64,000 bases of DNA from an uncultured Paracoccaceae bacterium (lineage in GTDB: Bacteria > Pseudomonadota > Alphaproteobacteria > Rhodobacterales > Rhodobacteraceae), in the NCBI GenBank assembly GCA_947503925.1, contig CANNFQ010000003.1, positions 62,001-126,000 on the forward strand, given 5' to 3'. The notes beneath the pieces are model-generated. The model did no database searches, had not been told where the DNA came from, and saw only the letters and a list, made by a program, of their open reading frames with translations. Position 1 is the stretch's first letter. Every line of letters begins with the position of its first letter. A program made the translations under genes and the position numbers. Below, piece by piece: positions 1-64,000 of this stretch.

Positions 1-911
<911 letters not shown>

Positions 912-1895
912 ATGGATGCCAGTTTTTCACGCCGCAAAATCCTGACCCCAACCGAGCTACGCAGCCTTTCAGAACGGTCTGACCTGCGCGGTGGGTTGCA
1001 AATGGCGAGCCATTTGGGCGCGATATGCTTTGTTGCCGTGCTGCATGCGCAGGCTATGGGCAGCGCATGGGTCTGGCTGACCGGGCTCGCCCTTGGGGTG
1101 CTGCTGAACTTTCTTTACGCCGCCCAGCATGAACTGTCCCATGCGACCGTTTTCAAAACCCGTAAACTGAACGAAATCTTCGGGCGGATCATCGGCTTCA
1201 TCCAGGTCTTTCCCCGCGATTTCGACCAGATCATGCATTTCGCCCATCATCAATATACCCAGGATTGGGAACGCGATGGCGAACTGGTGCGCGAACCCTA
1301 TACGCTGACAACCTACCTGTTGTGGCTGAGCGGGATCACCTATTGGCGCAACCGGGTCTTTGGCGTGATCCGCCGGGCGCGCGGTATCGTTGTCGAACCG
1401 TTCATCCGGATAGAGGAAGAAGAGAAAGTCATCGTTGAAAGCCGCCTGCATCTGCTGGGATATCTGCTGATCGCCTTGGTATCGATCATCACCGGATCAT
1501 GGGCCGCGCTCACATTCTGGCTGATCCCGATGGTGCTGACCAAACCGATCCATCAGTTGCAGAACACGATCGAACATCTGGGGCTGAGCCATGAAAGCGA
1601 TATTCTGGAAAACACCCGGTCCACCCGCGCTAACGCGTTGCAGAACTGGCTCTGCTGGCAGATGCCGTATCACACGGCGCATCACACATTCCCCGCCGTG
1701 CCATTCTGGAAGTTGCGCGATCTGAATAACCGGCTTGAGGCGAAGGCCGGTGCAGTCCATCGCATGGGCTGGATCGAATTCCAGATCGAGGTGATTGGCA
1801 AATTGATGGCCAAGGATGAAAGCCAATATCCGATGGATGAGGTCTGGATCATTCCGCGCAGCGGTGGGCGGGTTAGCAGGATCCCGGCGGAATGA
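912..1895 (+). CDS. Membrane fatty acid desaturase family protein
   Basis: This 327-residue integral membrane protein has three histidine boxes typical of membrane di-iron desaturases and hydroxylases. They are HELSH at about 73-77, HFAHH at 109-113 and HTAHH at 254-258, with hydrophobic segments between. The family inserts double bonds or hydroxyls into acyl chains, or acts on carotenoids or alkanes; the substrate cannot be told here. The frame could start at 873, but the ATG at 912 has a strong GGAGG site (900-904 region) and gives a normal N-terminus. It is divergent from the reductase gene and followed by paired hairpins at 1910-1969. Confidence 0.85.
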   Translation: MDASFSRRKILTPTELRSLSERSDLRGGLQMASHLGAICFVAVLHAQAMGSAWVWLTGLALGVLLNFLYAAQHELSHATVFKTRKLNEIFGRIIGFIQVFPRDFDQIMHFAHHQYTQDWERDGELVREPYTLTTYLLWLSGITYWRNRVFGVIRRARGIVVEPFIRIEEEEKVIVESRLHLLGYLLIALVSIITGSWAALTFWLIPMVLTKPIHQLQNTIEHLGLSHESDILENTRSTRANALQNWLCWQMPYHTAHHTFPAVPFWKLRDLNNRLEAKAGAVHRMGWIEFQIEVIGKLMAKDESQYPMDEVWIIPRSGGRVSRIPAE

Positions 1896-1909
1896 TTGTC
1901 GCGCGATCT

Positions 1910-1969
1910 GCCCCGGACCTGATCCGGGGCCTCCGGTTTGACCACGAGGTTCCGGGTCAAGCCCGGAAC
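1910..1969. repeat. Paired CCCGGG hairpins (REP/BIME-like), locus 1
   Basis: Two 21-base palindromes are present, each with 8-bp stems and a 5-base loop. They are GCCCCGGA-CCTGA-TCCGGGGC at 1910-1930 and GTTCCGGG-TCAAG-CCCGGAAC at 1949-1969. The same hairpin type occurs twice at 32810-32873. The location, between the desaturase and the next plus-strand gene, fits an extragenic palindrome that could also act as a transcript 3' end stabiliser. Confidence 0.7.
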
Positions 1970-1980
1970 GGGTTCGCGCA

Positions 1981-2823
1981 ATGCGGCAACTGAAAATCTA
2001 TACATCGCTTTGGGCGATGCAGCCGCATGACCAGACCGGTATAGAGCTACCGTACCGCCAAGTCTGCGACATGGTTGCCCAGGCCGGGTTTGACGGGATG
2101 GCGATTGATCTGGGCGCATCGGATGTGGCCGTCGCCCACGCAGTGCGCCCCCATATGGAGGCGAATAACCTGACGCCGCTGATTGTGGCGTTTCCAAAAA
2201 CCATCGAAAGCCTGGAAGACACGCTGCATATGGCGGCCGATTTCGGCGCGCCCTTTGTCGATGTGATCGGGCAGGTCATGCCCATCGCATTGGATGATAT
2301 GGTTCCCGTGATTGAGACATGGATGGATATGTCAGAACGGATCGGGGTACCGATCCAGTTCGAAACCCACCGCAATTGCATCACCAATGACCTTTACACG
2401 ACCTTGCAACTGCTGGACCGCATCCCTCAGATGCGGATCTGTGCAGACCTGTCGCATTACGTGGTGGATCGGGAATTCTGGTTTCCGTTATCGGATCATG
2501 ATCGCAGCCTGATCAGCCGTATCCTGCAAAGATCCGACAGTTTCCAAGGGCGCGTCGCCAGTCGTCAGCAAATCCAGCTACAGCTGGATTTTCCGCAAAA
2601 TCAAAAATGGATCACGCTGTTCAAGGAATGGTGGCGTGAAGGGTTGGCTGATTGGCGGGCCCGCAATGCCACCGGTGACTGCATCTTTGTCTGCGAGCTG
2701 GGCCCACCTGAATATGCCATGACAGGTCCCGACGGGCGCGAGATGTCGAACCGGTGGGAAGAGGCGCAAGTCATCATGCGCTGGGTCCGCGATATCTGGG
2801 ATGATCTGGGTGGGGATGGTTGA
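1981..2823 (+). CDS. Sugar phosphate isomerase/epimerase-like TIM-barrel protein
   Basis: The 280-residue protein resembles the xylose-isomerase-like/AP-endonuclease-2 TIM-barrel superfamily. Visible signs are the early strand-helix pattern with GFDGMAIDLG, then VPIQFETHRNCITND carrying a metal-binding Glu and His, and ICADLSHYVVDRE with Asp and His. The later FVCELGPPEYAM segment supplies another acidic residue. Such enzymes isomerise or epimerise sugars and polyols; the substrate is unknown. There is no strong Shine-Dalgarno at the ATG. The start was chosen because the mature fold begins at once with MRQLKIYTSLWAMQ. It converges on the fasciclin gene across a hairpin. Confidence 0.7.
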   Translation: MRQLKIYTSLWAMQPHDQTGIELPYRQVCDMVAQAGFDGMAIDLGASDVAVAHAVRPHMEANNLTPLIVAFPKTIESLEDTLHMAADFGAPFVDVIGQVMPIALDDMVPVIETWMDMSERIGVPIQFETHRNCITNDLYTTLQLLDRIPQMRICADLSHYVVDREFWFPLSDHDRSLISRILQRSDSFQGRVASRQQIQLQLDFPQNQKWITLFKEWWREGLADWRARNATGDCIFVCELGPPEYAMTGPDGREMSNRWEEAQVIMRWVRDIWDDLGGDG

Positions 2824-2867
2824 CGCAGAGGCGCCTGTCCGGCACCCGGGGTGCGTCTCACGTAAGA

Positions 2868-2897
2868 AGGCGGTGGTGAATTGTTCTACCACCGCCT
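2868..2897. terminator. Hairpin between convergent genes, probable bidirectional terminator
   Basis: A perfect 10-bp stem AGGCGGTGGT (2868-2877) pairs with ACCACCGCCT (2888-2897) around a 10-base loop. It lies between the stop codons of two convergent genes. The following T-rich tract (TCTTTT, from 2906) is short and displaced, so termination strength is uncertain. Confidence 0.6.
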
Positions 2898-2917
2898 GTC
2901 CCGCGTCTTTTAGCTGA

Positions 2918-3409
2918 TTATGGCAGCAGTACCGCGTCGATCACGTGGATCACACCGTTGGAAGCGATGATGTCAGCTGTTGTCACATTGCTGTCTTCCA
3001 CTTTCACACCATTGCGCCCGTCGATATGCACGTTGGCACCGTTGACCGTGGCGACCGACATGCGCTTGCCCGCCAATTGGTCGGATGTCACAGCGCCCGG
3101 AACAACGTGATAAGTCAGGATCGCAGTCAGTTGGTCCTTGTTTTCCGGCAAAAGCAGGGTGTCGACTGTGCCCGCTGGCAGCGCGGCAAAGGCTGCGTCG
3201 GTAGGTGCAAAGACGGTGAACGGGCCGTCGCCTTTCAGTGTGTCAACAAGCCCGGCAGCGGTCACGGCCGCGACCAGGGTGTTGAAGTTGCCGTTGGATG
3301 CGGCGATGTCGACGATGTCGGGCTCTTTCTCCATCATAGGCGTACAGGCAGCAACAATGGCGACACCTGCGGCAAGGATGGTGGATTTCAGTGCAAAACG
3401 ACGGTTCAT
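2918..3409 (-). CDS. Fasciclin (FAS1) domain lipoprotein
   Basis: The 163-residue protein has a positively charged start, a hydrophobic stretch and a lipobox ending VAAC (Cys22), so it is probably a lipoprotein exported to the cell envelope. A single FAS1 domain fills residues ~30-163, with the motifs [25 protein letters not shown] and a terminal [16 protein letters not shown]1 domains mediate adhesion or surface association, but single-domain bacterial versions are poorly defined functionally. It stands alone between a convergent gene and an unrelated minus-strand block. Confidence 0.88.
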
Positions 3410-3532
3410 TGGGTAGTCCTTTCAAGTCCCTGTTAACGCTATTGTTACGGGGGAATTGCCGGACTGGTTGTCGTTTTGACAATCTGTTGAAGTGACAACG
3501 CAGAATGATCCGAACGCTGCGTTCAGACGTAG

Positions 3533-3898
3533 TCAGCTGTCATTGCAGTGCCGTCGAAACGACTGTTTGAGCATATCAAGCTCACTGCGCAGCAGCGCCA
3601 TTTCGGCGCGCATATCCTCGGCCAGCGCCTGCCCAGAAATCAGGGTGAAACTGGTCAGCACATTGTCGGCATCATCGCAGATCAGAAAGGTCTGCACCCC
3701 GTCGCTGATGAACCGCGCGGGGATTGGCAGGCTGACACGCCAGACATCATCGGTCCCGTCATAGGTCAGTTGCAGCCCTTCAATCGCCTCGCCCAGATGG
3801 CTGACTTTCAGCCCGGGTTCGGTTGTCCCGGCCCCGGACAGTTTCCCTTCCCAGATCCCGCCGCGCAGTTGCGTCTTTGTCAGTGTCAGCTTGGTCAT
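3533..3898 (-). CDS. Conserved hypothetical protein with C-terminal helix
   Basis: This 121-residue protein was not assigned to a named family. It begins MTKLTLTKTQLRGG and has alternating hydrophobic strands suggesting a small beta domain (residues ~10-90). An amphipathic helix rich in Glu, Met and Leu follows (~90-115), possibly for oligomerisation. No signal peptide or membrane segment is seen. It lies 19 bases after the DUF6478-like gene in the same direction, so the two are probably co-transcribed. A weak AGGGA site sits about 10 bases before the ATG. Confidence 0.6.
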   Translation of the reverse strand: MTKLTLTKTQLRGGIWEGKLSGAGTTEPGLKVSHLGEAIEGLQLTYDGTDDVWRVSLPIPARFISDGVQTFLICDDADNVLTSFTLISGQALAEDMRAEMALLRSELDMLKQSFRRHCNDS

Positions 3899-3917
3899 CG
3901 ATGGTTTTTCCCTGCTC

Positions 3918-4691
3918 TCACATTTCGGCGCGCGGGCAGCGGCAGATATTCAGGTCGCGCAGTGTGATCTGGTTCATCTGCGGATTTTCAAACATCAGAT
4001 CGACCCACATTCGTTCCACCCGTTTTTCGTTCAGCTGGCTATGCCCTAGATCAAATTCCACAATGGTTTCGGCCTGATCATCGGGCAATGTTTCCAAGAC
4101 TTGTTCGGTATTGGGCCCGTGTTTGATGTTCAGACGGGCAAATATCCTGATCGGCGCCTCGCGGTCCAATGTCACCGCCAGTTGGATCACATGTCGTTTG
4201 CGCAGCCCGTCGCAAACCCCAGGCGGCACGTCCAGGGCCAGCGACAGAAAATTGCCTGCAAAGGAAAACACCTCAACCGTGATCCCGAAGGCTGCCAGAT
4301 CATCATCGCGGTTGTTGCGCACCTGTCTGACCGCCACTTCGCCGGAGGGGCAGTCATGAAACACGGTTAGCTCATGCCCCAGCTTGGCCTTGTTGCGGGC
4401 TGGTGCGATCCCCCGCCCGGGCAGCGCCCCCCGCCAGAGCTGCGGCCGCCAAGCCCAATCGGTTCCGGCGGGCCGGGCAAAGGTGTTCGATCCGGTCCGG
4501 GGCAGTGCCAGCCGCGTATCGGCTATATAGGTCAATTCCTGCAAGGGGGTGCGCAATTGGCGTGCTTGCTGGCGCTGCGTGCGTAATGTCGCAAGTTCTG
4601 CATCGGCGGCATTGCGTGCCGCATCTGTCCACCGTATCAGCGCCCGCTGGTGCAGGAACCGCCCGATTATTCCATCTGGATTAATCGCCAT
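3918..4691 (-). CDS. Conserved Rhodobacterales protein (DUF6478-like)
   Basis: This is a 257-residue soluble protein. An N-terminal helix is rich in Arg, Gln and Leu (residues ~25-60). A beta-rich body follows, with segments such as TVFHDCPSGEVAVRQ, EVFSFAGNFLSLALDVP and RIFARLNIKHGPNTEQ, and it ends in MWVDLMFENPQMNQI. I recall this pattern as DUF6478, of unknown function; the assignment is from memory. The frame could start upstream at a TTG, but the ATG at 4691 has an AGGTGG site five bases before it. It probably forms a two-gene unit with the 121-residue gene downstream. Confidence 0.7.
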   Translation of the reverse strand: MAINPDGIIGRFLHQRALIRWTDAARNAADAELATLRTQRQQARQLRTPLQELTYIADTRLALPRTGSNTFARPAGTDWAWRPQLWRGALPGRGIAPARNKAKLGHELTVFHDCPSGEVAVRQVRNNRDDDLAAFGITVEVFSFAGNFLSLALDVPPGVCDGLRKRHVIQLAVTLDREAPIRIFARLNIKHGPNTEQVLETLPDDQAETIVEFDLGHSQLNEKRVERMWVDLMFENPQMNQITLRDLNICRCPRAEM

Positions 4692-4765
4692 CACGCCACC
4701 TTTTGCCCGATCGACCCGGTTTGATTGTGCCAAACAGGCATAAAGATTGAAACAATTTAACTCTC

Positions 4766-5368
4766 TTATGTTTCAGGGTCGGTAGGTTTGTCATTCCCCA
4801 GCAATCCGTTTATGACCCGCCCAAGCAGCCAAAACCCGGTGCCCTCGCCCATCGGTGCGCTGGCAAGCCCGCGCACCGCCACCGTCACCAGCCGCCCGTT
4901 GATATCGGTAAAGGCACGCCATTCCTCGCCAGCCAACCCATCAATGGGCGGCGCCCCGTCATCGTTGAAATGTACCGTGACGGTGTTGTCTTCGGACGCG
5001 GTGCCGATGACGGTAATTTCTACCGCCGCACCTGTTGTGCTAAGCAGTCCTGCCCCAGTGTCACTGTTCAGAATGTCCATCAGCGCCGACTGGTTTTCGG
5101 CCACAGTTCCACTACCGGGCAACCCGACCTGTATAGTTGCCACCCCCAGCACATCAGGTGCGGCATCCCCGCTACCAAGCGTGGCGCAGGGTGCCATCAC
5201 CGCAAAGCCTGCATCTGGCTGGCTCGCCCCCGGATCAACGCAGTACCCCGCGGGCGCGGTTGCGTTAATCGCCCCGCCGACCAGCGCCAGTGACTTCACG
5301 GGTGGCGGGGCAGCCGCACAACCTGCAACGGCTGCCGCCCAGATGAGCCCCGGAACAACAGATCGCAA
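4766..5368 (-). CDS. Putative lipoprotein translated in tandem with ilvD
   Basis: The 200-residue protein has a signal sequence ending in a lipobox AVAGC (Cys17) followed by an Ala/Pro-rich linker. Its body is mixed beta, with GVATIQVGLPGSG and EEWRAFTDINGRLVTVAVRGL. A C-terminal hydrophobic segment around GFWLLGRVINGLLG could touch a membrane. No family was recognised. The likely start is a TTG two bases after the ilvD stop, which implies translational coupling to ilvD. A link to branched-chain amino acid synthesis is not otherwise supported. Confidence 0.65.
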   Translation of the reverse strand: MRSVVPGLIWAAAVAGCAAAPPPVKSLALVGGAINATAPAGYCVDPGASQPDAGFAVMAPCATLGSGDAAPDVLGVATIQVGLPGSGTVAENQSALMDILNSDTGAGLLSTTGAAVEITVIGTASEDNTVTVHFNDDGAPPIDGLAGEEWRAFTDINGRLVTVAVRGLASAPMGEGTGFWLLGRVINGLLGNDKPTDPET

Positions 5369-5370
5369 GA

Positions 5371-7104
5371 TCAGAGGTCCATGTAGATGTGTTTTTCATC
5401 CTTGGCGCCGGGATGGGTCACCGCCCCAAGACGTGCCCCACCCACAAGCTGCGCATATTTCCAGAGCGCGCCAGAGGCATAGATGGTTTCCCTCGGCCCT
5501 TTCCAGTTTTCCTTGCGCGTGGCCAGTTCCTCATCCGCCAGGTCCACGGACAATTCGCCGGTGATCGCGTTGATGGTGATCACGTCGCCGTCTTGCAGCA
5601 AGCCAATCGGGCCGCAATGTGCCGCCTCTGGCCCCACATGCCCGACGCAGAACCCGCGCGTTGCGCCAGAAAAACGCCCATCTGTGATCAGGGCGACTTT
5701 CTTGCCCATCCCCTGTCCGGACAGCGCCGCCGTGGTTGCCAGCATTTCGCGCATCCCCGGCCCACCGGATGGTCCTTCGTTGCGGATGACCAGCACCTCG
5801 CCTTCCTTATAGCCGCGTGCCTTGACCGCCTCGAACGCGTCTTCTTCGCATTCGAACACACGGGCGGGACCGGTGAAAACCTGTTCATCTTCCGACATGC
5901 CTGCGACCTTTACGATAGCGCCTTCCGGGGCAAGGTTGCCCTTGAGCCCCACAACGCCGCCGGTTTTGGTGATCGGGTTGGCGGCGGGGTAGATAACCTT
6001 GCCGTCGGCCTCGCCTTCGATCCGATCAAGCTCTTCGCCCATGGTCCGACCAGAGACTGTCATACAATCCTCGTGGATCAGGCCCGCCTTGCGCAACTCC
6101 TTCATCACGACGGGCACGCCACCGACCTCATACAGGTCCTTGGCCACGAATTGCCCGCCCGGTTTCAGATCAACGAAATAGGGGGTGTCGTGGAAGATGT
6201 CGCACACATCAAAGAGGTCGAAATCGATCCCGGCCTCATGCGCGATGGCGGGCAGGTGCAGCCCCGCGTTGGTGGACCCGCCGGTGCAGGCCACGATGCG
6301 GGCCGCGTTTTCAAGCGATTTGCGGGTCACGATGTCGCGGGCGCGGATATTCTTTTCCAGCAGGTTCATGACGGCTTCGCCGCTGGCCTGTGCATATTGA
6401 TCGCGGCTTTCATAGGGTGCTGGTGCGCCAGCGGAATTGAGGAGGGCAAGACCAATTGCCTCAGACACGCAAGCCATGGTGTTGGCGGTGAACTGGCCAC
6501 CGCAAGCACCAGCCGATGGGCAGGCGACCTTTTCCAGCGCGCGCAGTTCTTCGTCAGAATTGGCCCCGGCCTGATGGCGGCCCACGGCCTCAAACACGTC
6601 CTGCACGGTGACGTCCTTGCCATTGAACCGGCCCGGCATGATCGACCCGCCATACATGAAGACGGACGGCGTGTTCAGCCGCACCATCGCCATCATCATT
6701 CCCGGCAGGGACTTGTCGCAACCTGCAAGGCCGACAATCGCGTCATAGCAATGGCCGCGCATGGTCAGTTCGACCGTGTCGGCGATCGCTTCGCGCGAGG
6801 CGAGCGATGACCGCATCCCTTCATGCCCCATTGCGATCCCGTCGGTCACAGTGATGGTTGTGAATTCGCGGGGCGTGCCGCTGGCGGCCTTGACCCCCAG
6901 TTTCACCGCCTGCGCCTGCCGGTTGAGCGAGATGTTACATGGTGCGGCCTCATTCCAGCAGGTGGCGACACCGATAAATGGCTGGGCGATATCCTCTTCA
7001 TCCAGACCCATGGCGTAGTAATAGGACCGGTGCGGTGCGCGGGCTGGTCCCTGGGTTACGTGGCGGCTGGGTAGGTTGGTCTTGTCGGCCTTGCCTTTGA
7101 GCAT
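5371..7104 (-). CDS. ilvD: Dihydroxy-acid dehydratase
   Basis: The 577-residue enzyme dehydrates 2,3-dihydroxy-isovalerate and 2,3-dihydroxy-3-methylvalerate to the 2-keto acids of valine and isoleucine synthesis. Iron-sulfur ligands are visible as Cys49 (in TCWNEAAPC), Cys129 (in [11 protein letters not shown]) and Cys201 (in [10 protein letters not shown]). Other hallmarks are [19 protein letters not shown] and [12 protein letters not shown]. Length fits the family. The open frame extends upstream, but the ATG at 7104 has a GGGAGAAG site. It is divergent from the CPBP gene, with 110 bases between starts. Confidence 0.97.
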
Positions 7105-7214
7105 CTGATCTTCTCCCGGAAAACTGTTGGAAACGGGTCTAAATAGTGGGCTCGCACTGCGCAAGGCGGAACTGTTGTTGCGCAGGTGGCACGCCATGGT
7201 CATACCTGACTAGC

Positions 7215-8132
7215 ATGAACAGCGATCAGACACCCTATGCCGCCCACCGGGCCTTTGTCGCGCCCGCATGGCCGCGGCGCGAGCTGTGGCGTGTGGGTGT
7301 CATGATCATCGGTTTTGAGCTGGCGTTCCAGATCGCCCCGGAACTGGTCTCGGCACTATTGCCGGGCGACGCCTTGGTGACCGCCTATTACGAAGGCATC
7401 ACTAGCTGGGCAACCCTGTTGCAATTCGCCACATTCGGCGTCACGGCCATTTTGTTTGTGCTGCTCTTACGCCGGTTGCATGGCCGGGGGTTCTGGTCGC
7501 TGATTGGCGCGCCCGCCCGTGCAATTGTTGACCTGTGGCAGGTTGGCATCGCTGTGGGTGGCATTCTGTTGCTCATGGAAATCCTGCCCCCCTGGATCGG
7601 CATCGGCGACGGGATCGAGATGCGCAACATCGCCGGGTGGCTTGTCATGCTGCCACTGGCGCTGGTTGTGCTGATCATTCAGGTCGGCACCGAAGAGATC
7701 TATTTCCGGGGCTATCTGCAACAGCAGCTGGCCTGTTTTTCCCGGTCGCGGCTGGTCTGGATGCTGGTCCCGTCGGTAATGTTCGGAGTTTCGCATTATG
7801 GCAATGGATTTGGTGTTGCCGATGGTGTGCTTTGGGTTGTCTGGGCCACAATGCTGGGGTTGGCTTGCGCCGACTTGACCGCCCGCACCGGCACGCTTGG
7901 GGCTGCGATTGGCCTACATCTGGCCAACAACGTCTTTGCCCTGTTGCTTGTCGGAGTGGCAGGCTGGCCGTCGTCCGGGCTGGCCCTGTTTCTTTATCCA
8001 TCATTTGATCCTGCCGATATGGACACCAGTGCCGCAGTTCTTGCCACGCCGGGGGCTTTCATCGAAATGCTGATCATGTGCCTGACGGTGCTGGTCATGT
8101 GGTTGGCAGCCCGGATCAAGTTGCGCCGCTAA
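7215..8132 (+). CDS. CPBP family intramembrane glutamic endopeptidase
   Basis: The 305-residue polytopic membrane protein carries the CPBP/Rce1 motifs. These are EEIYFRG with the catalytic Glu pair at ~160-161 and Arg165, then a His in FGVSHYGNG (~194), and a His/Asn motif GLHLANNVF (~235-239). The family includes CAAX prenyl-endopeptidase relatives and bacteriocin-immunity proteins. In bacteria the substrate is usually unknown. The ATG at 7215 was chosen over the upstream in-frame start at 7146 because the latter lies in the ilvD promoter region. Confidence 0.88.
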   Translation: MNSDQTPYAAHRAFVAPAWPRRELWRVGVMIIGFELAFQIAPELVSALLPGDALVTAYYEGITSWATLLQFATFGVTAILFVLLLRRLHGRGFWSLIGAPARAIVDLWQVGIAVGGILLLMEILPPWIGIGDGIEMRNIAGWLVMLPLALVVLIIQVGTEEIYFRGYLQQQLACFSRSRLVWMLVPSVMFGVSHYGNGFGVADGVLWVVWATMLGLACADLTARTGTLGAAIGLHLANNVFALLLVGVAGWPSSGLALFLYPSFDPADMDTSAAVLATPGAFIEMLIMCLTVLVMWLAARIKLRR

Positions 8133-8201
8133 CGGCAGGAGCCCAATTGCAATTCATAGCGCTGGGGCATATTTGGTGGGTGAAATGTCAAAGGCTATCG
8201 C

Positions 8202-9134
8202 ATGAACTGGATCACCAACTACGTTCGCCCCACGATCAACTCGCTTTTTTCGCGGCGCGAGGTACCCGATAACCTGTGGACGAAATGCGATGATTGCGGA
8301 ACCATGCTGTTCCACCGCGAATTGGCGGACAATCTGAACGTCTGCACCAATTGCGATCATCATATGGCCATCGGTGCCCGTGACCGGCTGACATCCATCT
8401 TTGACGGTGGCGTCTTTGTTGAGGTTGCCGTCCCTGACCCGGTCGCCGATCCGCTGCATTTCCGCGATCAAAAACGCTATACGGACCGCATCAAGGAAGC
8501 CCGCAAGAAAACCGGCGAAAAAGACGCCATGCTGGTGGCCGAAGGCGAGATGGGCCGTACCGGCGTGGTCGTCGCTGTGCAGGATTTTTCCTTTATGGGC
8601 GGGTCCATGTCGATGTATGTGGGCAATGCGATTGTTGCTGCCGCTGAGCGCGCAATTGCCCTCAAACGCCCGCTGATCCTGTTTTCCGCCGCTGGTGGCG
8701 CCCGCATGCAAGAGGGTATTCTGGGCCTGATGCAGATGCCCCGCACCACCATCGCCGTGCAGATGCTCAAAGAGGCCGGTCTGCCCTATATCGTTGTGCT
8801 GACCCATCCAACGACGGGCGGCGTGACCGCCTCTTACGCGATGCTCGGTGATGTGCAGATTGCCGAACCCAATGCGCTGATCGGCTTTGCCGGCGCGCGG
8901 GTTATCGAACAGACCATCGGGGAAAAGTTGCCCGAAGGGTTCCAGCGTGCCGAATATCTGCTCGATCACGGCATGCTGGACCGGGTCACCAAGCGCACCG
9001 ATTTGAAGGACGAGTTGGTGACCATCGTCCGCCTGCTGATGAAACAAAGCGCGCCGGTCAAAGGCGATCTGCCCGCCCCGGAAATCACGTCGGAAGCAGC
9101 TGACGAGCTGGACGCGGCGGAAGACGCCAAGTGA
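8202..9134 (+). CDS. accD: Acetyl-CoA carboxylase carboxyltransferase subunit beta
   Basis: The 310-residue protein transfers the carboxyl group from carboxybiotin to acetyl-CoA together with AccA, the first step of fatty acid synthesis. An N-terminal zinc ribbon is visible with CxxC pairs at 29/32 and 48/51. The crotonase-like core carries [12 protein letters not shown] and the [15 protein letters not shown] segment that forms the oxyanion pocket. The acidic C-terminal tail ([13 protein letters not shown]) is typical of alphaproteobacteria. It overlaps folC by four bases (GTGA), the usual accD-folC order. Confidence 0.97.
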
Positions 9135-10402
9135 CGGCCCAATCTGATGTGATCCTGGAACGGATGATGACCTTGCACCCCAAGGTCATGGATCTGGTGC
9201 TGGATCGGGTTTGGCGTTTGCTGGCGGCTATGGGCAATCCACAGGACCGCCTGCCTCCGGTCATTCATGTGGCCGGCACCAATGGCAAGGGATCGACCCA
9301 GGCGATGATCCGCGCCGGGCTGGAACAGTCGGGTGCGAAGGTGCACGCCTATACCTCCCCCCATCTGGCCCGGTTTCACGAACGGATCAGGCTGGCCGGT
9401 GAGCTGATCACTGAGGATGTGCTGACAGAAGTACTGGACCGGTGTTATGCCGCCAATGGCGGCGAGCCGATCACTTATTTCGAGATCACGACGGTTGCCG
9501 CAATCCTCGCCTTTGCCGAAACGCCTGCCGATTACTGCCTGTTGGAGGTTGGTCTGGGCGGACGACTGGACGCCACCAATGTGATCAGCGATCCGGCGGT
9601 GACGATCATCACCCCGGTTGATCTGGACCATCAGCAGTTTCTGGGTGATACGCTGCCCCAGATCGCAGGTGAAAAGGCGGGGATCATCAAGCGCGGCGTG
9701 CCTTGCGTGGTGGGGCCCCAGCACGATGAAAGCCTTGAGGTGATCGAGGCGGTTGCCACCCGGCTGCAGGCCCCCTTGGCGGTGCATGGCCAGCATTGGC
9801 ATGTCAGCACCGAACGGGGCCGGCTGATCTATCAGGATGAAACCGGTTTGCTTGATTTGCCCATGCCTGCCCTGCCCGGCGCGCATCAGGTGATGAATGC
9901 AGGTGCCGCGATTGCAGCCCTGCGCCTGCTGGGCCGCGATGAGGTGGCCTGCGAAGCGGCAATGACAAATGTTTCCTGGCCTGCCCGGATGGAGCATCTG
10001 CGCCATGGGGCGCTGGTCAATCTGGCCGCCCCGGCAGAGCTTTGGCTGGATGGAGGTCATAATCCGGCGGCCGGTCTCGCCCTTGCCGCGACCTTGCGCG
10101 CGCAGCCGCCCCGCCCCACCCATCTGATCTGCGGAATGTTGAACACCAAGGATATCAGCGGCTATATGGCCCCTTTGGCAGAGGTCGCCGAAAGCCTGCA
10201 CGCGGTGTCGATTCCCGACGAACAGGCCACGCTATCCGCTGATGATACCGCCGCGGCGGCTGCAAAAGCCGGACTGCCCGCCCATGTCGCCCCCGATGTG
10301 CGCACCGCAATTGAAACGATTACCAAAAATGATCCGCATGCGCGCATTCTGATCTGTGGTTCGCTTTATCTTGCCGGTCATGTGATGCGGGAAAACGCAT
10401 GA
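9131..10402 (+). CDS. folC: Bifunctional folylpolyglutamate/dihydrofolate synthase
   Basis: The 423-residue Mur-ligase-like enzyme adds glutamate to dihydropteroate and to reduced folates. The ATP-binding loop [11 protein letters not shown] is at residues 46-56. Further family motifs are [14 protein letters not shown], a [15 protein letters not shown] segment and LDGGHNPAA before the C-terminal domain. The start is a GTG overlapping the accD stop by four bases, which implies coupled translation. It is followed with a four-base ATGA overlap by a small secreted-protein gene. Confidence 0.96.
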
Positions 10403-10905
10403 TACGCGGTCTTGCGATGACGCTGACGGTGCTGGCCGGACAGGCCAATGCGGCAGACTACTATTTCTGCTGGAAGGGCGAGAATGATTATACAATGACC
10501 GGGCAGATGGACATCGATCCGGTTGCATTGAACAAGCCATTGGTAACCGAAACCGACGTGACCCTGTTCAAGATTGCTGGCTATCACGGCGGCATTCTTC
10601 TGGGCAAATGGGACATGGCCACCCGCGATGAAACTGACAGCTGGACATTGCATTTTGATCCCGCGCGGGGTGCTTTCCTGACCCCAGGTGAGGCAGGTCT
10701 GGGCGTCAGCCAAGCTTGGAACGCAAATGGCGACGCTACTGATTGCGGCAATCCCGGCTTTGGCTTCAACCTGGGGAACTACGCACAGGATTTCTGCCTG
10801 AACGGGGTTTGGGTCGAAGAAAGCGGGATGCCGCCCGAAACCCCGTTTCTGGTGAGCTCTATCCCGGTTGATCCACAATGCCGGATCTATGCGCCGGTAA
10901 GTTAA
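10399..10905 (+). CDS. Small secreted protein of unknown function
   Basis: The 168-residue protein starts with a short signal peptide ([18 protein letters not shown]) predicted to be cleaved before ADYYFCW. The mature part is beta-rich and contains five cysteines, including CWKG near its start and the later DCGNPGFG, DFCLNG and QCRIY segments. Disulfides in the periplasm are therefore likely. No family was recognised. It overlaps folC by four bases and lies 12 bases before the PLP enzyme gene, so it belongs to the accD-folC transcript. Confidence 0.7.
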   Translation: MIRGLAMTLTVLAGQANAADYYFCWKGENDYTMTGQMDIDPVALNKPLVTETDVTLFKIAGYHGGILLGKWDMATRDETDSWTLHFDPARGAFLTPGEAGLGVSQAWNANGDATDCGNPGFGFNLGNYAQDFCLNGVWVEESGMPPETPFLVSSIPVDPQCRIYAPVS

Positions 10906-10917
10906 GGACGAAACCCA

Positions 10918-12078
10918 ATGACTGACAGCAACCGCAAACCCGCCCTGTCTACGCGCATCGCCCAAGCCCTGCATTTTGTCGAGGATGGCACCGGCGCCGT
11001 CACCCCGGCGATCCAACCCGCGGCAACCTATGCCCGCGATGAGGATTATCAGGTGCGCAAACCCTACTGGTATCGCCGCGATGGCAGCCAGACCACGGCA
11101 CAGGCAGAGGCGGTGATTGCGGAACTGGAAGGGGCCACAGAGTCGCTTTTGTTCTCCTCCGGCATGTCGGCCTGTACTGCGGTGATCGAACATCTGCCAA
11201 CCGGCGCGCATGTGGTCGCCCCGAAGGTGATGTATCACGGTGTGCTGGCACAATTGCAGGGTTATGCGGCGAAGGGCCGGTTGACCCTGTCAGATTACAC
11301 TGCAGGCAATCTGGATGAGCTGGCCGCCGCCATCCAGCCCGGTGAAACAACGTTGGTCTGGGTCGAAACCCCCAATAACCCCAATTGGGAGGTCACGGAT
11401 ATCGCCGCTGCCGCCGAACTGGCCCATGCGGCGGGGGCCAAACTGATTACCGATTGCACGGGCACCCCCCCTTGCATGACCCGGGCGTTGGATTTTGGCG
11501 CGGATTTTTCATTTCATTCGGCCACCAAGTATCTGGGTGGTCATTCGGATGTGACTGCCGGGGTGCTGTCGGTCCGTGAAACCGGCACGTTCTGGGATGA
11601 GATCGCCATGGTGCGCAAGCTACAAGGCACCGTGCTGCAAAGTTTTGACGCCTGGCTTTTGATCCGGGGCATGCGCACCTTGTTTCTGCGGGTGGAAAGG
11701 GCCTGCCAGAATGCGATGGCCGTGGCCCGGCATTTTGACGGCCACCCGATGGTGGAACAGGTCCATTATCCCGGCCTGCCTGCCGATCCCGGCCATGAGG
11801 TTGCGCGGCGCCAGACCGATGGCCAGTTTGGCGCGATGATGTCGATCATCGTCAAAGGATCGGAGCAGACGGCGATTGACGTCTGCCGGTTCTGCGAGTT
11901 GTTTTACCCCGCTACATCGCTGGGCGGCGTCGAAAGCCTGATTGAGCATCGCAAGACAGTGTCGGGCGACGGCTTCCCTGTGCATCCAAGGCTGTTGCGC
12001 CTGTCCATCGGGATCGAGGATGCCGATGATCTGATCTATGATCTGGAACAGGCGCTGACGCGGGCGGCATCTAGCTGA
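10918..12078 (+). CDS. PLP-dependent transsulfuration enzyme (cystathionine synthase/lyase family)
   Basis: The 386-residue protein belongs to the Cys/Met metabolism fold-type I PLP family. The PLP Schiff-base lysine is in SFHSATKYLGGHSD (Lys204). The upstream KPYWYRRDGSQTTAQAEAVIAELEG segment and the C-terminal SLGGVESLIEHRK motif are family hallmarks. Members are cystathionine gamma-synthase, cystathionine lyases and methionine gamma-lyase. The precise reaction cannot be decided from sequence alone. Its last eight bases overlap the convergent end of the DnaB-like gene. Confidence 0.9.
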   Translation: MTDSNRKPALSTRIAQALHFVEDGTGAVTPAIQPAATYARDEDYQVRKPYWYRRDGSQTTAQAEAVIAELEGATESLLFSSGMSACTAVIEHLPTGAHVVAPKVMYHGVLAQLQGYAAKGRLTLSDYTAGNLDELAAAIQPGETTLVWVETPNNPNWEVTDIAAAAELAHAAGAKLITDCTGTPPCMTRALDFGADFSFHSATKYLGGHSDVTAGVLSVRETGTFWDEIAMVRKLQGTVLQSFDAWLLIRGMRTLFLRVERACQNAMAVARHFDGHPMVEQVHYPGLPADPGHEVARRQTDGQFGAMMSIIVKGSEQTAIDVCRFCELFYPATSLGGVESLIEHRKTVSGDGFPVHPRLLRLSIGIEDADDLIYDLEQALTRAASS

Positions 12079-12769
12079 TCACGACCTCACCCTCATGCAG
12101 GAAACAGGTTTTGCTGAACAGGCTCAGATCAACAGGGTTTGGCAGCCGGACATCGTCAATGCCGGGCATTGCCCCGGCCGAACCGTCAAAGCGTCGGTCG
12201 ATCTGTGAAATCAGGATGATGACATGACCACGCGCGCGCGCATGGTCCCGCAGCGCCCGCACTTGGGCGTCAAGCGGCGGCGTATCACGTCTCTGGTCCA
12301 GCAATTGCAGATAGTCGATTACGATACAGCCCGGACCGGTCACCGGCCGCGTTTGATTGATGATGTAGCTCGCGCTGATCCTATCGGACGTATCAGCCCG
12401 AAAGTCGGGGCCAAGAGTTTGCGGCGCGATCCCTATCGCCCGAAGACGCGCGACCACCTGCGCGGTGGTGTATTCAAGCGTAAAGAAAAACGCTGGACAG
12501 CCACGCCCAACGGCATCGGCCAGCACTTGCAGCCCCAGCAGGGTTTTGCCCTGACCAGGCCGTGCGCCAAGTAGGACAAAGTCACCGGCTGCACATCGGT
12601 CAAACAGCCTTCCGGTCGGCTGCCCCGCCTTTGCGGCAAGCAGGCCCCAATTGGGGAAACCTTCCTGTTCGGCAATGCAGTTGAGCGCCTGAAAATGCGG
12701 GATGTTCTGGTCGCGCCCATGTGCCTTGGCACGCTGTTTCAAAATCGGGATGGGGGCCGAGAGTTTCAT
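12071..12769 (-). CDS. Stand-alone DnaB-like RecA-fold ATPase
   Basis: The 232-residue protein resembles only the C-terminal motor domain of replicative helicase DnaB. The Walker A motif is GARPGQGKT, followed by FFFTLEYTTAQV, a Walker B strand CIVIDYLQLLDQRRD and a sensor-like ILISQIDRRFD. It lacks the DnaB N-terminal domain and linker. Instead it has about 60 residues with an ALNCIAEQEGFPNWGLLAAKA helix pair. The ATG at 12769 has a GGAAGG site; the longer upstream open frame is not typical of the family. Role unknown; helicase activity should not be assumed. Confidence 0.8.
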   Translation of the reverse strand: MKLSAPIPILKQRAKAHGRDQNIPHFQALNCIAEQEGFPNWGLLAAKAGQPTGRLFDRCAAGDFVLLGARPGQGKTLLGLQVLADAVGRGCPAFFFTLEYTTAQVVARLRAIGIAPQTLGPDFRADTSDRISASYIINQTRPVTGPGCIVIDYLQLLDQRRDTPPLDAQVRALRDHARARGHVIILISQIDRRFDGSAGAMPGIDDVRLPNPVDLSLFSKTCFLHEGEVVIS

Positions 12770-13073
12770 GACAAAACCTTCCATTGCGGGCGGTGGTTTA
12801 CAATCCCTCCTTATGCGCGCTGCCCGATCAGGTGGTTTGTGAAAACAGGCCCGGCACGTTACGTGCTTTCCCAGGCGGAGGGAGGAGGCCGAGGGCAATG
12901 GCCTTGGGCGAAGCTTAGCAAAGTCGTCCGGGCGCGCAAGTCGGCTCATGCTCATTTCCCGGCCGGATGGTCCGCGATGCGCGTTGAATGGCAGGTTCGG
13001 CAGGCCCGCCGTCCGCCTCTTGCAGTTTGTTATAGTATAAAATAACAATCTCTCAGACGGTGGAGGTCGATCG
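12770..13073. other. Intergenic region between the DnaB-like gene and zur
   Basis: These 304 bases separate two divergent genes. The right end holds the Zur-box-like palindrome and probable promoter of the zinc operon. The rest (12780-13015) has open frames on both strands without ribosome sites or recognisable products, and I see no RNA gene in it. Confidence 0.5.
13020..13048 (+). promoter_or_regulatory. Zur-box-like palindrome over the zur operon promoter
   Basis: An AT-rich palindrome stands out in GC-rich DNA. TTGTTAT (13027-13033) is mirrored by ATAACAA (13042-13048), with an inner GTTATA-G-TATAA core at 13029-13040. Alphaproteobacterial Zur boxes are built around GTTATA..TATAAC, so the match is good but not perfect. 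A possible promoter is TTGCAG (13020-13025), a 17-base spacer, then TAACAA (13043-13048), which places the palindrome across the spacer and -10. The zur start codon is 26 bases downstream, so autoregulation with zinc repression is inferred. Confidence 0.75.
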
Positions 13074-13460
13074 ATGAGAAAGCGTGCAGCAACCCGGCAA
13101 GATGATGTGTTGAACCTGCTGAGTGCCTGCGAAAGGCCGATGACCGCCTATCAGATTCTGGAACGACTTCAGGCAGTTGAGCCGGATATTGCCCCGCCGA
13201 CCGTGTATCGCACCCTGTCCGCCCTGACCGATCAGGGCCGCGCGCATCGGCTGGAATCGATCAAGGCCTTTGTCCCCTGCCGTTGCAACCATGTCGAAAG
13301 CGTGCCGGTCCTCGCGATATGCGAAGATTGCGGATCGGTCGAGGAACATGATGGCAGTGATCTTTTGCCGAAACTCACGGCACTGACGGATCGAAACGCC
13401 TTTCGGGCGGACCGGCATATCGTTGAAATCCATGGGCAATGCGGCACCTGCGCTGCCTGA
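13074..13460 (+). CDS. zur: Zinc uptake regulator Zur (Fur family)
   Basis: The 128-residue repressor has the Fur-family winged helix (PTVYRTLSALTDQGRAHRLES) followed by a dimer and metal-binding half. Cysteines in CRCNHVES, AICEDCGSVEE and the terminal GQCGTCAA form the structural zinc site and a possible regulatory site. Assignment to Zur rather than Fur, Mur or PerR rests on the following zinc-uptake genes and the Zur-box-like palindrome upstream. A GGTGGAGG site precedes the ATG. It lies 30 bases before the ZrgA-like gene. Confidence 0.88.
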   Translation: MRKRAATRQDDVLNLLSACERPMTAYQILERLQAVEPDIAPPTVYRTLSALTDQGRAHRLESIKAFVPCRCNHVESVPVLAICEDCGSVEEHDGSDLLPKLTALTDRNAFRADRHIVEIHGQCGTCAA

Positions 13461-13490
13461 ACCCTCCCTTCCAACCATCACGGATTCTCC

Positions 13491-14147
13491 ATGAAACACG
13501 CACTGTCCCTTATTGCTCTTGTCGCAGCCATGCCTGCATTCGCCGAAGATACACGTCAGCTGGACGCCCACGAACATGGTGTTGGTGCTCTTGACATCGC
13601 CATTGACGATAAGGTTGTTGCGATGGAGTTCCATGCGCCGGGTGCCGATATCGTCGGGTTCGAATATGCCCCGAAAAGTGACGCCGATCTTGCCGCTATT
13701 GAGGCCGCGATCACAACGCTCAGCGCACCGCTGGATCTGTTCGCCCTGCCGGACGCCGCAGCCTGCACAGTGACCGAGGCGCAGGCCGAACTGGAAAGCG
13801 AGGAGGCCCATGATGAACATGATGAGGAACATCATGACGCGCATGGCGAAGAACATCATGATGAACATGACGATGATCACGCGAAAGAAGGTCATGATGA
13901 TCACAAGAAACATGGCGATCAGGACCACGAAGACCACGCGGAACATGGTGATGCGGTGAGCCATACGGAATTCCACGCGGAATATGTGCTGATCTGCGAC
14001 AATCCGGGTGCGTTAACTTCGATCAGTTTCGCCTATTTCGATACCTTCCCGAATGCGCAAGAGGTCGAGGTGCAGGTTGTCACGGCAACCGGTGCGCAGG
14101 CGTTCGAAGTGGGACGTGACGCCCCCATCTTAGAGTTGGGGCGCTAA
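13491..14147 (+). CDS. zrgA: Periplasmic His-rich zinc-binding protein (DUF2796, ZrgA-like)
   Basis: The 218-residue protein has a signal peptide of about 18 residues (cleaved after PAFA). An N-terminal QLDAHEHGVG motif and a beta domain with two cysteines (92 and 169) match DUF2796. Between residues 107 and 158 there are about 16 histidines mixed with Asp and Glu, a likely zinc-collecting loop. DUF2796 proteins are the A component of the Zrg zinc-uptake system described in Vibrio cholerae. Here it precedes an ABC pair and two DUF3299 genes, as in that system. The role as zinc chaperone is inferred. Confidence 0.85.
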   Translation: MKHALSLIALVAAMPAFAEDTRQLDAHEHGVGALDIAIDDKVVAMEFHAPGADIVGFEYAPKSDADLAAIEAAITTLSAPLDLFALPDAAACTVTEAQAELESEEAHDEHDEEHHDAHGEEHHDEHDDDHAKEGHDDHKKHGDQDHEDHAEHGDAVSHTEFHAEYVLICDNPGALTSISFAYFDTFPNAQEVEVQVVTATGAQAFEVGRDAPILELGR

Positions 14148-14153
14148 GCGCAG

Positions 14154-14849
14154 ATGATGGGTGCCGTTCTTGAACTGTCAGATATCGGCTATCGATGGCC
14201 CGGGCGGGCTGCGTTTTCGCTGACCGTGCCGGACCTGACGGTTCAAAGGGGTGAATCGGTTCTACTGCTTGGGGAAAGCGGTTCCGGGAAATCGACACTC
14301 TTGTCGCTGATCTGTGGCACGATTCTGCCGGACCGGGGTACCGTACGTATCGCAGGCACCGAAGTTTCGAAATTGTCAGCCCGTGCGCGTGACAGGTTCC
14401 GGGCGGAACAGATCGGCGTTATCTTTCAGCAGTTCAATCTGCTCCCCTTTGGATCGGTCACGGATAACATCCTGCTGCCGCTCCGCTTTGCACCGCAACG
14501 TCGCAAGCGTGCCGGGGACGGGGCAGCGGAGGCAGTGAAGCTTTGCACAGCGCTCGGCCTGCCAAAAGACATTATTCAAGCGAAGGCCACCACCTTGAGC
14601 GTTGGACAACAGCAACGTGTTGCCGTCGCCCGCGCGCTTATCGGTCAGCCGCCGCTGATCATCGCGGATGAACCCACATCAGCCCTTGATGCGGATAGCC
14701 AGACAGCCTTTCTGGACCTTTTATTTGCGCAGACTGCCAAACATCAAACCGCGCTTTTGATGGTCAGCCATGATCCACGGCTGGGCGACCGGTTTGACCG
14801 CGTCATCCGAATGGAAGACATCGCAGTGATTGAACGGGCAGCCGCATGA
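14154..14849 (+). CDS. ABC transporter ATP-binding protein of the Zrg-like zinc system
   Basis: The 231-residue ATPase has Walker A GESGSGKST (~40-48), a Q-loop in IFQQFNLLPFG, the signature LSVGQQQRVAVA and Walker B LIIADEPTSALD. It belongs to the MacB/LolD class, which couples ATP hydrolysis to periplasmic movements of an FtsX-like partner rather than classic import. The start may be the ATG at 14154 or 14157. It follows zrgA by six bases and overlaps the permease gene by four. The zinc role comes from context. Confidence 0.9.
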   Translation: MMGAVLELSDIGYRWPGRAAFSLTVPDLTVQRGESVLLLGESGSGKSTLLSLICGTILPDRGTVRIAGTEVSKLSARARDRFRAEQIGVIFQQFNLLPFGSVTDNILLPLRFAPQRRKRAGDGAAEAVKLCTALGLPKDIIQAKATTLSVGQQQRVAVARALIGQPPLIIADEPTSALDADSQTAFLDLLFAQTAKHQTALLMVSHDPRLGDRFDRVIRMEDIAVIERAAA

Positions 14850-16096
14850 TTTTCCGGCTCGCCATTGCCTCGCTTTTTGCTCGGGCTCTGACCGTGGGCA
14901 TGACTGTCCTTGCGATTGCGCTGTCGGTCGCCCTGTTTCTGGGCGTGGAAAAAGTGCGAACCGGGGCCAAGGCCAGCTTTGCCGATACGATTTCCGGCAC
15001 CGATCTGATTGTCGGCGCGCGTTCCGGATCGGTGCAACTGTTGCTTTATTCGGTGTTTCGCATTGGCAATGCCACCAATAATGTGACTTGGGAAAGCTAT
15101 CAGGACATTGCCGCGCGTCCTGATGTGGAATGGATTGTCCCGATTTCATTGGGCGACAGCCATCGCCAGTTCCGTGTGATGGGTACAAGTTCGGCTTTTT
15201 TCGAACATTACAAATACCGGCAAGGCAGATCGCTGGCGGTCGCGGATGGGGTCCTCATGGATGACCTGTTTGATACCGTGATCGGGGCCGATGTCGCCGC
15301 GACGTTGGGCTATAGCGTGGATGACCCGATTGTCGTCGCCCATGGGCTGGCATCATTTACTGAACACAAGGATCAGCCGTTCCGCGTATCGGGCATTCTG
15401 GAAAAGACCGGAACGCCAGTGGACCGCACCGTGATCGTCAGTATGGAGGCGATTGAGGCAATCCATGTTGACTGGCAAAGCGGCGCGCAAATGCCCGGCC
15501 AGTCCACGCCGGTTGAGGTGATCCGGCAGATGGATCTCACCCCAAAGGCCGTCACAGCCGCGCTTGTTGGGGTCGAAAGCCCATTGCAGACCTTTGCCTT
15601 GCAACGCGCAATCAATGAATACCGGCAAGAGCCCTTGCTGGCCATCTTGCCCGGTGTCGCCTTGCAAGAGCTTTGGGGGATTGTCGGGATTGCGGAAACG
15701 GCGCTGCTGGCAGTGTCTGCCATGGTGGTTGTGACCGCGCTGATCGGAATGATGGCCACAATTTTTTCCAGCCTCAATGAACGCCGCCGCGAAATGGCAA
15801 TCTTTCGGGCCATGGGTGCGCGACCCGCCACCATTCTGTCCATGCTGGTTTTTGAGGCCATGGTGATGGCGGCCGTTGGTGCGTTGTTTGGGCTGCTGTT
15901 CCTTTATCTGGGTCTGATCATCGCCCAGCCGATCCTTGACAGCGCATTTGGCATGTGGCTGCCCATTGACGCGCCGACATTGCGGGAGTTCTGGGTTATC
16001 GTTGCCGTGGTTTGTGCTGGCGCAATCGTGAGCCTTGTTCCCGCTTTGCGGGCTTACAGAATGTCGGTTGCTGATGGTATGATGGTCAAAACGTGA
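14846..16096 (+). CDS. MacB/FtsX-type ABC permease of the Zrg-like zinc system
   Basis: The 416-residue protein has one N-terminal membrane helix (around LTVGMTVLAIALSVALFLG). A large periplasmic domain spans ~40-275. Three C-terminal helices follow, with the FtsX-family RRREMAIFRAMGARP cytoplasmic loop between the first two. This topology is typical of mechanotransmission ABC systems such as MacB and LolCE. It probably works with the ATPase and the periplasmic proteins of this operon. Its start overlaps the ATPase stop by four bases (ATGA). Confidence 0.88.
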   Translation: MIFRLAIASLFARALTVGMTVLAIALSVALFLGVEKVRTGAKASFADTISGTDLIVGARSGSVQLLLYSVFRIGNATNNVTWESYQDIAARPDVEWIVPISLGDSHRQFRVMGTSSAFFEHYKYRQGRSLAVADGVLMDDLFDTVIGADVAATLGYSVDDPIVVAHGLASFTEHKDQPFRVSGILEKTGTPVDRTVIVSMEAIEAIHVDWQSGAQMPGQSTPVEVIRQMDLTPKAVTAALVGVESPLQTFALQRAINEYRQEPLLAILPGVALQELWGIVGIAETALLAVSAMVVVTALIGMMATIFSSLNERRREMAIFRAMGARPATILSMLVFEAMVMAAVGALFGLLFLYLGLIIAQPILDSAFGMWLPIDAPTLREFWVIVAVVCAGAIVSLVPALRAYRMSVADGMMVKT

Positions 16097-16118
16097 TGCA
16101 GAGATTGAGGTATCTCAA

Positions 16119-16619
16119 ATGATGAATCGCAGAGCTACATTGATGCTTTTGTCGGCCACGGTTGCGGCACCGAAGGCGGCACTTGCTGCCACGGCACGGG
16201 AAATCGAATGGGATGACCTGATCCCCCCTGGCGTGCCCTATTCCGAGATCATCGGTGAGGGAGAGATCGATCTGGTCAATGATCAGTGGAACCCGATCTA
16301 TGACGCCAACGGGATCAAGCTGAATGAAGAGCTGAACGGCGCCTATATCCGGATGCCGGGCTTTATCATTCCCTTTGACGTCAGCGCAGAGGGCGTCACG
16401 AATTTCATGCTTGTGCCTTATGTCGGGGCCTGCATCCATACCCCGCCGCCGCCCGCCAACCAGCTGGTCATGGTCAACGCCGCGGAACCTTGGCCCGGTG
16501 ACCAGCTTTGGGATCCGGTTTGGGTCACGGGCGTGATGCGTACGCAGCTTCAGTCAACTGGCCTTGGCCAGACAGGTTATTCCATCGCGGCTGACGAGAT
16601 GGAGGTCTATGTCTGGTGA
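16119..16619 (+). CDS. Periplasmic DUF3299 protein, first of a tandem pair
   Basis: The 166-residue protein has a signal peptide (cleavage near ALAATA) and then the REIEWDDLIPPG opening and RMPGFIIPFD strand. The DUF3299 hallmark VPYVGACIHTPPPPANQ follows, with its single Cys and His. DUF3299 proteins accompany ZrgA and MacB-like ABC genes in Zrg-type zinc systems. The conserved Cys and His could bind zinc, which is inference. It lies 22 bases after the permease gene and overlaps the next DUF3299 gene by four bases. Confidence 0.88.
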   Translation: MMNRRATLMLLSATVAAPKAALAATAREIEWDDLIPPGVPYSEIIGEGEIDLVNDQWNPIYDANGIKLNEELNGAYIRMPGFIIPFDVSAEGVTNFMLVPYVGACIHTPPPPANQLVMVNAAEPWPGDQLWDPVWVTGVMRTQLQSTGLGQTGYSIAADEMEVYVW

Positions 16620-17125
16620 CCCGCATTTTGCAACGCCGCGCGGTTCTCGCCGGAATGGCAGCTGCCGCAGTTTTACCCGGCCCGGCGCAGGCCGAGGAAG
16701 TCATTGACCTTGATTGGGACGACCTGCTGCCGCAAGGCCAAGTGACGGTTCCCAACGCATTGCGCGGTTTGCTTGAACATGATGAAACTGCGCCGCTTTT
16801 CAGCGAGCAGCCTGCATCAACAGGCGTCAGGACGGACTGGAACGGACAGATCGTGCGTCTGCCGGGCTTCATCGTTCCCATTGATTATAGCGGGACCGGC
16901 GTCACCGCCTTCATTCTGGTTCCTTATGTGGGTGCGTGTGTGCATGTGCCACCTCCGCCCGCCAATCAGCTGGTTTTTGTCACCACCCCAACACCTTATG
17001 AAAGCAAAGGGCTGTTTGAGCCGGTCAATGTCATCGGGATGTTTGGCGTCTCATCGATTTCGACTCAATTGGCCGAGATCGGCTATGCGTTGTCAGCCGA
17101 CAGGATTGAACCCTATCGCAGTTAA
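16616..17125 (+). CDS. Periplasmic DUF3299 protein, second of a tandem pair
   Basis: The 169-residue paralogue of the preceding protein starts at a GTG overlapping its stop by four bases. It has an RR-containing signal peptide (cleavage near GPAQA), the opening DLDWDDLLPQG, RLPGFIVPID and the same VPYVGACVHVPPPPANQ motif. The two copies are clearly diverged, so they probably have distinct roles, perhaps as a heterodimer. It is the last gene of the zinc operon. A possible terminator hairpin lies about 220 bases downstream. Confidence 0.88.
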   Translation: MTRILQRRAVLAGMAAAAVLPGPAQAEEVIDLDWDDLLPQGQVTVPNALRGLLEHDETAPLFSEQPASTGVRTDWNGQIVRLPGFIVPIDYSGTGVTAFILVPYVGACVHVPPPPANQLVFVTTPTPYESKGLFEPVNVIGMFGVSSISTQLAEIGYALSADRIEPYRS

Positions 17126-17344
17126 CCCGTCTCGATGTAACGTTGATGCCCCTTGGGCAATCTCTGTGGCAGGATTTATTTGCAAACTTTCGATGAAAAC
17201 CTGTCTGCCGACCCCAGCTATGTTCCTATTTTTGCCGATTCGCGAATCAGGGGATTGACCGCGAATCACTTACTCGTCTACGTTCGCGTTTAACGAAGCG
17301 CCTAGGAAATAAGGCGTAACAGAGCAGTCTTGGCAGGGCGAGTG

Positions 17345-17374
17345 GGCAGGCATTGCGCCTGTCTTCTTGTTTTT
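17345..17374 (+). terminator. Possible terminator of the zinc operon
   Basis: GGCAGGC (17345-17351) pairs with GCCTGTC (17357-17363, one G-U pair) around a 5-base loop, followed by TTCTTGTTTTT. It lies 220 bases after the last operon gene and just before the convergent DUF2189 stop. The 17126-17344 stretch before it contains no gene I can support. Confidence 0.45.
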
Positions 17375-17392
17375 GGGGTGTGGCGTCCCGCG

Positions 17393-18247
17393 TCAGACCA
17401 CGGCCCGCCGGTAAAGATGCCACGTCGCATGCCCCAGCACGGGCAAGGCGATGATCATGCCCACGAACAGGGTCAGAACCCCCAGCCCCAGCAAAGCCAC
17501 GACAATCAGCCCCCAAACGGCCACAACCACAGGATTCTTGCGGGCGATCTGAACGGACGTCACCACCGCCTTGGGGATACCCACATGCCGGTCGATCAGC
17601 ATGGGAAAGGATACCAGACTGATTGCCAGCACCACTACGGCGAAGGCAGCGCCAATGGCCACACCTGCCACAAGCATGGTCCAGCCCCGCCCTGTGGTGA
17701 ACACGTCGTTCAGAAACCCAAGCGCCGATAGTGGCGGCTCGGGTCCCAAGGTGACACCATAAAGCGTGAAGGCCGTAATCATCCAGGCAAGAAAGAGTGC
17801 TGCAAGATAGAGCCCAAGCACCGCGATGGGCACGAAGGACGGCGACCGTATCACGTCAAAGGCGTCGCGCCAGTCCGCCTTTCCGTCACGTTCGCGTTTG
17901 CGGCTCATCTCGTAAAGCCCGATGGCCGCGACCGGCCCGACAAGGGCAAAACCGGCAATCAACGGAAAGAGGAGTGGTAACATCTCGCGGTTGACCACAA
18001 AAAGCGTCAGCACAAATCCGACAATCGGATAAACGAGAACGATGAACATCACATCCGTGCGCAGGGCAGTGAAGTCGTCATAGCCTTTACGCAGGGCGAT
18101 CTTCAGATCAGTGACTTTCAGATCACGTAACTCGATTGGTGCTGCAGTTGCGCCGCCAAGCTCCGCGGCACCTTCCTTGAGATAACGAGAGCGCCGTCTG
18201 ATGGCCTGCACAAACCAAGATGCCGGATTTCCGATGGTATCGACCAT
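17393..18247 (-). CDS. DUF2189 integral membrane protein
   Basis: The 284-residue membrane protein has about six hydrophobic segments and the DUF2189 pattern. It shows YDDFTALRTDVMFIVLVYP near the first helix, PLLFPLIAGFALVGPVAAIGLYEMSR, and the later SFPMLIDRHVG followed by NPVVVAVWG. The function of the family is unknown. The ATG at 18247 has an AGGAG site eight bases upstream. It lies 141 bases downstream of zapE on the same strand and converges on the zinc operon; no functional link is evident. Confidence 0.85.
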   Translation of the reverse strand: MVDTIGNPASWFVQAIRRRSRYLKEGAAELGGATAAPIELRDLKVTDLKIALRKGYDDFTALRTDVMFIVLVYPIVGFVLTLFVVNREMLPLLFPLIAGFALVGPVAAIGLYEMSRKRERDGKADWRDAFDVIRSPSFVPIAVLGLYLAALFLAWMITAFTLYGVTLGPEPPLSALGFLNDVFTTGRGWTMLVAGVAIGAAFAVVVLAISLVSFPMLIDRHVGIPKAVVTSVQIARKNPVVVAVWGLIVVALLGLGVLTLFVGMIIALPVLGHATWHLYRRAVV

Positions 18248-18388
18248 GACGCATACTCCTGTTGATCTGGGTGAAGGACCTCGAACTTGCAAAATCGTTA
18301 GGATGTATATTAGCAGAAAAACCGGTTTCTGTCGCCACGGGTCAAGCCGATGTGATGACGCACATCGCCGGAACCGGTCAAGGCGCAG

Positions 18389-19444
18389 TCATTTACCCCA
18401 GCCGTCAGACTGCATTTCGCGCAAACGGCTGGCTGTCCGTTCGAACTCAAACGTGCCCTCACCCTCGAGATAGAGCATTTCCGGCGTCGCAGCGGCAGAG
18501 CAGATCAGCTGCACCTTTGCTTCGTAGAGCGCGTCGATCAGGGTGACGAAACGCTTTGCCTCGTTGAAGTTGTTCCGCGACAGTGCGGGGATATCCTCCA
18601 GTATCAGCACCCGAACGGCTTCGGCCAGCGCCAGGTAATCGGCTGCCCCAAGCGGTTTGCCGCAAAGGTCAAAGAATTTCGCCCGTGCCACCCCGTTATG
18701 AAATTGCGGCAATTCCACCTGCCGCCCTTTCACATGCAAGACAAGCGGTTCGGACTGACCACCGCTGAAATCATGCCAGATTTGCGCGATGGCGGTCCGC
18801 GCATCTGCATCGATGGGGGTGAAATAGCTGGGTGATCCTGCCAACCGGTTTTGCCGGTAGTCGGTGTCGCTGGTCAGTTCATGCACCACCATGTGGTGTT
18901 TCAGAAGGTCGATGAAGGGCAGGAACAACTGCCGGTTCAGCCCATCCTTGTAAAGGTCATCTGGGGGCCGGTTCGAGGTGGTGACAACAGTCACACCCGC
19001 ATCGAACAGGGCCTCGAAAAGCCGCCCGACCAGCATCGCGTCCGTAATATCTGTGATCTGCATTTCGTCAAAGGCCAGAAAACGCACATCACCAGCCAGT
19101 TTCGCCGCCACCGGCGCAATCGCATCGTCGACCCCGCGTTTGCGCGCGTCGTTTATCTCTGCATGCACCCATTGCATGAAAGCGTGAAAATGCCGCCGCT
19201 GTTTTGCTACGCTGACGTGATCATAAAGCAGGTCCATCAACATGGATTTGCCACGTCCGACCCCGCCCCACATATATAGGCCGGGCACCGCGGCTGCCGT
19301 CGCTTTGCGAAAGAGGCTTTTCTTGACCGGGGCAGCCAGCCCTTCGCGCACCCTGTCAAGTTCGGGCAGCACGGCCAATTGCGCGGGATCACTGGTTAAC
19401 GTGCCCGCCGCGACGGCGGACTGGTATGCCTCTTGCACTGTCAT
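18389..19444 (-). CDS. zapE: Cell division protein ZapE (AFG1-like ATPase)
   Basis: The 351-residue P-loop ATPase has Walker A GGVGRGKSMLMDL near residue 60 and Walker B FLAFDEMQITD. The remainder shows typical AFG1/ZapE segments such as VVTTSNRPPDDLYKDGLNR and FFDLCGKPLGAADYLALA. ZapE associates with the Z-ring and affects constriction under some conditions; AFG1 in mitochondria assists membrane protein turnover. It is divergent from the GNAT gene, with 49 bases between starts. Confidence 0.93.
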   Translation of the reverse strand: MTVQEAYQSAVAAGTLTSDPAQLAVLPELDRVREGLAAPVKKSLFRKATAAAVPGLYMWGGVGRGKSMLMDLLYDHVSVAKQRRHFHAFMQWVHAEINDARKRGVDDAIAPVAAKLAGDVRFLAFDEMQITDITDAMLVGRLFEALFDAGVTVVTTSNRPPDDLYKDGLNRQLFLPFIDLLKHHMVVHELTSDTDYRQNRLAGSPSYFTPIDADARTAIAQIWHDFSGGQSEPLVLHVKGRQVELPQFHNGVARAKFFDLCGKPLGAADYLALAEAVRVLILEDIPALSRNNFNEAKRFVTLIDALYEAKVQLICSAAATPEMLYLEGEGTFEFERTASRLREMQSDGWGK

Positions 19445-19493
19445 GTCTGATCGATAGCCTGACAGGCACAGGTTGAAAAGTCAGGAAGATTTG

Positions 19494-19982
19494 ATGACCC
19501 CCCGCGCCGCAACCCTGAACGATGTGGGCATGCTGGCACGTCTGCATGCACAGGCCTGGCAAGAAAGCTATCCCGGCCTCTTGCCCGCGTCCGAGATTGC
19601 GGCCCATGGATTTGAAAAGCGTGTGCAGGTCTGGACGTGGATTATCACGCAAGGGATCGGGCGGGTCATGCTGATTGACGATCTGGGCTTTGCCCATTTT
19701 GGCCCGCAGCGCGAAGATGTGTTCCGGGACCAGGGCTATGTGGAAGAGCTGTTTTCAATGTATCTGATCCGCGCAGGTTACGGGCTGGGGCGCGACCTGC
19801 TGGTGGCGGCGTTTGGCCCGGCGGGCCGCCCCTTTACCGCCTGCGTGATCAAGGGCAATAGCCGGGCTAGTGCGTTTTACGAGAAATCCGGCGGCAGCCT
19901 GCTTTTGACCCGCGCTGAAAAGGTGGGCGAGACAACCATCACAGATTGCGTTTATGGCTGGACAAAACCGCCGTTTACGTGA
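19494..19982 (+). CDS. GNAT family N-acetyltransferase
   Basis: The 162-residue protein fits a GNAT fold, with TLNDVGMLARLHAQAWQESYPGLLP at the N-terminus typical of this group. A central LFSMYLIRAGYGLGRDLL stands in place of the usual acetyl-CoA loop, and NSRASAFYEKSGG comes near the C-terminus. The acceptor substrate is unknown. The ATG at 19494 follows an AGGAAG site and is preferred over the in-frame start at 19473. Confidence 0.82.
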   Translation: MTPRAATLNDVGMLARLHAQAWQESYPGLLPASEIAAHGFEKRVQVWTWIITQGIGRVMLIDDLGFAHFGPQREDVFRDQGYVEELFSMYLIRAGYGLGRDLLVAAFGPAGRPFTACVIKGNSRASAFYEKSGGSLLLTRAEKVGETTITDCVYGWTKPPFT

Positions 19983-20180
19983 CGCCTGAAGTTGCGGCGT
20001 CTTGCTGGTGACCACGCCCAAACGGTGCGGCCCCAGCAAACTGCCTGCAGGGGCCAGGACCCACTAATACCGCACCCCCAATCTCAATCGGTCTTCGGGG
20101 CAGATGTCGTTATCACCGTTTTTGATCTGACACATCACAACGGTCCGATTGACAACTTTACCACCACACCGCCAATTGAG

Positions 20181-21437
20181 ATGATGGAACGTCACCAAAG
20201 CAATCTCATCAGCCCGGTGCTTATTGCCGGATGTATCATCATCATGACCGGGTTCGCGATCCGGGCGTCCTTTGGTGTGTTCCAGATCCCGATTGCCAGT
20301 GAATTTGGCTGGCTGCGGACGGATTTCAGTCTGGCCATTGCCATTCAGAACCTTGCCTGGGGGATTGGCCAGCCGATCTTTGGCGCGATTGCCGAAAAGA
20401 TTGGTGATCGCAAGGCGATCATCATTGGCGCGCTGATGTATGCCGCCGGGCTGCTGTTATCCGCTGGGGCAACCACGCCGCTGGCGCATCAGATTTACGA
20501 GGTTTTTGTCGGTTTTGGCATCGCTGGCACCGGCTTTGGTGTCATCTTGGCCGTGGTTGGGCGTGCAGCATCTGACGACAACCGGTCCATGGCATTGGCG
20601 ATTGCAACCGCAGCCGGGTCTGCGGGGCAGGTATTTGGTGCGCCATTGGCAGAATACTTGCTGGGTTTTTTGACATGGCAAATGACCTTTGTCGTGTTTG
20701 CCGCATTGATCCTGTCAACCTTGATGGTCCTGCCGATGATGCGCAGCCCCGCCATGGCCAGCAAGGCCGCGCTGGAAGAAAGCATGGGAACCATCCTGAT
20801 CCGCGCGTTCAAGGATCCGTCCTATACGCTGATCTTTCTGGGTTTCTTTTCCTGCGGTTATCAACTGGCCTTTATCACCGCGCATTTCCCGGCCTTGGTG
20901 ACCGAAATGTGCGGCCCTATTGCCCAAGGCAGCATGCTGGCCGGGCTTGGCATCACAACAACCAGCGCATTGGGGGCGCTGGCCATTTCCCTGATTGGGC
21001 TGGCCAATATCGGCGGCACCTTGTTGGCCGGCTGGGCGGGCAAGCGTTATTCCAAGAAATATCTGCTAGCCGGAATCTACACTGGCCGTACGATTATCGC
21101 GGCTGCGTTTATCATGACCCCGATCACGCCTTTGACGGTCATTGTCTTTTCGGTAGCGATGGGCAGCCTATGGTTGGCAACCGTGCCTTTGACCTCTGGT
21201 CTGGTCGCCCATCTTTATGGCCTGCGGTATATGGGAACGCTTTATGGGATTGTGTTCTTTTCCCATCAGTTGGGGTCGTTCCTGGGGGTGTGGCTGGGCG
21301 GTGCGCTTTATGACATCTATGGCACCTATACCCATGTGTGGTGGGTTGGCATTGGTGTGGGCGCGTTCAGCGCGATCATACATCTGCCGATCAATGAAAA
21401 GCGCCCTGTGTTGCAGGCGCCGCCTCGGGTTACCTGA
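20181..21437 (+). CDS. MFS transporter
   Basis: The 418-residue protein has twelve hydrophobic segments in two halves. The first half shows SFGVFQIPIASEFGW and an AEKIGDRKA loop between helices 2 and 3. The second half shows LAGWAGKRYSKKYLLAG. This pattern resembles the oxalate/monocarboxylate-type (OFA/MCT) branch of the major facilitator superfamily; the substrate is unknown. The in-frame ATG at 20181 or 20184 was chosen because the upstream 63 codons are unlike an MFS N-terminus. No strong ribosome site is visible. Confidence 0.85.
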   Translation: MMERHQSNLISPVLIAGCIIIMTGFAIRASFGVFQIPIASEFGWLRTDFSLAIAIQNLAWGIGQPIFGAIAEKIGDRKAIIIGALMYAAGLLLSAGATTPLAHQIYEVFVGFGIAGTGFGVILAVVGRAASDDNRSMALAIATAAGSAGQVFGAPLAEYLLGFLTWQMTFVVFAALILSTLMVLPMMRSPAMASKAALEESMGTILIRAFKDPSYTLIFLGFFSCGYQLAFITAHFPALVTEMCGPIAQGSMLAGLGITTTSALGALAISLIGLANIGGTLLAGWAGKRYSKKYLLAGIYTGRTIIAAAFIMTPITPLTVIVFSVAMGSLWLATVPLTSGLVAHLYGLRYMGTLYGIVFFSHQLGSFLGVWLGGALYDIYGTYTHVWWVGIGVGAFSAIIHLPINEKRPVLQAPPRVT

Positions 21438-21561
21438 AAAATTTTAACCAAAAACGCCGAATTGAATCCGGCAGATCAAGGAACAAACCCGCTTGGGTAA
21501 ATGCCACGTTTACCATCGGTGGGCGATACAGCACGCAACGGTTGAAAAGGAATCTCGTTAC

Positions 21562-22689
21562 ATGCTGCCGCTTGAGAAAATCGCGATTTTTGCTGATCCT
21601 GTCGCTCTCGCCCTAGTTCTTGTCTATGTTTACAGTTTTTTTGGCAGTGCGCGATGGAAACCCCATGTTGTGAACCTGATCATGGGCGGTATCTTCGGGT
21701 TAAGCGCGGTTTACGCCATGTCAAACCCGATACCCATCGCCGACGGCGTCATTGTTGATTTTCGTAGCTTGTTCATCGGAATCGCGGCGGCTTTCTTTGG
21801 CGTGATTGGCGGCTTGGTGGCGCTCGTACTGGGGGCGTTGACGCGTATATACGTCGGTGGCAGTGGTATGATAGCGGGTCTTACTGGCATTGGTCTGGCG
21901 ACAGCGATGGGCATGGCTTGGGCGTTATGGGTGCGGCCCCGTTTGGCAAATGATTTCAAGGCATTCCTTGTCCTTGGTGTTATGATCACGGCACATCTGG
22001 CATCGCTTCCTCTTTTGCCGAGAGAGCTGCAGTGGCCGTTCCTGATTGATATGGGGCCGATTTTCCTGATCGCTAACGTGCTGGGGGCTATACTTTTCGG
22101 AAAGCTGATCACCCGTGAAAGAACCCTGATGAGAGAACGTGAAGAATTGCGATCAGCCGTGACAACAGACCCGCTGACCCAATTGCTGAACCGCAGCGCG
22201 GCACTGCACACCTATGATGGCAGACGGGACCGGCGGATTGGGTCCGATGGCACCGCGATGCTATGCATCGATGTGGATCACTTCAAAAAGATCAATGACA
22301 CCCACGGCCATTTACGCGGTGACAAAGTGCTGGTGGAAATCGCGAAGCGGATGTCACTTTGCCTGCGGCCCGACGATATCTTTGCCCGGATGAGCGGTGA
22401 TGAATTTGTTATCGTTCTGGACAATCTGACATCCGATCATGCCGAAACAGTTGCGCAGCGCTGCCGCAAGACCGTCAGCGCGACACCGATCGTCGCTGAC
22501 GGCGCAGAGATTTTCGTCTCTGTCAGTATTGGTTGTGCATGGTTATCTGAACGGCCCAACTTCAGTGACCTGCGAACAGCAGCCGACCAGGTCCTTTACC
22601 GCGCCAAGGCAGAAGGCAGGGATCGCATGGCCTTTGAAACATTCAAGCCCGGCGTGCTGCCCCCGATGCCGCAGCCTGTCGCCGTTTGA
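21562..22689 (+). CDS. Membrane-bound diguanylate cyclase
   Basis: The 375-residue protein has six membrane helices in residues ~1-185, resembling the 5TM-LYT sensor region, followed by a GGDEF domain. The active site is SGDEF, a functional variant. Five residues upstream is RPDD, a fit to the RxxD inhibitory site, so feedback by cyclic-di-GMP is expected. Other motifs are DPLTQLLNR and IDVDHFKKINDTHGH. No EAL domain is present. The ATG at 21562 follows an AAGGAA stretch. The ligand is unknown. Confidence 0.9.
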   Translation: MLPLEKIAIFADPVALALVLVYVYSFFGSARWKPHVVNLIMGGIFGLSAVYAMSNPIPIADGVIVDFRSLFIGIAAAFFGVIGGLVALVLGALTRIYVGGSGMIAGLTGIGLATAMGMAWALWVRPRLANDFKAFLVLGVMITAHLASLPLLPRELQWPFLIDMGPIFLIANVLGAILFGKLITRERTLMREREELRSAVTTDPLTQLLNRSAALHTYDGRRDRRIGSDGTAMLCIDVDHFKKINDTHGHLRGDKVLVEIAKRMSLCLRPDDIFARMSGDEFVIVLDNLTSDHAETVAQRCRKTVSATPIVADGAEIFVSVSIGCAWLSERPNFSDLRTAADQVLYRAKAEGRDRMAFETFKPGVLPPMPQPVAV

Positions 22690-22713
22690 CTAGAGCGTTA
22701 TACAGGAAAGTTG

Positions 22714-22762
22714 TATCACCTAACGCCACCTGAAATCGGCGATTTCAATGCGTTAGGTGATA
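22714..22762. repeat. Nested palindrome between diguanylate cyclase and hydrolase genes
   Basis: A perfect 12-bp outer stem, TATCACCTAACG (22714-22725) and CGTTAGGTGATA (22751-22762), encloses GAAATC/GATTTC (22732-22737 and 22741-22746). It lies between convergent genes and might end transcription, although no T-tract follows. The adjoining TTAGGTGAT and GTGATGTTTCA..ATTTCGTC pieces recur at about 50350-50376. Confidence 0.6.
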
Positions 22763-22794
22763 CGTGATGTTTCAAGTATTTCGTCTAACGCCTA

Positions 22795-23715
22795 TTAGTC
22801 GCGAAGTGTCAGCCGCAACGCTTCGATCAGCTGATCATCATGCGTGTAAGGCAAGGCATGATCAGCGCCTTCAACGACCTCTTGCCGTGCTTCCCTGTTC
22901 CACTGCGCCAACACACCCAGGGCCGAGATCGGGATGACCTGATCATTCTCGCCCCAGATCGCGACAACGGGCACATCCTCGCGCCCCAATTTGCGATGCT
23001 CTTCCTCCTGAACTTCGGCAAGCATGCCGCGCCTGCTGGACAGGATCGCGGGTAGATATCCCCGCCGATGTAACTCCTGCCGTTGCGCCATCAGGACCTT
23101 TTGCACAGCCGGTCGCCGTGTGCCCTTTGGAATCGCCAGCATGATCCTGCGTTTCGCAAACATTCCATGCACCCAGTCGCCCAAAACCGGCGTTGTGCGG
23201 CAAAACCGAGCAAAGCTGCTTTCGCTCGCTTGCACCCCGGCACCCGCCAGCAGGATAACCCGTTTGATCCGGTAGGTGTTTTCCGCAGCATAGGCCGTGG
23301 CAATAGATGCCCCCATCGAATAGCCAACCAGTGTCAGATCCTCGCCCGCATTCTGATGGGCCAGCAGATCGGATAACTGCCGCAGAAAAAACGCACGGTC
23401 CTGCGTGCCTGGGGCGGCATCGGACAATCCGCGCCCATAAAGATCATACATCAGCACGCGGTAACCCATCGCACCCATGCCTTCGGCCACCCCATCCATT
23501 GCGACCGATGGTGTCGCCACCCCGTGGATCAGTACAGCAACCGGCCCGCGCGTTGGTCCAACCCAGCGATAATGGGTGACCCCTTGCGATAATTGGGCGA
23601 AATCACCATCCGCCCCGTGCCGCGCCGTTGGCCCAATGGCCGGGCGCATCATCTCGCGCATGAAAGGGATCACGGCGAGCAAAACAAGCCCCGCCAGGGT
23701 CACAGCATACCACAT
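22795..23715 (-). CDS. Alpha/beta hydrolase with N-terminal membrane anchor
   Basis: The 306-residue protein starts with one hydrophobic helix (WYAVTLAGLVLLAVIPF) that probably anchors it in the membrane. The hydrolase core follows with VLIHGVATPS, nucleophile elbow GYSMGAS, acidic residue region WGENDQVIP and the catalytic His in GADHALPYTH. The substrate is unknown. Its ATG overlaps the stop of the ornithine-cyclodeaminase-like gene by one base, so the two are coupled. Confidence 0.85.
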   Translation of the reverse strand: MWYAVTLAGLVLLAVIPFMREMMRPAIGPTARHGADGDFAQLSQGVTHYRWVGPTRGPVAVLIHGVATPSVAMDGVAEGMGAMGYRVLMYDLYGRGLSDAAPGTQDRAFFLRQLSDLLAHQNAGEDLTLVGYSMGASIATAYAAENTYRIKRVILLAGAGVQASESSFARFCRTTPVLGDWVHGMFAKRRIMLAIPKGTRRPAVQKVLMAQRQELHRRGYLPAILSSRRGMLAEVQEEEHRKLGREDVPVVAIWGENDQVIPISALGVLAQWNREARQEVVEGADHALPYTHDDQLIEALRLTLRD

Positions 23716-24641
23716 CAGTTTCCGTTCCTTCCCGCCCCTTGCCAGGCGGATAGTATGTACCTGCTGGTCATCAAATCAAGATGCGCGCCACCACCATTCT
23801 TGAAAAGCGTGATTTCAGCGTCACCGCTGCGCTTGAACGCGTCGGGTTGATAATAATCTGCCACGACATCACTGGCGGCAATTGCACCGCGCGCAATTGG
23901 GATCATCAGCTCGCCGATATGGCCAATCGTCGTCTCCCGGCTATCGACAAAGATCGAGGCTCGCTGCAATGCGTGATCGTCAGCCTCGCGCATGTCAGGC
24001 CGGTATGCACCGATCAGATCAAGATGTTGCCCGGGTTGCAGCCAATCCCCCTTGATCACCGGGTCGTGCGACATCGTGGCCACTGTGATGATGTCGGCCG
24101 ATTGTACCGCGCTTTCAAGATCCGCAGCGATCTGCACATCAGGATGATCTGCCTGAAATGCGGCCGCACCGGCGGCTGATCTGTTCCAGATTGTGAACAG
24201 CGCCCGCGGGAACGCCGCGCTATAAGCCTGATGCAGGGAATGCCCGACAGTGCCGGCCCCGACAATCAGGATATTGCGGCTGTCAGGCCGGGCCAGGCGG
24301 CGCGCTGCCAAAAGGCTGTCACCCGCGGTTTTCCATTTGGTGACCAGATGGAAATCCAGGATCGCCTCCAACACCCCGTCCCGCCCCGAAAACAGGTTCA
24401 CCACCCCACCAATCGCGGGTTTTCCGGCCGCCTTGTTGGCCGGAAAGATCGTGGCGCATTTGACGGCCAATCCGATCCCGGCGATCCAGGCGGACCGGTT
24501 CAGCAGCGTGTTGTCGCCTTCGTAAAGAAACACATCCGCAACGTCCGCCTTCGGACCCAGATGACCGGCGGCAAGCGCATCGGTCAAAGCCAGCCAATCC
24601 AGATGCGCCTCACCCTCGGCAAAGGGGATCATCACTGTCAT
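23715..24641 (-). CDS. Ornithine cyclodeaminase/mu-crystallin family protein
   Basis: The 308-residue protein has the two-part fold of the family. An N-terminal substrate domain shows LAVKCATIFPANKAAGKP. An NAD-binding Rossmann motif ILIVGAGTVGHS lies near residue 120, followed by IITVATMSHDPVIKG and HLDLIGAYRPDMREAD. Members include ornithine cyclodeaminase, alanine dehydrogenase and ketimine reductase, so the substrate is open. It is translated together with the downstream hydrolase. Confidence 0.87.
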   Translation of the reverse strand: MTVMIPFAEGEAHLDWLALTDALAAGHLGPKADVADVFLYEGDNTLLNRSAWIAGIGLAVKCATIFPANKAAGKPAIGGVVNLFSGRDGVLEAILDFHLVTKWKTAGDSLLAARRLARPDSRNILIVGAGTVGHSLHQAYSAAFPRALFTIWNRSAAGAAAFQADHPDVQIAADLESAVQSADIITVATMSHDPVIKGDWLQPGQHLDLIGAYRPDMREADDHALQRASIFVDSRETTIGHIGELMIPIARGAIAASDVVADYYQPDAFKRSGDAEITLFKNGGGAHLDLMTSRYILSAWQGAGRNGN

Positions 24642-24740
24642 TGTCTGGCCATCAAAAGCGGGGCCGAATGCATTGTGAAGGGAATCATCAACTCTTTCCT
24701 TAATGTATCAATACCTTAACAACCGTCGGCCGTGTGTAAA

Positions 24741-25673
24741 CTATTTCACCTGCGCATCCCGCCAAATCGCAAAGAGCCCAGCACCAAGGATCAGTGCCAT
24801 ACCAACGAAATCCAGCGCGCTGGGATATTCTGCAAAGACGATAATCCCCCAGATCACTGACATCGGTAGCGCCAGATATTCAAAGGGTGCCACAAATGAC
24901 GCTTCGCCCACCCGGTAGGCCTGGCTGATCAAATAACCACCAATCCCGATACCTATACCGATCATGGCAAAAACCAGAAAATCAGCGGGCTGTGGCCAAC
25001 TCCATTCCCGCAGCAGGAACACAAGCGATGGGTCGCTTTGATCGCTAAACCGCCCGTCACCCACAGCCAGTCCCATCAACAGGCAAGCTACAATAAAGCA
25101 AAACTGGATGTAGAATGCCATCGTGCCCGCGCTTTCCGTCGCCTTGATCCGCCGGGTGATGATATGGATCGCGGCGTAAAAGAAGGCCGCCGCCAGCGGC
25201 AGGAGGGACGCAAGCTGGAACGCCGCTGTTCCCGGCCGCATCATCACCAGCACCCCAAGGAACCCGACGCCGATCGCGGCCCAGCGGCGGGGTCCAACTG
25301 TCTCACCCAGGAAGATCACCGAAAAAACAGTGATCACAAGCGGGCTGATGAAAAAGATTGCCACCGCATCCGCCAGCGGCATCGCGGCCAGACCCAGAAA
25401 GAATGTCATATTGGCGATCACGACGCAGAACCCGCGCAGCAGATGCATTGGCAGCCGAGAGGTACGCGCGATAGCCCATCCATCGGTAAATGGGGCGATG
25501 ACAGCCAGAATGACGATCAGCCCGATCACCGACCGGATCAGCACCACCTGATGCAGGGCATAGCCGCCGCTTAGAAACTTGATCGCCACATCATTGATCG
25601 ACAACAACGACACCGCCGCTACGGCGCAAATGGCCCCAAGGGCAGCCGGGGAGAGAGTGCCAAGCCGGTTCAT
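24741..25673 (-). CDS. DMT superfamily (EamA) transporter
   Basis: The 310-residue protein has ten predicted helices arranged as two EamA repeats. Visible elements are SINDVAIKFLSGGYALHQVVLIRS in the first repeat and YRVGEASFVAPFEYLALPMSVIWG in the second. The latter is characteristic of drug/metabolite exporters such as RhaT/S-adenosylmethionine-type carriers. The substrate is unknown. It stands between two other minus-strand genes with gaps of 39 and 99 bases. Confidence 0.9.
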   Translation of the reverse strand: MNRLGTLSPAALGAICAVAAVSLLSINDVAIKFLSGGYALHQVVLIRSVIGLIVILAVIAPFTDGWAIARTSRLPMHLLRGFCVVIANMTFFLGLAAMPLADAVAIFFISPLVITVFSVIFLGETVGPRRWAAIGVGFLGVLVMMRPGTAAFQLASLLPLAAAFFYAAIHIITRRIKATESAGTMAFYIQFCFIVACLLMGLAVGDGRFSDQSDPSLVFLLREWSWPQPADFLVFAMIGIGIGIGGYLISQAYRVGEASFVAPFEYLALPMSVIWGIIVFAEYPSALDFVGMALILGAGLFAIWRDAQVK

Positions 25674-25712
25674 AACGACAGTGGTCGCAGCGATGAGTGA
25701 GGCTGTCTATCC

Positions 25713-26168
25713 CTATTCGGTGCGCAGCTGTGCCGCCTGCCGCACCATCCGTTCCAGCGCATCAAGGAACCGCGCCCTGTCGGCCTTACCAAAGGGTTTT
25801 CCGCCGCCTTGTCGAAATGGATCAGCGGCGCGCATATCGGCCATCAGATCCCGGGTGGCCAGCACGTTGCCGATGTTTTTGTCGGTCAGAGCCTCGCCAT
25901 TATGTTTTAGCACCAAAGCGCCGTTTTCGATACAGCGCGCGGCAAGGGGGATGTCACCGGTGATCACCACATCGCCCACCTTTGCCCTGTCGGCAATCCA
26001 TATGTCAGCCACATCAGGCCCGTCGGGTACCACAACGGTTTCCACAAACGGGTTGGCCGATGGCCGGATGCCACCGTTAGAGACCACGAACATCTTCAGT
26101 TTATGGCGTGTGCCGACACGCTCCACCTCGGCCTTTACCGGGCAGGCGTCGGCGTCGATATAGATCAC
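25713..26168 (-). CDS. YaiI/YqxD family protein (DUF188)
   Basis: The 151-residue protein opens with IYIDADACPVK and contains VVSNGGIRP, DVVITGDIPLAARC and DPFRQGGGKPFGKADRARF, the classic YaiI/YqxD pattern. The family has a PIN-like fold with conserved acidic residues but no firmly established role. The start is a GTG overlapping the stop of the S-formylglutathione hydrolase gene by four bases. Confidence 0.92.
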   Translation of the reverse strand: MIYIDADACPVKAEVERVGTRHKLKMFVVSNGGIRPSANPFVETVVVPDGPDVADIWIADRAKVGDVVITGDIPLAARCIENGALVLKHNGEALTDKNIGNVLATRDLMADMRAADPFRQGGGKPFGKADRARFLDALERMVRQAAQLRTE

Positions 26169-26995
26169 TGATAAAGCGCCTCAGCATGGAAGGTGACGTG
26201 GTCTTCCATAAAGGTCGAGATGAAGAAGTAAGAATGATCATAGCCCTTTTGCAGCCGGATATGGGCATATTGGCGGCGGGCCGCGATGGCACCGGCCATC
26301 TGTTCGGTGCCCAGCAGGTCGCCGAATTGGTCGTCAGTGCCGGTGTCGATCAACATCGGCCCGGCAAACCCGTGTTCACGCATCAGGAGGCTTGCATCAT
26401 GCGGTTTCCACAGCTCTTCATCACTGCCCAGATAGGCCGTGAATTGCTTGCGGCCCCAGTCGCTGCCCGTTGGATGGCAGATCGGGGCAAAGGCGGAAAC
26501 CGACCGGAACCGACCGGGCAATGACATGGCGAATGTCAGCGCGCCGTGCCCGCCCATGGAATGACCGGTGATTGACTGGCTATCCATATCAATCGGGAAA
26601 TTTGCGGCCAGAATGCCGGGTAATTCGGTAGCGATGTAATCCCACATCTGGAAATGCGGTTTCCACGGGTCCTGCGTTGCGTTCAGATAGAAACCCGCAC
26701 CCTGGCCCAGATCGTAAGCCTCATCATTGGCAACGCCATCACCGCGCGGGGAGGTATCAGGAAAGACCAGTGCGATCCCTTGTTCCGCCGCCCAGGCCTG
26801 CGCGCCCGCCTTGGTCATCGCGTTTTCGTGGGTACAGGTCAGGCCAGACAGGAACCACAGCACCGGCACCGGGCCATGTGCGGCCTCGGCAGGTAGAAAC
26901 ACCGCAAATGTCATCTCGCAATTGCAGGCGGTTGAGGCGTGTTTATAGACGCCCTGGGTGCCACCAAAGCACCGGTTTTCTGAAACAGTTTCCAT
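26165..26995 (-). CDS. fghA: S-formylglutathione hydrolase
   Basis: The 276-residue esterase-D-like enzyme hydrolyses S-formylglutathione to formate and glutathione in glutathione-dependent formaldehyde detoxification. Evidence is the FGGTQGVYKH opening, LSGLTCTHENAM forming the oxyanion region, the nucleophile in GHSMGGHGAL and the late QKGYDHSYFFISTF segment with the catalytic His. Of two adjacent ATGs, the one at 26995 has the better spacing to GGAGAG. The partner alcohol dehydrogenase is not nearby. Confidence 0.93.
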   Translation of the reverse strand: METVSENRCFGGTQGVYKHASTACNCEMTFAVFLPAEAAHGPVPVLWFLSGLTCTHENAMTKAGAQAWAAEQGIALVFPDTSPRGDGVANDEAYDLGQGAGFYLNATQDPWKPHFQMWDYIATELPGILAANFPIDMDSQSITGHSMGGHGALTFAMSLPGRFRSVSAFAPICHPTGSDWGRKQFTAYLGSDEELWKPHDASLLMREHGFAGPMLIDTGTDDQFGDLLGTEQMAGAIAARRQYAHIRLQKGYDHSYFFISTFMEDHVTFHAEALYQ

Positions 26996-27024
26996 CATAC
27001 TCTCCGCACGGATTTGTCTTATGG

Positions 27025-27957
27025 CTACTGGAAGCCCGTCACCCATGCAATGACAGCCGACACCGTCACGATACTGATGATCGTCGAAATCAGGATGGAG
27101 GCGGAAACCCGCGCAGGGGCGACCCCGTAATGCTGGGCGATGATGTAGACATTGCCTGCAACCGGCAGGGCCGCGGCGGCAATCATGACGCCGGCGGCAT
27201 AGGCATCAATTTTGAACACCAGCAAGGCCGCGATGGCGACCGCTGCGGGATGCAGCACCAGTTTGCAAAGCGATAACCAGCCTGCCACCGCCATCCGTTC
27301 CGCTGATTTGGTGGCCAGCGATGCCCCTATCGCAAATAGCGCGCCGGGCGTCGCCGCCCCGCCCAACAAGGTCAGGAATTCATTGACGGGTACCGGCACG
27401 TTGACCTTATAAGCCGACACAATCAGCCCGGCAGAGATCGATACGATCATCGGGTTTTTGACCAGGCCCAACGCCACGGTCACTAGAATACGGGGCGACA
27501 TCCGCCCGTCGCGTGACCCCGTAATCAGGATCACGATCAGGCTGCCAAAGACGATCAAATCGACCGCCAGCACCATCATAATCGGCCCGACTGCGGCCTC
27601 GCCCAGCAAAAGCGCCAGCATCGGGATGCCCAGAAAACCCACATTGCCGATGACGGCGCATTGCGCCTCGACCGCTGCTTCGGCCACGCCGACCCCGCGC
27701 CGCATCGCAACAAGGGTTGCAAAAAGGTAGATGACCCCGGTGCCCGCCAGATAGGCCAGCACGAAGGGCCAATCGAGGATCGCATCCAGCGACAGGTTGG
27801 CCGAAAACCGGAACAACATCGCCGACAGCGCAAAGTAGAACACGAATTTGGTCAGATAGGCCGTCGCCTCTGGCGGGAAAAACCGGGTCCTTGCGGCACC
27901 GTACCCCACCGCAATCAACATGAAAAACGGCAGGGTTTTCAGAAAGATTTCCAGCAT
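27025..27957 (-). CDS. AEC family (auxin efflux carrier-like) transporter
   Basis: The 310-residue protein has about ten membrane helices in two five-helix halves. Typical features are GYGAARTRFFPPEATAYLTK at the first helices, GNVGFLGIPMLALL in the middle and GAALATKSAERM-like and LPVAGNVYIIAQHYGV segments in the second half. The family exports organic anions such as malate or malonate in bacteria; the substrate is unknown. It lies one base after the stop of the upstream 321-residue gene and 29 bases before the fghA start. Confidence 0.9.
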   Translation of the reverse strand: MLEIFLKTLPFFMLIAVGYGAARTRFFPPEATAYLTKFVFYFALSAMLFRFSANLSLDAILDWPFVLAYLAGTGVIYLFATLVAMRRGVGVAEAAVEAQCAVIGNVGFLGIPMLALLLGEAAVGPIMMVLAVDLIVFGSLIVILITGSRDGRMSPRILVTVALGLVKNPMIVSISAGLIVSAYKVNVPVPVNEFLTLLGGAATPGALFAIGASLATKSAERMAVAGWLSLCKLVLHPAAVAIAALLVFKIDAYAAGVMIAAAALPVAGNVYIIAQHYGVAPARVSASILISTIISIVTVSAVIAWVTGFQ

Positions 27958-27958
27958 A

Positions 27959-28924
27959 TCAGTCGAATGTACCGCCCGCGCGGCTCATCAACATGAAGGC
28001 CCGTGCGGTGCGGGTTTCAGCCAGTTCGAGCAGATCAGCATCGGTGGCAAATTCTTCAAACGTTACCAGCATCTGGTCAAACTTGCGCAGGAAATGATGC
28101 ACCGTATCGCGGAAAATCGTGTCCTCGCGCATACGCCCGGTGGCCAGCGCCAATGACGACCGGTCGCGCACAGCACCCAGCGTTTCGACGCTGCGCCCGC
28201 GCTCACCTTTGGCAAAGCGGCGCCAAACCTCTGCATGGGCGGGGTCGGGACGCAGATCATCCATGTAAATCCCGTCCTGCGACAACAGCGTCAGCACATC
28301 CTGGCTGGCCTGCACTAGCCTGCGGGCATTGCGGTCGCGCAGCGTCCGGCGCAGGGCGGCAAACCCGTCATGATCGTTTTCATCATCGGGGAAATTCAAC
28401 GCGCGGATCAGGTCAAGGCGGTCCAGCGGCGGGTCCATCTCTTCCGCTGATGTCCCAAGCGGCAGCGTTTGTTGGTCCGGGGGCTGCGGGGCGGGTTGTG
28501 GGACGATCAGGCGCGACACCTCGCGCCGTGAGGTGAAACCAGACACGGCGGTCTGTGTCTGCTTGGCGGTTTCGGCGATTTCATTCAGCTTGGTTTCGAC
28601 ATTCGGTTCTGGCTTTTGGGCCTGCGCCGCCTGATAGGTCTGGCGCATCCCGTCAATCGCCATTTGGACGCGAAACGATTCCTCGCGCATGATCCGGGCG
28701 GAGCGGGCAGCGGTGGCAGCGACCCAGATCATCGCAACAGGCATAAAAATCGCGATCAGCATCAGTACGAAACGCAGGCTGTCAAAGGCTTCACCCGGCT
28801 GGCGCGCGGGCGGCAGAAGCCAAAAGAACAAGCCGACAACCACCAGCCAGCCAACCGCCAGCCCCGCCGCGATCTTTTCGATGCGGGTCAGGTTCTCATC
28901 TACCGGTATCAGCTGATCCGCCAT
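27959..28924 (-). CDS. Conserved membrane protein with coiled coil
   Basis: The 321-residue protein has two adjacent membrane helices (~20-40 and ~52-72), then a long charged region with coiled-coil propensity (ETKLNEIAETAKQTQTAV). A Pro/Gln-rich linker (~140-160) and a helical C-terminal domain follow. I recall similar proteins from Rhodobacterales without known function. It lies ten bases downstream of greA and one base before the AEC transporter gene, so it is probably in the greA transcript. Confidence 0.7.
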   Translation of the reverse strand: MADQLIPVDENLTRIEKIAAGLAVGWLVVVGLFFWLLPPARQPGEAFDSLRFVLMLIAIFMPVAMIWVAATAARSARIMREESFRVQMAIDGMRQTYQAAQAQKPEPNVETKLNEIAETAKQTQTAVSGFTSRREVSRLIVPQPAPQPPDQQTLPLGTSAEEMDPPLDRLDLIRALNFPDDENDHDGFAALRRTLRDRNARRLVQASQDVLTLLSQDGIYMDDLRPDPAHAEVWRRFAKGERGRSVETLGAVRDRSSLALATGRMREDTIFRDTVHHFLRKFDQMLVTFEEFATDADLLELAETRTARAFMLMSRAGGTFD

Positions 28925-28934
28925 GCGCCCCGCC

Positions 28935-29405
28935 CTAGAGGTAGCTGATTTTCAAGATCTCATAGCTGCGCGTGCCACCCGGCGTGCGGACATCGACGCT
29001 GTCGCCTTCATCCTTGCCGATCAGCGCGCGTGACAGAGGTGATTTCATGTTCAGCTTGCCGTTTTCGATATCGGCCTCGTATTCGCCAACGATCTGATAA
29101 GTCTTTTCCTCATCCGTATCTTCATCAACGATTTCGACGGTGGCACCGAACTTGATCGTACCGGACAGTTTCGAAGGGTCGATCACATCGGCAAGCGAAA
29201 TAACACCTTCAAGTTCCTTCACCCGTCCCTCGATGAAGGACTGTTTTTCCTTGGCGGAATGATACTCTGCATTTTCAGACAGATCGCCATGCTCGCGCGC
29301 CTCCGCGATCGCCCGGATGATCGCTGGACGTTCCACAGATTTCAGGTGCTTGAGCTCTGCATCAAGCTTATCAAAACCCGCACGGGTCAGTGGTATCTTT
29401 TCCAT
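28935..29405 (-). CDS. greA: Transcription elongation factor GreA
   Basis: The 156-residue factor rescues backtracked RNA polymerase by stimulating transcript cleavage. The N-terminal coiled coil holds the acidic tip [13 protein letters not shown], and the C-terminal FKBP-like domain includes [16 protein letters not shown] and [10 protein letters not shown]. Length is normal. The longer open frame upstream is rejected because the family begins at MEKIPLTR (29405), which has a GGGGG site. It is divergent from the ETF-QO gene with 223 bases between starts. Confidence 0.97.
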
Positions 29406-29628
29406 AATGCCCCCAAGGCAAAATCTATCAATCGAACGTTCATAGCTTAGCGTCCGGTGACGTTCAACCAGCGGTTTGCGGCCTTTGCGCATTCGGCAAA
29501 TCCGCGATCTGGTGTCGCGCCTTGGCATTTTGACGTCGTGTCTTGATTGCCCAGCAACCGTTCCTCGGGTAACCCTTGCCGCGACGTGAAAAAAGGGGTC
29601 CGCCCCTGCCGCAAAAAAGGATGTGACG

Positions 29629-31278
29629 ATGGCCGAGATTGAGCGCGAAGCAATGGAGTATGATGTGGTCATCGTGGGCGCAGGGCCCGCTGGCCTGTCG
29701 GCTGCGATCCGTTTGAAGCAGTTGGATGCCGATCTGAACGTGGTTGTCCTTGAAAAAGGCTCGGAAGTTGGCGCGCATATCCTGTCAGGTGCTGTTCTGG
29801 ACCCTGCTGGCCTGAACCGGTTGATCCCAGATTGGAAGGAAAAAGGCGCGCCGCTGAACGTCCCTGTCAAGGAAGACAATTTCTATATGCTCGGCGAAGC
29901 CGGTCAGCTTCGGATCCCAAATTTCGTGATGCCCCCCCTGATGAATAATCACGGGAATTACATCGTTTCCATGGGCAATGTCTGCCGCTGGATGGCCGAA
30001 CAGGCCGAGGAGATGGGTGTTGAAATTTTCCCCGGCATGGCCTGTTCGGAACTGGTTTTCGGTGATGATGGCGAGGTCAAAGGTGTGGTCGCAGGTGAGT
30101 TTGGCAAGGCCGAAGACGGCACGCCGGGCCCGTCCTATGAACCCGGGATGGAACTGCACGGCAAATATGTTTTCCTGTCCGAAGGGGTGCGCGGATCGCT
30201 GTCAAAACAGGTGATCGCGAAATACGATCTGGGCGCTGGCCATGATGTTCAGAAATACGGCCTGGGCATGAAGGAAATCTGGGAAATTGATCCCGCAAAG
30301 CACCGCGAAGGTACGGTCACCCACACAATGGGTTGGCCACTGGGCAGCAATGCAGGTGGTGGGTCATTCATCTATCACCTTGAAAATAATCAGGTTTATG
30401 TGGGTTTTGTAACCCACCTGAACTACAAGAACCCGCATGTTTTCCCTTACATGGAGTTCCAGCGGTTCAAGCATCACCCGATGGTCGCCGAGCTGCTGAA
30501 AGGCGGCAAACGGGTCGCCTATGGCGCCCGCGCGATTTCCGAAGGCGGGTTCCAGTCCATGCCCGATCTGGAATTTCCCGGCGGTGCCTTGCTGGGCTGT
30601 TCGGCGGGCATGGTCAACGTGCCGCGCATCAAGGGCAACCATAACGCGATGCTGTCCGGGATCGAAGCGGCAGAGGCTGCTGCTGCCGCGATCAAGGCGG
30701 GCCGTGGCGGTGATCTGATGGGCGGCTATGACGCTGCCGTGCGGAAGGGAGAGATTGGCGAAGATTTGAAAAAAGTGCGCAATGTCAAACCTTTGTGGTC
30801 GAAATACGGGCTTGTCGCATCGCTCGGTATCGGCGGGATGGATATGTGGATGAACACGTTTGGCCTAGGGTTCCTTGGCACGCTGGCGCATGGCAAATCC
30901 GATGCTGACGCAACCGAAGAGGCCAGCAAGCACAAGCCAATCGACTATCCGAAACCCGACGGCACCCTGTCCTTTGACCGGCTGACCAATGTGTCGTTCA
31001 GTTTCACCAATCACGAAGAAAGCCAGCCTGCGCATTTGCAACTGACCGACCCAAGCGTGCCAGTGGCGGTCAATCTGGCGAAATATGCCGGCCCATCAGC
31101 GCGCTACTGTCCCGCTGGTGTTTATGAGTTTGTGGAGGAGGAGGGCAAAGACACCCGCTTTGTCATCAACTTCCAGAACTGCGTGCATTGCAAAACCTGC
31201 GATATCAAGGACCCGAGCCAGAACATCACCTGGACGGTCCCGCAAGGCGGCGACGGGCCGAATTACCCGAATATGTAA
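29629..31278 (+). CDS. Electron transfer flavoprotein-ubiquinone oxidoreductase
   Basis: The 549-residue inner-membrane enzyme passes electrons from reduced ETF, fed by acyl-CoA and other dehydrogenases, to ubiquinone. FAD binding is shown by [15 protein letters not shown] near the N-terminus. The membrane-docking region includes [16 protein letters not shown]. The C-terminal [4Fe-4S] domain shows RYCPAGVYE and [14 protein letters not shown]. The ATG at 29629 is chosen over a GTG at 29623 because AAAAAAGG lies at good distance. Downstream lies copy 2 of the dispersed GTCGGC element. Confidence 0.97.
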
Positions 31279-31287
31279 ACTGCCCCG

Positions 31288-31475
31288 CGCAACGTTCGGT
31301 GGGGGTGCGTACGGTGCTGATCTGCCGATTTCGGCGAATCGGGGTTAATCCCCATATTTGCTGGCATTCCGCCGGTCGGCAAAGCGTCGGCGATGTGTCG
31401 GCAAACCGTCGGACCCTTGCGCATCCGGCGGCACAGTACCGGGCCGTCCCATGCAAAAGTAAACGCGGGCTTAAC
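31288..31475. repeat. Dispersed intergenic element, copy 2, with four 11-bp GTCGGC units
   Basis: This lies between the convergent ETF-QO and recO genes. The 5' box CGCAACGTTCGGTGGGGGTG starts at 31288. The tandem array occupies 31375-31418 with units GTCGGCAAAGC, GTCGGCGATGT, GTCGGCAAACC and GTCGGACCCTT. A 3' box AGTAAACGCGGGCTTAA is at 31459-31475. Order and spacing match copy 1 at 671-861. The array is more conserved than its surroundings. No open frame is shared in the same reading frame by both copies, so it is noncoding. Confidence 0.7.
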
Positions 31476-31477
31476 TT

Positions 31478-32206
31478 TTAGGCGCTTCGCATGATCGCGT
31501 CCAAAAGGCGCGCCCGCGCGCTCGGAACAGGCCGGTCCCCAAGGCTTTTGATCAGCCGATGTTCGATGAAATACCCCGTCGTCCCCAATGCAGTCAGAAT
31601 ATCATCTGTGCTGGCATCCCCTTTTCCCGCCAGAACCGGCGGCAGGGGCAGCATCCTGTCCGCCCACTCCCCCGCGCCTTCGCGACTGACGGCCCTGCCG
31701 GATTTGGGTGAAACATAGATCAGATCCGCATTCACGCCATGCACGGCGCATTGCGACAGATCCAAGCCAAAACCAAGATCATCCAGCAACGCCTGTTCCC
31801 AGCGCAGATAGGCCAGGGGCCAGATGTCAGCCTGGCCTAGAAGATCGAGCAACTGGATTGTCCGGGTATAAAGTTCATTATGCGCCTCGCGTTCTGGCAG
31901 CACATGGGTCAGCAAGGCACAAACCGCGTTCAGTCCGGCCAGTGACAGCCGGTCACCCATGGCCGCGGCGGCGCGGCTGCGCAGCGGTTCTAATGTGAAC
32001 GCGCCCAGATGATCATCAAGCCGCGCCTTCCATGTCACGGCGATTTGCGCGCCGGGCTGAATGGCCGGGGTCATTTTGCGGCTGGTCCCGCCACGCACAA
32101 CGCCTGCGTGGCGACCATGGGTGGCGGTGAACACCTCAAGGATCACCGAGGCTTCGCCAAAGGGGCGGCTTGCCAGAACGGCGCCTTCATCTGTCCAACT
32201 GATCAT
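31478..32206 (-). CDS. recO: DNA repair protein RecO
   Basis: The 242-residue protein has the N-terminal OB-fold ([23 protein letters not shown], then HAGVVRGG) and the helical C-terminal domain with [16 protein letters not shown]. RecO helps RecR load RecA onto SSB-coated single-stranded DNA. The zinc-binding cysteines seen in some RecO proteins are mostly missing here, which is common in this group. The ATG at 32206 has an AGGTT site. It is at the end of the conserved rnc-era block but separated by the inverted-arm element. Confidence 0.94.
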
Positions 32207-32292
32207 GAGTAACCTGCCAATGCATAAACGCAACTTCGGCCAAGGGGGTGCCAAAATGCAAGCGGTGCATCATGGTCTTAGGGCAGGACGCC

Positions 32293-32460
32293 TCCGGCGG
32301 GGGAGTATTTTTGGCAAAATGATAAGACAAAATTAACCATGAATGCCGATTGTCATCATGCGGAACAGGCTGGAGAGCCGATGACCGTGCAAAGTGATGA
32401 ACGATTGTTTATCGCCGGGGCAAAGTGTTTATCATTTTGCCCCAAATACTCCCTGCGCGG
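32293..32460. repeat. Region bounded by ~32 bp inverted arms between DUF1491 and recO
   Basis: The left arm (32293-32325) reads CTCCGGCGGGGGAGTATT..GGCAAAATGATAA. The right arm (32429-32460) is its near reverse complement, starting TTATCATTTTGCCCC and ending near CTCCCTGCGCGG. About 100 bases lie between. It sits in the gap from 32207 to 32472, which otherwise has no supported gene. It could be a miniature element or two independent inserts of a common extragenic sequence. Confidence 0.6.
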
Positions 32461-32472
32461 AGCGCATAAAAG

Positions 32473-32799
32473 TCATTCAAGCCCCGGTTCATCCAGCAAG
32501 TGGCGGCCTGCTTTATCCTCGACCTCGACCACCCACAGGTCTGGATCAAAGCTGCGTTGTTTGGCGATGGAATTATCAACTTCCGCCTCTTCGCCTTCGA
32601 CCAGCACCATCCATTGCCGGTCGCCCGTCATCAGATCAAAACTGCGCTGATAGCAGCGCGCCTGCCCGTCCAGTGTGTTGAGCTTGACCAGAACTGCCCC
32701 GGCGGTGTTGTCGCCGCGCTTGACCACAAATGCCGGAATTTCCTGCAACCGCAGCCGCGTCAAATAGGCAGAGACCCAGATATCCGCTGTGAGCTTCAT
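32473..32799 (-). CDS. DUF1491 family protein
   Basis: The 108-residue protein begins with TADIWVSAYLTRLRLQEIPAFV, then KRGDNTAGAVLVKLN and DRQWMVLVEGEEAEVDNSIAKQRSFDPDLWVVEVED, the full DUF1491 pattern. The family is common in Rhodobacterales next to era and has no known function. There is no clear ribosome site, because a 24-bp inverted repeat lies just upstream of the ATG; its translation may depend on read-through from era. Confidence 0.9.
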   Translation of the reverse strand: MKLTADIWVSAYLTRLRLQEIPAFVVKRGDNTAGAVLVKLNTLDGQARCYQRSFDLMTGDRQWMVLVEGEEAEVDNSIAKQRSFDPDLWVVEVEDKAGRHLLDEPGLE

Positions 32800-32809
32800 C
32801 AGTGACCCC

Positions 32810-32873
32810 GTCCCGGGCTTGACCCGGGACCTCTACGCCGCGTCAGGTCGAGGTCCCGGGTCAAGCCCGGGAC
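32810..32873. repeat. Paired CCCGGG hairpins (REP/BIME-like), locus 2
   Basis: Two 21-base hairpins, GTCCCGGG-CTTGA-CCCGGGAC (32810-32830) and GTCCCGGG-TCAAG-CCCGGGAC (32853-32873), face each other. Together they form a perfect 24-bp inverted repeat (32810-32833 with 32850-32873). They sit between era and DUF1491. The same hairpin pair type occurs at 1910-1969. Confidence 0.75.
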
Positions 32874-32880
32874 GGCGCGG

Positions 32881-33798
32881 CTAGCTATTGCCATCTTTGA
32901 AATCCAGACCCATCTCGGAATAGCGTTCGGATTCTTCCAGCCAGTTTGGCCGCACTTTGACCTGCAGGAACAGATGCACCCGGCGGCCCAGAAATTCCTC
33001 AAGCTCGACCCGGGCGGCGGTGCTGACCGCCTTGACGGTTTCGCCACCTTTGCCCAGCACGATCCCCTTATGCCCGTCGCGGGCGACATAGATGATCTGA
33101 TCGATCCGTGCGGTCCCGTCTTTGCGTTCTTCCCAACTTTCGGTCTCAACCGTCAGTTCATAGGGCAATTCCTGATGCAGCCGTAACGTCAGCTTTTCGC
33201 GCGTCATTTCAGCGGCGATCATCCGCATCGGCAGATCGGCGATCTGATCCTCGGGGTAAAGATGCGGGCCTTCGGGCACCTGGGTCACCAGCCAGTCGCG
33301 CAGCGCGTCGCAGCCATGCCCCCGTTCCGCCGAGATCATGAAGGTTTCGGCAAAAGGATACGCCGCGTTCATGTCTTTGGTCAGGGCCAGCAGCGCCTCT
33401 GATTTCACCTTGTCGATCTTGTTGATCGCAAGTGCCACGGGGCTTTTGCCTGCCCGTTCAGCAAGCGTTTCAAGGATTGCCGTAACCCCGTCGGTCATGC
33501 CGCGATGCGCCTCGATCATCAGAACAACCACATCCGCATCAGCCGCCCCGCCCCAGGCCGCCGCAACCATCGCCCGGTCCAGCCTGCGTCGTGGTTTGAA
33601 CAGCCCTGGCGTGTCGATAAAGATCAGCTGTGCTGCCCCTGCCATCGCAACGCCCCGGATCCGCGCCCGGGTCGTCTGCACCTTATGCGTCACGATAGAT
33701 ACCTTGGCCCCCACCATCCGGTTCAGCAGGGTCGATTTGCCTGCATTCGGTTCCCCGATCAGGGCCACAAAACCGGCCTTTGTCACGACATCATTCAT
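32881..33798 (-). CDS. era: GTPase Era
   Basis: The 305-residue GTPase has G1 [10 protein letters not shown]3 DTPGL and G4 NKID. A C-terminal KH domain carries the [15 protein letters not shown] motif, which binds the 3' end of 16S rRNA during 30S maturation. The start at 33798 overlaps the rnc stop (ATGA). The longer upstream frame lies within rnc and is not used. Paired hairpins follow its stop. Confidence 0.97.
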
Positions 33799-34475
33799 CC
33801 GTTTACCTTCTTCAAAAGCGCCGTTGCGGCAGCCTGTTCGGCCTGCCGCTTTGATCCTGCTGTTGCCTGCTCTGACGGGCCGGAGGCAAGCCTTACTTCG
33901 ATGGTAAAGACCGGTTGATGATCCGGGCCGCTGCGTGCCACTTCGACATAGCGCGGGGGCACTTCGCCGCGCGCCTGCGCCCATTCCTGCAACGCCGTTT
34001 TTGCATCGCGCGCATCGGCGGCAACATTATGGACCCGGTCCCCCCATTGTGCCAGCACAACGTCCCGTGCTGCCGGAAAGCCCCCGTCAAGGTAGACTGC
34101 GGCGATGACTGCCTCCATGGCATCAGCCAGGAGCGCCTCTTTCCGCCGCCCACCCGATTTCATTTCCGACCGCCCCAGTTTCAGCACCGCCCCAAGGTCG
34201 ATCTGCCGCGCCACGTCGGCGCAAGCTTCGCGCCGCACCAACGCGTTGTAGCGGGGGGCGAGCAGCCCTTCTGGTGCGGATTTATCGGCCATCAGCAGCG
34301 CCTCTGCCATCACCAGCCCCAGCACCCGATCACCCAGAAATTCTAGCCGCTGATTGTCATCCCGGTGCGGGCTGACAATCGACGAATGGGTGACCGCGCG
34401 CAGCAGCAATTCCGGCTTGTCAAATGTGTAGCCAAGTCGCCTGGAAAAGGCCGAGAGGTCGCGCGATAGCTTCAA
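33795..34475 (-). CDS. rnc: Ribonuclease III
   Basis: The 226-residue enzyme cleaves double-stranded RNA in rRNA and mRNA processing. The catalytic signature is [16 protein letters not shown], with further acidic residues in [19 protein letters not shown] double-stranded RNA-binding domain ends the protein ([14 protein letters not shown], then a final [13 protein letters not shown] helix). It overlaps lepB and era by four bases on each side. Confidence 0.97.
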
Positions 34476-35308
34476 TCGAGCGCCTTGAAGAACCGGTCGC
34501 TGCGCCAGGTCCAGAAATAAAGCATCGACCGCCCGGCGGAGGAGAACATCACCCGGTCGGCACGCCCGACAAGATCCTTGGCTTCCACAAAGCCAACGCC
34601 GCGCTGCGCCTGCGGGAACCGGCTGTCGGTGGAATTGTCCCGGTTATCGCCCATGAAGAAATATTCGCCTGCGGGCACGGTAAAGACGCCTGTGTCATCC
34701 GCCGCCCGGTTGCCGATATTCAGGATCGCATGACTTGTCCCGTTTGGCAGGGTTTCGATCTGGCGCGGTTTTTCGCAGGCCGCCCCAAGCCCCACCGCCC
34801 CGTTGGCGCATTGCGGCTGCTGGCCCAGCGGTCCTTGTGGTTCCATCGTTTCAACGAATACGCCGTCATCTTCCACAGCGACGGCTTCGTCATTGATGTA
34901 GAGCCGTCCATCCTGCATCTGCACCCGGTCGCCGGGCAGCCCGATCAGCCGTTTGATAAAGTCATGCCCGGTCACCGGATGTCGGAACACGACGATGTCC
35001 CCCCGTTCGGGTTCTGATCCGAACAACCGCCCATCATTGTCTTCAAACCAGCCGCAGAAATCCTCTGCCCCCAGATCGATCCCCGCTTGGGGTATCCGGA
35101 TCGACGGGCAGGAAGCGTAGGAATAGCCATAGGCCATCTTGTTCACGAACAGAAAATCACCGATCAGCAGCGTGTCTTTCATCGAACCCGATGGAATCCA
35201 GAACGGCTGAAAGAAGATCGTCCGGAAGATACCGGCAATCACCAGCGCCCAGAAGATCGTCTTGAACGTCTCGACGATGCCGCCGATGAAGCCTTTTCCT
35301 TCGGCCAT
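34472..35308 (-). CDS. lepB: Signal peptidase I
   Basis: The 278-residue inner-membrane protease removes signal peptides. An N-terminal membrane helix ([17 protein letters not shown]) is followed by the catalytic Ser motif [11 protein letters not shown]. The catalytic Lys lies in [13 protein letters not shown], and the [12 protein letters not shown] box follows. An insertion of about 60 residues with two cysteine-containing stretches (~60-85) is common in this order. It overlaps rnc by four bases. Confidence 0.96.
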
Positions 35309-35360
35309 ATTTGTATCCTTCGTTCGGTTTGGGGCTACATGATGCGGCGGACCTGTACTG

Positions 35361-35762
35361 TCAAGCGATGGGCCGCGCCTCGATCACCACAAAGGCCTGT
35401 GCCCAGGGGTGATCATCGGTCAAGGTGACGTGAATAATCGCCTCGTGCCCCGCTGGCGTCATCTGGTCGAGCCGTTCCTTGGCCCAGCCTGTCACCGCCA
35501 TGACCGGTTGCCCGGTCCGCAGATTGGACACTGCCATGTCCCGCCAAGAGATTCCCATCCGCAGCCCGGTGCCCAGCGCCTTTGAACACGCTTCTTTCGC
35601 GGCCCAGCGTTTGGCATAGGTGCCTGCCACATCCTTGCGTCGTTCCGCCTTGGCCTGTTCGATATCGGTGAAGACCCGGTTGCGGAACCGGTCGCCGAAA
35701 CGTTCAAGCGTGCCTGCGATCCGGTCGATATTTGCAAGATCGGTACCAACGCCGAGGATCAT
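35361..35762 (-). CDS. acpS: Holo-[acyl-carrier-protein] synthase
   Basis: The 133-residue enzyme transfers 4'-phosphopantetheine from CoA to acyl carrier protein. The metal-binding motif [12 protein letters not shown] is at the N-terminus and [14 protein letters not shown] carries the catalytic Glu and Lys. The start at 35762 overlaps the deaminase stop by four bases. It is followed after 52 bases by lepB. Confidence 0.95.
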
Positions 35763-36241
35763 GTTTCACCTTTTGGGGTGTAGATATGGGCTACTCTGTC
35801 TTCATCCAGCCCGCCATGCCAGTCAAACGCCCCGTCGCAAGCGGCATGGAAATCGCTGATCGTCAGCTTGGGAAAGCGAAAGAAGGCATCATCGGTATTG
35901 GCCTGCTGGGCGGCAAAGATCACGCGGTCAATCCGTGCCCAGCGCATGGTGGACAGGCACATCTCGCAAGGTTGGCAGGAGGCGACCAGCGTCGCGCCAG
36001 ACAGATCGCGGCTGCCCGTCAGTTTCGCGGCCTTGCCGATGACCACAACTTCCGCGTGGCGGCTGACATCATCGGTATCGCCGACCTCGTTCCGGGCGGC
36101 GGCGATGACCTGCCCGTCTTTGACAATGGCGGCGGTGAAGACAATGTCATGCCCATCGGCGGCAAGTGCGCAGGCGTGGTCGGTGACTGAGCGCATAGCA
36201 GCGCGCTCCATTTCAGTGATCGACTTTACGTCCAGCGTCAT
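35759..36241 (-). CDS. Nucleoside/guanine deaminase-like zinc enzyme
   Basis: The 160-residue protein is a cytidine-deaminase-fold zinc hydrolase. The zinc motif is [12 protein letters not shown] (HAE) with [20 protein letters not shown] (PCxxC). The [17 protein letters not shown] tail is similar to guanine deaminases and TadA relatives, so the base substrate is uncertain. The ATG at 36241 overlaps the LysE stop by four bases; the longer upstream frame lies inside that gene. Confidence 0.87.
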
Positions 36242-36864
36242 GGCGCGACACGTGTTGTCAGGATTTTCAGGCCTGCCGCGCCGAAAAGCAGGGCAAACGC
36301 GCCTTCGAACCAGCGGCGCAGGCGGGTGTAGCCCTGCACAACCTTCTGAGACGAGAACAGAAACGCATAGCTGAGGAATACAAGTGCCCCGCCGGAATAA
36401 AGAAAGCAGAACATGAAAGCGAGATCCGCGCCACTGGCGTTTGGTGGCAACGTGATGGCATAAATCGCGCCCCAGCTGAGGATCGCTTTGGGGTTGGTCA
36501 GATGTACCAGGACGCCCTTGGTGTAGATACGCCAAGGCGTGCCGGCTTGCGCCTTGCCTGTCAGGCCGGGTTTTTCCGACATTGCAGAGCGTAAGGATTT
36601 CATGGCGAGATAGATCAAGTAGGCTGCACCGACATAGCGCAAGACCTCAAACACCCATGCATTGGCCATCATCAGCGCACTCATACCTAGCGCTGCGGCA
36701 ATGCCCCAAGTGGCACCTCCGGTCAGTATACCAAGGGCAAAGATCACACCGGCCCGACGGCCCAGCGCCATGGAGGTGCTGGCGATGCCCAAGGTCGCGG
36801 GTCCGGGGCTGCCACCGGCCAGAACCCAGGCAAACCAGATTGCTGCAAGCTCGATCCAGCTCAC
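36238..36864 (-). CDS. LysE family amino acid exporter
   Basis: The 208-residue protein has six membrane helices and the LysE/RhtB pattern. [23 protein letters not shown] opens the first loop, [17 protein letters not shown] follows, and [15 protein letters not shown] lies in the middle. The family exports amino acids or related metabolites. It overlaps pdxJ upstream and the deaminase downstream by four bases each, an unusual place inside a housekeeping operon. Confidence 0.9.
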
Positions 36865-37616
36865 ACCGGTTCCCCGGCGCGGGCCGCATCCATGATCCGC
36901 CGCATTTCCGCAATGGCGGGGGTGAGGCCCCGAAAGATCGCCTCGCCAATCAGGAAATGCCCGATATTGAGTTCCATCACCTGAGGCAGCGCGGCGACAG
37001 GGCTGACGCAGTCATACGTCAGCCCGTGGCCTGCATGCACTTCCAACCCCAGATCATGGGCGAAACCGGCCATGTCTGTCAGCTTCTTCAGCTCTTCATC
37101 CCGTTCGTCAAACCGCCCTTCGGCATGGGCATCACAGTAAGCCCCTGTATGCAGTTCGATCACCTCTGCCCCGATCCGATGTGCCGCCTCTATCTGCCGT
37201 TGGTCGGCGGCGATGAAGATCGACACCCGGCAGCCCGCATCGCGCAGGGGGGCGATGTAATGGGCCAGTGCGTTTTCTTCACGCGCAACTTCCAGCCCGC
37301 CTTCGGTTGTCCGTTCTTCCCGCTTCTCCGGCACGATGCAGACAGCGTGGGGTTTGTGCCGCAGGGCGATCTGCTGCATCTCTTCGGTGGCCGCCATCTC
37401 AAAATTGAGCGGGCCTTTCAACGCCTCCATCAACCCTTCGATATCGGTATCCGAGATATGCCGCCGGTCTTCACGCAGATGCGCGGTGATCCCGTCGGCG
37501 CCCGCCTCTTCTGCCATAATGGCCGCCCGCACTGGGTCTGGCACCGCCCCCCCACGCGCATTGCGGACCGTGGCGACATGGTCGATATTCACACCAAGGC
37601 GCAGTTTGTCTGTCAT
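36861..37616 (-). CDS. pdxJ: Pyridoxine 5'-phosphate synthase
   Basis: The 251-residue TIM-barrel enzyme condenses 1-deoxyxylulose 5-phosphate with 3-amino-2-oxopropyl phosphate to pyridoxine phosphate. Hallmarks are [19 protein letters not shown] at the N-terminus, [14 protein letters not shown], an ELHTGAYC segment and [11 protein letters not shown]. It follows the DUF2062 gene by 27 bases and overlaps the LysE gene by four. Confidence 0.97.
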
Positions 37617-37643
37617 CTTTGCATCCCTTGTCTACACATGCTG

Positions 37644-38285
37644 CTACTGGCTTGCGTCATCGGCAGGTGACGCCTTTTTCTTGAGTTGGTCAAGCTTTGC
37701 CCGCAACGCTTTTTTCCGCCGCTTCTGATAGGCCGAGATCAGTGGGTATGACAGGTAATAGAGGCAGGTCGCCGTCAGCAGCCCGGGCACGATCCCCCCG
37801 ATCAGATAGGGTAGGAAAACCTGATCATAAAAGATGGCAAGCCCGCGCCAGTCGGCCGTTTCTGGCGTAAAGATCGCCTTGAAATTATGTGACAGATCAT
37901 AGCCCGCATCGATGAATTTCTGCCCCAGACGGGCATGCGACCCTTCGGGCAGACCCAGCACCCAAGACCCGATACTGATCGCGCTGTAGCCGATTGCCGG
38001 GAAGGTCAGCGGGTTGCCAAAGAACGTGGCCATCAATGCGGCCAGCACATTGCCCCTGACCGCAGTCGCGATCAGCCACGCCCCGAGGAAATGCAGTCCG
38101 AAAAACGGCGTGAAGCAGATGAACACCCCCGCCCAGATGCCGCGGCAGATTTTTTCGGGGGTGTCCGGCAGGCGACGCAGCCGGTGGTTGACATATTGTG
38201 CTGCCCTGCTCCAACCGCCGCGAGGATAGACAAAATCGACAACGATCCGCCAGATCGGTCGCCTATCCCTACGTTTGAACACCAA
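37644..38285 (-). CDS. DUF2062 membrane protein
   Basis: The 213-residue protein has the DUF2062 pattern. TPEKICRGIWAGVFICFTPFFGLHF precedes the first helices, FFGNPLTFPAIGY follows, and a third hydrophobic stretch lies near residue 160. The tail is Lys/Arg-rich (QKRRKKALRAKLDQLKKK). The function is unknown. The start is a TTG at 38285 or a GTG at 38282, inside the end of the rel gene, so translation is coupled to rel. Confidence 0.87.
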   Translation of the reverse strand: MVFKRRDRRPIWRIVVDFVYPRGGWSRAAQYVNHRLRRLPDTPEKICRGIWAGVFICFTPFFGLHFLGAWLIATAVRGNVLAALMATFFGNPLTFPAIGYSAISIGSWVLGLPEGSHARLGQKFIDAGYDLSHNFKAIFTPETADWRGLAIFYDQVFLPYLIGGIVPGLLTATCLYYLSYPLISAYQKRRKKALRAKLDQLKKKASPADDASQ

Positions 38286-40422
38286 AACTCGTCTTCCTTC
38301 CCGTACTGGCGAGACCAGGATCCCGATACCGTGCGATGGATGACACGTTGCTTTCCGCCTCTAACGCCGTCATCACCCGATGTAGGTGTTCAGCATCTCG
38401 CAGATCAACATCGATGAGCAACCTATAATAATCCGGTTTCCGGTCAATGAATCGCAGATCAGAGATATTGGCGTTCTGTTCGCCAATCAACGTACAGATC
38501 CGCCCCAGAACCCCCGCATCATTTGTAATGGTCGCGTCAAAGGTTACGGTGTTGACCGCGCTATGGGTGCCTTCGTGCCATTGCAGATCGACCCAGCGTT
38601 CGGGCTGATCCTCGTAATCGATCAGCGCCTCGCAATCGATAGCGTGAACCATGACCCCCTGCCCCCGAAAGGTGATCCCCAGGATCCGTTCGCCCGGAAC
38701 GGGCTGGCAGCAGGCGCTGCGTTGCTGTACCTGATCAGGCCCCAACCCGACCACGGCCCGTTTCTGATCAACCTCTTCCCCTTGCCAGTCTTTCAATTCC
38801 GGATAGATCGCCCGGACGACATCCCGCCCCATCAGTTCCGCACTGCCAAGCTGGTAGAGTAATTCATCACTGTTTTGCAGGGCCAGCGCCTTGGCCGCCG
38901 TGCGCAGCGCCTTGACCGTCGCGGATTTACCAACGTTTTCGAATGCCACCCGCGCCAGTTCCCGGCCCAGCCGGATGAACCGTTCGCGATCTTCGTCTTT
39001 CAGGCTTCGCCGGATCGCGGTTTTCGCCCGCCCGGTCACGGCGATGTCGATCCATGTCGCCTGTGGTGTCTGCCCTTCGGCTGTGACGATATCCACTGAC
39101 TGCCCATTCTTGAGCCGTGTCCAAAGCGGCACCCGCAGCCCATCCACCTTGGCCCCGACACAGGCCGACCCGATCCGCGTGTGGATCGCATAGGCGAAAT
39201 CAATTGGCGTCGCCCCGCGCGGCAGTTTGATCACATCCCCTTTGGGCGTGAAGCAAAACACCTGATCGGTATACATTTCCAGTTTGACGGCTTCGAGGAA
39301 CTCATCGTGGTCCTGATCTTCGTCCAGCCGTTCAGTCAGCGAAGATAGCCAATGCACCGGATCAACGGCAAACCGGTTTTCCACCCGTTCCCCGTTTTTG
39401 TAAGACCAATGCGCGGCCACCCCGGTTTCGGCAACTTCGTGCATTTCGCGGGTCCTGATCTGCACCTCGACCCGTTTGCCATCGCGCCCCGACACAGTGG
39501 TGTGGATCGACCGGTAGCCGTTGGATTTTGGCTGGCTGATATAATCCTTGAAACGGCCGGGCACCGCCCGCCACCGCTGATGGATCGCCCCAAGCGTCCG
39601 ATAGCAATCCGCCTCGGTCGCGACGATGATGCGGAACCCGTAAATGTCGGAGAGCCGGCTGAACCCCTGATCCTTTTCCTGCATCTTGCGCCAGATCGAA
39701 TAGGGTTTCTTGGCCCGGCCGACCACATCGGCCTGGATCTGCGCGTTTTCCAGTTCCACCCGCATATCAGCGGTAATCTTCTGAACCACATCGCCGGTTT
39801 CGCGTTGCAGGGTGATAAACCGCCGGATGATTGAATTGCGGCCTTCTGGGTTAATCACCCGAAAGGACAGATCCTCCAACTCATCCCGCATCCATTGCAT
39901 GCCCATCCGACCTGCAAGCGGGGCAAAGATATCCATCGTCTCGCGGGCCTTTTGCACCTGCTTTTCGGGGCGCATGGATTTGATGGTGCGCATATTGTGC
40001 AACCGGTCGGCCAGTTTCACCAACGTCACCCGCAGGTCGCGACTGGTCGCCATGAAGAGCTTGCGAAAGTTTTCGGCCTGTTTGGTCTGGGTGGAATTCA
40101 GCTGCAGATTGGTCAGCTTGGTCACCCCATCGACCAGATCAGCAATTTCGCGGCTGAACCGCGTTTCAACCTCGGAAAAGGAAGCTTTGGTATCTTCGAT
40201 CGTGTCATGCAACAGGGCAGTGACAAGGGTGGCATCATCCATCTGCTGTTCAGCAAGGATGGCGGCAACGGCAACGGGATGGGTGAAATAGGGTTCGCCG
40301 GAATGCCGGAACTGCCCCTCATGCATTTCTGCACCAAAGGCAAAAGCGTCGCGCAAAAGCGCCTCGTTCGAGCGGGGATTGTAGGTGCGGACCAGATTGA
40401 TCAGTTCGTCAGCGGTCGTCAT
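38269..40422 (-). CDS. rel: Bifunctional (p)ppGpp synthetase/hydrolase
   Basis: The 717-residue stringent-response enzyme makes and degrades (p)ppGpp. The HD hydrolase domain has YFTHPVAVAAIL and TALLHDTIEDT with catalytic His-Asp. The synthetase domain has DIYGFRIIV, KSNGYRSIHTTV and QIRTREMHEVAETGVAAHW. A TGS domain (CFTPKGDVIKLPRGATPIDFAY) and a C-terminal ACT domain follow. The ATG at 40422 is chosen over an in-frame GTG at 40434. It follows rpoZ by 32 bases, a conserved pairing. Confidence 0.96.
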   Translation of the reverse strand: MTTADELINLVRTYNPRSNEALLRDAFAFGAEMHEGQFRHSGEPYFTHPVAVAAILAEQQMDDATLVTALLHDTIEDTKASFSEVETRFSREIADLVDGVTKLTNLQLNSTQTKQAENFRKLFMATSRDLRVTLVKLADRLHNMRTIKSMRPEKQVQKARETMDIFAPLAGRMGMQWMRDELEDLSFRVINPEGRNSIIRRFITLQRETGDVVQKITADMRVELENAQIQADVVGRAKKPYSIWRKMQEKDQGFSRLSDIYGFRIIVATEADCYRTLGAIHQRWRAVPGRFKDYISQPKSNGYRSIHTTVSGRDGKRVEVQIRTREMHEVAETGVAAHWSYKNGERVENRFAVDPVHWLSSLTERLDEDQDHDEFLEAVKLEMYTDQVFCFTPKGDVIKLPRGATPIDFAYAIHTRIGSACVGAKVDGLRVPLWTRLKNGQSVDIVTAEGQTPQATWIDIAVTGRAKTAIRRSLKDEDRERFIRLGRELARVAFENVGKSATVKALRTAAKALALQNSDELLYQLGSAELMGRDVVRAIYPELKDWQGEEVDQKRAVVGLGPDQVQQRSACCQPVPGERILGITFRGQGVMVHAIDCEALIDYEDQPERWVDLQWHEGTHSAVNTVTFDATITNDAGVLGRICTLIGEQNANISDLRFIDRKPDYYRLLIDVDLRDAEHLHRVMTALEAESNVSSIARYRDPGLASTGRKTSFGVQT

Positions 40423-40454
40423 CTGATCCTGCACCTATCCATATAGGGCTGGCG

Positions 40455-40808
40455 TTAGCGTTGCCCCTGTGCATCCATCAAGGCGCGCAGCAGTTTCTCT
40501 TCGGACATGTCGTCCTCTGCCGGTTTGTCGGTCTCTGCGCCCATCAAAAGGGACATGCTGTCCTCTTCGGGTTCATCAACCTCGATCTGTGTCTGGTTGG
40601 CTTCGATCATGCGTTCGCGCAGATCATCAGCCTGTTGTGTTTCCTCGGCAATTTCGCGCAAGGAGACGACGGGGTTCTTGTCATTGTCGCGGCCAACGGT
40701 GATCGGCGCACCGGCTGAAATCTCGCGGGCACGATGGGCGGCGAGCATGACAAGCTCAAACCGGTTCGGAACCTTATCGACGCAATCTTCGACGGTGACG
40801 CGGGCCAT
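40455..40808 (-). CDS. rpoZ: RNA polymerase omega subunit
   Basis: The 117-residue protein begins [29 protein letters not shown] and has [15 protein letters not shown], the omega signature. It stabilises the beta' subunit and with DksA-like factors takes part in ppGpp response, fitting its position directly upstream of rel. The C-terminal part (about residues 65-115) is acidic and variable, as in other alphaproteobacteria. Confidence 0.97.
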
Positions 40809-40849
40809 TGGCGATCTCCACTGGGAATCTGACAGAGTTAGAAATGGCG

Positions 40850-40878
40850 TCTTTAGGGGGTTTGCAGGTTATTGGCAA
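40850..40878 (-). promoter_or_regulatory. Possible promoter of rpoZ-rel
   Basis: On the minus strand TTGCCA (40878-40873) is separated by 17 bases from TAAAGA (40855-40850), about 40 bases before the rpoZ ATG. Both hexamers are partial matches to the sigma-70 consensus and no operator was seen. Confidence 0.4.
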
Positions 40879-40916
40879 GGGTGAAAGCGGCATTTGGCCT
40901 CTCGGCAAAGTAGCCG

Positions 40917-42512
40917 TTACTCGCCCACACGGTTGGCATTTTTGCAGGGTCGGTCGTCTGCGTCTACGCAGCTTGTTTCTTGACCCGCCAAGACTTCGGA
41001 CAGATCCGTGTTATCCAAGCCGTCAGATTGCATGACGACACCTAGATGGTAACAGCCCATTGAATCCCCGCCGTCGCATCCTTTTCTGAAAAAATACGAC
41101 GCTTCAACCGGGTTTTCCTCAACACCGAGACCTTGTTGATATAGATGCCCGAGATTGGTGCAGCCAAGCGCCTCACCTCTGTCGCATGCAAATCGATAAA
41201 ACCTATGCGCCTCCCTGAAGTTGACCCCGGTGCCCAGCCCCGTGCCATGTAGGTACCCTAGATTAGTGCACCCCGACAGGCTCCCCAGGCGGCAACCTGT
41301 TTCATATAACTTCAGGGCCCTTCCATAATCCTGATATCCATGAAGACCCTTTTCAAAGATATGCCCTAGGTCTGTACAGCCCCCCCCGTATCCAAGGTCA
41401 CATCCCTTTTGGTAGAACCTTATCGCCTGCGGGTAATCCAACTTGAAACCCAGTCCTTTCGTAAGCAGATACCCAACATTGCTGCAGGCATGTGCGTCGC
41501 CGCCGCGACAGGACGCAAGCCAAAGTTGCGCTGCCGTTGCAACGTCAATCTCCCACGTAGCGCCTGCACGCCGCAGACACTCGTTTGTCACACCGCTCTC
41601 GCATGCAAGTGTCATGAACTCAAGTTGCGCCTGCTCTGTCGGTCCAAGTTCAGCAACGTCGAGGCATACCTTACCCTTGAAGACGGTGCACAATGTGCGA
41701 TCCGCGAAACTGACCCCATCCTGCTGTCTGGCAAAGATGCTGCCAAACACCAATGACCCCGCGAATGACACCCCGCCAACGCCGAGGGCGAGTAACAGGA
41801 AAAGCACTTTGATTGGCTTTCCTTCAACATCGAGCCAATAGGACACGCGCAGCCGCATTGCCAAACGCATCAACCATGTGGACACGATATAGGCCCACGT
41901 CCAAACTGACGTCAAAAAAGTAGAGTAGAAGAAAACGGAAAAAATAGAGAACACACCCAGGATTTCTGCAAATGTTTCTATTTCGCCCACATGCAACGGA
42001 CTGTTGATGTAAGCAAAGATGGCGATCCAGATAATTAGCGCCGATACAGCGAGGTCGAAGATCAGCACCAGGATTTGCCCGATGATGCTGCGCGGCATTT
42101 TCCCAAGCAACCAACGTGTTTCCAGCAAAGAAACGTAGTCAGCCAACAAGTTGATTATCAATCCGATGACTAAGACGGACCCCAGTGTCATGTCGCTCCG
42201 CATCCGCAAGCCAATCGTGTCTGCGCTGCCCATCAGCAGCCAGATCAGCAAGACAGCAACCAAAGTCGCAGTTGCAGAGCGGAAAAAGCAGCGAACCGAG
42301 AAGTGGTTCTTCCCAAAGACTGCATCGAACAATCGAATGAAACTTTGGCTCCAGCTACTGGCATGTTCACCCATCAGCCAAAGCGCGACATCGTCTCGCC
42401 GATCTTGATTGAGCAGGCTTGCAAAAGACGTTAGCCCGAACATAAAGGCCGCCAGCCCCAGCGCCCAGGCCCAGTTATCGGCCAGATATGTCATTACTGA
42501 AACGCTCGTCAT
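40917..42512 (-). CDS. Membrane protein with cysteine-paired Sel1 repeats
   Basis: The 531-residue protein has six predicted membrane helices in residues ~12-260. Arg/Lys-rich loops at 35-80, 131-145 and 213-235 suggest they face the cytoplasm, which puts the C-terminus in the periplasm. Residues ~300-490 form Sel1/TPR-like repeats. Five repeats have cysteines at 335/343, 371/379, 407/415, 443/451 and 479/487, exactly 36 residues apart, plus 304/312. This resembles the disulfide-pinned repeats of Helicobacter Hcp proteins. Function unknown; a periplasmic binding scaffold is inferred. An alternative start is the ATG at 42494. Confidence 0.8.
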   Translation of the reverse strand: MTSVSVMTYLADNWAWALGLAAFMFGLTSFASLLNQDRRDDVALWLMGEHASSWSQSFIRLFDAVFGKNHFSVRCFFRSATATLVAVLLIWLLMGSADTIGLRMRSDMTLGSVLVIGLIINLLADYVSLLETRWLLGKMPRSIIGQILVLIFDLAVSALIIWIAIFAYINSPLHVGEIETFAEILGVFSIFSVFFYSTFLTSVWTWAYIVSTWLMRLAMRLRVSYWLDVEGKPIKVLFLLLALGVGGVSFAGSLVFGSIFARQQDGVSFADRTLCTVFKGKVCLDVAELGPTEQAQLEFMTLACESGVTNECLRRAGATWEIDVATAAQLWLASCRGGDAHACSNVGYLLTKGLGFKLDYPQAIRFYQKGCDLGYGGGCTDLGHIFEKGLHGYQDYGRALKLYETGCRLGSLSGCTNLGYLHGTGLGTGVNFREAHRFYRFACDRGEALGCTNLGHLYQQGLGVEENPVEASYFFRKGCDGGDSMGCYHLGVVMQSDGLDNTDLSEVLAGQETSCVDADDRPCKNANRVGE

Positions 42513-42575
42513 TGCCGCCTCTGAAATGAATTTGGTTCTTAAATGCCGAGCAGCTTAGACGGGAATTGGCGAAAA

Positions 42576-43145
42576 TCAAAGCGGCACGACCGTGTCTCTT
42601 TCCGATGCCGGTCTGGCCAGTAGCATCTGCCGGATGGTTTGTCCGGTGACCGGGTGGGGCCAGTCGGGGGCAACGTCGGCAAGGGGGACGAGCGCAAAGG
42701 ATCGGTCCTGCACCCGCGGGTGCGGCAAAATCAGTTGATCCGGGGTCTCTTGGGTTTGCCGCTCAAGCGGCAGGTCACGCCAATGGGCTTGCATCTGCGC
42801 ATCGGGACAGATCAGATCACCCAGCCCAATGAGGTCGAGATCAAGCGAGCGCGGCCCCCAGCGCTTGATCCGGGTGCGATTGGCTTCCACCTCGATCTGG
42901 TGCAGCGCCTGCAACAAATCATCTGCCTTGGAAGCCGTTTCGAACGCCACCGCCGCATTCACAAAATCGGGACCATTGCCTGCGGGAAAGGCAGGCGTTG
43001 CGTAAATTGGGCTGCATTTGAGGGGCATTTGCGCCAATAGAGACAGGTGATTCATAGCCTTTTGGACAGTTTCCGCTGCGTCACCCCACGGCGAAATATT
43101 ATTACTTCCTAATGTAATAAGCGCCAATCGGCCAATCACCCGCAT
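42576..43145 (-). CDS. folK: 2-amino-4-hydroxy-6-hydroxymethyldihydropteridine pyrophosphokinase
   Basis: The 189-residue enzyme transfers pyrophosphate from ATP to the pterin in folate synthesis. Evidence is ALITLGSNNISPWGD, PDFVNAAVAFET, RIKRWGPRSLDLDLIG (the ATP and metal site) and LILPHPRVQDRSFALVPLADV. The ATG at 43145 was chosen because the family starts just before the first strand. Other pathway enzymes (FolP, FolB) are not adjacent. Confidence 0.93.
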   Translation of the reverse strand: MRVIGRLALITLGSNNISPWGDAAETVQKAMNHLSLLAQMPLKCSPIYATPAFPAGNGPDFVNAAVAFETASKADDLLQALHQIEVEANRTRIKRWGPRSLDLDLIGLGDLICPDAQMQAHWRDLPLERQTQETPDQLILPHPRVQDRSFALVPLADVAPDWPHPVTGQTIRQMLLARPASERDTVVPL

Positions 43146-43257
43146 TTTGCCTACTTGCCTCACAATCAGAAAACCGTACATTACCGCCTAGTCTTGCGAC
43201 CAAAACACACCACTCACAAGCGGACACCATAGCAAGACTATATTGGAAGGACATTTG

Positions 43258-43830
43258 ATGTTTTATCGAGACGAGCGATTGGCGCTCTTCATCGATGGCT
43301 CAAATCTATACGCAGCGGCTAAGTCGCTTGGATTTGACATCGATTACAAGTTGCTTCGGCAGGAATTCATGCGACGCGGGAAAATGTTGCGTGCTTTCTA
43401 TTACACGGCGCTTCTGGAAAACGACGAATACTCGCCTATTCGGCCACTGGTCGATTGGTTACACTATAACGGTTTCACCATGGTCACCAAACCGGCCAAG
43501 GAATACACTGACAGCATGGGCCGGCGTAAGGTCAAAGGGAACATGGATATCGAACTTGCCGTCGATGCCATGGAGCTTGCCCCCCATGTGGATCATGTCG
43601 TGCTGTTTTCCGGCGACGGTGATTTCCGCCCGCTGATCGAAGCACTGCAGCGCAAGGGCGTGCGGGTCTCGGTTGTTTCAACCATTCGCAGCCAGCCGCC
43701 AATGATCGCGGATGAATTGCGTCGTCAGGCGGATAATTTCATCGAACTGGACGAATTGCGTGATGTGGTCGGACGCCCAGCACGCGAACCGCGTCCGGAA
43801 GCGGTTGAACAGGTCACCGAAGAAAGCTGA
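43258..43830 (+). CDS. NYN (PIN-like) domain protein, LabA/DUF88 family
   Basis: The 190-residue protein has an N-terminal NYN domain with the four acidic elements of a metal-dependent RNase. These are LFIDGSNLYAAAK, MDIELAVDAM, VVLFSGDGDFRPLI and a further acidic tail motif. The family includes LabA and other putative RNA-processing factors. The C-terminal ~25 residues are acidic and low in complexity. The ATG at 43258 has a GGAAGGA site. Hairpins at 43838-43909 follow. Confidence 0.88.
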   Translation: MFYRDERLALFIDGSNLYAAAKSLGFDIDYKLLRQEFMRRGKMLRAFYYTALLENDEYSPIRPLVDWLHYNGFTMVTKPAKEYTDSMGRRKVKGNMDIELAVDAMELAPHVDHVVLFSGDGDFRPLIEALQRKGVRVSVVSTIRSQPPMIADELRRQADNFIELDELRDVVGRPAREPRPEAVEQVTEES

Positions 43831-43837
43831 GCTGCCC

Positions 43838-43868
43838 GCAAGGTCAGCCATCCTTGGTCTGACCTTGC
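43838..43868. other. Strong hairpin after the NYN gene
   Basis: GCAAGGTCAG (43838-43847) pairs perfectly with CTGACCTTGC (43859-43868) around an 11-base loop, starting seven bases after the NYN stop. It has no T-tract, so it may stabilise the transcript end rather than terminate. Confidence 0.5.
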
Positions 43869-43894
43869 TGCTGGCGCCAGACAAAACGTCGCGT

Positions 43895-43916
43895 GCGCGC
43901 GCAGCGCGCTCCTTTT
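43895..43916 (+). terminator. Possible terminator between NYN and ispH genes
   Basis: GCGCGC (43895-43900) and GCGCGC (43904-43909) form a 6-bp stem with a three-base loop, followed by TCCTTTT. It lies before ispH on the same strand. The short T-run makes termination uncertain. Confidence 0.4.
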
Positions 43917-43986
43917 GGTCACACCAACTGATACTGGACCTCAGCGGATTGAGCGCTTACCTCTGGGCTAGCCGCTGGAGCATCCT

Positions 43987-44952
43987 ATGACCAAAGCCCC
44001 TTTGACCCTTTATCTTGCCGCCCCGCGCGGTTTTTGCGCCGGTGTGGACCGTGCCATCAAGATTGTCGAGATGGCTTTGGAAAAATGGGGTGCCCCGGTC
44101 TATGTCCGCCACGAGATTGTGCATAACAAGTTCGTCGTCGATGGCCTGCGCGACAAAGGCGCGGTTTTTGTTGAAGAACTTGAAGACTGCCCCGATGACC
44201 GCCCGGTGATCTTTTCCGCCCATGGCGTCCCCAAGGCGGTCCCCGCTGCCGCCGCCAAGCGCGAGATGATCTATGTCGATGCTACCTGCCCGCTGGTCAG
44301 CAAGGTCCATATCGAGGCGCAGCGCCATGCTGACAACGGTTTGCAGATGATCATGATCGGTCATGAAGGCCATCCCGAAACCGTTGGCACCATGGGTCAG
44401 CTCCCCGAAGGTGAGGTATTATTGGTCGAAACCGTGGAGGATGTGGCCAAGGTCGCGGTCCGCGACCCATCCCGGCTGGCCTTTGTCACCCAGACCACCC
44501 TATCGGTTGATGACACTGCTGATATCGTTGCCGCCTTGCAGACCCGTTTTCCAGATGTTGTGGGCCCCCATAAAGAAGATATCTGCTACGCCACAACCAA
44601 CCGGCAAGAGGCCGTCAAGGCGATGGCCCCGCATTGCGATGCCATGCTGGTCGTCGGCGCCCCCAATTCATCAAATTCCCGCCGGCTGGTCGAGGTCGGC
44701 GCCCGTGCGGGCTGCAACTACGCGCAGCTGGTCCAACGCGCGACGGATATCGACTGGCGGGCATTGGATGGTATCAGATCGATGGGGATCACCGCCGGGG
44801 CCTCTGCCCCCGAAGTGCTGATCAACGAGGTCATCGACGCTTTCCGTGACCGGTTCGACGTCACCGTCGAGACGGTGGTGACGGCAGAGGAAAACGTCGA
44901 ATTCAAGGTGCCAAGGGTGTTGCGAGAACCCGCGTTAGAGTCACCCACATGA
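43987..44952 (+). CDS. ispH: 4-hydroxy-3-methylbut-2-enyl diphosphate reductase
   Basis: The 321-residue iron-sulfur enzyme makes IPP and DMAPP, the last step of the MEP isoprenoid pathway. The three cluster cysteines are in [11 protein letters not shown] (Cys17), [11 protein letters not shown] and [11 protein letters not shown]. The [11 protein letters not shown] and [14 protein letters not shown] motifs line the active site. A GGAG site lies six bases before the ATG. It starts a chain of overlapping plus-strand genes and overlaps the LysE gene by four bases. Confidence 0.97.
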
Positions 44953-45563
44953 TATCCTTGCAATTCCTCCTCACCGCCGTTGTCGTCTGCATCGCACCCG
45001 GTACCGGCGTCATCTACACACTGGCCTTGGGTCTTGGTCAGGGACGACGCGCGGCAATTGCCGCCGCAATCGGCTGCACATTCGGGATCGTTCCGCACCT
45101 GGCCGCCGCAACACTGGGCCTTGCGGCGCTCTTGCATACCAGCGCCCTTCTCTTTCAGGTCGTGAAGTTCGCAGGCGTGGCCTATCTGCTCTATCTCGCT
45201 TGGCAGGCGCTGAAAGCTGACGGCGCCCTGTCGGTCAGCAGCACAGCCAGCGCGCCGTCTTCGCTCCGTATCGCCTATCGCGGGGCGCTGATCAATATCC
45301 TGAACCCGAAACTGTCGATCTTCTTTCTGGCCTTGCTGCCGCCTTTCCTTTCCGGCAACCCGGCGACAGTCACCGCCGAGATGGTCCTGCTGGGCGGTAT
45401 CTTCATGGCGCTGACCTTTGTCATCTTCGTGCTTTACGGGTTCTTTGCCACCTTTGCCCGCACATGGTTGCTGCAAAGCCAGACGGTGATGCGCTGGCTG
45501 AACCGGTCTTTCGCTGCGATCTTTGCCGCACTGGCCGGTCGGCTGGCACTGGAACGCGCCTGA
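44949..45563 (+). CDS. LysE family amino acid exporter
   Basis: The 204-residue protein has six hydrophobic segments. The N-terminal [27 protein letters not shown] corresponds to the LysE PGP motif and first loop. [18 protein letters not shown] and [20 protein letters not shown] follow, as in RhtB-type exporters. The substrate is unknown. It is coupled to ispH by a four-base overlap and followed after 12 bases by a HAD gene. Confidence 0.9.
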
Positions 45564-45575
45564 GATCCCGGCCAT

Positions 45576-46238
45576 ATGCAGATCAAGGGCGTCATCTTTG
45601 ACATGGACGGGCTGCTGCTGGACACCGAGCGGGTCTATCTTGAGGGCTTTCGCGTCGCGCTGGACCAACATGGTTTGCCGCAGGATGACGACATCTTCCG
45701 GCGAATGATGGGCACCAACCGCGATCTGGGCCGGGCCATCCTGACCGAGGGGCTGGCCGGGCGTGTGACGCTCACGGCGTTTGATGAAGTCTGGGACGCG
45801 CATATCGCGACCCGCCTGCGCGATGGCATCCCCGTCAAACCCAGCGTGCCCGAGATGGCCAGCCACCTTAAGGCCAGCGGCCTGCCATATATTATCGCCA
45901 CAAGTACCAGAACCGACAAGGCACATGATCATCTTGACCGGGCGGGGATCGGTCACCACTTTCCCGACGTCATCGGCGGCGATCAGGTGCAGCGCAGCAA
46001 ACCGGCGCCTGATATCTATCTGCACGCTGCCCGCACGCTTGGCTTGCCCGCTGAAAACTGCGCCGCGTTCGAGGATTCGCCCAATGGCCTGCGCGCCGCT
46101 CATGCGGCAGGTTGTATTGCCGTGCATGTCCCGGATTTGGTGCCCGCTGACGACGCATTGCAGGCGCTGGCACATCACACCGCCCAAGATCTGCGCAGTG
46201 CATTTGCGGCACTGGGGCTGGTGGGGGCAGTGGATTGA
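45576..46238 (+). CDS. HAD family phosphatase (beta-phosphoglucomutase-like)
   Basis: The 220-residue protein has HAD motif I FDMDGLLLDTE (nucleophile Asp), a helical cap, motif II IIATSTRTDK, Lys in RSKPAPDIYLHAA and motif IV FEDSPNGLRAAHAAG. The GLLLDTE start and cap place it in the beta-PGM/phosphoglycolate phosphatase group (subfamily IA). The substrate is not evident. It lies in the plus-strand chain after the exporter. Confidence 0.9.
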   Translation: MQIKGVIFDMDGLLLDTERVYLEGFRVALDQHGLPQDDDIFRRMMGTNRDLGRAILTEGLAGRVTLTAFDEVWDAHIATRLRDGIPVKPSVPEMASHLKASGLPYIIATSTRTDKAHDHLDRAGIGHHFPDVIGGDQVQRSKPAPDIYLHAARTLGLPAENCAAFEDSPNGLRAAHAAGCIAVHVPDLVPADDALQALAHHTAQDLRSAFAALGLVGAVD

Positions 46239-46332
46239 TTGCCAAGACCCGCCTGTGGGGTTACCTCTGCCACATGACCGACGTGATCCATTCGACACAG
46301 CGCAGCCCTGTGCAACATCCGGCCGCCTGGTG

Positions 46333-46785
46333 ATGATAGCAGGCATACCAAAGGGGCCGCTGCTGCTGGGCCTTGCTGGCCTTTTACCGTTTCTTTGGGG
46401 GGCCATGACCGTCTTGCGGCCAGAGCTGGGTCTTTGGGCGCAGATGAATATCGGTAGCCGGTTTATCGGCCCCTATGTCCAGCTTTTCTATGGTGCGGTG
46501 ATCCTGTCCTTCATGTCTGGCGTATTGTGGGGCTTTGCGACCAAGGCCACCGGGCGCACCGCCACCGCCGCTTATGTCCTCTCTGTCATTCCCGCCCTTT
46601 GGGCGTTTTTCATGACAGGTGGCGGGCCGATAACGGCTGCGATCAACCTGATCGTCGGCTTACTTGCGCTGTTGATGCTGGACTGGCATTTCTGGCGGCT
46701 GGAACTGGCCCCACCGTGGTGGATGCATCTGCGTGTCCTGCTGACCGCAATCGTCTGTCTATCCCTTTTACCGGTGGTGATCTGA
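46333..46785 (+). CDS. DUF3429 membrane protein
   Basis: The 150-residue protein has about five short membrane helices and the DUF3429 pattern: GIPKGPLLLGLAGLLPFLWGA, FYGAVILSFMSGVLWG and LLALLMLDWHFW. The function is unknown. The start is the ATG at 46333 or a GTG just before; no strong ribosome site is visible. Its stop overlaps the methyltransferase ATG by one base. A tiny 19-codon frame at 46274 ending at 46333 could serve as a coupling leader. Confidence 0.85.
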   Translation: MIAGIPKGPLLLGLAGLLPFLWGAMTVLRPELGLWAQMNIGSRFIGPYVQLFYGAVILSFMSGVLWGFATKATGRTATAAYVLSVIPALWAFFMTGGGPITAAINLIVGLLALLMLDWHFWRLELAPPWWMHLRVLLTAIVCLSLLPVVI

Positions 46786-47381
46786 TGCCTGACAAGAAAA
46801 CAATCGCCTTTTACAACAATGCCGCAGATCGATACGCAGAGTTCACCCATACGGGTGAGGCGGATGCGCATTTGCAGGCTTTCATGGCCCTGTTGCCCGC
46901 AGGCGGTCAGGTGCTGGACCTTGGTTGCGGCCCGGCAAAAGCATCTGCACTTATGCGCGATGCAGGCTTTGTCCCTGATCCGGTTGATGCCGCAACCGGT
47001 ATGATCACCCTGGCCAATGAAGCCTATGATATCGGCGCGCGTTTACTGACTTTTGACCAGATCGACATGGTTGCCGCTTATGACGGCGTCTGGGCGAATT
47101 TTTCGCTGCTACATGCCCCGCGTGATGCCCTGCCCGGACATCTGGCGGCGATTGCCACGGCCCTGCGCAGCAAGGGTATCCTGCATATCGGCATGAAAAC
47201 CGGAGAGGGAGAGCTGCGCGACAAGATCGACCGTAAATACACATTTGTGACGGTTCCGGAATTGCAAGGCCTGCTGGAAACAGCCGGATTTGCAGTGATC
47301 GGCGTTGAAGAAGGGCGCGAGATGGGGTGCGCTGGCACGGTTGATCCGTTTGTCGTGATGCGAGGGCACAAAATTGCCTGA
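46785..47381 (+). CDS. Class I SAM-dependent methyltransferase
   Basis: The 198-residue protein opens with [17 protein letters not shown], a common methyltransferase start. The SAM-binding glycine motif [12 protein letters not shown] lies near residue 43. An acidic residue follows in [10 protein letters not shown], and [17 protein letters not shown] forms the post-II region. The acceptor is unknown. It overlaps the DUF3429 stop by one base and the rnhA start by eight. Confidence 0.88.
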
Positions 47382-47826
47382 TCTTTTCGCCTATACCGAT
47401 GGCGCCTGTTCCGGCAATCCCGGCCCCGGCGGCTGGGGTGCACTGCTGATCGCACGGGACGGCGACACCGTTGTAAAAGAACGCGCGCTGAAGGGCGGCG
47501 CGGCGGACACAACCAACAATCGCATGGAATTACTGGCAGCGATTACCGCTTTGGAAACGCTGGACCGGCCCACAAAAATGACCATCGTCACGGACAGCTC
47601 TTACGTCAAAGACGGCATTACCAGTTGGATCCACGGTTGGAAGAAACGTGGTTGGAAAACTGCCGCCAAGAAGCCCGTCAAAAACGAAGACCTGTGGCGC
47701 AGGCTGGATGCCGCAGTTGCCCGTCATGATGTTGCATGGGAATGGGTCAAGGGCCATGCGGGCCACCCCGAAAATGAGCGCGCCGATGAGCTGGCCCGCG
47801 CCGGAATGGAGCCGTTCAAACCATGA
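47374..47826 (+). CDS. rnhA: Ribonuclease HI
   Basis: The 150-residue enzyme degrades the RNA strand of RNA-DNA hybrids. The catalytic acids are seen in [37 protein letters not shown] and [10 protein letters not shown]. The start is a TTG inside the end of the methyltransferase gene, giving the normal N-terminus. It overlaps the next gene by four bases. Confidence 0.96.
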
Positions 47827-48518
47827 CAGAGCCGCTATTACTGCTTCCCGGCATGATGTGTGATGCCCGCCTCTATAGCCCGCAGATCGCCGCCTTTTCG
47901 CATGAACGCCCAGTGATGGTCGCCCCGTTCGGGCTGCATCACACGGTCGCGGCGATTGCAGCGGAGGTGCTTGCGATGGCCCCGCCCCGCTTTGCCCTTG
48001 CGGGCCTGTCGATGGGCGGGATCGTTGCGATGGAAGTGATCCGTCAGGCCCCTGACCGGATCACCCGCCTTGCCCTGCTCGATACCAATCCCAAGGCGGA
48101 AGCGGACGAAATTGCCGCCCGTCGCGAACCGCAGATCGCCAAGGTTCAATCAGGTCAATTGCGCGCCGTGATGCGCGACGAGATGAAACCGAACTACCTG
48201 ACTGATGGGCCGCATATGGGCCGGATCCTTGATTTGTGCATGGCGATGGCTGAAACGATCGGGCCGGAAGCGTTCGTTGCCCAATCCCGCGCCCTGCAGT
48301 CCCGTCCAAACCAGCAAGACACGCTGCGCGGCGTTACCGTGCCAACATTGATCCTGTGTGGTGAGGATGACGCGCTTTGCCCGCTGCACCGCCATGAATT
48401 GATGCATGATCTGATCCCCGGGTCGGTCCTGACCGTGATCAAGGGCGCGGGCCATCTGCCTACGCTGGAACAACCTGACATAACCAATGAGGCTTTGGCA
48501 AAATGGCTGACATCGTGA
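47823..48518 (+). CDS. Alpha/beta hydrolase
   Basis: The 231-residue protein has [13 protein letters not shown] at the oxyanion region, a nucleophile elbow [28 protein letters not shown] for the acid residue, and [12 protein letters not shown] with the catalytic His. There is no signal peptide. The substrate is unknown. It overlaps rnhA by four bases and the RraA-like gene by sixteen, so the three are translated together. Confidence 0.87.
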
Positions 48519-49210
48519 TCCCCGACGACCTGCTGGCGCTGCTACGACGGGTCGATACGCCCACCGTCTGCAACGCCATCGAAGTGGCCCAAGGCAAACG
48601 CGGCTTTGACGCCTATACCAAGGGGACGATGCAAATCTCGGCCCCCGGTGAGGTGATGGTCGGCTTTGCCCGCACTGCCAAGATTGCGGGCCGCGAACAG
48701 CCGACAGAAAGCCCCGATGTGATCCGCGCCCGCCGGTTGGACTATTTCCGCAGCATGGCCGCAGGGCCGCGCCCGGCCATTGCCGTTCTGGAAGACGTGG
48801 ATTTCCCCAATTGCGTCAGCGCCTGGTGGGGCGAAGTCCATACCAATGTGCATAAAGGGCTGGGCCTGAACGGTGCGCTGACCAATGGTGTGATGCGCGA
48901 TCTGGGTGATCTCGCGGATGGGTTTCCGGTGGTTGCCGGGTCCATCGGGCCAAGCCATGCCTTTGTGCATGTTCGCGAATTGGGCACGCCGGTGAATGTT
49001 TTTGGCATGACCGTCAATCAGGGCGATCTGGTGCATGCGGACCGGCATGGTGGGCTGGTCATCCCGCCCGAGGTGATCCCGGACCTGAAAGCGGCGATTG
49101 AAAAGATGTGGGCGGGCGAAAAGATTATTCTGGGGCCAGCGAAAGAGCCTGGGTTCGATTTGGATAAGTTATTGGAGGCATGGGCTGCCTTTGAGAAGGC
49201 GCGGACATAG
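48503..49210 (+). CDS. RraA family protein (aldolase/decarboxylase-like)
   Basis: The 235-residue protein has the RraA fold signs RRVDTPTVCNAIEVAQG, NGALTNGVMRDLGDLADGF and DLVHADRHGGLVIP. The family includes HMG/CHA aldolases and oxaloacetate decarboxylases as well as the RNase E inhibitor RraA. The extra length and the RDLG-plus-D catalytic pattern favour a metal-dependent aldolase over RraA itself; that is inference. It ends the plus-strand chain. Confidence 0.85.
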   Translation: MADIVIPDDLLALLRRVDTPTVCNAIEVAQGKRGFDAYTKGTMQISAPGEVMVGFARTAKIAGREQPTESPDVIRARRLDYFRSMAAGPRPAIAVLEDVDFPNCVSAWWGEVHTNVHKGLGLNGALTNGVMRDLGDLADGFPVVAGSIGPSHAFVHVRELGTPVNVFGMTVNQGDLVHADRHGGLVIPPEVIPDLKAAIEKMWAGEKIILGPAKEPGFDLDKLLEAWAAFEKART

Positions 49211-49321
49211 CCGGATACCGCCTGCCCAATTAAGGCAAGGGGCGTTTCCAAAGGTGTCATATAACTGTCATATTCGCGCGCTACGCAAAAGATGCAAAAA
49301 GAGAAAACATAGGAGGCTCCG

Positions 49322-49969
49322 ATGACCTCTCTCGACAATCAGCTATGGGAGCTGATCAAGACGCATAAGATGCCCGACGATGCCGCAGGCACACCATTCA
49401 CCGAACAACTGATGGCCGAAAATCGCATCTCGCGCGACACTGCAACGGTCGCTATCGCGGAATATCAGAAGTTCATGTACCTTTGCGCCACACGATCAGC
49501 GCGCAATGTCCCCTCGAAAGCAGTCGATTTGGTCTGGCATTTGCACATGCAACACAGCCGCGACTATTGGGACGTTTTCTGCAAAAAACTGGGTAAACCA
49601 GTCCACCATAACCCCGGGGGTCACGGTGCCCAGCATCTGGATGACTACAAAGCCACCGTCAAAGCCTACAGAAACCTGTTTGGGGGCCCGCCAAAAGGGA
49701 TTTGGAAGCTGAACAATAAATTTGGCAGTTTTTTTATTCTGATCGTCTCGGCGATTTTCATTTACATCGGCGTTGGCGCGATCACTCAAGATGACAATCT
49801 TCTGTTTGGGATCCTTTGGCTAGGCATCCCACTTTACCTTTTTGTAACCGCGCTCAATGGCCTGACCACGAAAGCTGAGTTCACGTTGATTTTTGAACAT
49901 GATGACCCTTTCGCTGACGCGGATGCGGGTGACTGTGGCTCAGGAGATTGTGGCGGTTGCGGCGATTGA
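49322..49969 (+). CDS. Glycine-rich-domain-like membrane protein with Cys/Gly tail
   Basis: The 215-residue protein has an N-terminal domain with KAVDLVWHLHMQHSRDYW and a KPVHHNPGGH cluster, similar to the first half of GRDP/DUF1399 proteins. Two membrane helices (~134-152 and ~160-179) follow. The last residues are CGSGDCGGCGD, a possible metal-binding or low-complexity tail, as in TIGR04222-type proteins. Function unknown. An AGGAGG site lies at 49311-49316, close to the ATG. It is a single gene with a 111-base upstream gap. Confidence 0.75.
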   Translation: MTSLDNQLWELIKTHKMPDDAAGTPFTEQLMAENRISRDTATVAIAEYQKFMYLCATRSARNVPSKAVDLVWHLHMQHSRDYWDVFCKKLGKPVHHNPGGHGAQHLDDYKATVKAYRNLFGGPPKGIWKLNNKFGSFFILIVSAIFIYIGVGAITQDDNLLFGILWLGIPLYLFVTALNGLTTKAEFTLIFEHDDPFADADAGDCGSGDCGGCGD

Positions 49970-50152
49970 ACTGCCAGATGTTCAGTCGGATGAGTTTTTG
50001 TTCTGTTTTGCTGGCCTGTCTTGGAACAGCAACGATAGCGATCAGTTTCGTGACCTTCGCCTGCCCGGCAAGAACACGTCACCATAGCGCCCTGTTGCGG
50101 TCATGATTTGTGGTTAAATGTTTGGAGCCTGAACCAATGGAATGACCACGTC

Positions 50153-50344
50153 ATGTACCGCTTTGCGATCCTTTTGCCCCTTCTTCTGTCGGCCTGCATG
50201 ATGGCCGAAAAGCCGGGTTATGCCACTGAGGCACGCATCAAGGATCAAGCGGTCACGCAGACCCAAGCAAGGTTTTTGCGCCAGCGCACCACGATCCATC
50301 CTACCTTTGTGCGGCCAGCACCCGCGATGCCGGGTCGCCAATAA
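50153..50344 (+). CDS. Small putative lipoprotein
   Basis: The 63-residue protein has a signal sequence MYRFAILLPLLLSAC with lipobox LSAC (Cys15), then a short charged mature part ending in Pro-rich PAPAMPGRQ. No family was recognised. The start could also be upstream at 50108, but 50153 gives a normal lipoprotein signal. A repeat fragment related to 22714-22790 follows its stop. Confidence 0.6.
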   Translation: MYRFAILLPLLLSACMMAEKPGYATEARIKDQAVTQTQARFLRQRTTIHPTFVRPAPAMPGRQ

Positions 50345-50349
50345 AGCAT

Positions 50350-50376
50350 TAGGTGATGTTTCAGGGATTTCGTCGG
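50350..50376. repeat. Partial copy of the 22751-22790 repeat
   Basis: TTAGGTGATGTTTCAGGGATTTCGTC here matches pieces of 22753-22784 (TTAGGTGAT, then GTGATGTTTCAAGTATTTCGTC). The 50350 copy lacks the left half of the palindrome. It sits between a lipoprotein gene and the convergent quinone reductase gene. Confidence 0.5.
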
Positions 50377-50391
50377 AACGTCACTGGAACG

Positions 50392-51363
50392 TCACCCGAC
50401 CTTTAGCACGATCTTGCCGATATGGGCGCTGCTTTCCATCCTCGTATGGGCGGCGGCGGCATCCGCAAGCGCGAATTCCTGATCCATGACCGGGGCGATT
50501 TTGCCCGCACTCAGCAAAGGCCAGACATGTGTGCGCAACGCATCGGCAATACGCGCCTTGGCCAGATCGGATTGCGGGCGCAGCGTTGACCCTGTCATCG
50601 TCAGACGTCGTGTCATCAGCTGGACCATGTTCAATTCAGCTTTCATCCCTTGCAAAAATGCAATCTGCACCAGCCGCCCGTCATCAGCCAACGTCTTGAG
50701 ATTGCGCTGCATATATGGCCCGCCCACCATATCGAGGATGACATCGGCACCGCCTTCGGCTTTCACTTTTTCAACAAAATCATCCGTTTTATAATTGATC
50801 GCCAGTTCCGCCCCGAGATCGCGACAGGCGGCGCATTTCTCATCCGATCCAGCGGTGGTAAAGACCCGCGCGCCCTTGGCCCTTGCCAGTTGGATCGCCG
50901 TAGTCCCGATCCCCGAACTGCCACCATGGACAAGAAATTTCTCGCCCGCCTGTAGCCCGCCACGCATAAAAACATTGGACCAGACGGTAAAGAATGTCTC
51001 GGGCAGGCATGCCGCCTGTTTCAGGGACAGCCCATCCGGCACGGGCAAACAATGGGCAGCGGGGGTTGCCACATAGTTCGCATAGCCGCCACCGGGCAAA
51101 AGGGCGCAGACCTGATCGCCGATCTGCGGGTTGGTGACGCCTGCACCAACGGCCACAACTTCGCCCGCGGCCTCCAGCCCCGGCAGATCGCTGGCCCCGG
51201 GTGGCGGGTTATAAAGCCCCGCACGTTGCAAGGCATCGGGCCGGTTGACCCCGGCATAGGCCAGTTTGATCACCACCTGATCATGGGCCGGGTCCGGCAT
51301 CGGGCGTTCCGTCAGAGCCAATACCTCCGGCCCGCCAGGTTTTGTGATTTCAACTGCTTGCAT
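50392..51363 (-). CDS. NAD(P)H quinone oxidoreductase (zinc-less MDR family, PIG3-like)
   Basis: The 323-residue protein belongs to the medium-chain dehydrogenase family. QAVEITKPGGPEVLALTERP is at the N-terminus, then YAGVNRPDALQRAGLYNPPPG, and LVHGGSSGIGTTAIQLA forms the NADPH site. The cysteines for catalytic zinc are missing. PIG3/Qor-like enzymes reduce quinones or other electrophiles. It starts 62 bases after the COQ9 stop in the same direction, so a ubiquinone-related unit is possible. Confidence 0.88.
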   Translation of the reverse strand: MQAVEITKPGGPEVLALTERPMPDPAHDQVVIKLAYAGVNRPDALQRAGLYNPPPGASDLPGLEAAGEVVAVGAGVTNPQIGDQVCALLPGGGYANYVATPAAHCLPVPDGLSLKQAACLPETFFTVWSNVFMRGGLQAGEKFLVHGGSSGIGTTAIQLARAKGARVFTTAGSDEKCAACRDLGAELAINYKTDDFVEKVKAEGGADVILDMVGGPYMQRNLKTLADDGRLVQIAFLQGMKAELNMVQLMTRRLTMTGSTLRPQSDLAKARIADALRTHVWPLLSAGKIAPVMDQEFALADAAAAHTRMESSAHIGKIVLKVG

Positions 51364-51425
51364 CGCGGCACCCCATTTGCGTCATCGTCAGAATATGGGC
51401 AAAGCCGGGTCGATTGACCAGCGCG

Positions 51426-52124
51426 TTACTGCTGGTCGCGCCAGATCCCCGGCAGGTCAATATCCGGGACCTTGGCCGGGGCCGCGATCCCCGACATCAT
51501 TCGCGCCAACGGCCCGGTCACGGGTTTCAGCAACGGGTTCGCCTTCACCTGCGCCTTGATTTTTTCAAACTGCATCACGTCATCGATCCGCCGGTCGATG
51601 AAGGCATCGGTCGCCTGCGCATCAAGGCTGTCATCGCCCAGCCAATACAGCACAACCGAGGCATAGACACCTGAAAGCGTGACCCGTTTTGTGTACCAGT
51701 TCACATCGCGCGATGTGTCGCCCAGCGCTGTCCAGATCGCATCTGCCGTCCCCCAGATCAGCTTGGCCCCATCCGCTGCCATATGTGGCAGGGCAAAAAG
51801 GGCGGTGCCCCGGCGCACAGCTTCCTTGTCGTCCACGGCGCGAATGCGCAGGCGGATTGCATGGGCGACCTTGTCACGAAACCGCATATCGGACAGATCG
51901 GCATCTTTCAGGGCGGCGACCATCGCCGCATCGCCCCGCTGGTGGTAAGCCACGGCCAGATCAGCCGCCCCGCGCGGGCACAGGGTTTTGGCATGCGCTG
52001 GATCAATCCCAACCTCGGCAACCGCCGCATTGAAGGCCGTTGGCGCCCAGCCGTCAAAGGCAACATGTGGCAGGATCGCATCGATCAGCTTGTCTTTGGC
52101 AGGGTCGATTGGGGTATTGATCAT
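51426..52124 (-). CDS. COQ9 family ubiquinone biosynthesis protein
   Basis: The 232-residue protein has the COQ9 pattern. LIDAILPHVAFDGWAPTAFNAA begins a TetR-like helical domain, then FRDKVAHAIRLRI, and DVNWYTKRVTLSGVYASVVLYWLGDD is the family hallmark. COQ9 binds lipids and presents quinone intermediates to COQ7. The ATG at 52124 has an AGGAG site eight bases upstream. It is divergent from rpsU, a recurring neighbourhood in this group. Confidence 0.9.
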   Translation of the reverse strand: MINTPIDPAKDKLIDAILPHVAFDGWAPTAFNAAVAEVGIDPAHAKTLCPRGAADLAVAYHQRGDAAMVAALKDADLSDMRFRDKVAHAIRLRIRAVDDKEAVRRGTALFALPHMAADGAKLIWGTADAIWTALGDTSRDVNWYTKRVTLSGVYASVVLYWLGDDSLDAQATDAFIDRRIDDVMQFEKIKAQVKANPLLKPVTGPLARMMSGIAAPAKVPDIDLPGIWRDQQ

Positions 52125-52146
52125 CGGTCGCACTCCTCTCGTCAGG

Positions 52147-52178
52147 CACTAGACAAACTAGTGCACCCTTGCTATGTG
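52147..52178 (+). promoter_or_regulatory. Possible rpsU promoter with short palindrome
   Basis: TAGACA (52150-52155), 17 bases, then TATGTG (52173-52178) is a fair sigma-70 promoter about 50 bases before rpsU. A CACTAG-ACAAA-CTAGTG inverted repeat (52147-52163) overlaps the -35, possibly an operator. Confidence 0.35.
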
Positions 52179-52230
52179 CCCACTTCCTGCAATTTTTGCA
52201 AATCCAACTTAGAAAGGTGGTGTAAACCAC

Positions 52231-52437
52231 ATGCAGGTTAGTGTTCGTGATAACAACGTCGATCAGGCGTTGCGTGCTCTGAAGAAGAAACTTCAGCGTG
52301 AAGGTGTTTTTCGTGAAATGAAGCTCAAGCAGCATTTCGAAAAGCCCTCCGTGCGTAAAGCGCGCGAGAAAGCAGAAGCGATCCGCCGTCAGCGCAAGCT
52401 GGCGCGCAAGAAGCTCCAGCGCGAAGGTCTGCTGTAA
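52231..52437 (+). CDS. rpsU: 30S ribosomal protein S21
   Basis: The 68-residue protein starts [24 protein letters not shown] and continues [19 protein letters not shown], the S21 signature, with an Arg/Lys-rich tail. It is part of the small ribosomal subunit platform. AAAGGTGG lies upstream of the ATG. A strong terminator follows at 52465-52497. Confidence 0.97.
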
Positions 52438-52464
52438 AGCAACCTTTCGACGTGACGATCAAGA

Positions 52465-52497
52465 AACCCCCGGCTGAGCGATCAGGCGGGGGTTTTT
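52465..52497 (+). terminator. Rho-independent terminator of rpsU
   Basis: AACCCCCG (52465-52472) pairs with CGGGGGTT (52487-52494) and the run TTTTT (52493-52497) follows. The stem is GC-rich with a 14-base loop. It lies 27 bases after the rpsU stop. Confidence 0.85.
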
Positions 52498-52726
52498 CTA
52501 TGCGGTGTTTGGAGTTTGCACAGCGTTATCGCTGGCAAGTTGATCGCTTCATAAAAAAGGTATCGTCAATTCTACGGACATTACCGCCCCTTGGACTATG
52601 CACTTGGATGATCGCTTTGCTTGTTTTCGCAAGTAGCCAAAAAACACCTTTGGCGAAAGGTGGCCGTCAGTAGTTGGTGCGAAGTTGATAGGGGTGAAGA
52701 CATCTTATTGAAATTAGGGTTGAAAT
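52498..52726. other. Gene-free stretch after rpsU
   Basis: This AT-richer stretch lies between the rpsU terminator and the end of the HAD gene. A 73-codon frame from 52452 runs through it but has no ribosome site and starts inside the terminator. I see no gene, RNA or repeat here that I can support. Confidence 0.4.
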
Positions 52727-53365
52727 CTAAACATCACCCAACTGAATGACACTCATCCCCGCCGTCGTTGCAGCTTGGACGCCTTGCGGCGAGTCTTCCA
52801 GGACCAGGATTTTCCCATGCGCCTGCCCCAACCGCTCTGCTGCCAACAGGAACATGGCAGGGGATGGCTTGGGGGGAACGCCGTCCGAAATGCAGACCAC
52901 CGTATTGAACAAATCCCGGATTTTCACCGTCGCCAGCAAAAGGTTGCAGACCGGGCGTTCTCCGTTGGTGGCGACGGCCAGTGGTATGGCGCGTTCCCGC
53001 AAGGCCATTGCCAGATTGATCGCCTCTGGAATTGGCCGCGCGAGATGGGCGAAGCTGTCGTAATGCGCTATGCTGGCCTGACAGGCCCGTTCCACGTCAA
53101 ACGCGGTGCCGATGGTATCCCGAAACGCCTCAAAAAGACTTGTTCGATCCAGCCCATTGCGCGCGGCATACCATTCCGCCGACATCTCGTGCCCTTGGTC
53201 TTGCGTCGCCGCTTGCAGGCAGCGCGTATGCACGTCCGAGCTGTCAATCAGCGTTCCGTCGCAGTCAAAGATCACCGCGTCGAAATTCGCGGATTCGATC
53301 ATTCTAAGCCAATCATCAGACAGCAGGCTTTGGGTTTTGCTCGCATTGTACCAAGTCGATTGCAT
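52727..53365 (-). CDS. HAD family sugar-phosphatase-like hydrolase
   Basis: The protein has up to 212 residues. Motif I is FDAVIFDCDGTLIDSSDV, followed by an RNGLDRTSLFEAF cap segment, motif II LAVATNGERPV, Lys in DGVPPKPSPAMF and motif IV VLEDSPQGVQAATTAG. This resembles YqaB-like sugar phosphatases. The start is the ATG at 53365, two bases after the ABC ATPase stop, or an internal ATG at 53302. It is the last gene of the importer operon, so dephosphorylating the imported compound is a plausible role. Confidence 0.87.
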   Translation of the reverse strand: MQSTWYNASKTQSLLSDDWLRMIESANFDAVIFDCDGTLIDSSDVHTRCLQAATQDQGHEMSAEWYAARNGLDRTSLFEAFRDTIGTAFDVERACQASIAHYDSFAHLARPIPEAINLAMALRERAIPLAVATNGERPVCNLLLATVKIRDLFNTVVCISDGVPPKPSPAMFLLAAERLGQAHGKILVLEDSPQGVQAATTAGMSVIQLGDV

Positions 53366-53367
53366 GA

Positions 53368-54435
53368 CTATGCAGCCACGATCCGCGCGTGATCTGCGAC
53401 AATTCCTACCGAAACCGCATCGCCTTGCTGAAAGGGCTCTGCCTGAACGGGCGAGATGATGAACAGCGACCCGACATCCGTTTGCACAGTGTATTGGATT
53501 TCTTTGCCCAGATACGCCGCATAGGTGACTTCGCCTTTCAACCCTGGCAGCCCTGACGCACCGAGGTTCAAGGCGTGGGGGCGCAAGACCATTTGGGCGC
53601 TACGGTTCGCGATATCGGAGCTTGGAACCGTGTAACGTTGACCGTCCAGAACGGCAGTGGCGGCCCCATCGGCAACTTTCTCGATATCGCAGGCGACAAG
53701 GTTCGCATCACCGATGAAGTCCGCGATAAAGGCGGAGTTCGGGGCTTCGTAAAGGTCAGCGGGTGTGCCGATCTGCGCGATTTCGGCGTTGTTCATGACG
53801 ATGATGTTGTCCGATACGGCCATCGCTTCTTCTTGGTCGTGGGTCACATAAACCGCTGTCAGACCAAGGCGCTGCTGGATCTGGCGGATTTCCTCGCGGA
53901 CGTGACGGCGCAGTTTGGCGTCGAGGTTGGACAAGGGTTCATCGAGCAATAAAACCTCGGGTTCCAGCACAATGGCGCGGGCCACCGCGACGCGTTGCTG
54001 TTGGCCGCCAGACAATTCACTTGGGAGGCGATCACCGAAACCGGCGAGGCCGACAAGCTCCAACCCGTCTTCGGCCTTCGCGTTGGCTTCGGCCCTTGGC
54101 ACAGATTTCACCGTCAGCCCGTAGGCCACGTTTTCGCGCACCGTCATATGCGGGAACAGCGCGTAGGATTGGAACACCATCGACACCTTGCGGTAGGTCG
54201 CGGTCAGGTGGGTGACGTCTTCGCCGCCGATGAAAATCTTGCCCTCGGTCGCCATTTCCAGCCCCGCGATCAGGCGCAGGGTTGTGGTCTTGCCACAGCC
54301 ACTTGGCCCCAGAAGGGTGACAAGCTTGCCGGGCTCAATGGCCAGATCCAGTTTCTTGAGCGCTGTGACATCGCCGTATTTCTTAACGACGCCTTCGAAG
54401 CGGACGGAGCCTGTTTGTGTATCTTTCATGTTCAT
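53368..54435 (-). CDS. ABC importer ATP-binding protein (AfuC/FbpC/PotA-like)
   Basis: The 355-residue ATPase has Walker A GPSGCGKTTT, Q-loop VFQSYALFPHMTV, signature LSGGQQQRVAVA and Walker B VLLLDEPLSNLD. The H-loop is YVTHDQEEAM, and a C-terminal TOBE domain (~270-355) is typical of sugar, phosphonate and ferric-ion importers. It follows the permease gene by four bases. The substrate follows from the binding protein, not from this subunit. Confidence 0.93.
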   Translation of the reverse strand: MNMKDTQTGSVRFEGVVKKYGDVTALKKLDLAIEPGKLVTLLGPSGCGKTTTLRLIAGLEMATEGKIFIGGEDVTHLTATYRKVSMVFQSYALFPHMTVRENVAYGLTVKSVPRAEANAKAEDGLELVGLAGFGDRLPSELSGGQQQRVAVARAIVLEPEVLLLDEPLSNLDAKLRRHVREEIRQIQQRLGLTAVYVTHDQEEAMAVSDNIIVMNNAEIAQIGTPADLYEAPNSAFIADFIGDANLVACDIEKVADGAATAVLDGQRYTVPSSDIANRSAQMVLRPHALNLGASGLPGLKGEVTYAAYLGKEIQYTVQTDVGSLFIISPVQAEPFQQGDAVSVGIVADHARIVAA

Positions 54436-54439
54436 TTCC

Positions 54440-56611
54440 TCACGCCGCTTTTGCGGTTTGTTGAACGCGGTCAGTGCGGCGCAAGCGGCGCGTGCCGACC
54501 AGAAGTTGCATCAGAAGGATGGCGGCCAGCATCGTCACAATCAGCACCGCCGAATAAGCGATGGCGAGGCCAAATTCGCCGTTCTCGACCCGCCCGACGA
54601 TAAACGCCGTGGCCATGTTGTGCTTGGCGCTGACCAGAAAGATCACCGCGCTGACGGATGTGATCGCCCGCACAAAGCTGTAGGTGAGGGCCGCCAAAAT
54701 CGCAGGCCCCATCAGTGGCAGGATCACGCGGCGCACGGTGGTGAAACTGTTGGCACCAAGGGTGATTGAGGCCTCGTCCAAACTCTTGTCTAGCTGGCTC
54801 ATCGCCGCGATCCCGCCGCGCACGCCCACGGGCATGTTGCGGAAGACGAAGACGATGATCAGGATGATCGACGTACCGGTCAGTTCGATCGGCGGGAAGT
54901 TGAAGGCCATGATATAGCTGACCCCGATCACCGTACCCGGAATGGCAAAGCTGAGCATCGTTGAGAATTCAAAGGCATCCTTGCCGACGAATTTCTGGCG
55001 CACCAGTAGGTAGGCGGTGGACAGACCCACAATCGCTGTCAGCGGTGCCGCGATGGACGAGATCGTCAGCGTCGTAAAATAGCTGTCCCACGCCACCCCA
55101 GTCAGGCGCCGGTTCTCAAAATCGATCCCGAAGGCGCGGATGTAGTGATCGAAGGTAAAGCTGTGGTTGTAGCCCCAAAGTTTCACGAAGCTGCCGAAGA
55201 TGATCATCGAATAGACGATCAGCGTCAGCGCCGCCCATGGCAGGGCGATGGCGTAGCACAGCCCCTTGAGCACCGGGTTCAGGCCAGCGTTTTGGCCGCT
55301 GTCGGCCTTACCCGTGATCGTCGCGTAGGACTTTTTGCCAAGCCACAGACGTTGCGCGATGAAGGCGGACATGGTCAGCGACAACAAGGCAATGGCGAGG
55401 ATCGCAGCCTTGGCCGGGTCGGCGACCGCACCCACGATGGCAAAGAAAATCTCGGTCGAGAGCACGCTATAACCGCTCCCCAACACCAGTGGATTCCCGA
55501 AGTCGGCGATGCTTTCGATGAAACCCAGCAAGAAGGCGTTTGCCAGGCCCGGCCGCATCAGCGGCAGCGACACATAGCGGAAGGTCTGCCAGCGGTCTGC
55601 GTCCAATGTCTGCGAGGCTTCTTCCATGGATGGACTGACGCCTTGGACGACGCCGATCAGGACCAGAAAGGCGATGGGCGTGAAGGACAGCAGCTGCGCG
55701 AAATAGACACCCCAGAAGCCATACAGCCAGCGGGTCTGTTCCCATCCGAACAGGTCGGCAAAAAACTCGGTCACCGTGCCCGCGCGGCCGAACAGAAGGA
55801 TCAGCGCAAGGCCGATCACGAATGGTGGCGTGATGATGGGCAGCACCGTCAGGACCCGCAGGACCTTCTTTGCGCGGAAGTCGGTGCGGGTGAAGATCAG
55901 GGCGAATGCCAGGCCAAGCACGGTCGTACCCAGCCCGGTCATGACCCCAAGGAACAGCGAGTTGATGGCCACGCCACAAGAGCGGGGACCAATGAGGCAG
56001 CCAAGGCCCCATATATCGCTGCTGAAGAAGCGCGGGAAGAATTGGGTCAGGGAATACCCGCCCTCAACCTCAAAGGCGCGGACCAGAATGTGGATCACCG
56101 GGAAGAAGACGAAAATGCCGACAAGGGCGATGATCAGGCCGATGGTGCTGACGACAAAGGCGTCGCCCTGTCCTTTGCCTGATTGAGACAGCGAAATGGT
56201 GGCGGCAAACAGCAGGGCAATCGCGCAAATGCCGGCACCGGCCCCCATGCCTGCTTGTCCGGCCATGATCCCGTCACCGGTCAACACCCCTTCGAACACC
56301 CGAGGCCCTGCGCGCACGATGATAAGCCCCTGAACCGCCATGAAGAACAGACCTGCGCCGGCGGTGCCCAGCGTCAGGCGCGCGCGTTTCACAGGTTCTG
56401 GAATGGTCAATTGCAGGATTGTCGCTACGACAAGGGCCAGACCCGCCGGGGCCAACCACCACTGACCTGCTAGCGTGCCAAAAAGACCGGTCGCCGCGAC
56501 GCCGTCCGTGATCCACCTTGGGTCAAACAGACCGTCATCGGTCATATGCCACGGCAGCAAAACAAAACTGGCAAGCCCAAGAGCCAGCCAAATCAGGATT
56601 GTCTTTTTCAT
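54440..56611 (-). CDS. Fused ABC importer permease (AfuB/FbpB-like)
   Basis: The 723-residue membrane protein contains two permease modules in one chain, each with an inner-membrane EAA-type loop. They are EEASQTLDADRWQTFRYVSLPLMRPG (first half) and DEASITLGANSFTTVRRVILPLMGP (second half). N-terminal hydrophobic segments precede the first module. Fused permeases are typical of AfuB/FbpB-type importers for ferric ion or phosphorylated organics. It lies between the binding protein (upstream, 93 bases) and the ATPase. Confidence 0.93.
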   Translation of the reverse strand: MKKTILIWLALGLASFVLLPWHMTDDGLFDPRWITDGVAATGLFGTLAGQWWLAPAGLALVVATILQLTIPEPVKRARLTLGTAGAGLFFMAVQGLIIVRAGPRVFEGVLTGDGIMAGQAGMGAGAGICAIALLFAATISLSQSGKGQGDAFVVSTIGLIIALVGIFVFFPVIHILVRAFEVEGGYSLTQFFPRFFSSDIWGLGCLIGPRSCGVAINSLFLGVMTGLGTTVLGLAFALIFTRTDFRAKKVLRVLTVLPIITPPFVIGLALILLFGRAGTVTEFFADLFGWEQTRWLYGFWGVYFAQLLSFTPIAFLVLIGVVQGVSPSMEEASQTLDADRWQTFRYVSLPLMRPGLANAFLLGFIESIADFGNPLVLGSGYSVLSTEIFFAIVGAVADPAKAAILAIALLSLTMSAFIAQRLWLGKKSYATITGKADSGQNAGLNPVLKGLCYAIALPWAALTLIVYSMIIFGSFVKLWGYNHSFTFDHYIRAFGIDFENRRLTGVAWDSYFTTLTISSIAAPLTAIVGLSTAYLLVRQKFVGKDAFEFSTMLSFAIPGTVIGVSYIMAFNFPPIELTGTSIILIIVFVFRNMPVGVRGGIAAMSQLDKSLDEASITLGANSFTTVRRVILPLMGPAILAALTYSFVRAITSVSAVIFLVSAKHNMATAFIVGRVENGEFGLAIAYSAVLIVTMLAAILLMQLLVGTRRLRRTDRVQQTAKAA

Positions 56612-56704
56612 CTATGTATCCGCATGAGTAAGGTGATGTCCCGCCCAAGCGGGACATCCGTATCTCTTGGCCCACCAACACGGAGGGCCAAGAACTTGGG
56701 AGGA

Positions 56705-57727
56705 TTACTGCTCTGGGTTCGGATCGCCGACTTCTTCGTCCCAGCGGGCCAACAGACGGCTACGCGTGTCACTGGAGCCATAAGTCGCGAAGTCGTAGTC
56801 GATCAGCTTGATCGACGCGAGGTCCGGTGACTCTGGTGCGACCTGCGCGTTTGAGTTGGACGGAACCTGGAATGCGCCCACCTCCGGTGCACGGGATTGC
56901 GTTTCCGCATTCAGGGCAAATTCAACCCATGCCTGCGCGCCTTCAAAGTTGCGTGCACCTTCGATGATGGACACCGCACCCACTTCGTAGCCGGTGCCCT
57001 CGCACGGGGCGACGATTGCCAGCGGGAAGCCTTGGGCGGCCAGTTTCACCATGTCATGCATGAAGCCGATAGACACACCGGTTTCACCGCGTGCGGCCGC
57101 TTTGGACGGTGCAGACCCGGATTTGGTGTATGAGTTCACGTTCTGGCCAACGGCAGCCAGTTTCAGCATGGCTTCGTCTTCACCAAACAGCTGAACAAAT
57201 GTCGCCAGTTCGGTGTAGGCCGTCCCAGAGCTGTTCGGGTTTGCCACCTGAACTTCGCCCACAAAACGCGGGTCTTCCAGATCGGCCCAGCATTCTGGTG
57301 CTGCGATGTTCTTGTCGGCCAGGATCTCGGTGTTGTAGGCAATGCCCAGCGCACCGGCATAGATACCAATGGCGCGACCGTCCGAGATTTCTGCCATGTT
57401 CTGCGCCCAGCCCAGCAGTTCGCTGGTGTCAACGCCAGAGGGTTGTGTCAGGCCTTCTTCGGCAGCGATCAGATGTGGATCACCCGTACCGCCCCACCAA
57501 ACGTCGATCTTTGGGTTGCCCGCCTCGGCGCGGATTTGCGCGAGTGTTTCGCCGGTTGACTTGCGCACCATCAAGACGTCGGTGTCGGGGTTTTCAGCCT
57601 CGAACGCCGAAACCATCAGATCGCACCAATCTTGCTCGGCGCTGCACACAACGCTCAGTTCATCCGCCCAAGCAGCGGCCCCGGATGCCAGCAGTGCGGC
57701 AACAGAAATTAATCCAATTTTCTTCAT
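56705..57727 (-). CDS. ABC importer substrate-binding protein (AfuA/FbpA-like)
   Basis: The 340-residue periplasmic protein has a signal peptide cleaved near AAAWA. Motifs VRKSTGETLAQIRAEAG, VWWGGTGDPHLIAAEEG and PNPxSGTAY-like (ANPNSSGTAYTEL) match the ferric/hexose-phosphate binding family. The usual FbpA iron-binding tyrosine pair is not evident, while the SGT and KSG segments could contact a phosphate. I therefore lean to a phosphorylated sugar or phosphonate, not iron. The ATG at 57727 has a GGGAGG site. It is divergent from the response regulator. Confidence 0.88.
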   Translation of the reverse strand: MKKIGLISVAALLASGAAAWADELSVVCSAEQDWCDLMVSAFEAENPDTDVLMVRKSTGETLAQIRAEAGNPKIDVWWGGTGDPHLIAAEEGLTQPSGVDTSELLGWAQNMAEISDGRAIGIYAGALGIAYNTEILADKNIAAPECWADLEDPRFVGEVQVANPNSSGTAYTELATFVQLFGEDEAMLKLAAVGQNVNSYTKSGSAPSKAAARGETGVSIGFMHDMVKLAAQGFPLAIVAPCEGTGYEVGAVSIIEGARNFEGAQAWVEFALNAETQSRAPEVGAFQVPSNSNAQVAPESPDLASIKLIDYDFATYGSSDTRSRLLARWDEEVGDPNPEQ

Positions 57728-57756
57728 TCTATCCTCCCTTAGAGTACTCGCACGGT

Positions 57757-57774
57757 CCACGTTCCTCTACGTGG
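57757..57774. promoter_or_regulatory. Palindrome in the importer/regulator divergent region
   Basis: CCACGT (57757-57762) and ACGTGG (57769-57774) form an inverted repeat with a 6-base spacer, 30 bases upstream of the binding-protein start. Further on, GTTAACACC and GTTACAAGC (about 57857-57875) are a direct repeat with 10-base spacing, a type bound by OmpR-family regulators. Both are candidate operators in the 237-base gap between the divergent genes. Confidence 0.35.
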
Positions 57775-57964
57775 CAGTGCGCCTTTATTCCTAAGGACTG
57801 GCGCAAACGGGTGACACAGAAGCCTTGTGAACAAAGCTACAGGTGAGCGGTCACTTCGTTAACACCGTTACAAGCGATCCGGAAATTTGTAATATTTGAA
57901 ACAAATTTGCTTGCGACGCCATTGTTGTCTTGGTGCTAGAACGAACGGAACAAGGAGACCGAGC

Positions 57965-58690
57965 GTGTCGCGACCAAAAATCGGAATTGTGGATGACGAA
58001 GCTGCCATGCGGGATGCCTTGGTGGCGCTTCTGGCAGAAAACCAGTTTGATCCGGTACCATTTGCCAACATCGCGGAATACCGCGCGGCAGTGGCCAACA
58101 CCGCGCTCGACCTTGTGCTGATCGATCTGCAATTGCGCGATGAAAGCGGACTGACACTGGCGATGGATATTCGCCGCACGCAGGATTTGCCCATCGTGAT
58201 GTTGACCGGGCGCGGCGACGAAACCGATAAGATCGTCGGGTTGGAAATTGGTGCCGATGACTATGTGCTCAAACCATTTAACCCACGCGAATTGGTTGCC
58301 CGTATCCGTGCCGTCTTGCGCCGTTACGGCAAATCGCAGGACGGGCCAACGATGGGCGCGAATCAAACGCGCGCGTCTTTCGGGCGGCTGGCCGTCGATC
58401 AAAAGCAGCGCATTTTGTTTGACGAAGCCGACAATGAGATTTCGCTGACGAACGCTGAATACCGCCTGTTGGATTACTTCCTGAAACGCCCGAATGAGAT
58501 CATCCCACGGGTCGAATTGTTAGCCGAACTTGGCAATGATCTGACAAAATATGTGGATCGCACCGTGGATGTGCTGATCCTGCGGTTGCGGCGCAAGATC
58601 GAGGAAAACCCTTCTAAACCCGTCCACCTGCAAACCCGGCGCGGTCAAGGGTATATCTTCGTCATAGATGCGGCACGAGGGCACCACTGA
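57965..58690 (+). CDS. OmpR-family response regulator
   Basis: The 241-residue regulator has a receiver domain with IVDDE, phospho-acceptor Asp54 in VLIDLQLRD, VMLTGRGDE and the Lys in YVLKPFNP. A winged-helix DNA-binding domain of the OmpR/PhoB type (LTNAEYRLLDYFLKRPNE, then VDVLILRLRRKIEENP) follows. The start is the GTG at 57965 with an AAGGAG site. Its stop overlaps the kinase ATG by one base, so they form a matched pair. Control of the divergent importer is inferred. Confidence 0.93.
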   Translation: MSRPKIGIVDDEAAMRDALVALLAENQFDPVPFANIAEYRAAVANTALDLVLIDLQLRDESGLTLAMDIRRTQDLPIVMLTGRGDETDKIVGLEIGADDYVLKPFNPRELVARIRAVLRRYGKSQDGPTMGANQTRASFGRLAVDQKQRILFDEADNEISLTNAEYRLLDYFLKRPNEIIPRVELLAELGNDLTKYVDRTVDVLILRLRRKIEENPSKPVHLQTRRGQGYIFVIDAARGHH

Positions 58691-61188
58691 TGCGGCTGGT
58701 CCCCCGTTCGGTGCGCGGCCGCCTTTGGACGGCGCTTGGACTACTGGCGCTTGCGATCATGTGTATCAGCACATTGACATGGATTGCGTTGCAGCGGGTT
58801 GATGCGCGATTGCAAGACTTGCACCAGCAGTCGCTGAGCCAGGTTGCCCAAGCGATTGATCTGTCGAAACGCTCGTCCGACCTTGCGACCTCGGCCCCGT
58901 ATTTGCTGAACCAGCGGTCAAATTTTCTGATCCAGCAAGAGGGCGAAAAGCTTCTCGATGTTTTAAGGCGCGTCCGCGAGGAGTGGCCAACCTCCGGTAC
59001 CACTGATGCGGACCGTAAGGCCCTAACGACCCTGACCACCCAGATGGAAAGCGGCATCCTTGATCTGGTCAAGGCCTCTCAGGCGTTGGACCAAGTACAG
59101 GCCGTTGTGCGCACCCGTGTCGCGGCACTCAGCACATTGCGCGAAGAGGTGACGTTGCGCGTCGAAGACCAAGGCACGCAGTCACAAGAGCGGCTGACCT
59201 GGTGGACCCTGCACAGCATGAACGCCGATGCCCTGAACGCCGCGTATGCCGACAACCTGATCGGGGTCGGAGAAGAGCAGCGCCACTACCAACGCAAGAC
59301 GCAGCTTGCATCAGGTGGGGCGATGACCTTTGCGCAGACGCTGTACCTGAACCGTCTGAACGATCTGGTCCGGGGTACATCCGGCGTGTTCGAGCTGCGA
59401 CGTCAGGAACTTGATCTGACGCTGGATGCGCAGAATGCATTGTTTCGGATCCGGCGGGATGCCAACCACATCAATGAACTCGCAACAGACTTTGCCAAGC
59501 GGGCCGAGGCTGTTTTGACCGCCGAACGCAGTTCGTCGTCCAACATGATCCAGTTCACCCGCGTATCCGTGGCCGCCATCAGCCTTGCGGCCCTATGCCT
59601 CGCGCTGGTCGCGGCCCTTTATGTCTCGCGCTATGTGGCGTTCAACGTGGGCCGCGTGTCCGAGGCGATGGTGCGCCTCGCCAACGGGGATCGCAGCAGC
59701 GTCTTGCCGCGCAGGCTGGGCGGCGATGATGAGATCGGCGATCTGTTCCGGTCTTTTCGCAGCTTTCGCGCCAATGCACTGCGCCTCGACCGCTCCAACC
59801 GACAGCTGGATCAACGCAATGCACTCTTTGAAAAAGTCTTTGCCAACATCACAGACGGGATCGCCATTACGGACAGCGCAGGCAAACTTACGGCGTCCAA
59901 TCCGGCGTTTGAGCGCATCTTGGGTGTTGGCAACCTCAAAGGGTCCTTCGTGGATTGGCTGTATCAATCTGCCTTTGGACGCAGCGCCAAGGATGCTGGA
60001 CTAAGCGTGCAACATCGCGGTCATCTGGTCCTGAAGTCTGCGAAAGGCGACGTGCTGGAAATCCGCGCAAGCCGATTACCGGATGAGGGGCGCGTCTGGT
60101 TGATCTCTGACGTGACCGAACAGCACCGGGTGGCTGAACGCGTGGCCCAGATTGACCGGATCGAACTGCTTGGCAAACTGGCGGGCGACACGGCCCATGA
60201 TTTTGCCAACATCCTGTCGACGATCCGCACGCACGCGCATCTATTGCATGACGCGCAGTCGGAAACGGCCAATGTGTCAGCTATCAAAAACGCGGTGGAT
60301 TACGGTGCAGCCCTGACCGACCGGCTGCTGGCCTTTGCGCGCAAACAACCCCTATCGCCCGAGGTGTTCGATCTGAACGCGCTGATCGAAGGTATGGTCG
60401 AACTGGTTGAAATCGGGCTCAAACCCAATGTTGCGCTTGAGGTGGTTCCTGCCACCGCACCCCTGCACGTCCTTGCTGACCCCGGTCAGCTGGAATCAGC
60501 GATCTTTAACCTTGTCCTGAACAGCAACAACGCCATTGAGCGCGCAGGAACCATTCGGATTGCACTGACCAAAACCGATGACGGTCAGGCGGAAATCGTG
60601 GTGTCCGACACGGGATCAGGCATGCCGAAGAGCATACAAGAAAAGGCCATTCAGCCGTTCTTTACAACTCGCGCCGGGGACGGCGGAACCGGGCTTGGCC
60701 TGTCGATTGTCTATGGCTTTATCAATCAAAGTGGCGGCAAGCTGGACATCGACAGTCAGGAAGGCAAAGGCACAGCCGTCACCGTGTCATTGCCCTGTGC
60801 CGATGATGCCGTTGGTGCCCCGCGATCGCGCTTGACCGGACAGGCGTTGGTGGTCGATGACAACGACAGCGACCGACGTGTCACGGCACAGGTGTTAAAG
60901 GACCTAGGCTATCGGGCAAAAACTTACGCGACCGCCGAAGAAGCGCTTCTGGCGGCGGAGAAGACCAGTTTCGACCTCATCATCAGCGACTTTGATCTTG
61001 GTGGTGCGCAAGACGGCTTGGACGTGTTGACCAAGATAAAAAAGCGCACTCCCAAAGCGCGGCGCATCCTGATCAGCGGCAAGTCATCGTTAAGCGCCTT
61101 ACAGGCCAGCGATGTTATCTTCGTCAAAAAACCGGTGAATGTTACAAGTCTGTCTGCGGTCTTAACACATGCCCGAACTAAGGCGTAA
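58690..61188 (+). CDS. Hybrid sensor histidine kinase (TorS-like) with C-terminal receiver
   Basis: The 832-residue membrane kinase has two membrane helices (~12-34 and ~291-315) around a long helical periplasmic sensor. HAMP and PAS-like regions follow. The phosphotransfer His503 is in AGDTAHDFANILSTIRTH, then N-box FNLVLNSNNAIE and GTGLGLSIVYGF. A receiver with Asp767 (IISDFDLGG) ends the protein. No Hpt domain is visible in the protein or nearby, so the receiver may be inhibitory or feed an unlinked Hpt. The sensed ligand may be the importer substrate. Confidence 0.92.
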   Translation: MRLVPRSVRGRLWTALGLLALAIMCISTLTWIALQRVDARLQDLHQQSLSQVAQAIDLSKRSSDLATSAPYLLNQRSNFLIQQEGEKLLDVLRRVREEWPTSGTTDADRKALTTLTTQMESGILDLVKASQALDQVQAVVRTRVAALSTLREEVTLRVEDQGTQSQERLTWWTLHSMNADALNAAYADNLIGVGEEQRHYQRKTQLASGGAMTFAQTLYLNRLNDLVRGTSGVFELRRQELDLTLDAQNALFRIRRDANHINELATDFAKRAEAVLTAERSSSSNMIQFTRVSVAAISLAALCLALVAALYVSRYVAFNVGRVSEAMVRLANGDRSSVLPRRLGGDDEIGDLFRSFRSFRANALRLDRSNRQLDQRNALFEKVFANITDGIAITDSAGKLTASNPAFERILGVGNLKGSFVDWLYQSAFGRSAKDAGLSVQHRGHLVLKSAKGDVLEIRASRLPDEGRVWLISDVTEQHRVAERVAQIDRIELLGKLAGDTAHDFANILSTIRTHAHLLHDAQSETANVSAIKNAVDYGAALTDRLLAFARKQPLSPEVFDLNALIEGMVELVEIGLKPNVALEVVPATAPLHVLADPGQLESAIFNLVLNSNNAIERAGTIRIALTKTDDGQAEIVVSDTGSGMPKSIQEKAIQPFFTTRAGDGGTGLGLSIVYGFINQSGGKLDIDSQEGKGTAVTVSLPCADDAVGAPRSRLTGQALVVDDNDSDRRVTAQVLKDLGYRAKTYATAEEALLAAEKTSFDLIISDFDLGGAQDGLDVLTKIKKRTPKARRILISGKSSLSALQASDVIFVKKPVNVTSLSAVLTHARTKA

Positions 61189-61479
61189 GACTGGAAACAC
61201 AATCGATTGTGTCGCCTTAAACCTGACTTTCGACAATATCTCACTGGCTTGAGATGAGTGCCCGCATCTCTCCGGCCCACGCGCCAATGATCCATTCGCC
61301 TTTGGTGCAAACGACCGGTCTGACCTCAGCGCAGGGCAGGCCGCTTCGTCAGCGGCATCCGCCGTGCCGTCACACTGCATTGCCGAAAAACAAGGTGCCG
61401 ATAGTGGGCTGCCATTCGGCGCTGTGACTTTCCACATCACATGCCCCCGCGATGATGGCTCAGCCTGTAGCGTTTCGAC
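61189..61479. other. Intergenic stretch between kinase and ftsK
   Basis: No gene is supported here. Right after the kinase stop is a perfect 16-bp palindrome ACACAATCGATTGTGT (61197-61212) flanked by AAGGCG and CGCCTT, but without a T-tract. The remainder has weak open frames on both strands and no recognisable product. Confidence 0.45.
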
Positions 61480-64000
61480 TTATTGCTGCTCTGGCACCAG
61501 AATCTCGCGTTTGCCGACATGGTTGGCAGCACTTACCACCCCCTCATCTTCCATCTGTTCGACCAGCCGCGCAGCCTTGTTATAGCCGATGGCCAGCTTG
61601 CGCTGGATATAGGATGTCGAACATTTGCGATCCTTGATCACAATCGCCACGGCCGTGTCGTACAGCGCGTTTTCGCTATCGGACCCGTCGCCGAGGCCAA
61701 GCACCAGATCAATGCTGCTTTCAGCATCATCAGATGGCCCATCAACGACACCAGACATATATTCCGGCGGGCCGAACCCTTTCAGATGGTTGACGATCTC
61801 TTCAACCTCCTCATCACTGACAAAGGGGCCGTGGACACGGGTAATCTTGGACCCGCCAGCCATATAAAGCATGTCACCCATGCCCAAGAGCTGTTCCGCC
61901 CCCATCTCACCCAGAATGGTCCGGCTGTCGATTTTCGAGGTCACCTGGAAGGAAATCCGGGTCGGGAAGTTCGCCTTGATCGTCCCGGTGATGACATCGA
62001 CCGATGGGCGCTGTGTCGCCATGATCAGGTGGATACCGGATGCACGCGCCATCTGCGCCAGACGCTGAATGCAGGCTTCGATTTCCTTACCGGCGACCAT
62101 CATCAGGTCGGCCATCTCATCCACGATGACAACGATATAGGGCATCGCCTCTGGCGCGAATTCCTCGGTCTCAAAGATCGGATCGCCGGTTTCATCGTCA
62201 AACCCGGTTTGTACGGTGCGGCTGAACATTTCCTGCTTGGCCAGCGCGTCCTTCACCCGGCCATTATAGCCGTCGATGTTGCGCACGCCCATTTTGGACA
62301 TCTTGCGATAGCGTTCCTCCATCTCGCCCACGACCCATTTCAGGGCGACAACCGCCTTTTTCGGGTCGGTCACAACGGGTGACAGAAGGTGCGGAATGCC
62401 ATCATAAACGGAAAGCTCCAGCATCTTGGGGTCGATCATGATCATCCGACATTCTTCCGGCGTCAGCTTGTAAAGCAGTGACAGGATCATGGTGTTGATC
62501 GCCACGGATTTACCGGAACCGGTGGTACCGGCGATCAGCAGGTGGGGCATCTTGGCGAGGTTCGCCACGATGGGTTCGCCACCGATATCCTTGCCCAGCG
62601 CGAGGGGCAGTTTCTGGTTACCGTCGCCAAAATCACGGTGCGACAGGATTTCGCGCAACACCACCTTTTCGCGGTTTTCATTGGGCAGTTCGATCCCGAT
62701 CACGCTGCGCCCAGGTACGGTGGATACACGCGCCGACAGGGCAGACATGGACCGCGCGATATCATCGGCCAGACCGATGACACGGGATGCTTTCAAGCCC
62801 GGTGCCGGTTCCAGTTCATACATGGTGACAACTGGGCCAGGACGAACCGATACGATGTCACCTTTGACGCCGTAATCATCCAGCACGCTTTCTAGCATCC
62901 GCGCGTTTTCGGCCAGCGCGTCATCGCTCAGATGATGCCGCTGGATTTCAATCGGGTTCATCAACAGGCTCAGCGGCGGGTGTTCGTAGTCGCTGTGCTT
63001 GTCCTCGAATTTCAGCTTTGGCTGCGCCTCGGCCTTGGCCTGGGTTGATGGCTGCGGTGCCTTTTTCGGCGGGTGCTGCACCACACTGCGCGGTTCGGGT
63101 GCGAGGGAAGGCGCAGGCGGTATGTTCACGGGCGGGATCGGCATATGGGGGGACGCCATGCGTGGTGCATTTTGCGGTTCTTCGATCGCCGCGTCGATAT
63201 CGTCAGCCACGCTTTCCACATCGCCAAACACCAGCGGCTTCGGGCCACGCCCAGCGGTCAGGGACGGTTCAATCCGTACGCCTGTGGGCGATGGTGGCAC
63301 CGCCCGGTTTTTAATCGCGTCTGCGATGCGCGCGCTGATCCGGTCCGGGCTTGCAGGCGGCGCATCGGCGGTTTGTTCCGGTGTCACCAATTCCGGTTCC
63401 GGCATCGGATCATTGCGTTTCAACAGGCCGGACAGGAAACCGCCCTGCGGCTCAGGCTCTGCCGCGGGGGCCGGGGTTTCCAGCGGTGGCGCTGCGGGCA
63501 CATGGGTCGCGGTCAAAGGCGGTTCTGTTGTCGGCATGATCGGGTTGGCCCGCACGACGGCGGCAACTTGTGCCCGCTGGTCAGCAGCGGGGGCCGCAAC
63601 GGATTCAACCAATGTCACATCACCCCGGTCCGCCCGCGCCTGCATGGCTTGCGCGCGCTTGTCCTGCAAGGTTGCCGTCAACCCATGCGCGGCCTGTGCA
63701 GACAGGCTCGCACCGCGCCCGGCAATGCGCAGGATACCGGCATAGAGCATGACTGTCCCCAGCCATGCAAAACGGGTGCCCGTCTGCACCTCTGGCCGTG
63801 TGAAACCCAGAACGAAAGTCATCAGCGTCAAAAGGCCGACAAATGACAGAAGCGACAACAGTTTGACGCCAAAACTGGCCCCAAATGGCAGGATCGTCAG
63901 GATCACCCCAAGCACGGTATCACCGAAAAGCCCGCCGAGGCCGAAATTGGCAGGCCAATTGGCCCCCGGCGTCAGCGTCGCGGCGTAAACAGAACCGATA
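61480..64000 (-). CDS. ftsK: DNA translocase FtsK, N-terminus beyond the window
   Basis: The minus strand is open from the stop at 61480 to the right edge, giving the last ~839 residues. It includes the last two of the usual membrane helices and a Pro/Ala-rich linker. The motor domain has Walker [14 protein letters not shown] and Walker [16 protein letters not shown]. The C-terminal winged-helix gamma domain ([24 protein letters not shown]) reads KOPS sites. FtsK pumps chromosome DNA at the division septum and activates XerCD. An in-frame ATG at 63915 exists, but preceding codons ([11 protein letters not shown]) are family-like. Confidence 0.96.

Follow-up and report, generated by a model that had tools for sequence, protein, structure and literature searches.

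A six-gene operon in the window (the whole 64-kb stretch of DNA analysed, from an uncultured Paracoccaceae bacterium) is probably a Zrg-type operon for zinc starvation that carries a private repressor, as judged from sequence comparison. By its protein families the operon is a member of the Zrg zinc-starvation system; that system is already known, and what is novel here is the regulation. The operon is headed by its own second zur and by a putative operator with hardly any further use in the genome, and so seems to be under a private switch. No report of a zrg-linked second Zur or of its operator was found in the open-licence literature of PubMed Central.

An operon of the Zrg type

Open reading frames and profile matches delimit a single operon at positions 13028-17125 of the + strand, consisting of a putative operator, zur, zrgA, an ATPase gene, a permease gene and two DUF3299 genes (Table 1). 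In gene order, the intergenic distances are 30 bp, 6 bp, a 4-bp overlap, 22 bp and a 4-bp overlap. These parts had been named in an earlier, sequence-only reading, and the coordinates and the Pfam and NCBIfam matches place all of them where that reading had them, on one strand with overlaps or short gaps. A sigma-70 scan found no site before zur; the region has one, on the opposite strand, against 2.1 by chance. Terminator-like sites are near chance (8 against 5.3 expected, sd 2.4).

Table 1. Positions in the window of the putative operator and the six genes of the operon
Feature	Positions	Strand	Remarks
Putative operator TGTTATAGTATAAAATAACA	13028..13047	+	Palindrome; 46 bp before the zur start codon
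zur (operon-linked Zur, 128 aa)	13074..13460	+	Pfam FUR; Zur is the best NCBIfam family
zrgA (DUF2796), periplasmic zinc-binding protein family	13491..14147	+	Pfam and NCBIfam
ABC ATPase, MacB/LolD/DevA type	14154..14849	+	Profile matches
Permease, split MacB type	14846..16096	+	FtsX and MacB_PCD domains
DUF3299 protein 1 (PA4066/ZrgE family)	16119..16619	+	Tat-like signal peptide (NRRATL)
DUF3299 protein 2	16616..17125	+	Tat-like N-terminus (QRRAVL)

The zrgA gene adjoins a split MacB-like ATPase and permease together with a DUF3299 gene, and identical gene order is found in 28 of 40 further zrg loci of the phylum. ZrgA scores 178.1 bits against the Pfam ZrgA family (cut-off 27.4) and passes the NCBIfam ZrgA equivalog cut-off (226.5 bits against 185). 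It matches the solved structure PA4063/ZrgA, and the DUF3299 proteins match the solved structure PA4066. The families co-occur across genomes: DUF3299 was found in 42 of the 44 genomes with ZrgA above cut-off, and in 60 of 299 genomes overall. The assignment of the operon to the Zrg type made in the sequence-only reading is borne out by these matches and by this co-occurrence. The operon proteins match neither a ZnuA-type binding protein nor an ABC-3 permease, which places the operon outside the ZnuABC importers (cluster A-I). Elsewhere, the genome has znuABC and also another ABC locus, which encodes a member of the ZnuA family.

The two DUF3299 proteins share 38% identity and score 128.2 bits (protein 1) and 129.1 bits (protein 2), with a cut-off of 22. 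The parallel that had been drawn with ZrgABCDE holds as to type, but the pair cannot simply be equated with ZrgD and ZrgE, since a table of PMC9817125 annotates ZrgD of V. parahaemolyticus as DUF2607 and gives DUF3299 for ZrgE only. None of the six operon proteins matches DUF2607, the ZrgD family.

In four relatives a protein of ∼350 amino acids, with no family name in Pfam or NCBIfam, is encoded between the permease and DUF3299 genes. At other zrg loci, the eight genes scanned upstream or alongside belong to mixed families, with one each of CorA and ABC auxiliary lipoprotein among them.

ZrgA, the pump and the direction of transport

The ZrgA preprotein contains 21 histidines, 16 of them within residues 100-160. 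With site positions taken from PMC9820375, the zinc ligands of site 1 are present (H27, H29, E58 and H158), as are the disulfide cysteines C92 and C169. Among 136 dereplicated ZrgA sequences, H27, H29 and E58 are conserved at 98% and H158 at 99%, and the ligands and the two cysteines together at 98-99%.

The permease has the traits of the MacB superfamily of mechanotransmission ABC proteins: four helices, of which the first two are separated by a periplasmic domain, together with FtsX and MacB_PCD domains and a MacB/Lol fold. Foldseek matches of the predicted model are to MacB (E 2.3e-17), LolCDE (1.5e-16) and HrtB (3.6e-12), and are moderate, with TM-scores of at most 0.58 by query length; the loop at residues 169-175 is modelled with a pLDDT below 50. 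Like MacB, LolCDE and HrtBA, the operon has an FtsX-type permease of four helices whose periplasmic domain is large. It differs from MacB in that ATPase and permease are split; further differences are that no adaptor lies in the operon and that the permease has its own set of invariant periplasmic histidines. H166, H174 and H207 are present in 73 of 73 relatives and H106 in 70 of 73; the alignment made for the model covers 69 of the 73 kept permeases, and the model places the four histidines between helix 1 and helix 2, in the periplasmic part. That all of these histidines are specific to Zrg was rejected: six distant relatives, from genomes with no ZrgA match, retain H166, H174 and H207 and have Phe at 106. 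H106 is thus confined to Zrg-type permeases among those compared, and the other three are common to a wider permease group.

Zinc acquisition appears to be the likeliest role of the operon, and the Vibrio homologue mutants described in PMC9820375 and PMC9817125 support it; export has been published as the role of the Pseudomonas homologue (PMC11481552). The high-affinity importer put forward in the sequence-only reading is thereby a candidate role.

To our knowledge, no import route is known for a MacB-type permease. MacB-family machines act on the periplasmic side. ZrgBC might move nothing across the inner membrane and instead shuttle zinc among periplasmic proteins by ATP-driven motions; ZrgA could be the donor, for instance, and ZnuA or zinc enzymes the receivers. 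The permease fold matches and the location of the four conserved histidines in the periplasmic part of the model are in keeping with such shuttling, which is nonetheless considered unlikely. In V. cholerae, zrgA is reported to matter in a strain without znuA (PMC9820375), so that ZnuA would not be the sole receiver.

It is quite unlikely that the pump is an exporter of the kind put forward for PA4063-PA4066 in Pseudomonas aeruginosa, in which a MacB-like complex would expel a metallophore or metal-metallophore complex that is harmful in zinc starvation. The MacB-type fold with its four-helix permease, the genetics published for the Pseudomonas homologue (PMC11481552) and four NRPS condensation domains on one contig of the window's own genome all fit export. 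However, a scan of the six operon proteins and the four that flank them found no MacA-like adaptor or TolC-like channel, nor is there a widely recurring neighbour family at 35 loci of the family. A condensation domain was absent from 11 of the 15 family genomes with zrg, including one of the same genus, in a rough test that would overlook metallophores of other kinds; a shared pyochelin-like substrate is therefore unlikely. In addition, zrg mutants of Vibrio lose growth in zinc limitation (PMC9820375).

The operon-linked Zur

The first gene product scores 31.2 bits against Pfam FUR (cut-off 23.1). Its best NCBIfam family is Zur (E 2.5e-23), but at 82.6 bits, below the equivalog cut-off of 167, it is filed as Zur-like and not as an equivalog. 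The best PDB match is E. coli Zur, 4mtd (E 3.4e-18). The genome has a second, znu-linked Zur, compared with which the operon-linked protein is ∼35-40 residues shorter at the N-terminus. The linked Zurs form a separate clade with support 99/96, in a tree used for clade separation only, as its inner support is weak and its branches are long; one row (L289, identical to L151) is common to the linked and the 'adjacent' groups. Linkage of zur to zrg as one universal conserved arrangement was rejected: the Fur-family genes near zrgA at five loci (L261, L265, L269, L271 and L272) belong outside the linked clade.

Aligned with E. coli Zur (PMC4219657), the operon-linked protein retains the four cysteines of site A (C83, C86, C123 and C126), three of the four ligands of site B (H58, C69 and E91) and the base-reading residues Tyr45 and Arg65, here Y26 and R46. 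All are invariant in 38 linked Zur rows, which include duplicates of one contig; 29 of 30 ordinary Zurs were used in the ligand alignment (short row L251 was left out), and the decayed L072 was excluded from the linked set. A complete zinc ligand set was rejected, as one of the eight fails to align: a Ser stands opposite E. coli His96, the remaining ligand of site B, with the invariant C71 and H73 of the linked Zurs nearby. The separate clade, the shorter N-terminus, these two residues near the missing site-B His and the 20-bp operator set the linked protein apart from the Zur of E. coli and of Paracoccus denitrificans.

The putative operator

The Zur-box-like palindrome of the sequence-only reading is present, not as an exact ordinary Zur box but as a 20-bp variant. 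It has two mismatches to the 20-bp box typical of zur-first zrg operons, and its first 15 bp have one mismatch to the ordinary 15-bp Zur box. In the window it is the sole match to the 20-bp pattern at up to three mismatches and also the sole match to the 15-bp pattern at up to two (shuffle means 0.00 and 0.01 for the two patterns). In the whole genome, it is the only place matching the 20-mer at up to three mismatches. Ordinary 15-bp boxes are found by znuA and by a COG0523 gene, and those at the znu locus resemble the 15-bp motif reported for Paracoccus (PMC5387054).

The upstream set was reduced to 140 rows by dropping eight loci (a repeated contig or second copy) and four with less than 60 bp upstream. 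For the later count two rows of identical DNA were dropped and L072 was set aside, leaving 137, and the zur starts in L150 and L179 were shifted to the MRK start before the recount. Every one of the 31 distinct intact operons that begin with zur is preceded by the 20-mer at up to three mismatches, as are 7 of the 106 zrg operons that lack zur; the pattern was derived from the very class that supplied most of the counts, and the loci are related. At up to four mismatches it occurs in none of 660 shuffled upstream stretches. Phaeobacter inhibens P66, which was kept out of motif writing, has a zur-zrg unit with the 20-mer (two mismatches) 45 bp before zur.

In 11 whole genomes the 20-mer at up to two mismatches occurs at 13 places, of which 12 are zrg operators. 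Places in the same genomes outside zrg number one at two mismatches and three further at three, and a reversed control pattern also gave one place. The 15-bp box at up to three mismatches lies before 49 of the 106 zur-less zrg operons and is absent from the searched upstream stretch in the other 57. Its inner half-site TAACA is intact in only 1 of the 31 zur-first operons. A plain ordinary Zur box was accordingly rejected for the palindrome, the 20-mer being the mark of all 31. In one relative, L072, zur is decayed and the box is near-canonical.

The proposal that the operon is repressed by its own first gene gains support from this comparison, through the link between zur and the 20-mer, the decay in L072 and the 12 of 13 places that are zrg operators. 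By the same three observations and the loss of TAACA, it is decidedly improbable that the znu-linked Zur controls the operon, with the linked zur redundant and the 20-mer a pair of overlapping ordinary boxes that would take two Zur dimers. In favour of that reading are the single mismatch in the first 15 bp and the boxes upstream of operons that lack zur: of 50 ordinary ones there, 18 have an extra half-site (at most one mismatch) 5 bp further out (∼2.5% in shuffles), by which the 20-bp spacing also exists where no zur is linked. As the window operator is only one mismatch from the ordinary box, the znu-linked Zur may bind there too.

Proposed mechanism

In ample zinc, the operon-linked Zur would bind the single 20-bp operator and shut off both zur and the pump. 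As zinc falls, comparison suggests that repressor and pump would be derepressed together, separately from the other Zur and its 15-bp boxes. ZrgA would gather periplasmic zinc, as shown for homologues and as the conserved ligands suggest. The ATPase and the four-helix permease are predicted, from sequence and modelled fold, to form a MacB-type mechanotransmission machine, in which zinc could plausibly dock at, or be transferred via, the conserved histidines. The DUF3299 proteins, given their co-occurrence, may partner the pump. The net result would be a gain of zinc in starvation, in line with the Vibrio homologue mutants.

A more far-reaching reading, put forward tentatively and with some doubt, has two insulated circuits. 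The Zur of the 15-bp boxes would run znu and the COG0523 GTPase, and the second Zur would run zrg only, through a private operator in which the 15-bp box's inner half-sites have been lost; with its altered zinc site, the second Zur would perhaps have another set point. The pump, a mechanotransmission ABC machine, would then act on a bare metal ion by way of a histidine site of its own, a mode of action that is not described for the MacB superfamily in the literature covered.

Relation to known Zrg systems and significance

ZrgABCDE of Vibrio cholerae and V. parahaemolyticus has in common with the operon the ZrgA family, a MacB-like split ABC transporter, DUF3299 and Zur control (PMC9820375, PMC9817125), the last predicted here. 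In contrast to Vibrio, zur is the first gene here, the operator is another one, and there are two DUF3299 genes with Tat-like signals and no DUF2607 match. The Pseudomonas aeruginosa PA4063-PA4066 operon, which is Zur-regulated (PMC11481552, PMC8561739), shares four families and their order; as printed it has no zur and one DUF3299 gene, and pyochelin-cobalt export is proposed for it (PMC11481552).

The direction and mechanism of the Zrg pump are disputed in print, with import argued from Vibrio and export from Pseudomonas, and the permease histidines offer a direct mutational test of this dispute. Phaeobacter inhibens is a cultured marine bacterium with the same zur-zrg unit, there plasmid-borne, and the questions of pump and switch are therefore testable in it. 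Together with the relative in which zur has decayed and the box is near-canonical, the apparently private Zur and its separate operator would represent a clean natural case of a second metal sensor gaining its own target.

The zrg operon and its gene families

Features of the zur-zrg operon and of related loci (unlabelled positions refer to the window; L, loci compared; C14, a contig of the window's own genome)
Feature	Position	Strand	Basis
Operator-like palindrome	13028-13047	+	sequence, ahead of zur
zur	13074-13460	+	Pfam FUR; best match E. coli Zur
zrgA	13491-14147	+	Pfam ZrgA; above NCBIfam equivalog cut-off; matches solved PA4063 and V. cholerae ZrgA
ATPase	14154-14849	+	ABC_tran
Permease	14846-16096	+	FtsX with MacB_PCD
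DUF3299 gene 1	16119-16619	+	DUF3299; family matches PA4066 (4hsp)
DUF3299 gene 2	16616-17125	+	DUF3299; family matches PA4066 (4hsp)
zur remnant	L072:8390-8653		87 aa, before zrgA
NRPS condensation domains (four)	C14:52772-66153
~350-aa protein	L051:9561-10649; L074:3655-4710; L054 and L061, between permease and DUF3299
CPFC-motif small protein	L318:3691-4254; L319:6942-7478		Tat-like start

The palindrome, zur, zrgA (DUF2796), ATPase, permease and two DUF3299 genes that the sequence-only reading placed on one strand are all present, and coordinates and family matches agree. Neighbouring genes lie 30, 6 or 22 bp apart or, at two junctions, overlap by 4 bp. Among the nearest flanking genes scanned for families, a DnaB-like ATPase (upstream) and DUF2189 and AFG1 (downstream) lie on the opposite strand and are unrelated.

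The operon is a member of the known Zrg system. In Vibrio cholerae, Zrg and ZnuABC are reported as required for growth in low zinc (PMC9820375), and zinc deficiency is reported to induce Zrg in Vibrio parahaemolyticus (PMC9817125). Ligands of ZrgA zinc site 1 (H27, H29, E58 and H158) are kept at 98-99% in 136 dereplicated ZrgA sequences. The Zrg-type identity agrees with the co-occurrence of ZrgA and DUF3299 in a sample of 299 Pseudomonadota genomes: ZrgA is above cut-off in 44, DUF3299 is found in 60, and both, counted by hand, in 42, where chance would give about 9. In 28 of 40 additional loci, zrgA, ATPase, permease and DUF3299 follow one another in this order on one strand; the remaining 12 lack DUF3299, have it inverted or at another site, or have their pump genes away from zrgA. 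The novelty would lie in the regulation, a second zur inside the operon with an apparently dedicated operator; no description of such an arrangement was found in the parts of the open-licence PubMed Central literature searched.

A probable private operator of zur-first operons

The 20-bp palindrome TGTTAYTTTATAAARTAACA is found at ≤3 mismatches upstream of each of the 31 distinct operons whose first gene is an intact zur and in 7 of 106 zrg operons without zur (Fisher value 2.4e-24, which overstates independence because the upstream sequences are related). In another count, it lies 45-48 bp upstream of zur in 23 of 32 zur-first operons. None of 660 shuffled upstream stretches comes within 4 mismatches. 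The inner half-site of the ordinary 15-bp Zur box is intact in one of the 31 zur-first operons. That box is present at ≤3 mismatches in 49 of the 106 zur-less operons; the other 57 display no clear box, the gene start being unsure in some.

Across 11 whole genomes the 20-mer occurs at 16 places at ≤3 mismatches, 12 of which are zrg operators (one genome, G013, contributes two operons); the other four have 2 mismatches (one) or 3 (three). A reversed control pattern gave one place. In Phaeobacter inhibens P66, retrieved after the main comparison, the 20-mer lies, at 2 mismatches, 45 bp upstream of a linked zur; P. inhibens SC52 lacks a linked zur and carries, 127-141 bp upstream of zrgA, a 15-bp box with 2 mismatches. 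At locus L072 (genome G075), where the zur remnant is missing the four site-A cysteines, the upstream box is TGTTATCTTATAACA, a near-canonical Zur box.

The two zur-zrg operons of G013 (L048 and L050) are similar and lie ~209 kb apart on one contig. Of ZrgA-matching plasmid records, 56/59 are from Phaeobacter; P. inhibens pP66_a carries a zrg operon on a 227-kb plasmid.

Two Zur proteins in one genome

The window's genome encodes a second Zur of 171 amino acids, located next to znuA and upstream of the ABC-3 permease and ATPase genes of znu. With Pfam FUR it reaches 20.7 bits, where the cut-off is 23.1; its name is assigned from location and likeness to the window's Zur. The 15-bp box occurs at ≤2 mismatches at six places in this genome: at the zrg operon, directly before the znu-linked zur (znuA-zur start region), 46 bp upstream of a COG0523 (cobW) gene, and at three places for which no tie to zinc was made. 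As a control pattern gave 10 places, the boxes rest on their positions and the count alone carries no weight.

A znu-type Zur match is found in 192 of 198 Rhodobacteraceae genomes. All ten with an intact zrg-linked zur have two or three Zur matches, and so do 14 without it; a second Fur-like match is thus not peculiar to the zur-first arrangement.

Linked Zurs form one clade separate from other Zurs (tree support 99/96, long branches). All four site-A cysteines and three of the four ligands of site B are kept in 38 operon-linked Zurs, as are the base-reading Tyr and Arg known from E. coli Zur (reference residues as reported in PMC4219657). The fourth site-B ligand, His96 in E. coli, aligns with Ser; invariant C71 and H73 lie near its position and could be replacements. 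The residue pattern favours a zinc sensor whose sensing site has changed, zinc being the presumed metal.

Import or export

Zinc acquisition is the likeliest role of the pump in this organism, since ZrgA homologues bind zinc, the operators are Zur-type and Vibrio mutants point the same way. A homologous Pseudomonas operon is described as a pyochelin-cobalt exporter (PMC11481552), and an export model expects a metallophore common to zrg-bearing genomes. The window's genome does have four NRPS condensation domains, but such domains are absent from 11 of 15 zrg-bearing Rhodobacteraceae genomes. A genome of the same genus, G295, has no match to these domains.

DUF3299 proteins and the permease

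Both window DUF3299 proteins have twin-arginine-like N-termini. Among the family and named loci, 121 DUF3299 proteins contain the anchor motif, and in 105 of these RRxx[LFMIV] precedes the domain, vs 2 of 92 ZrgA proteins; the motif suggests Tat export of DUF3299 in these loci. The motif is absent in several Pseudomonas-type relatives. Four relatives carry within the zrg operon a secreted-looking ~350-aa protein, with a mature start near CxFHxYxP; the family has no Pfam name, and NCBIfam, tried for one member, gave none.

The predicted permease (mean pLDDT 85.9) matches MacB, LolCDE, HrtBA and kin in fold, with moderate TM-scores. Residues H166, H174, H207, D104 and D193 occur in 73/73 permeases (<85% identical), and H106 in 70/73. 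At L326 (G212) and L327 (G479) a zrg-like permease is split over two frames, through a broken gene or sequencing error; both genomes have DUF3299 and no ZrgA match.

H166, H174 and H207 are also retained in six distant relatives whose genomes yield no ZrgA match; position 106 is Phe in all six. Two of them adjoin the CPFC-motif small protein, whose profile aligns with DUF3299 (hhalign probability 80, E 1.4e-05), and one adjoins a weak DUF3299 match (29.2 bits). From these neighbours, the pump and a DUF3299-like partner may represent the older unit, to which ZrgA would be a zinc-specific addition.
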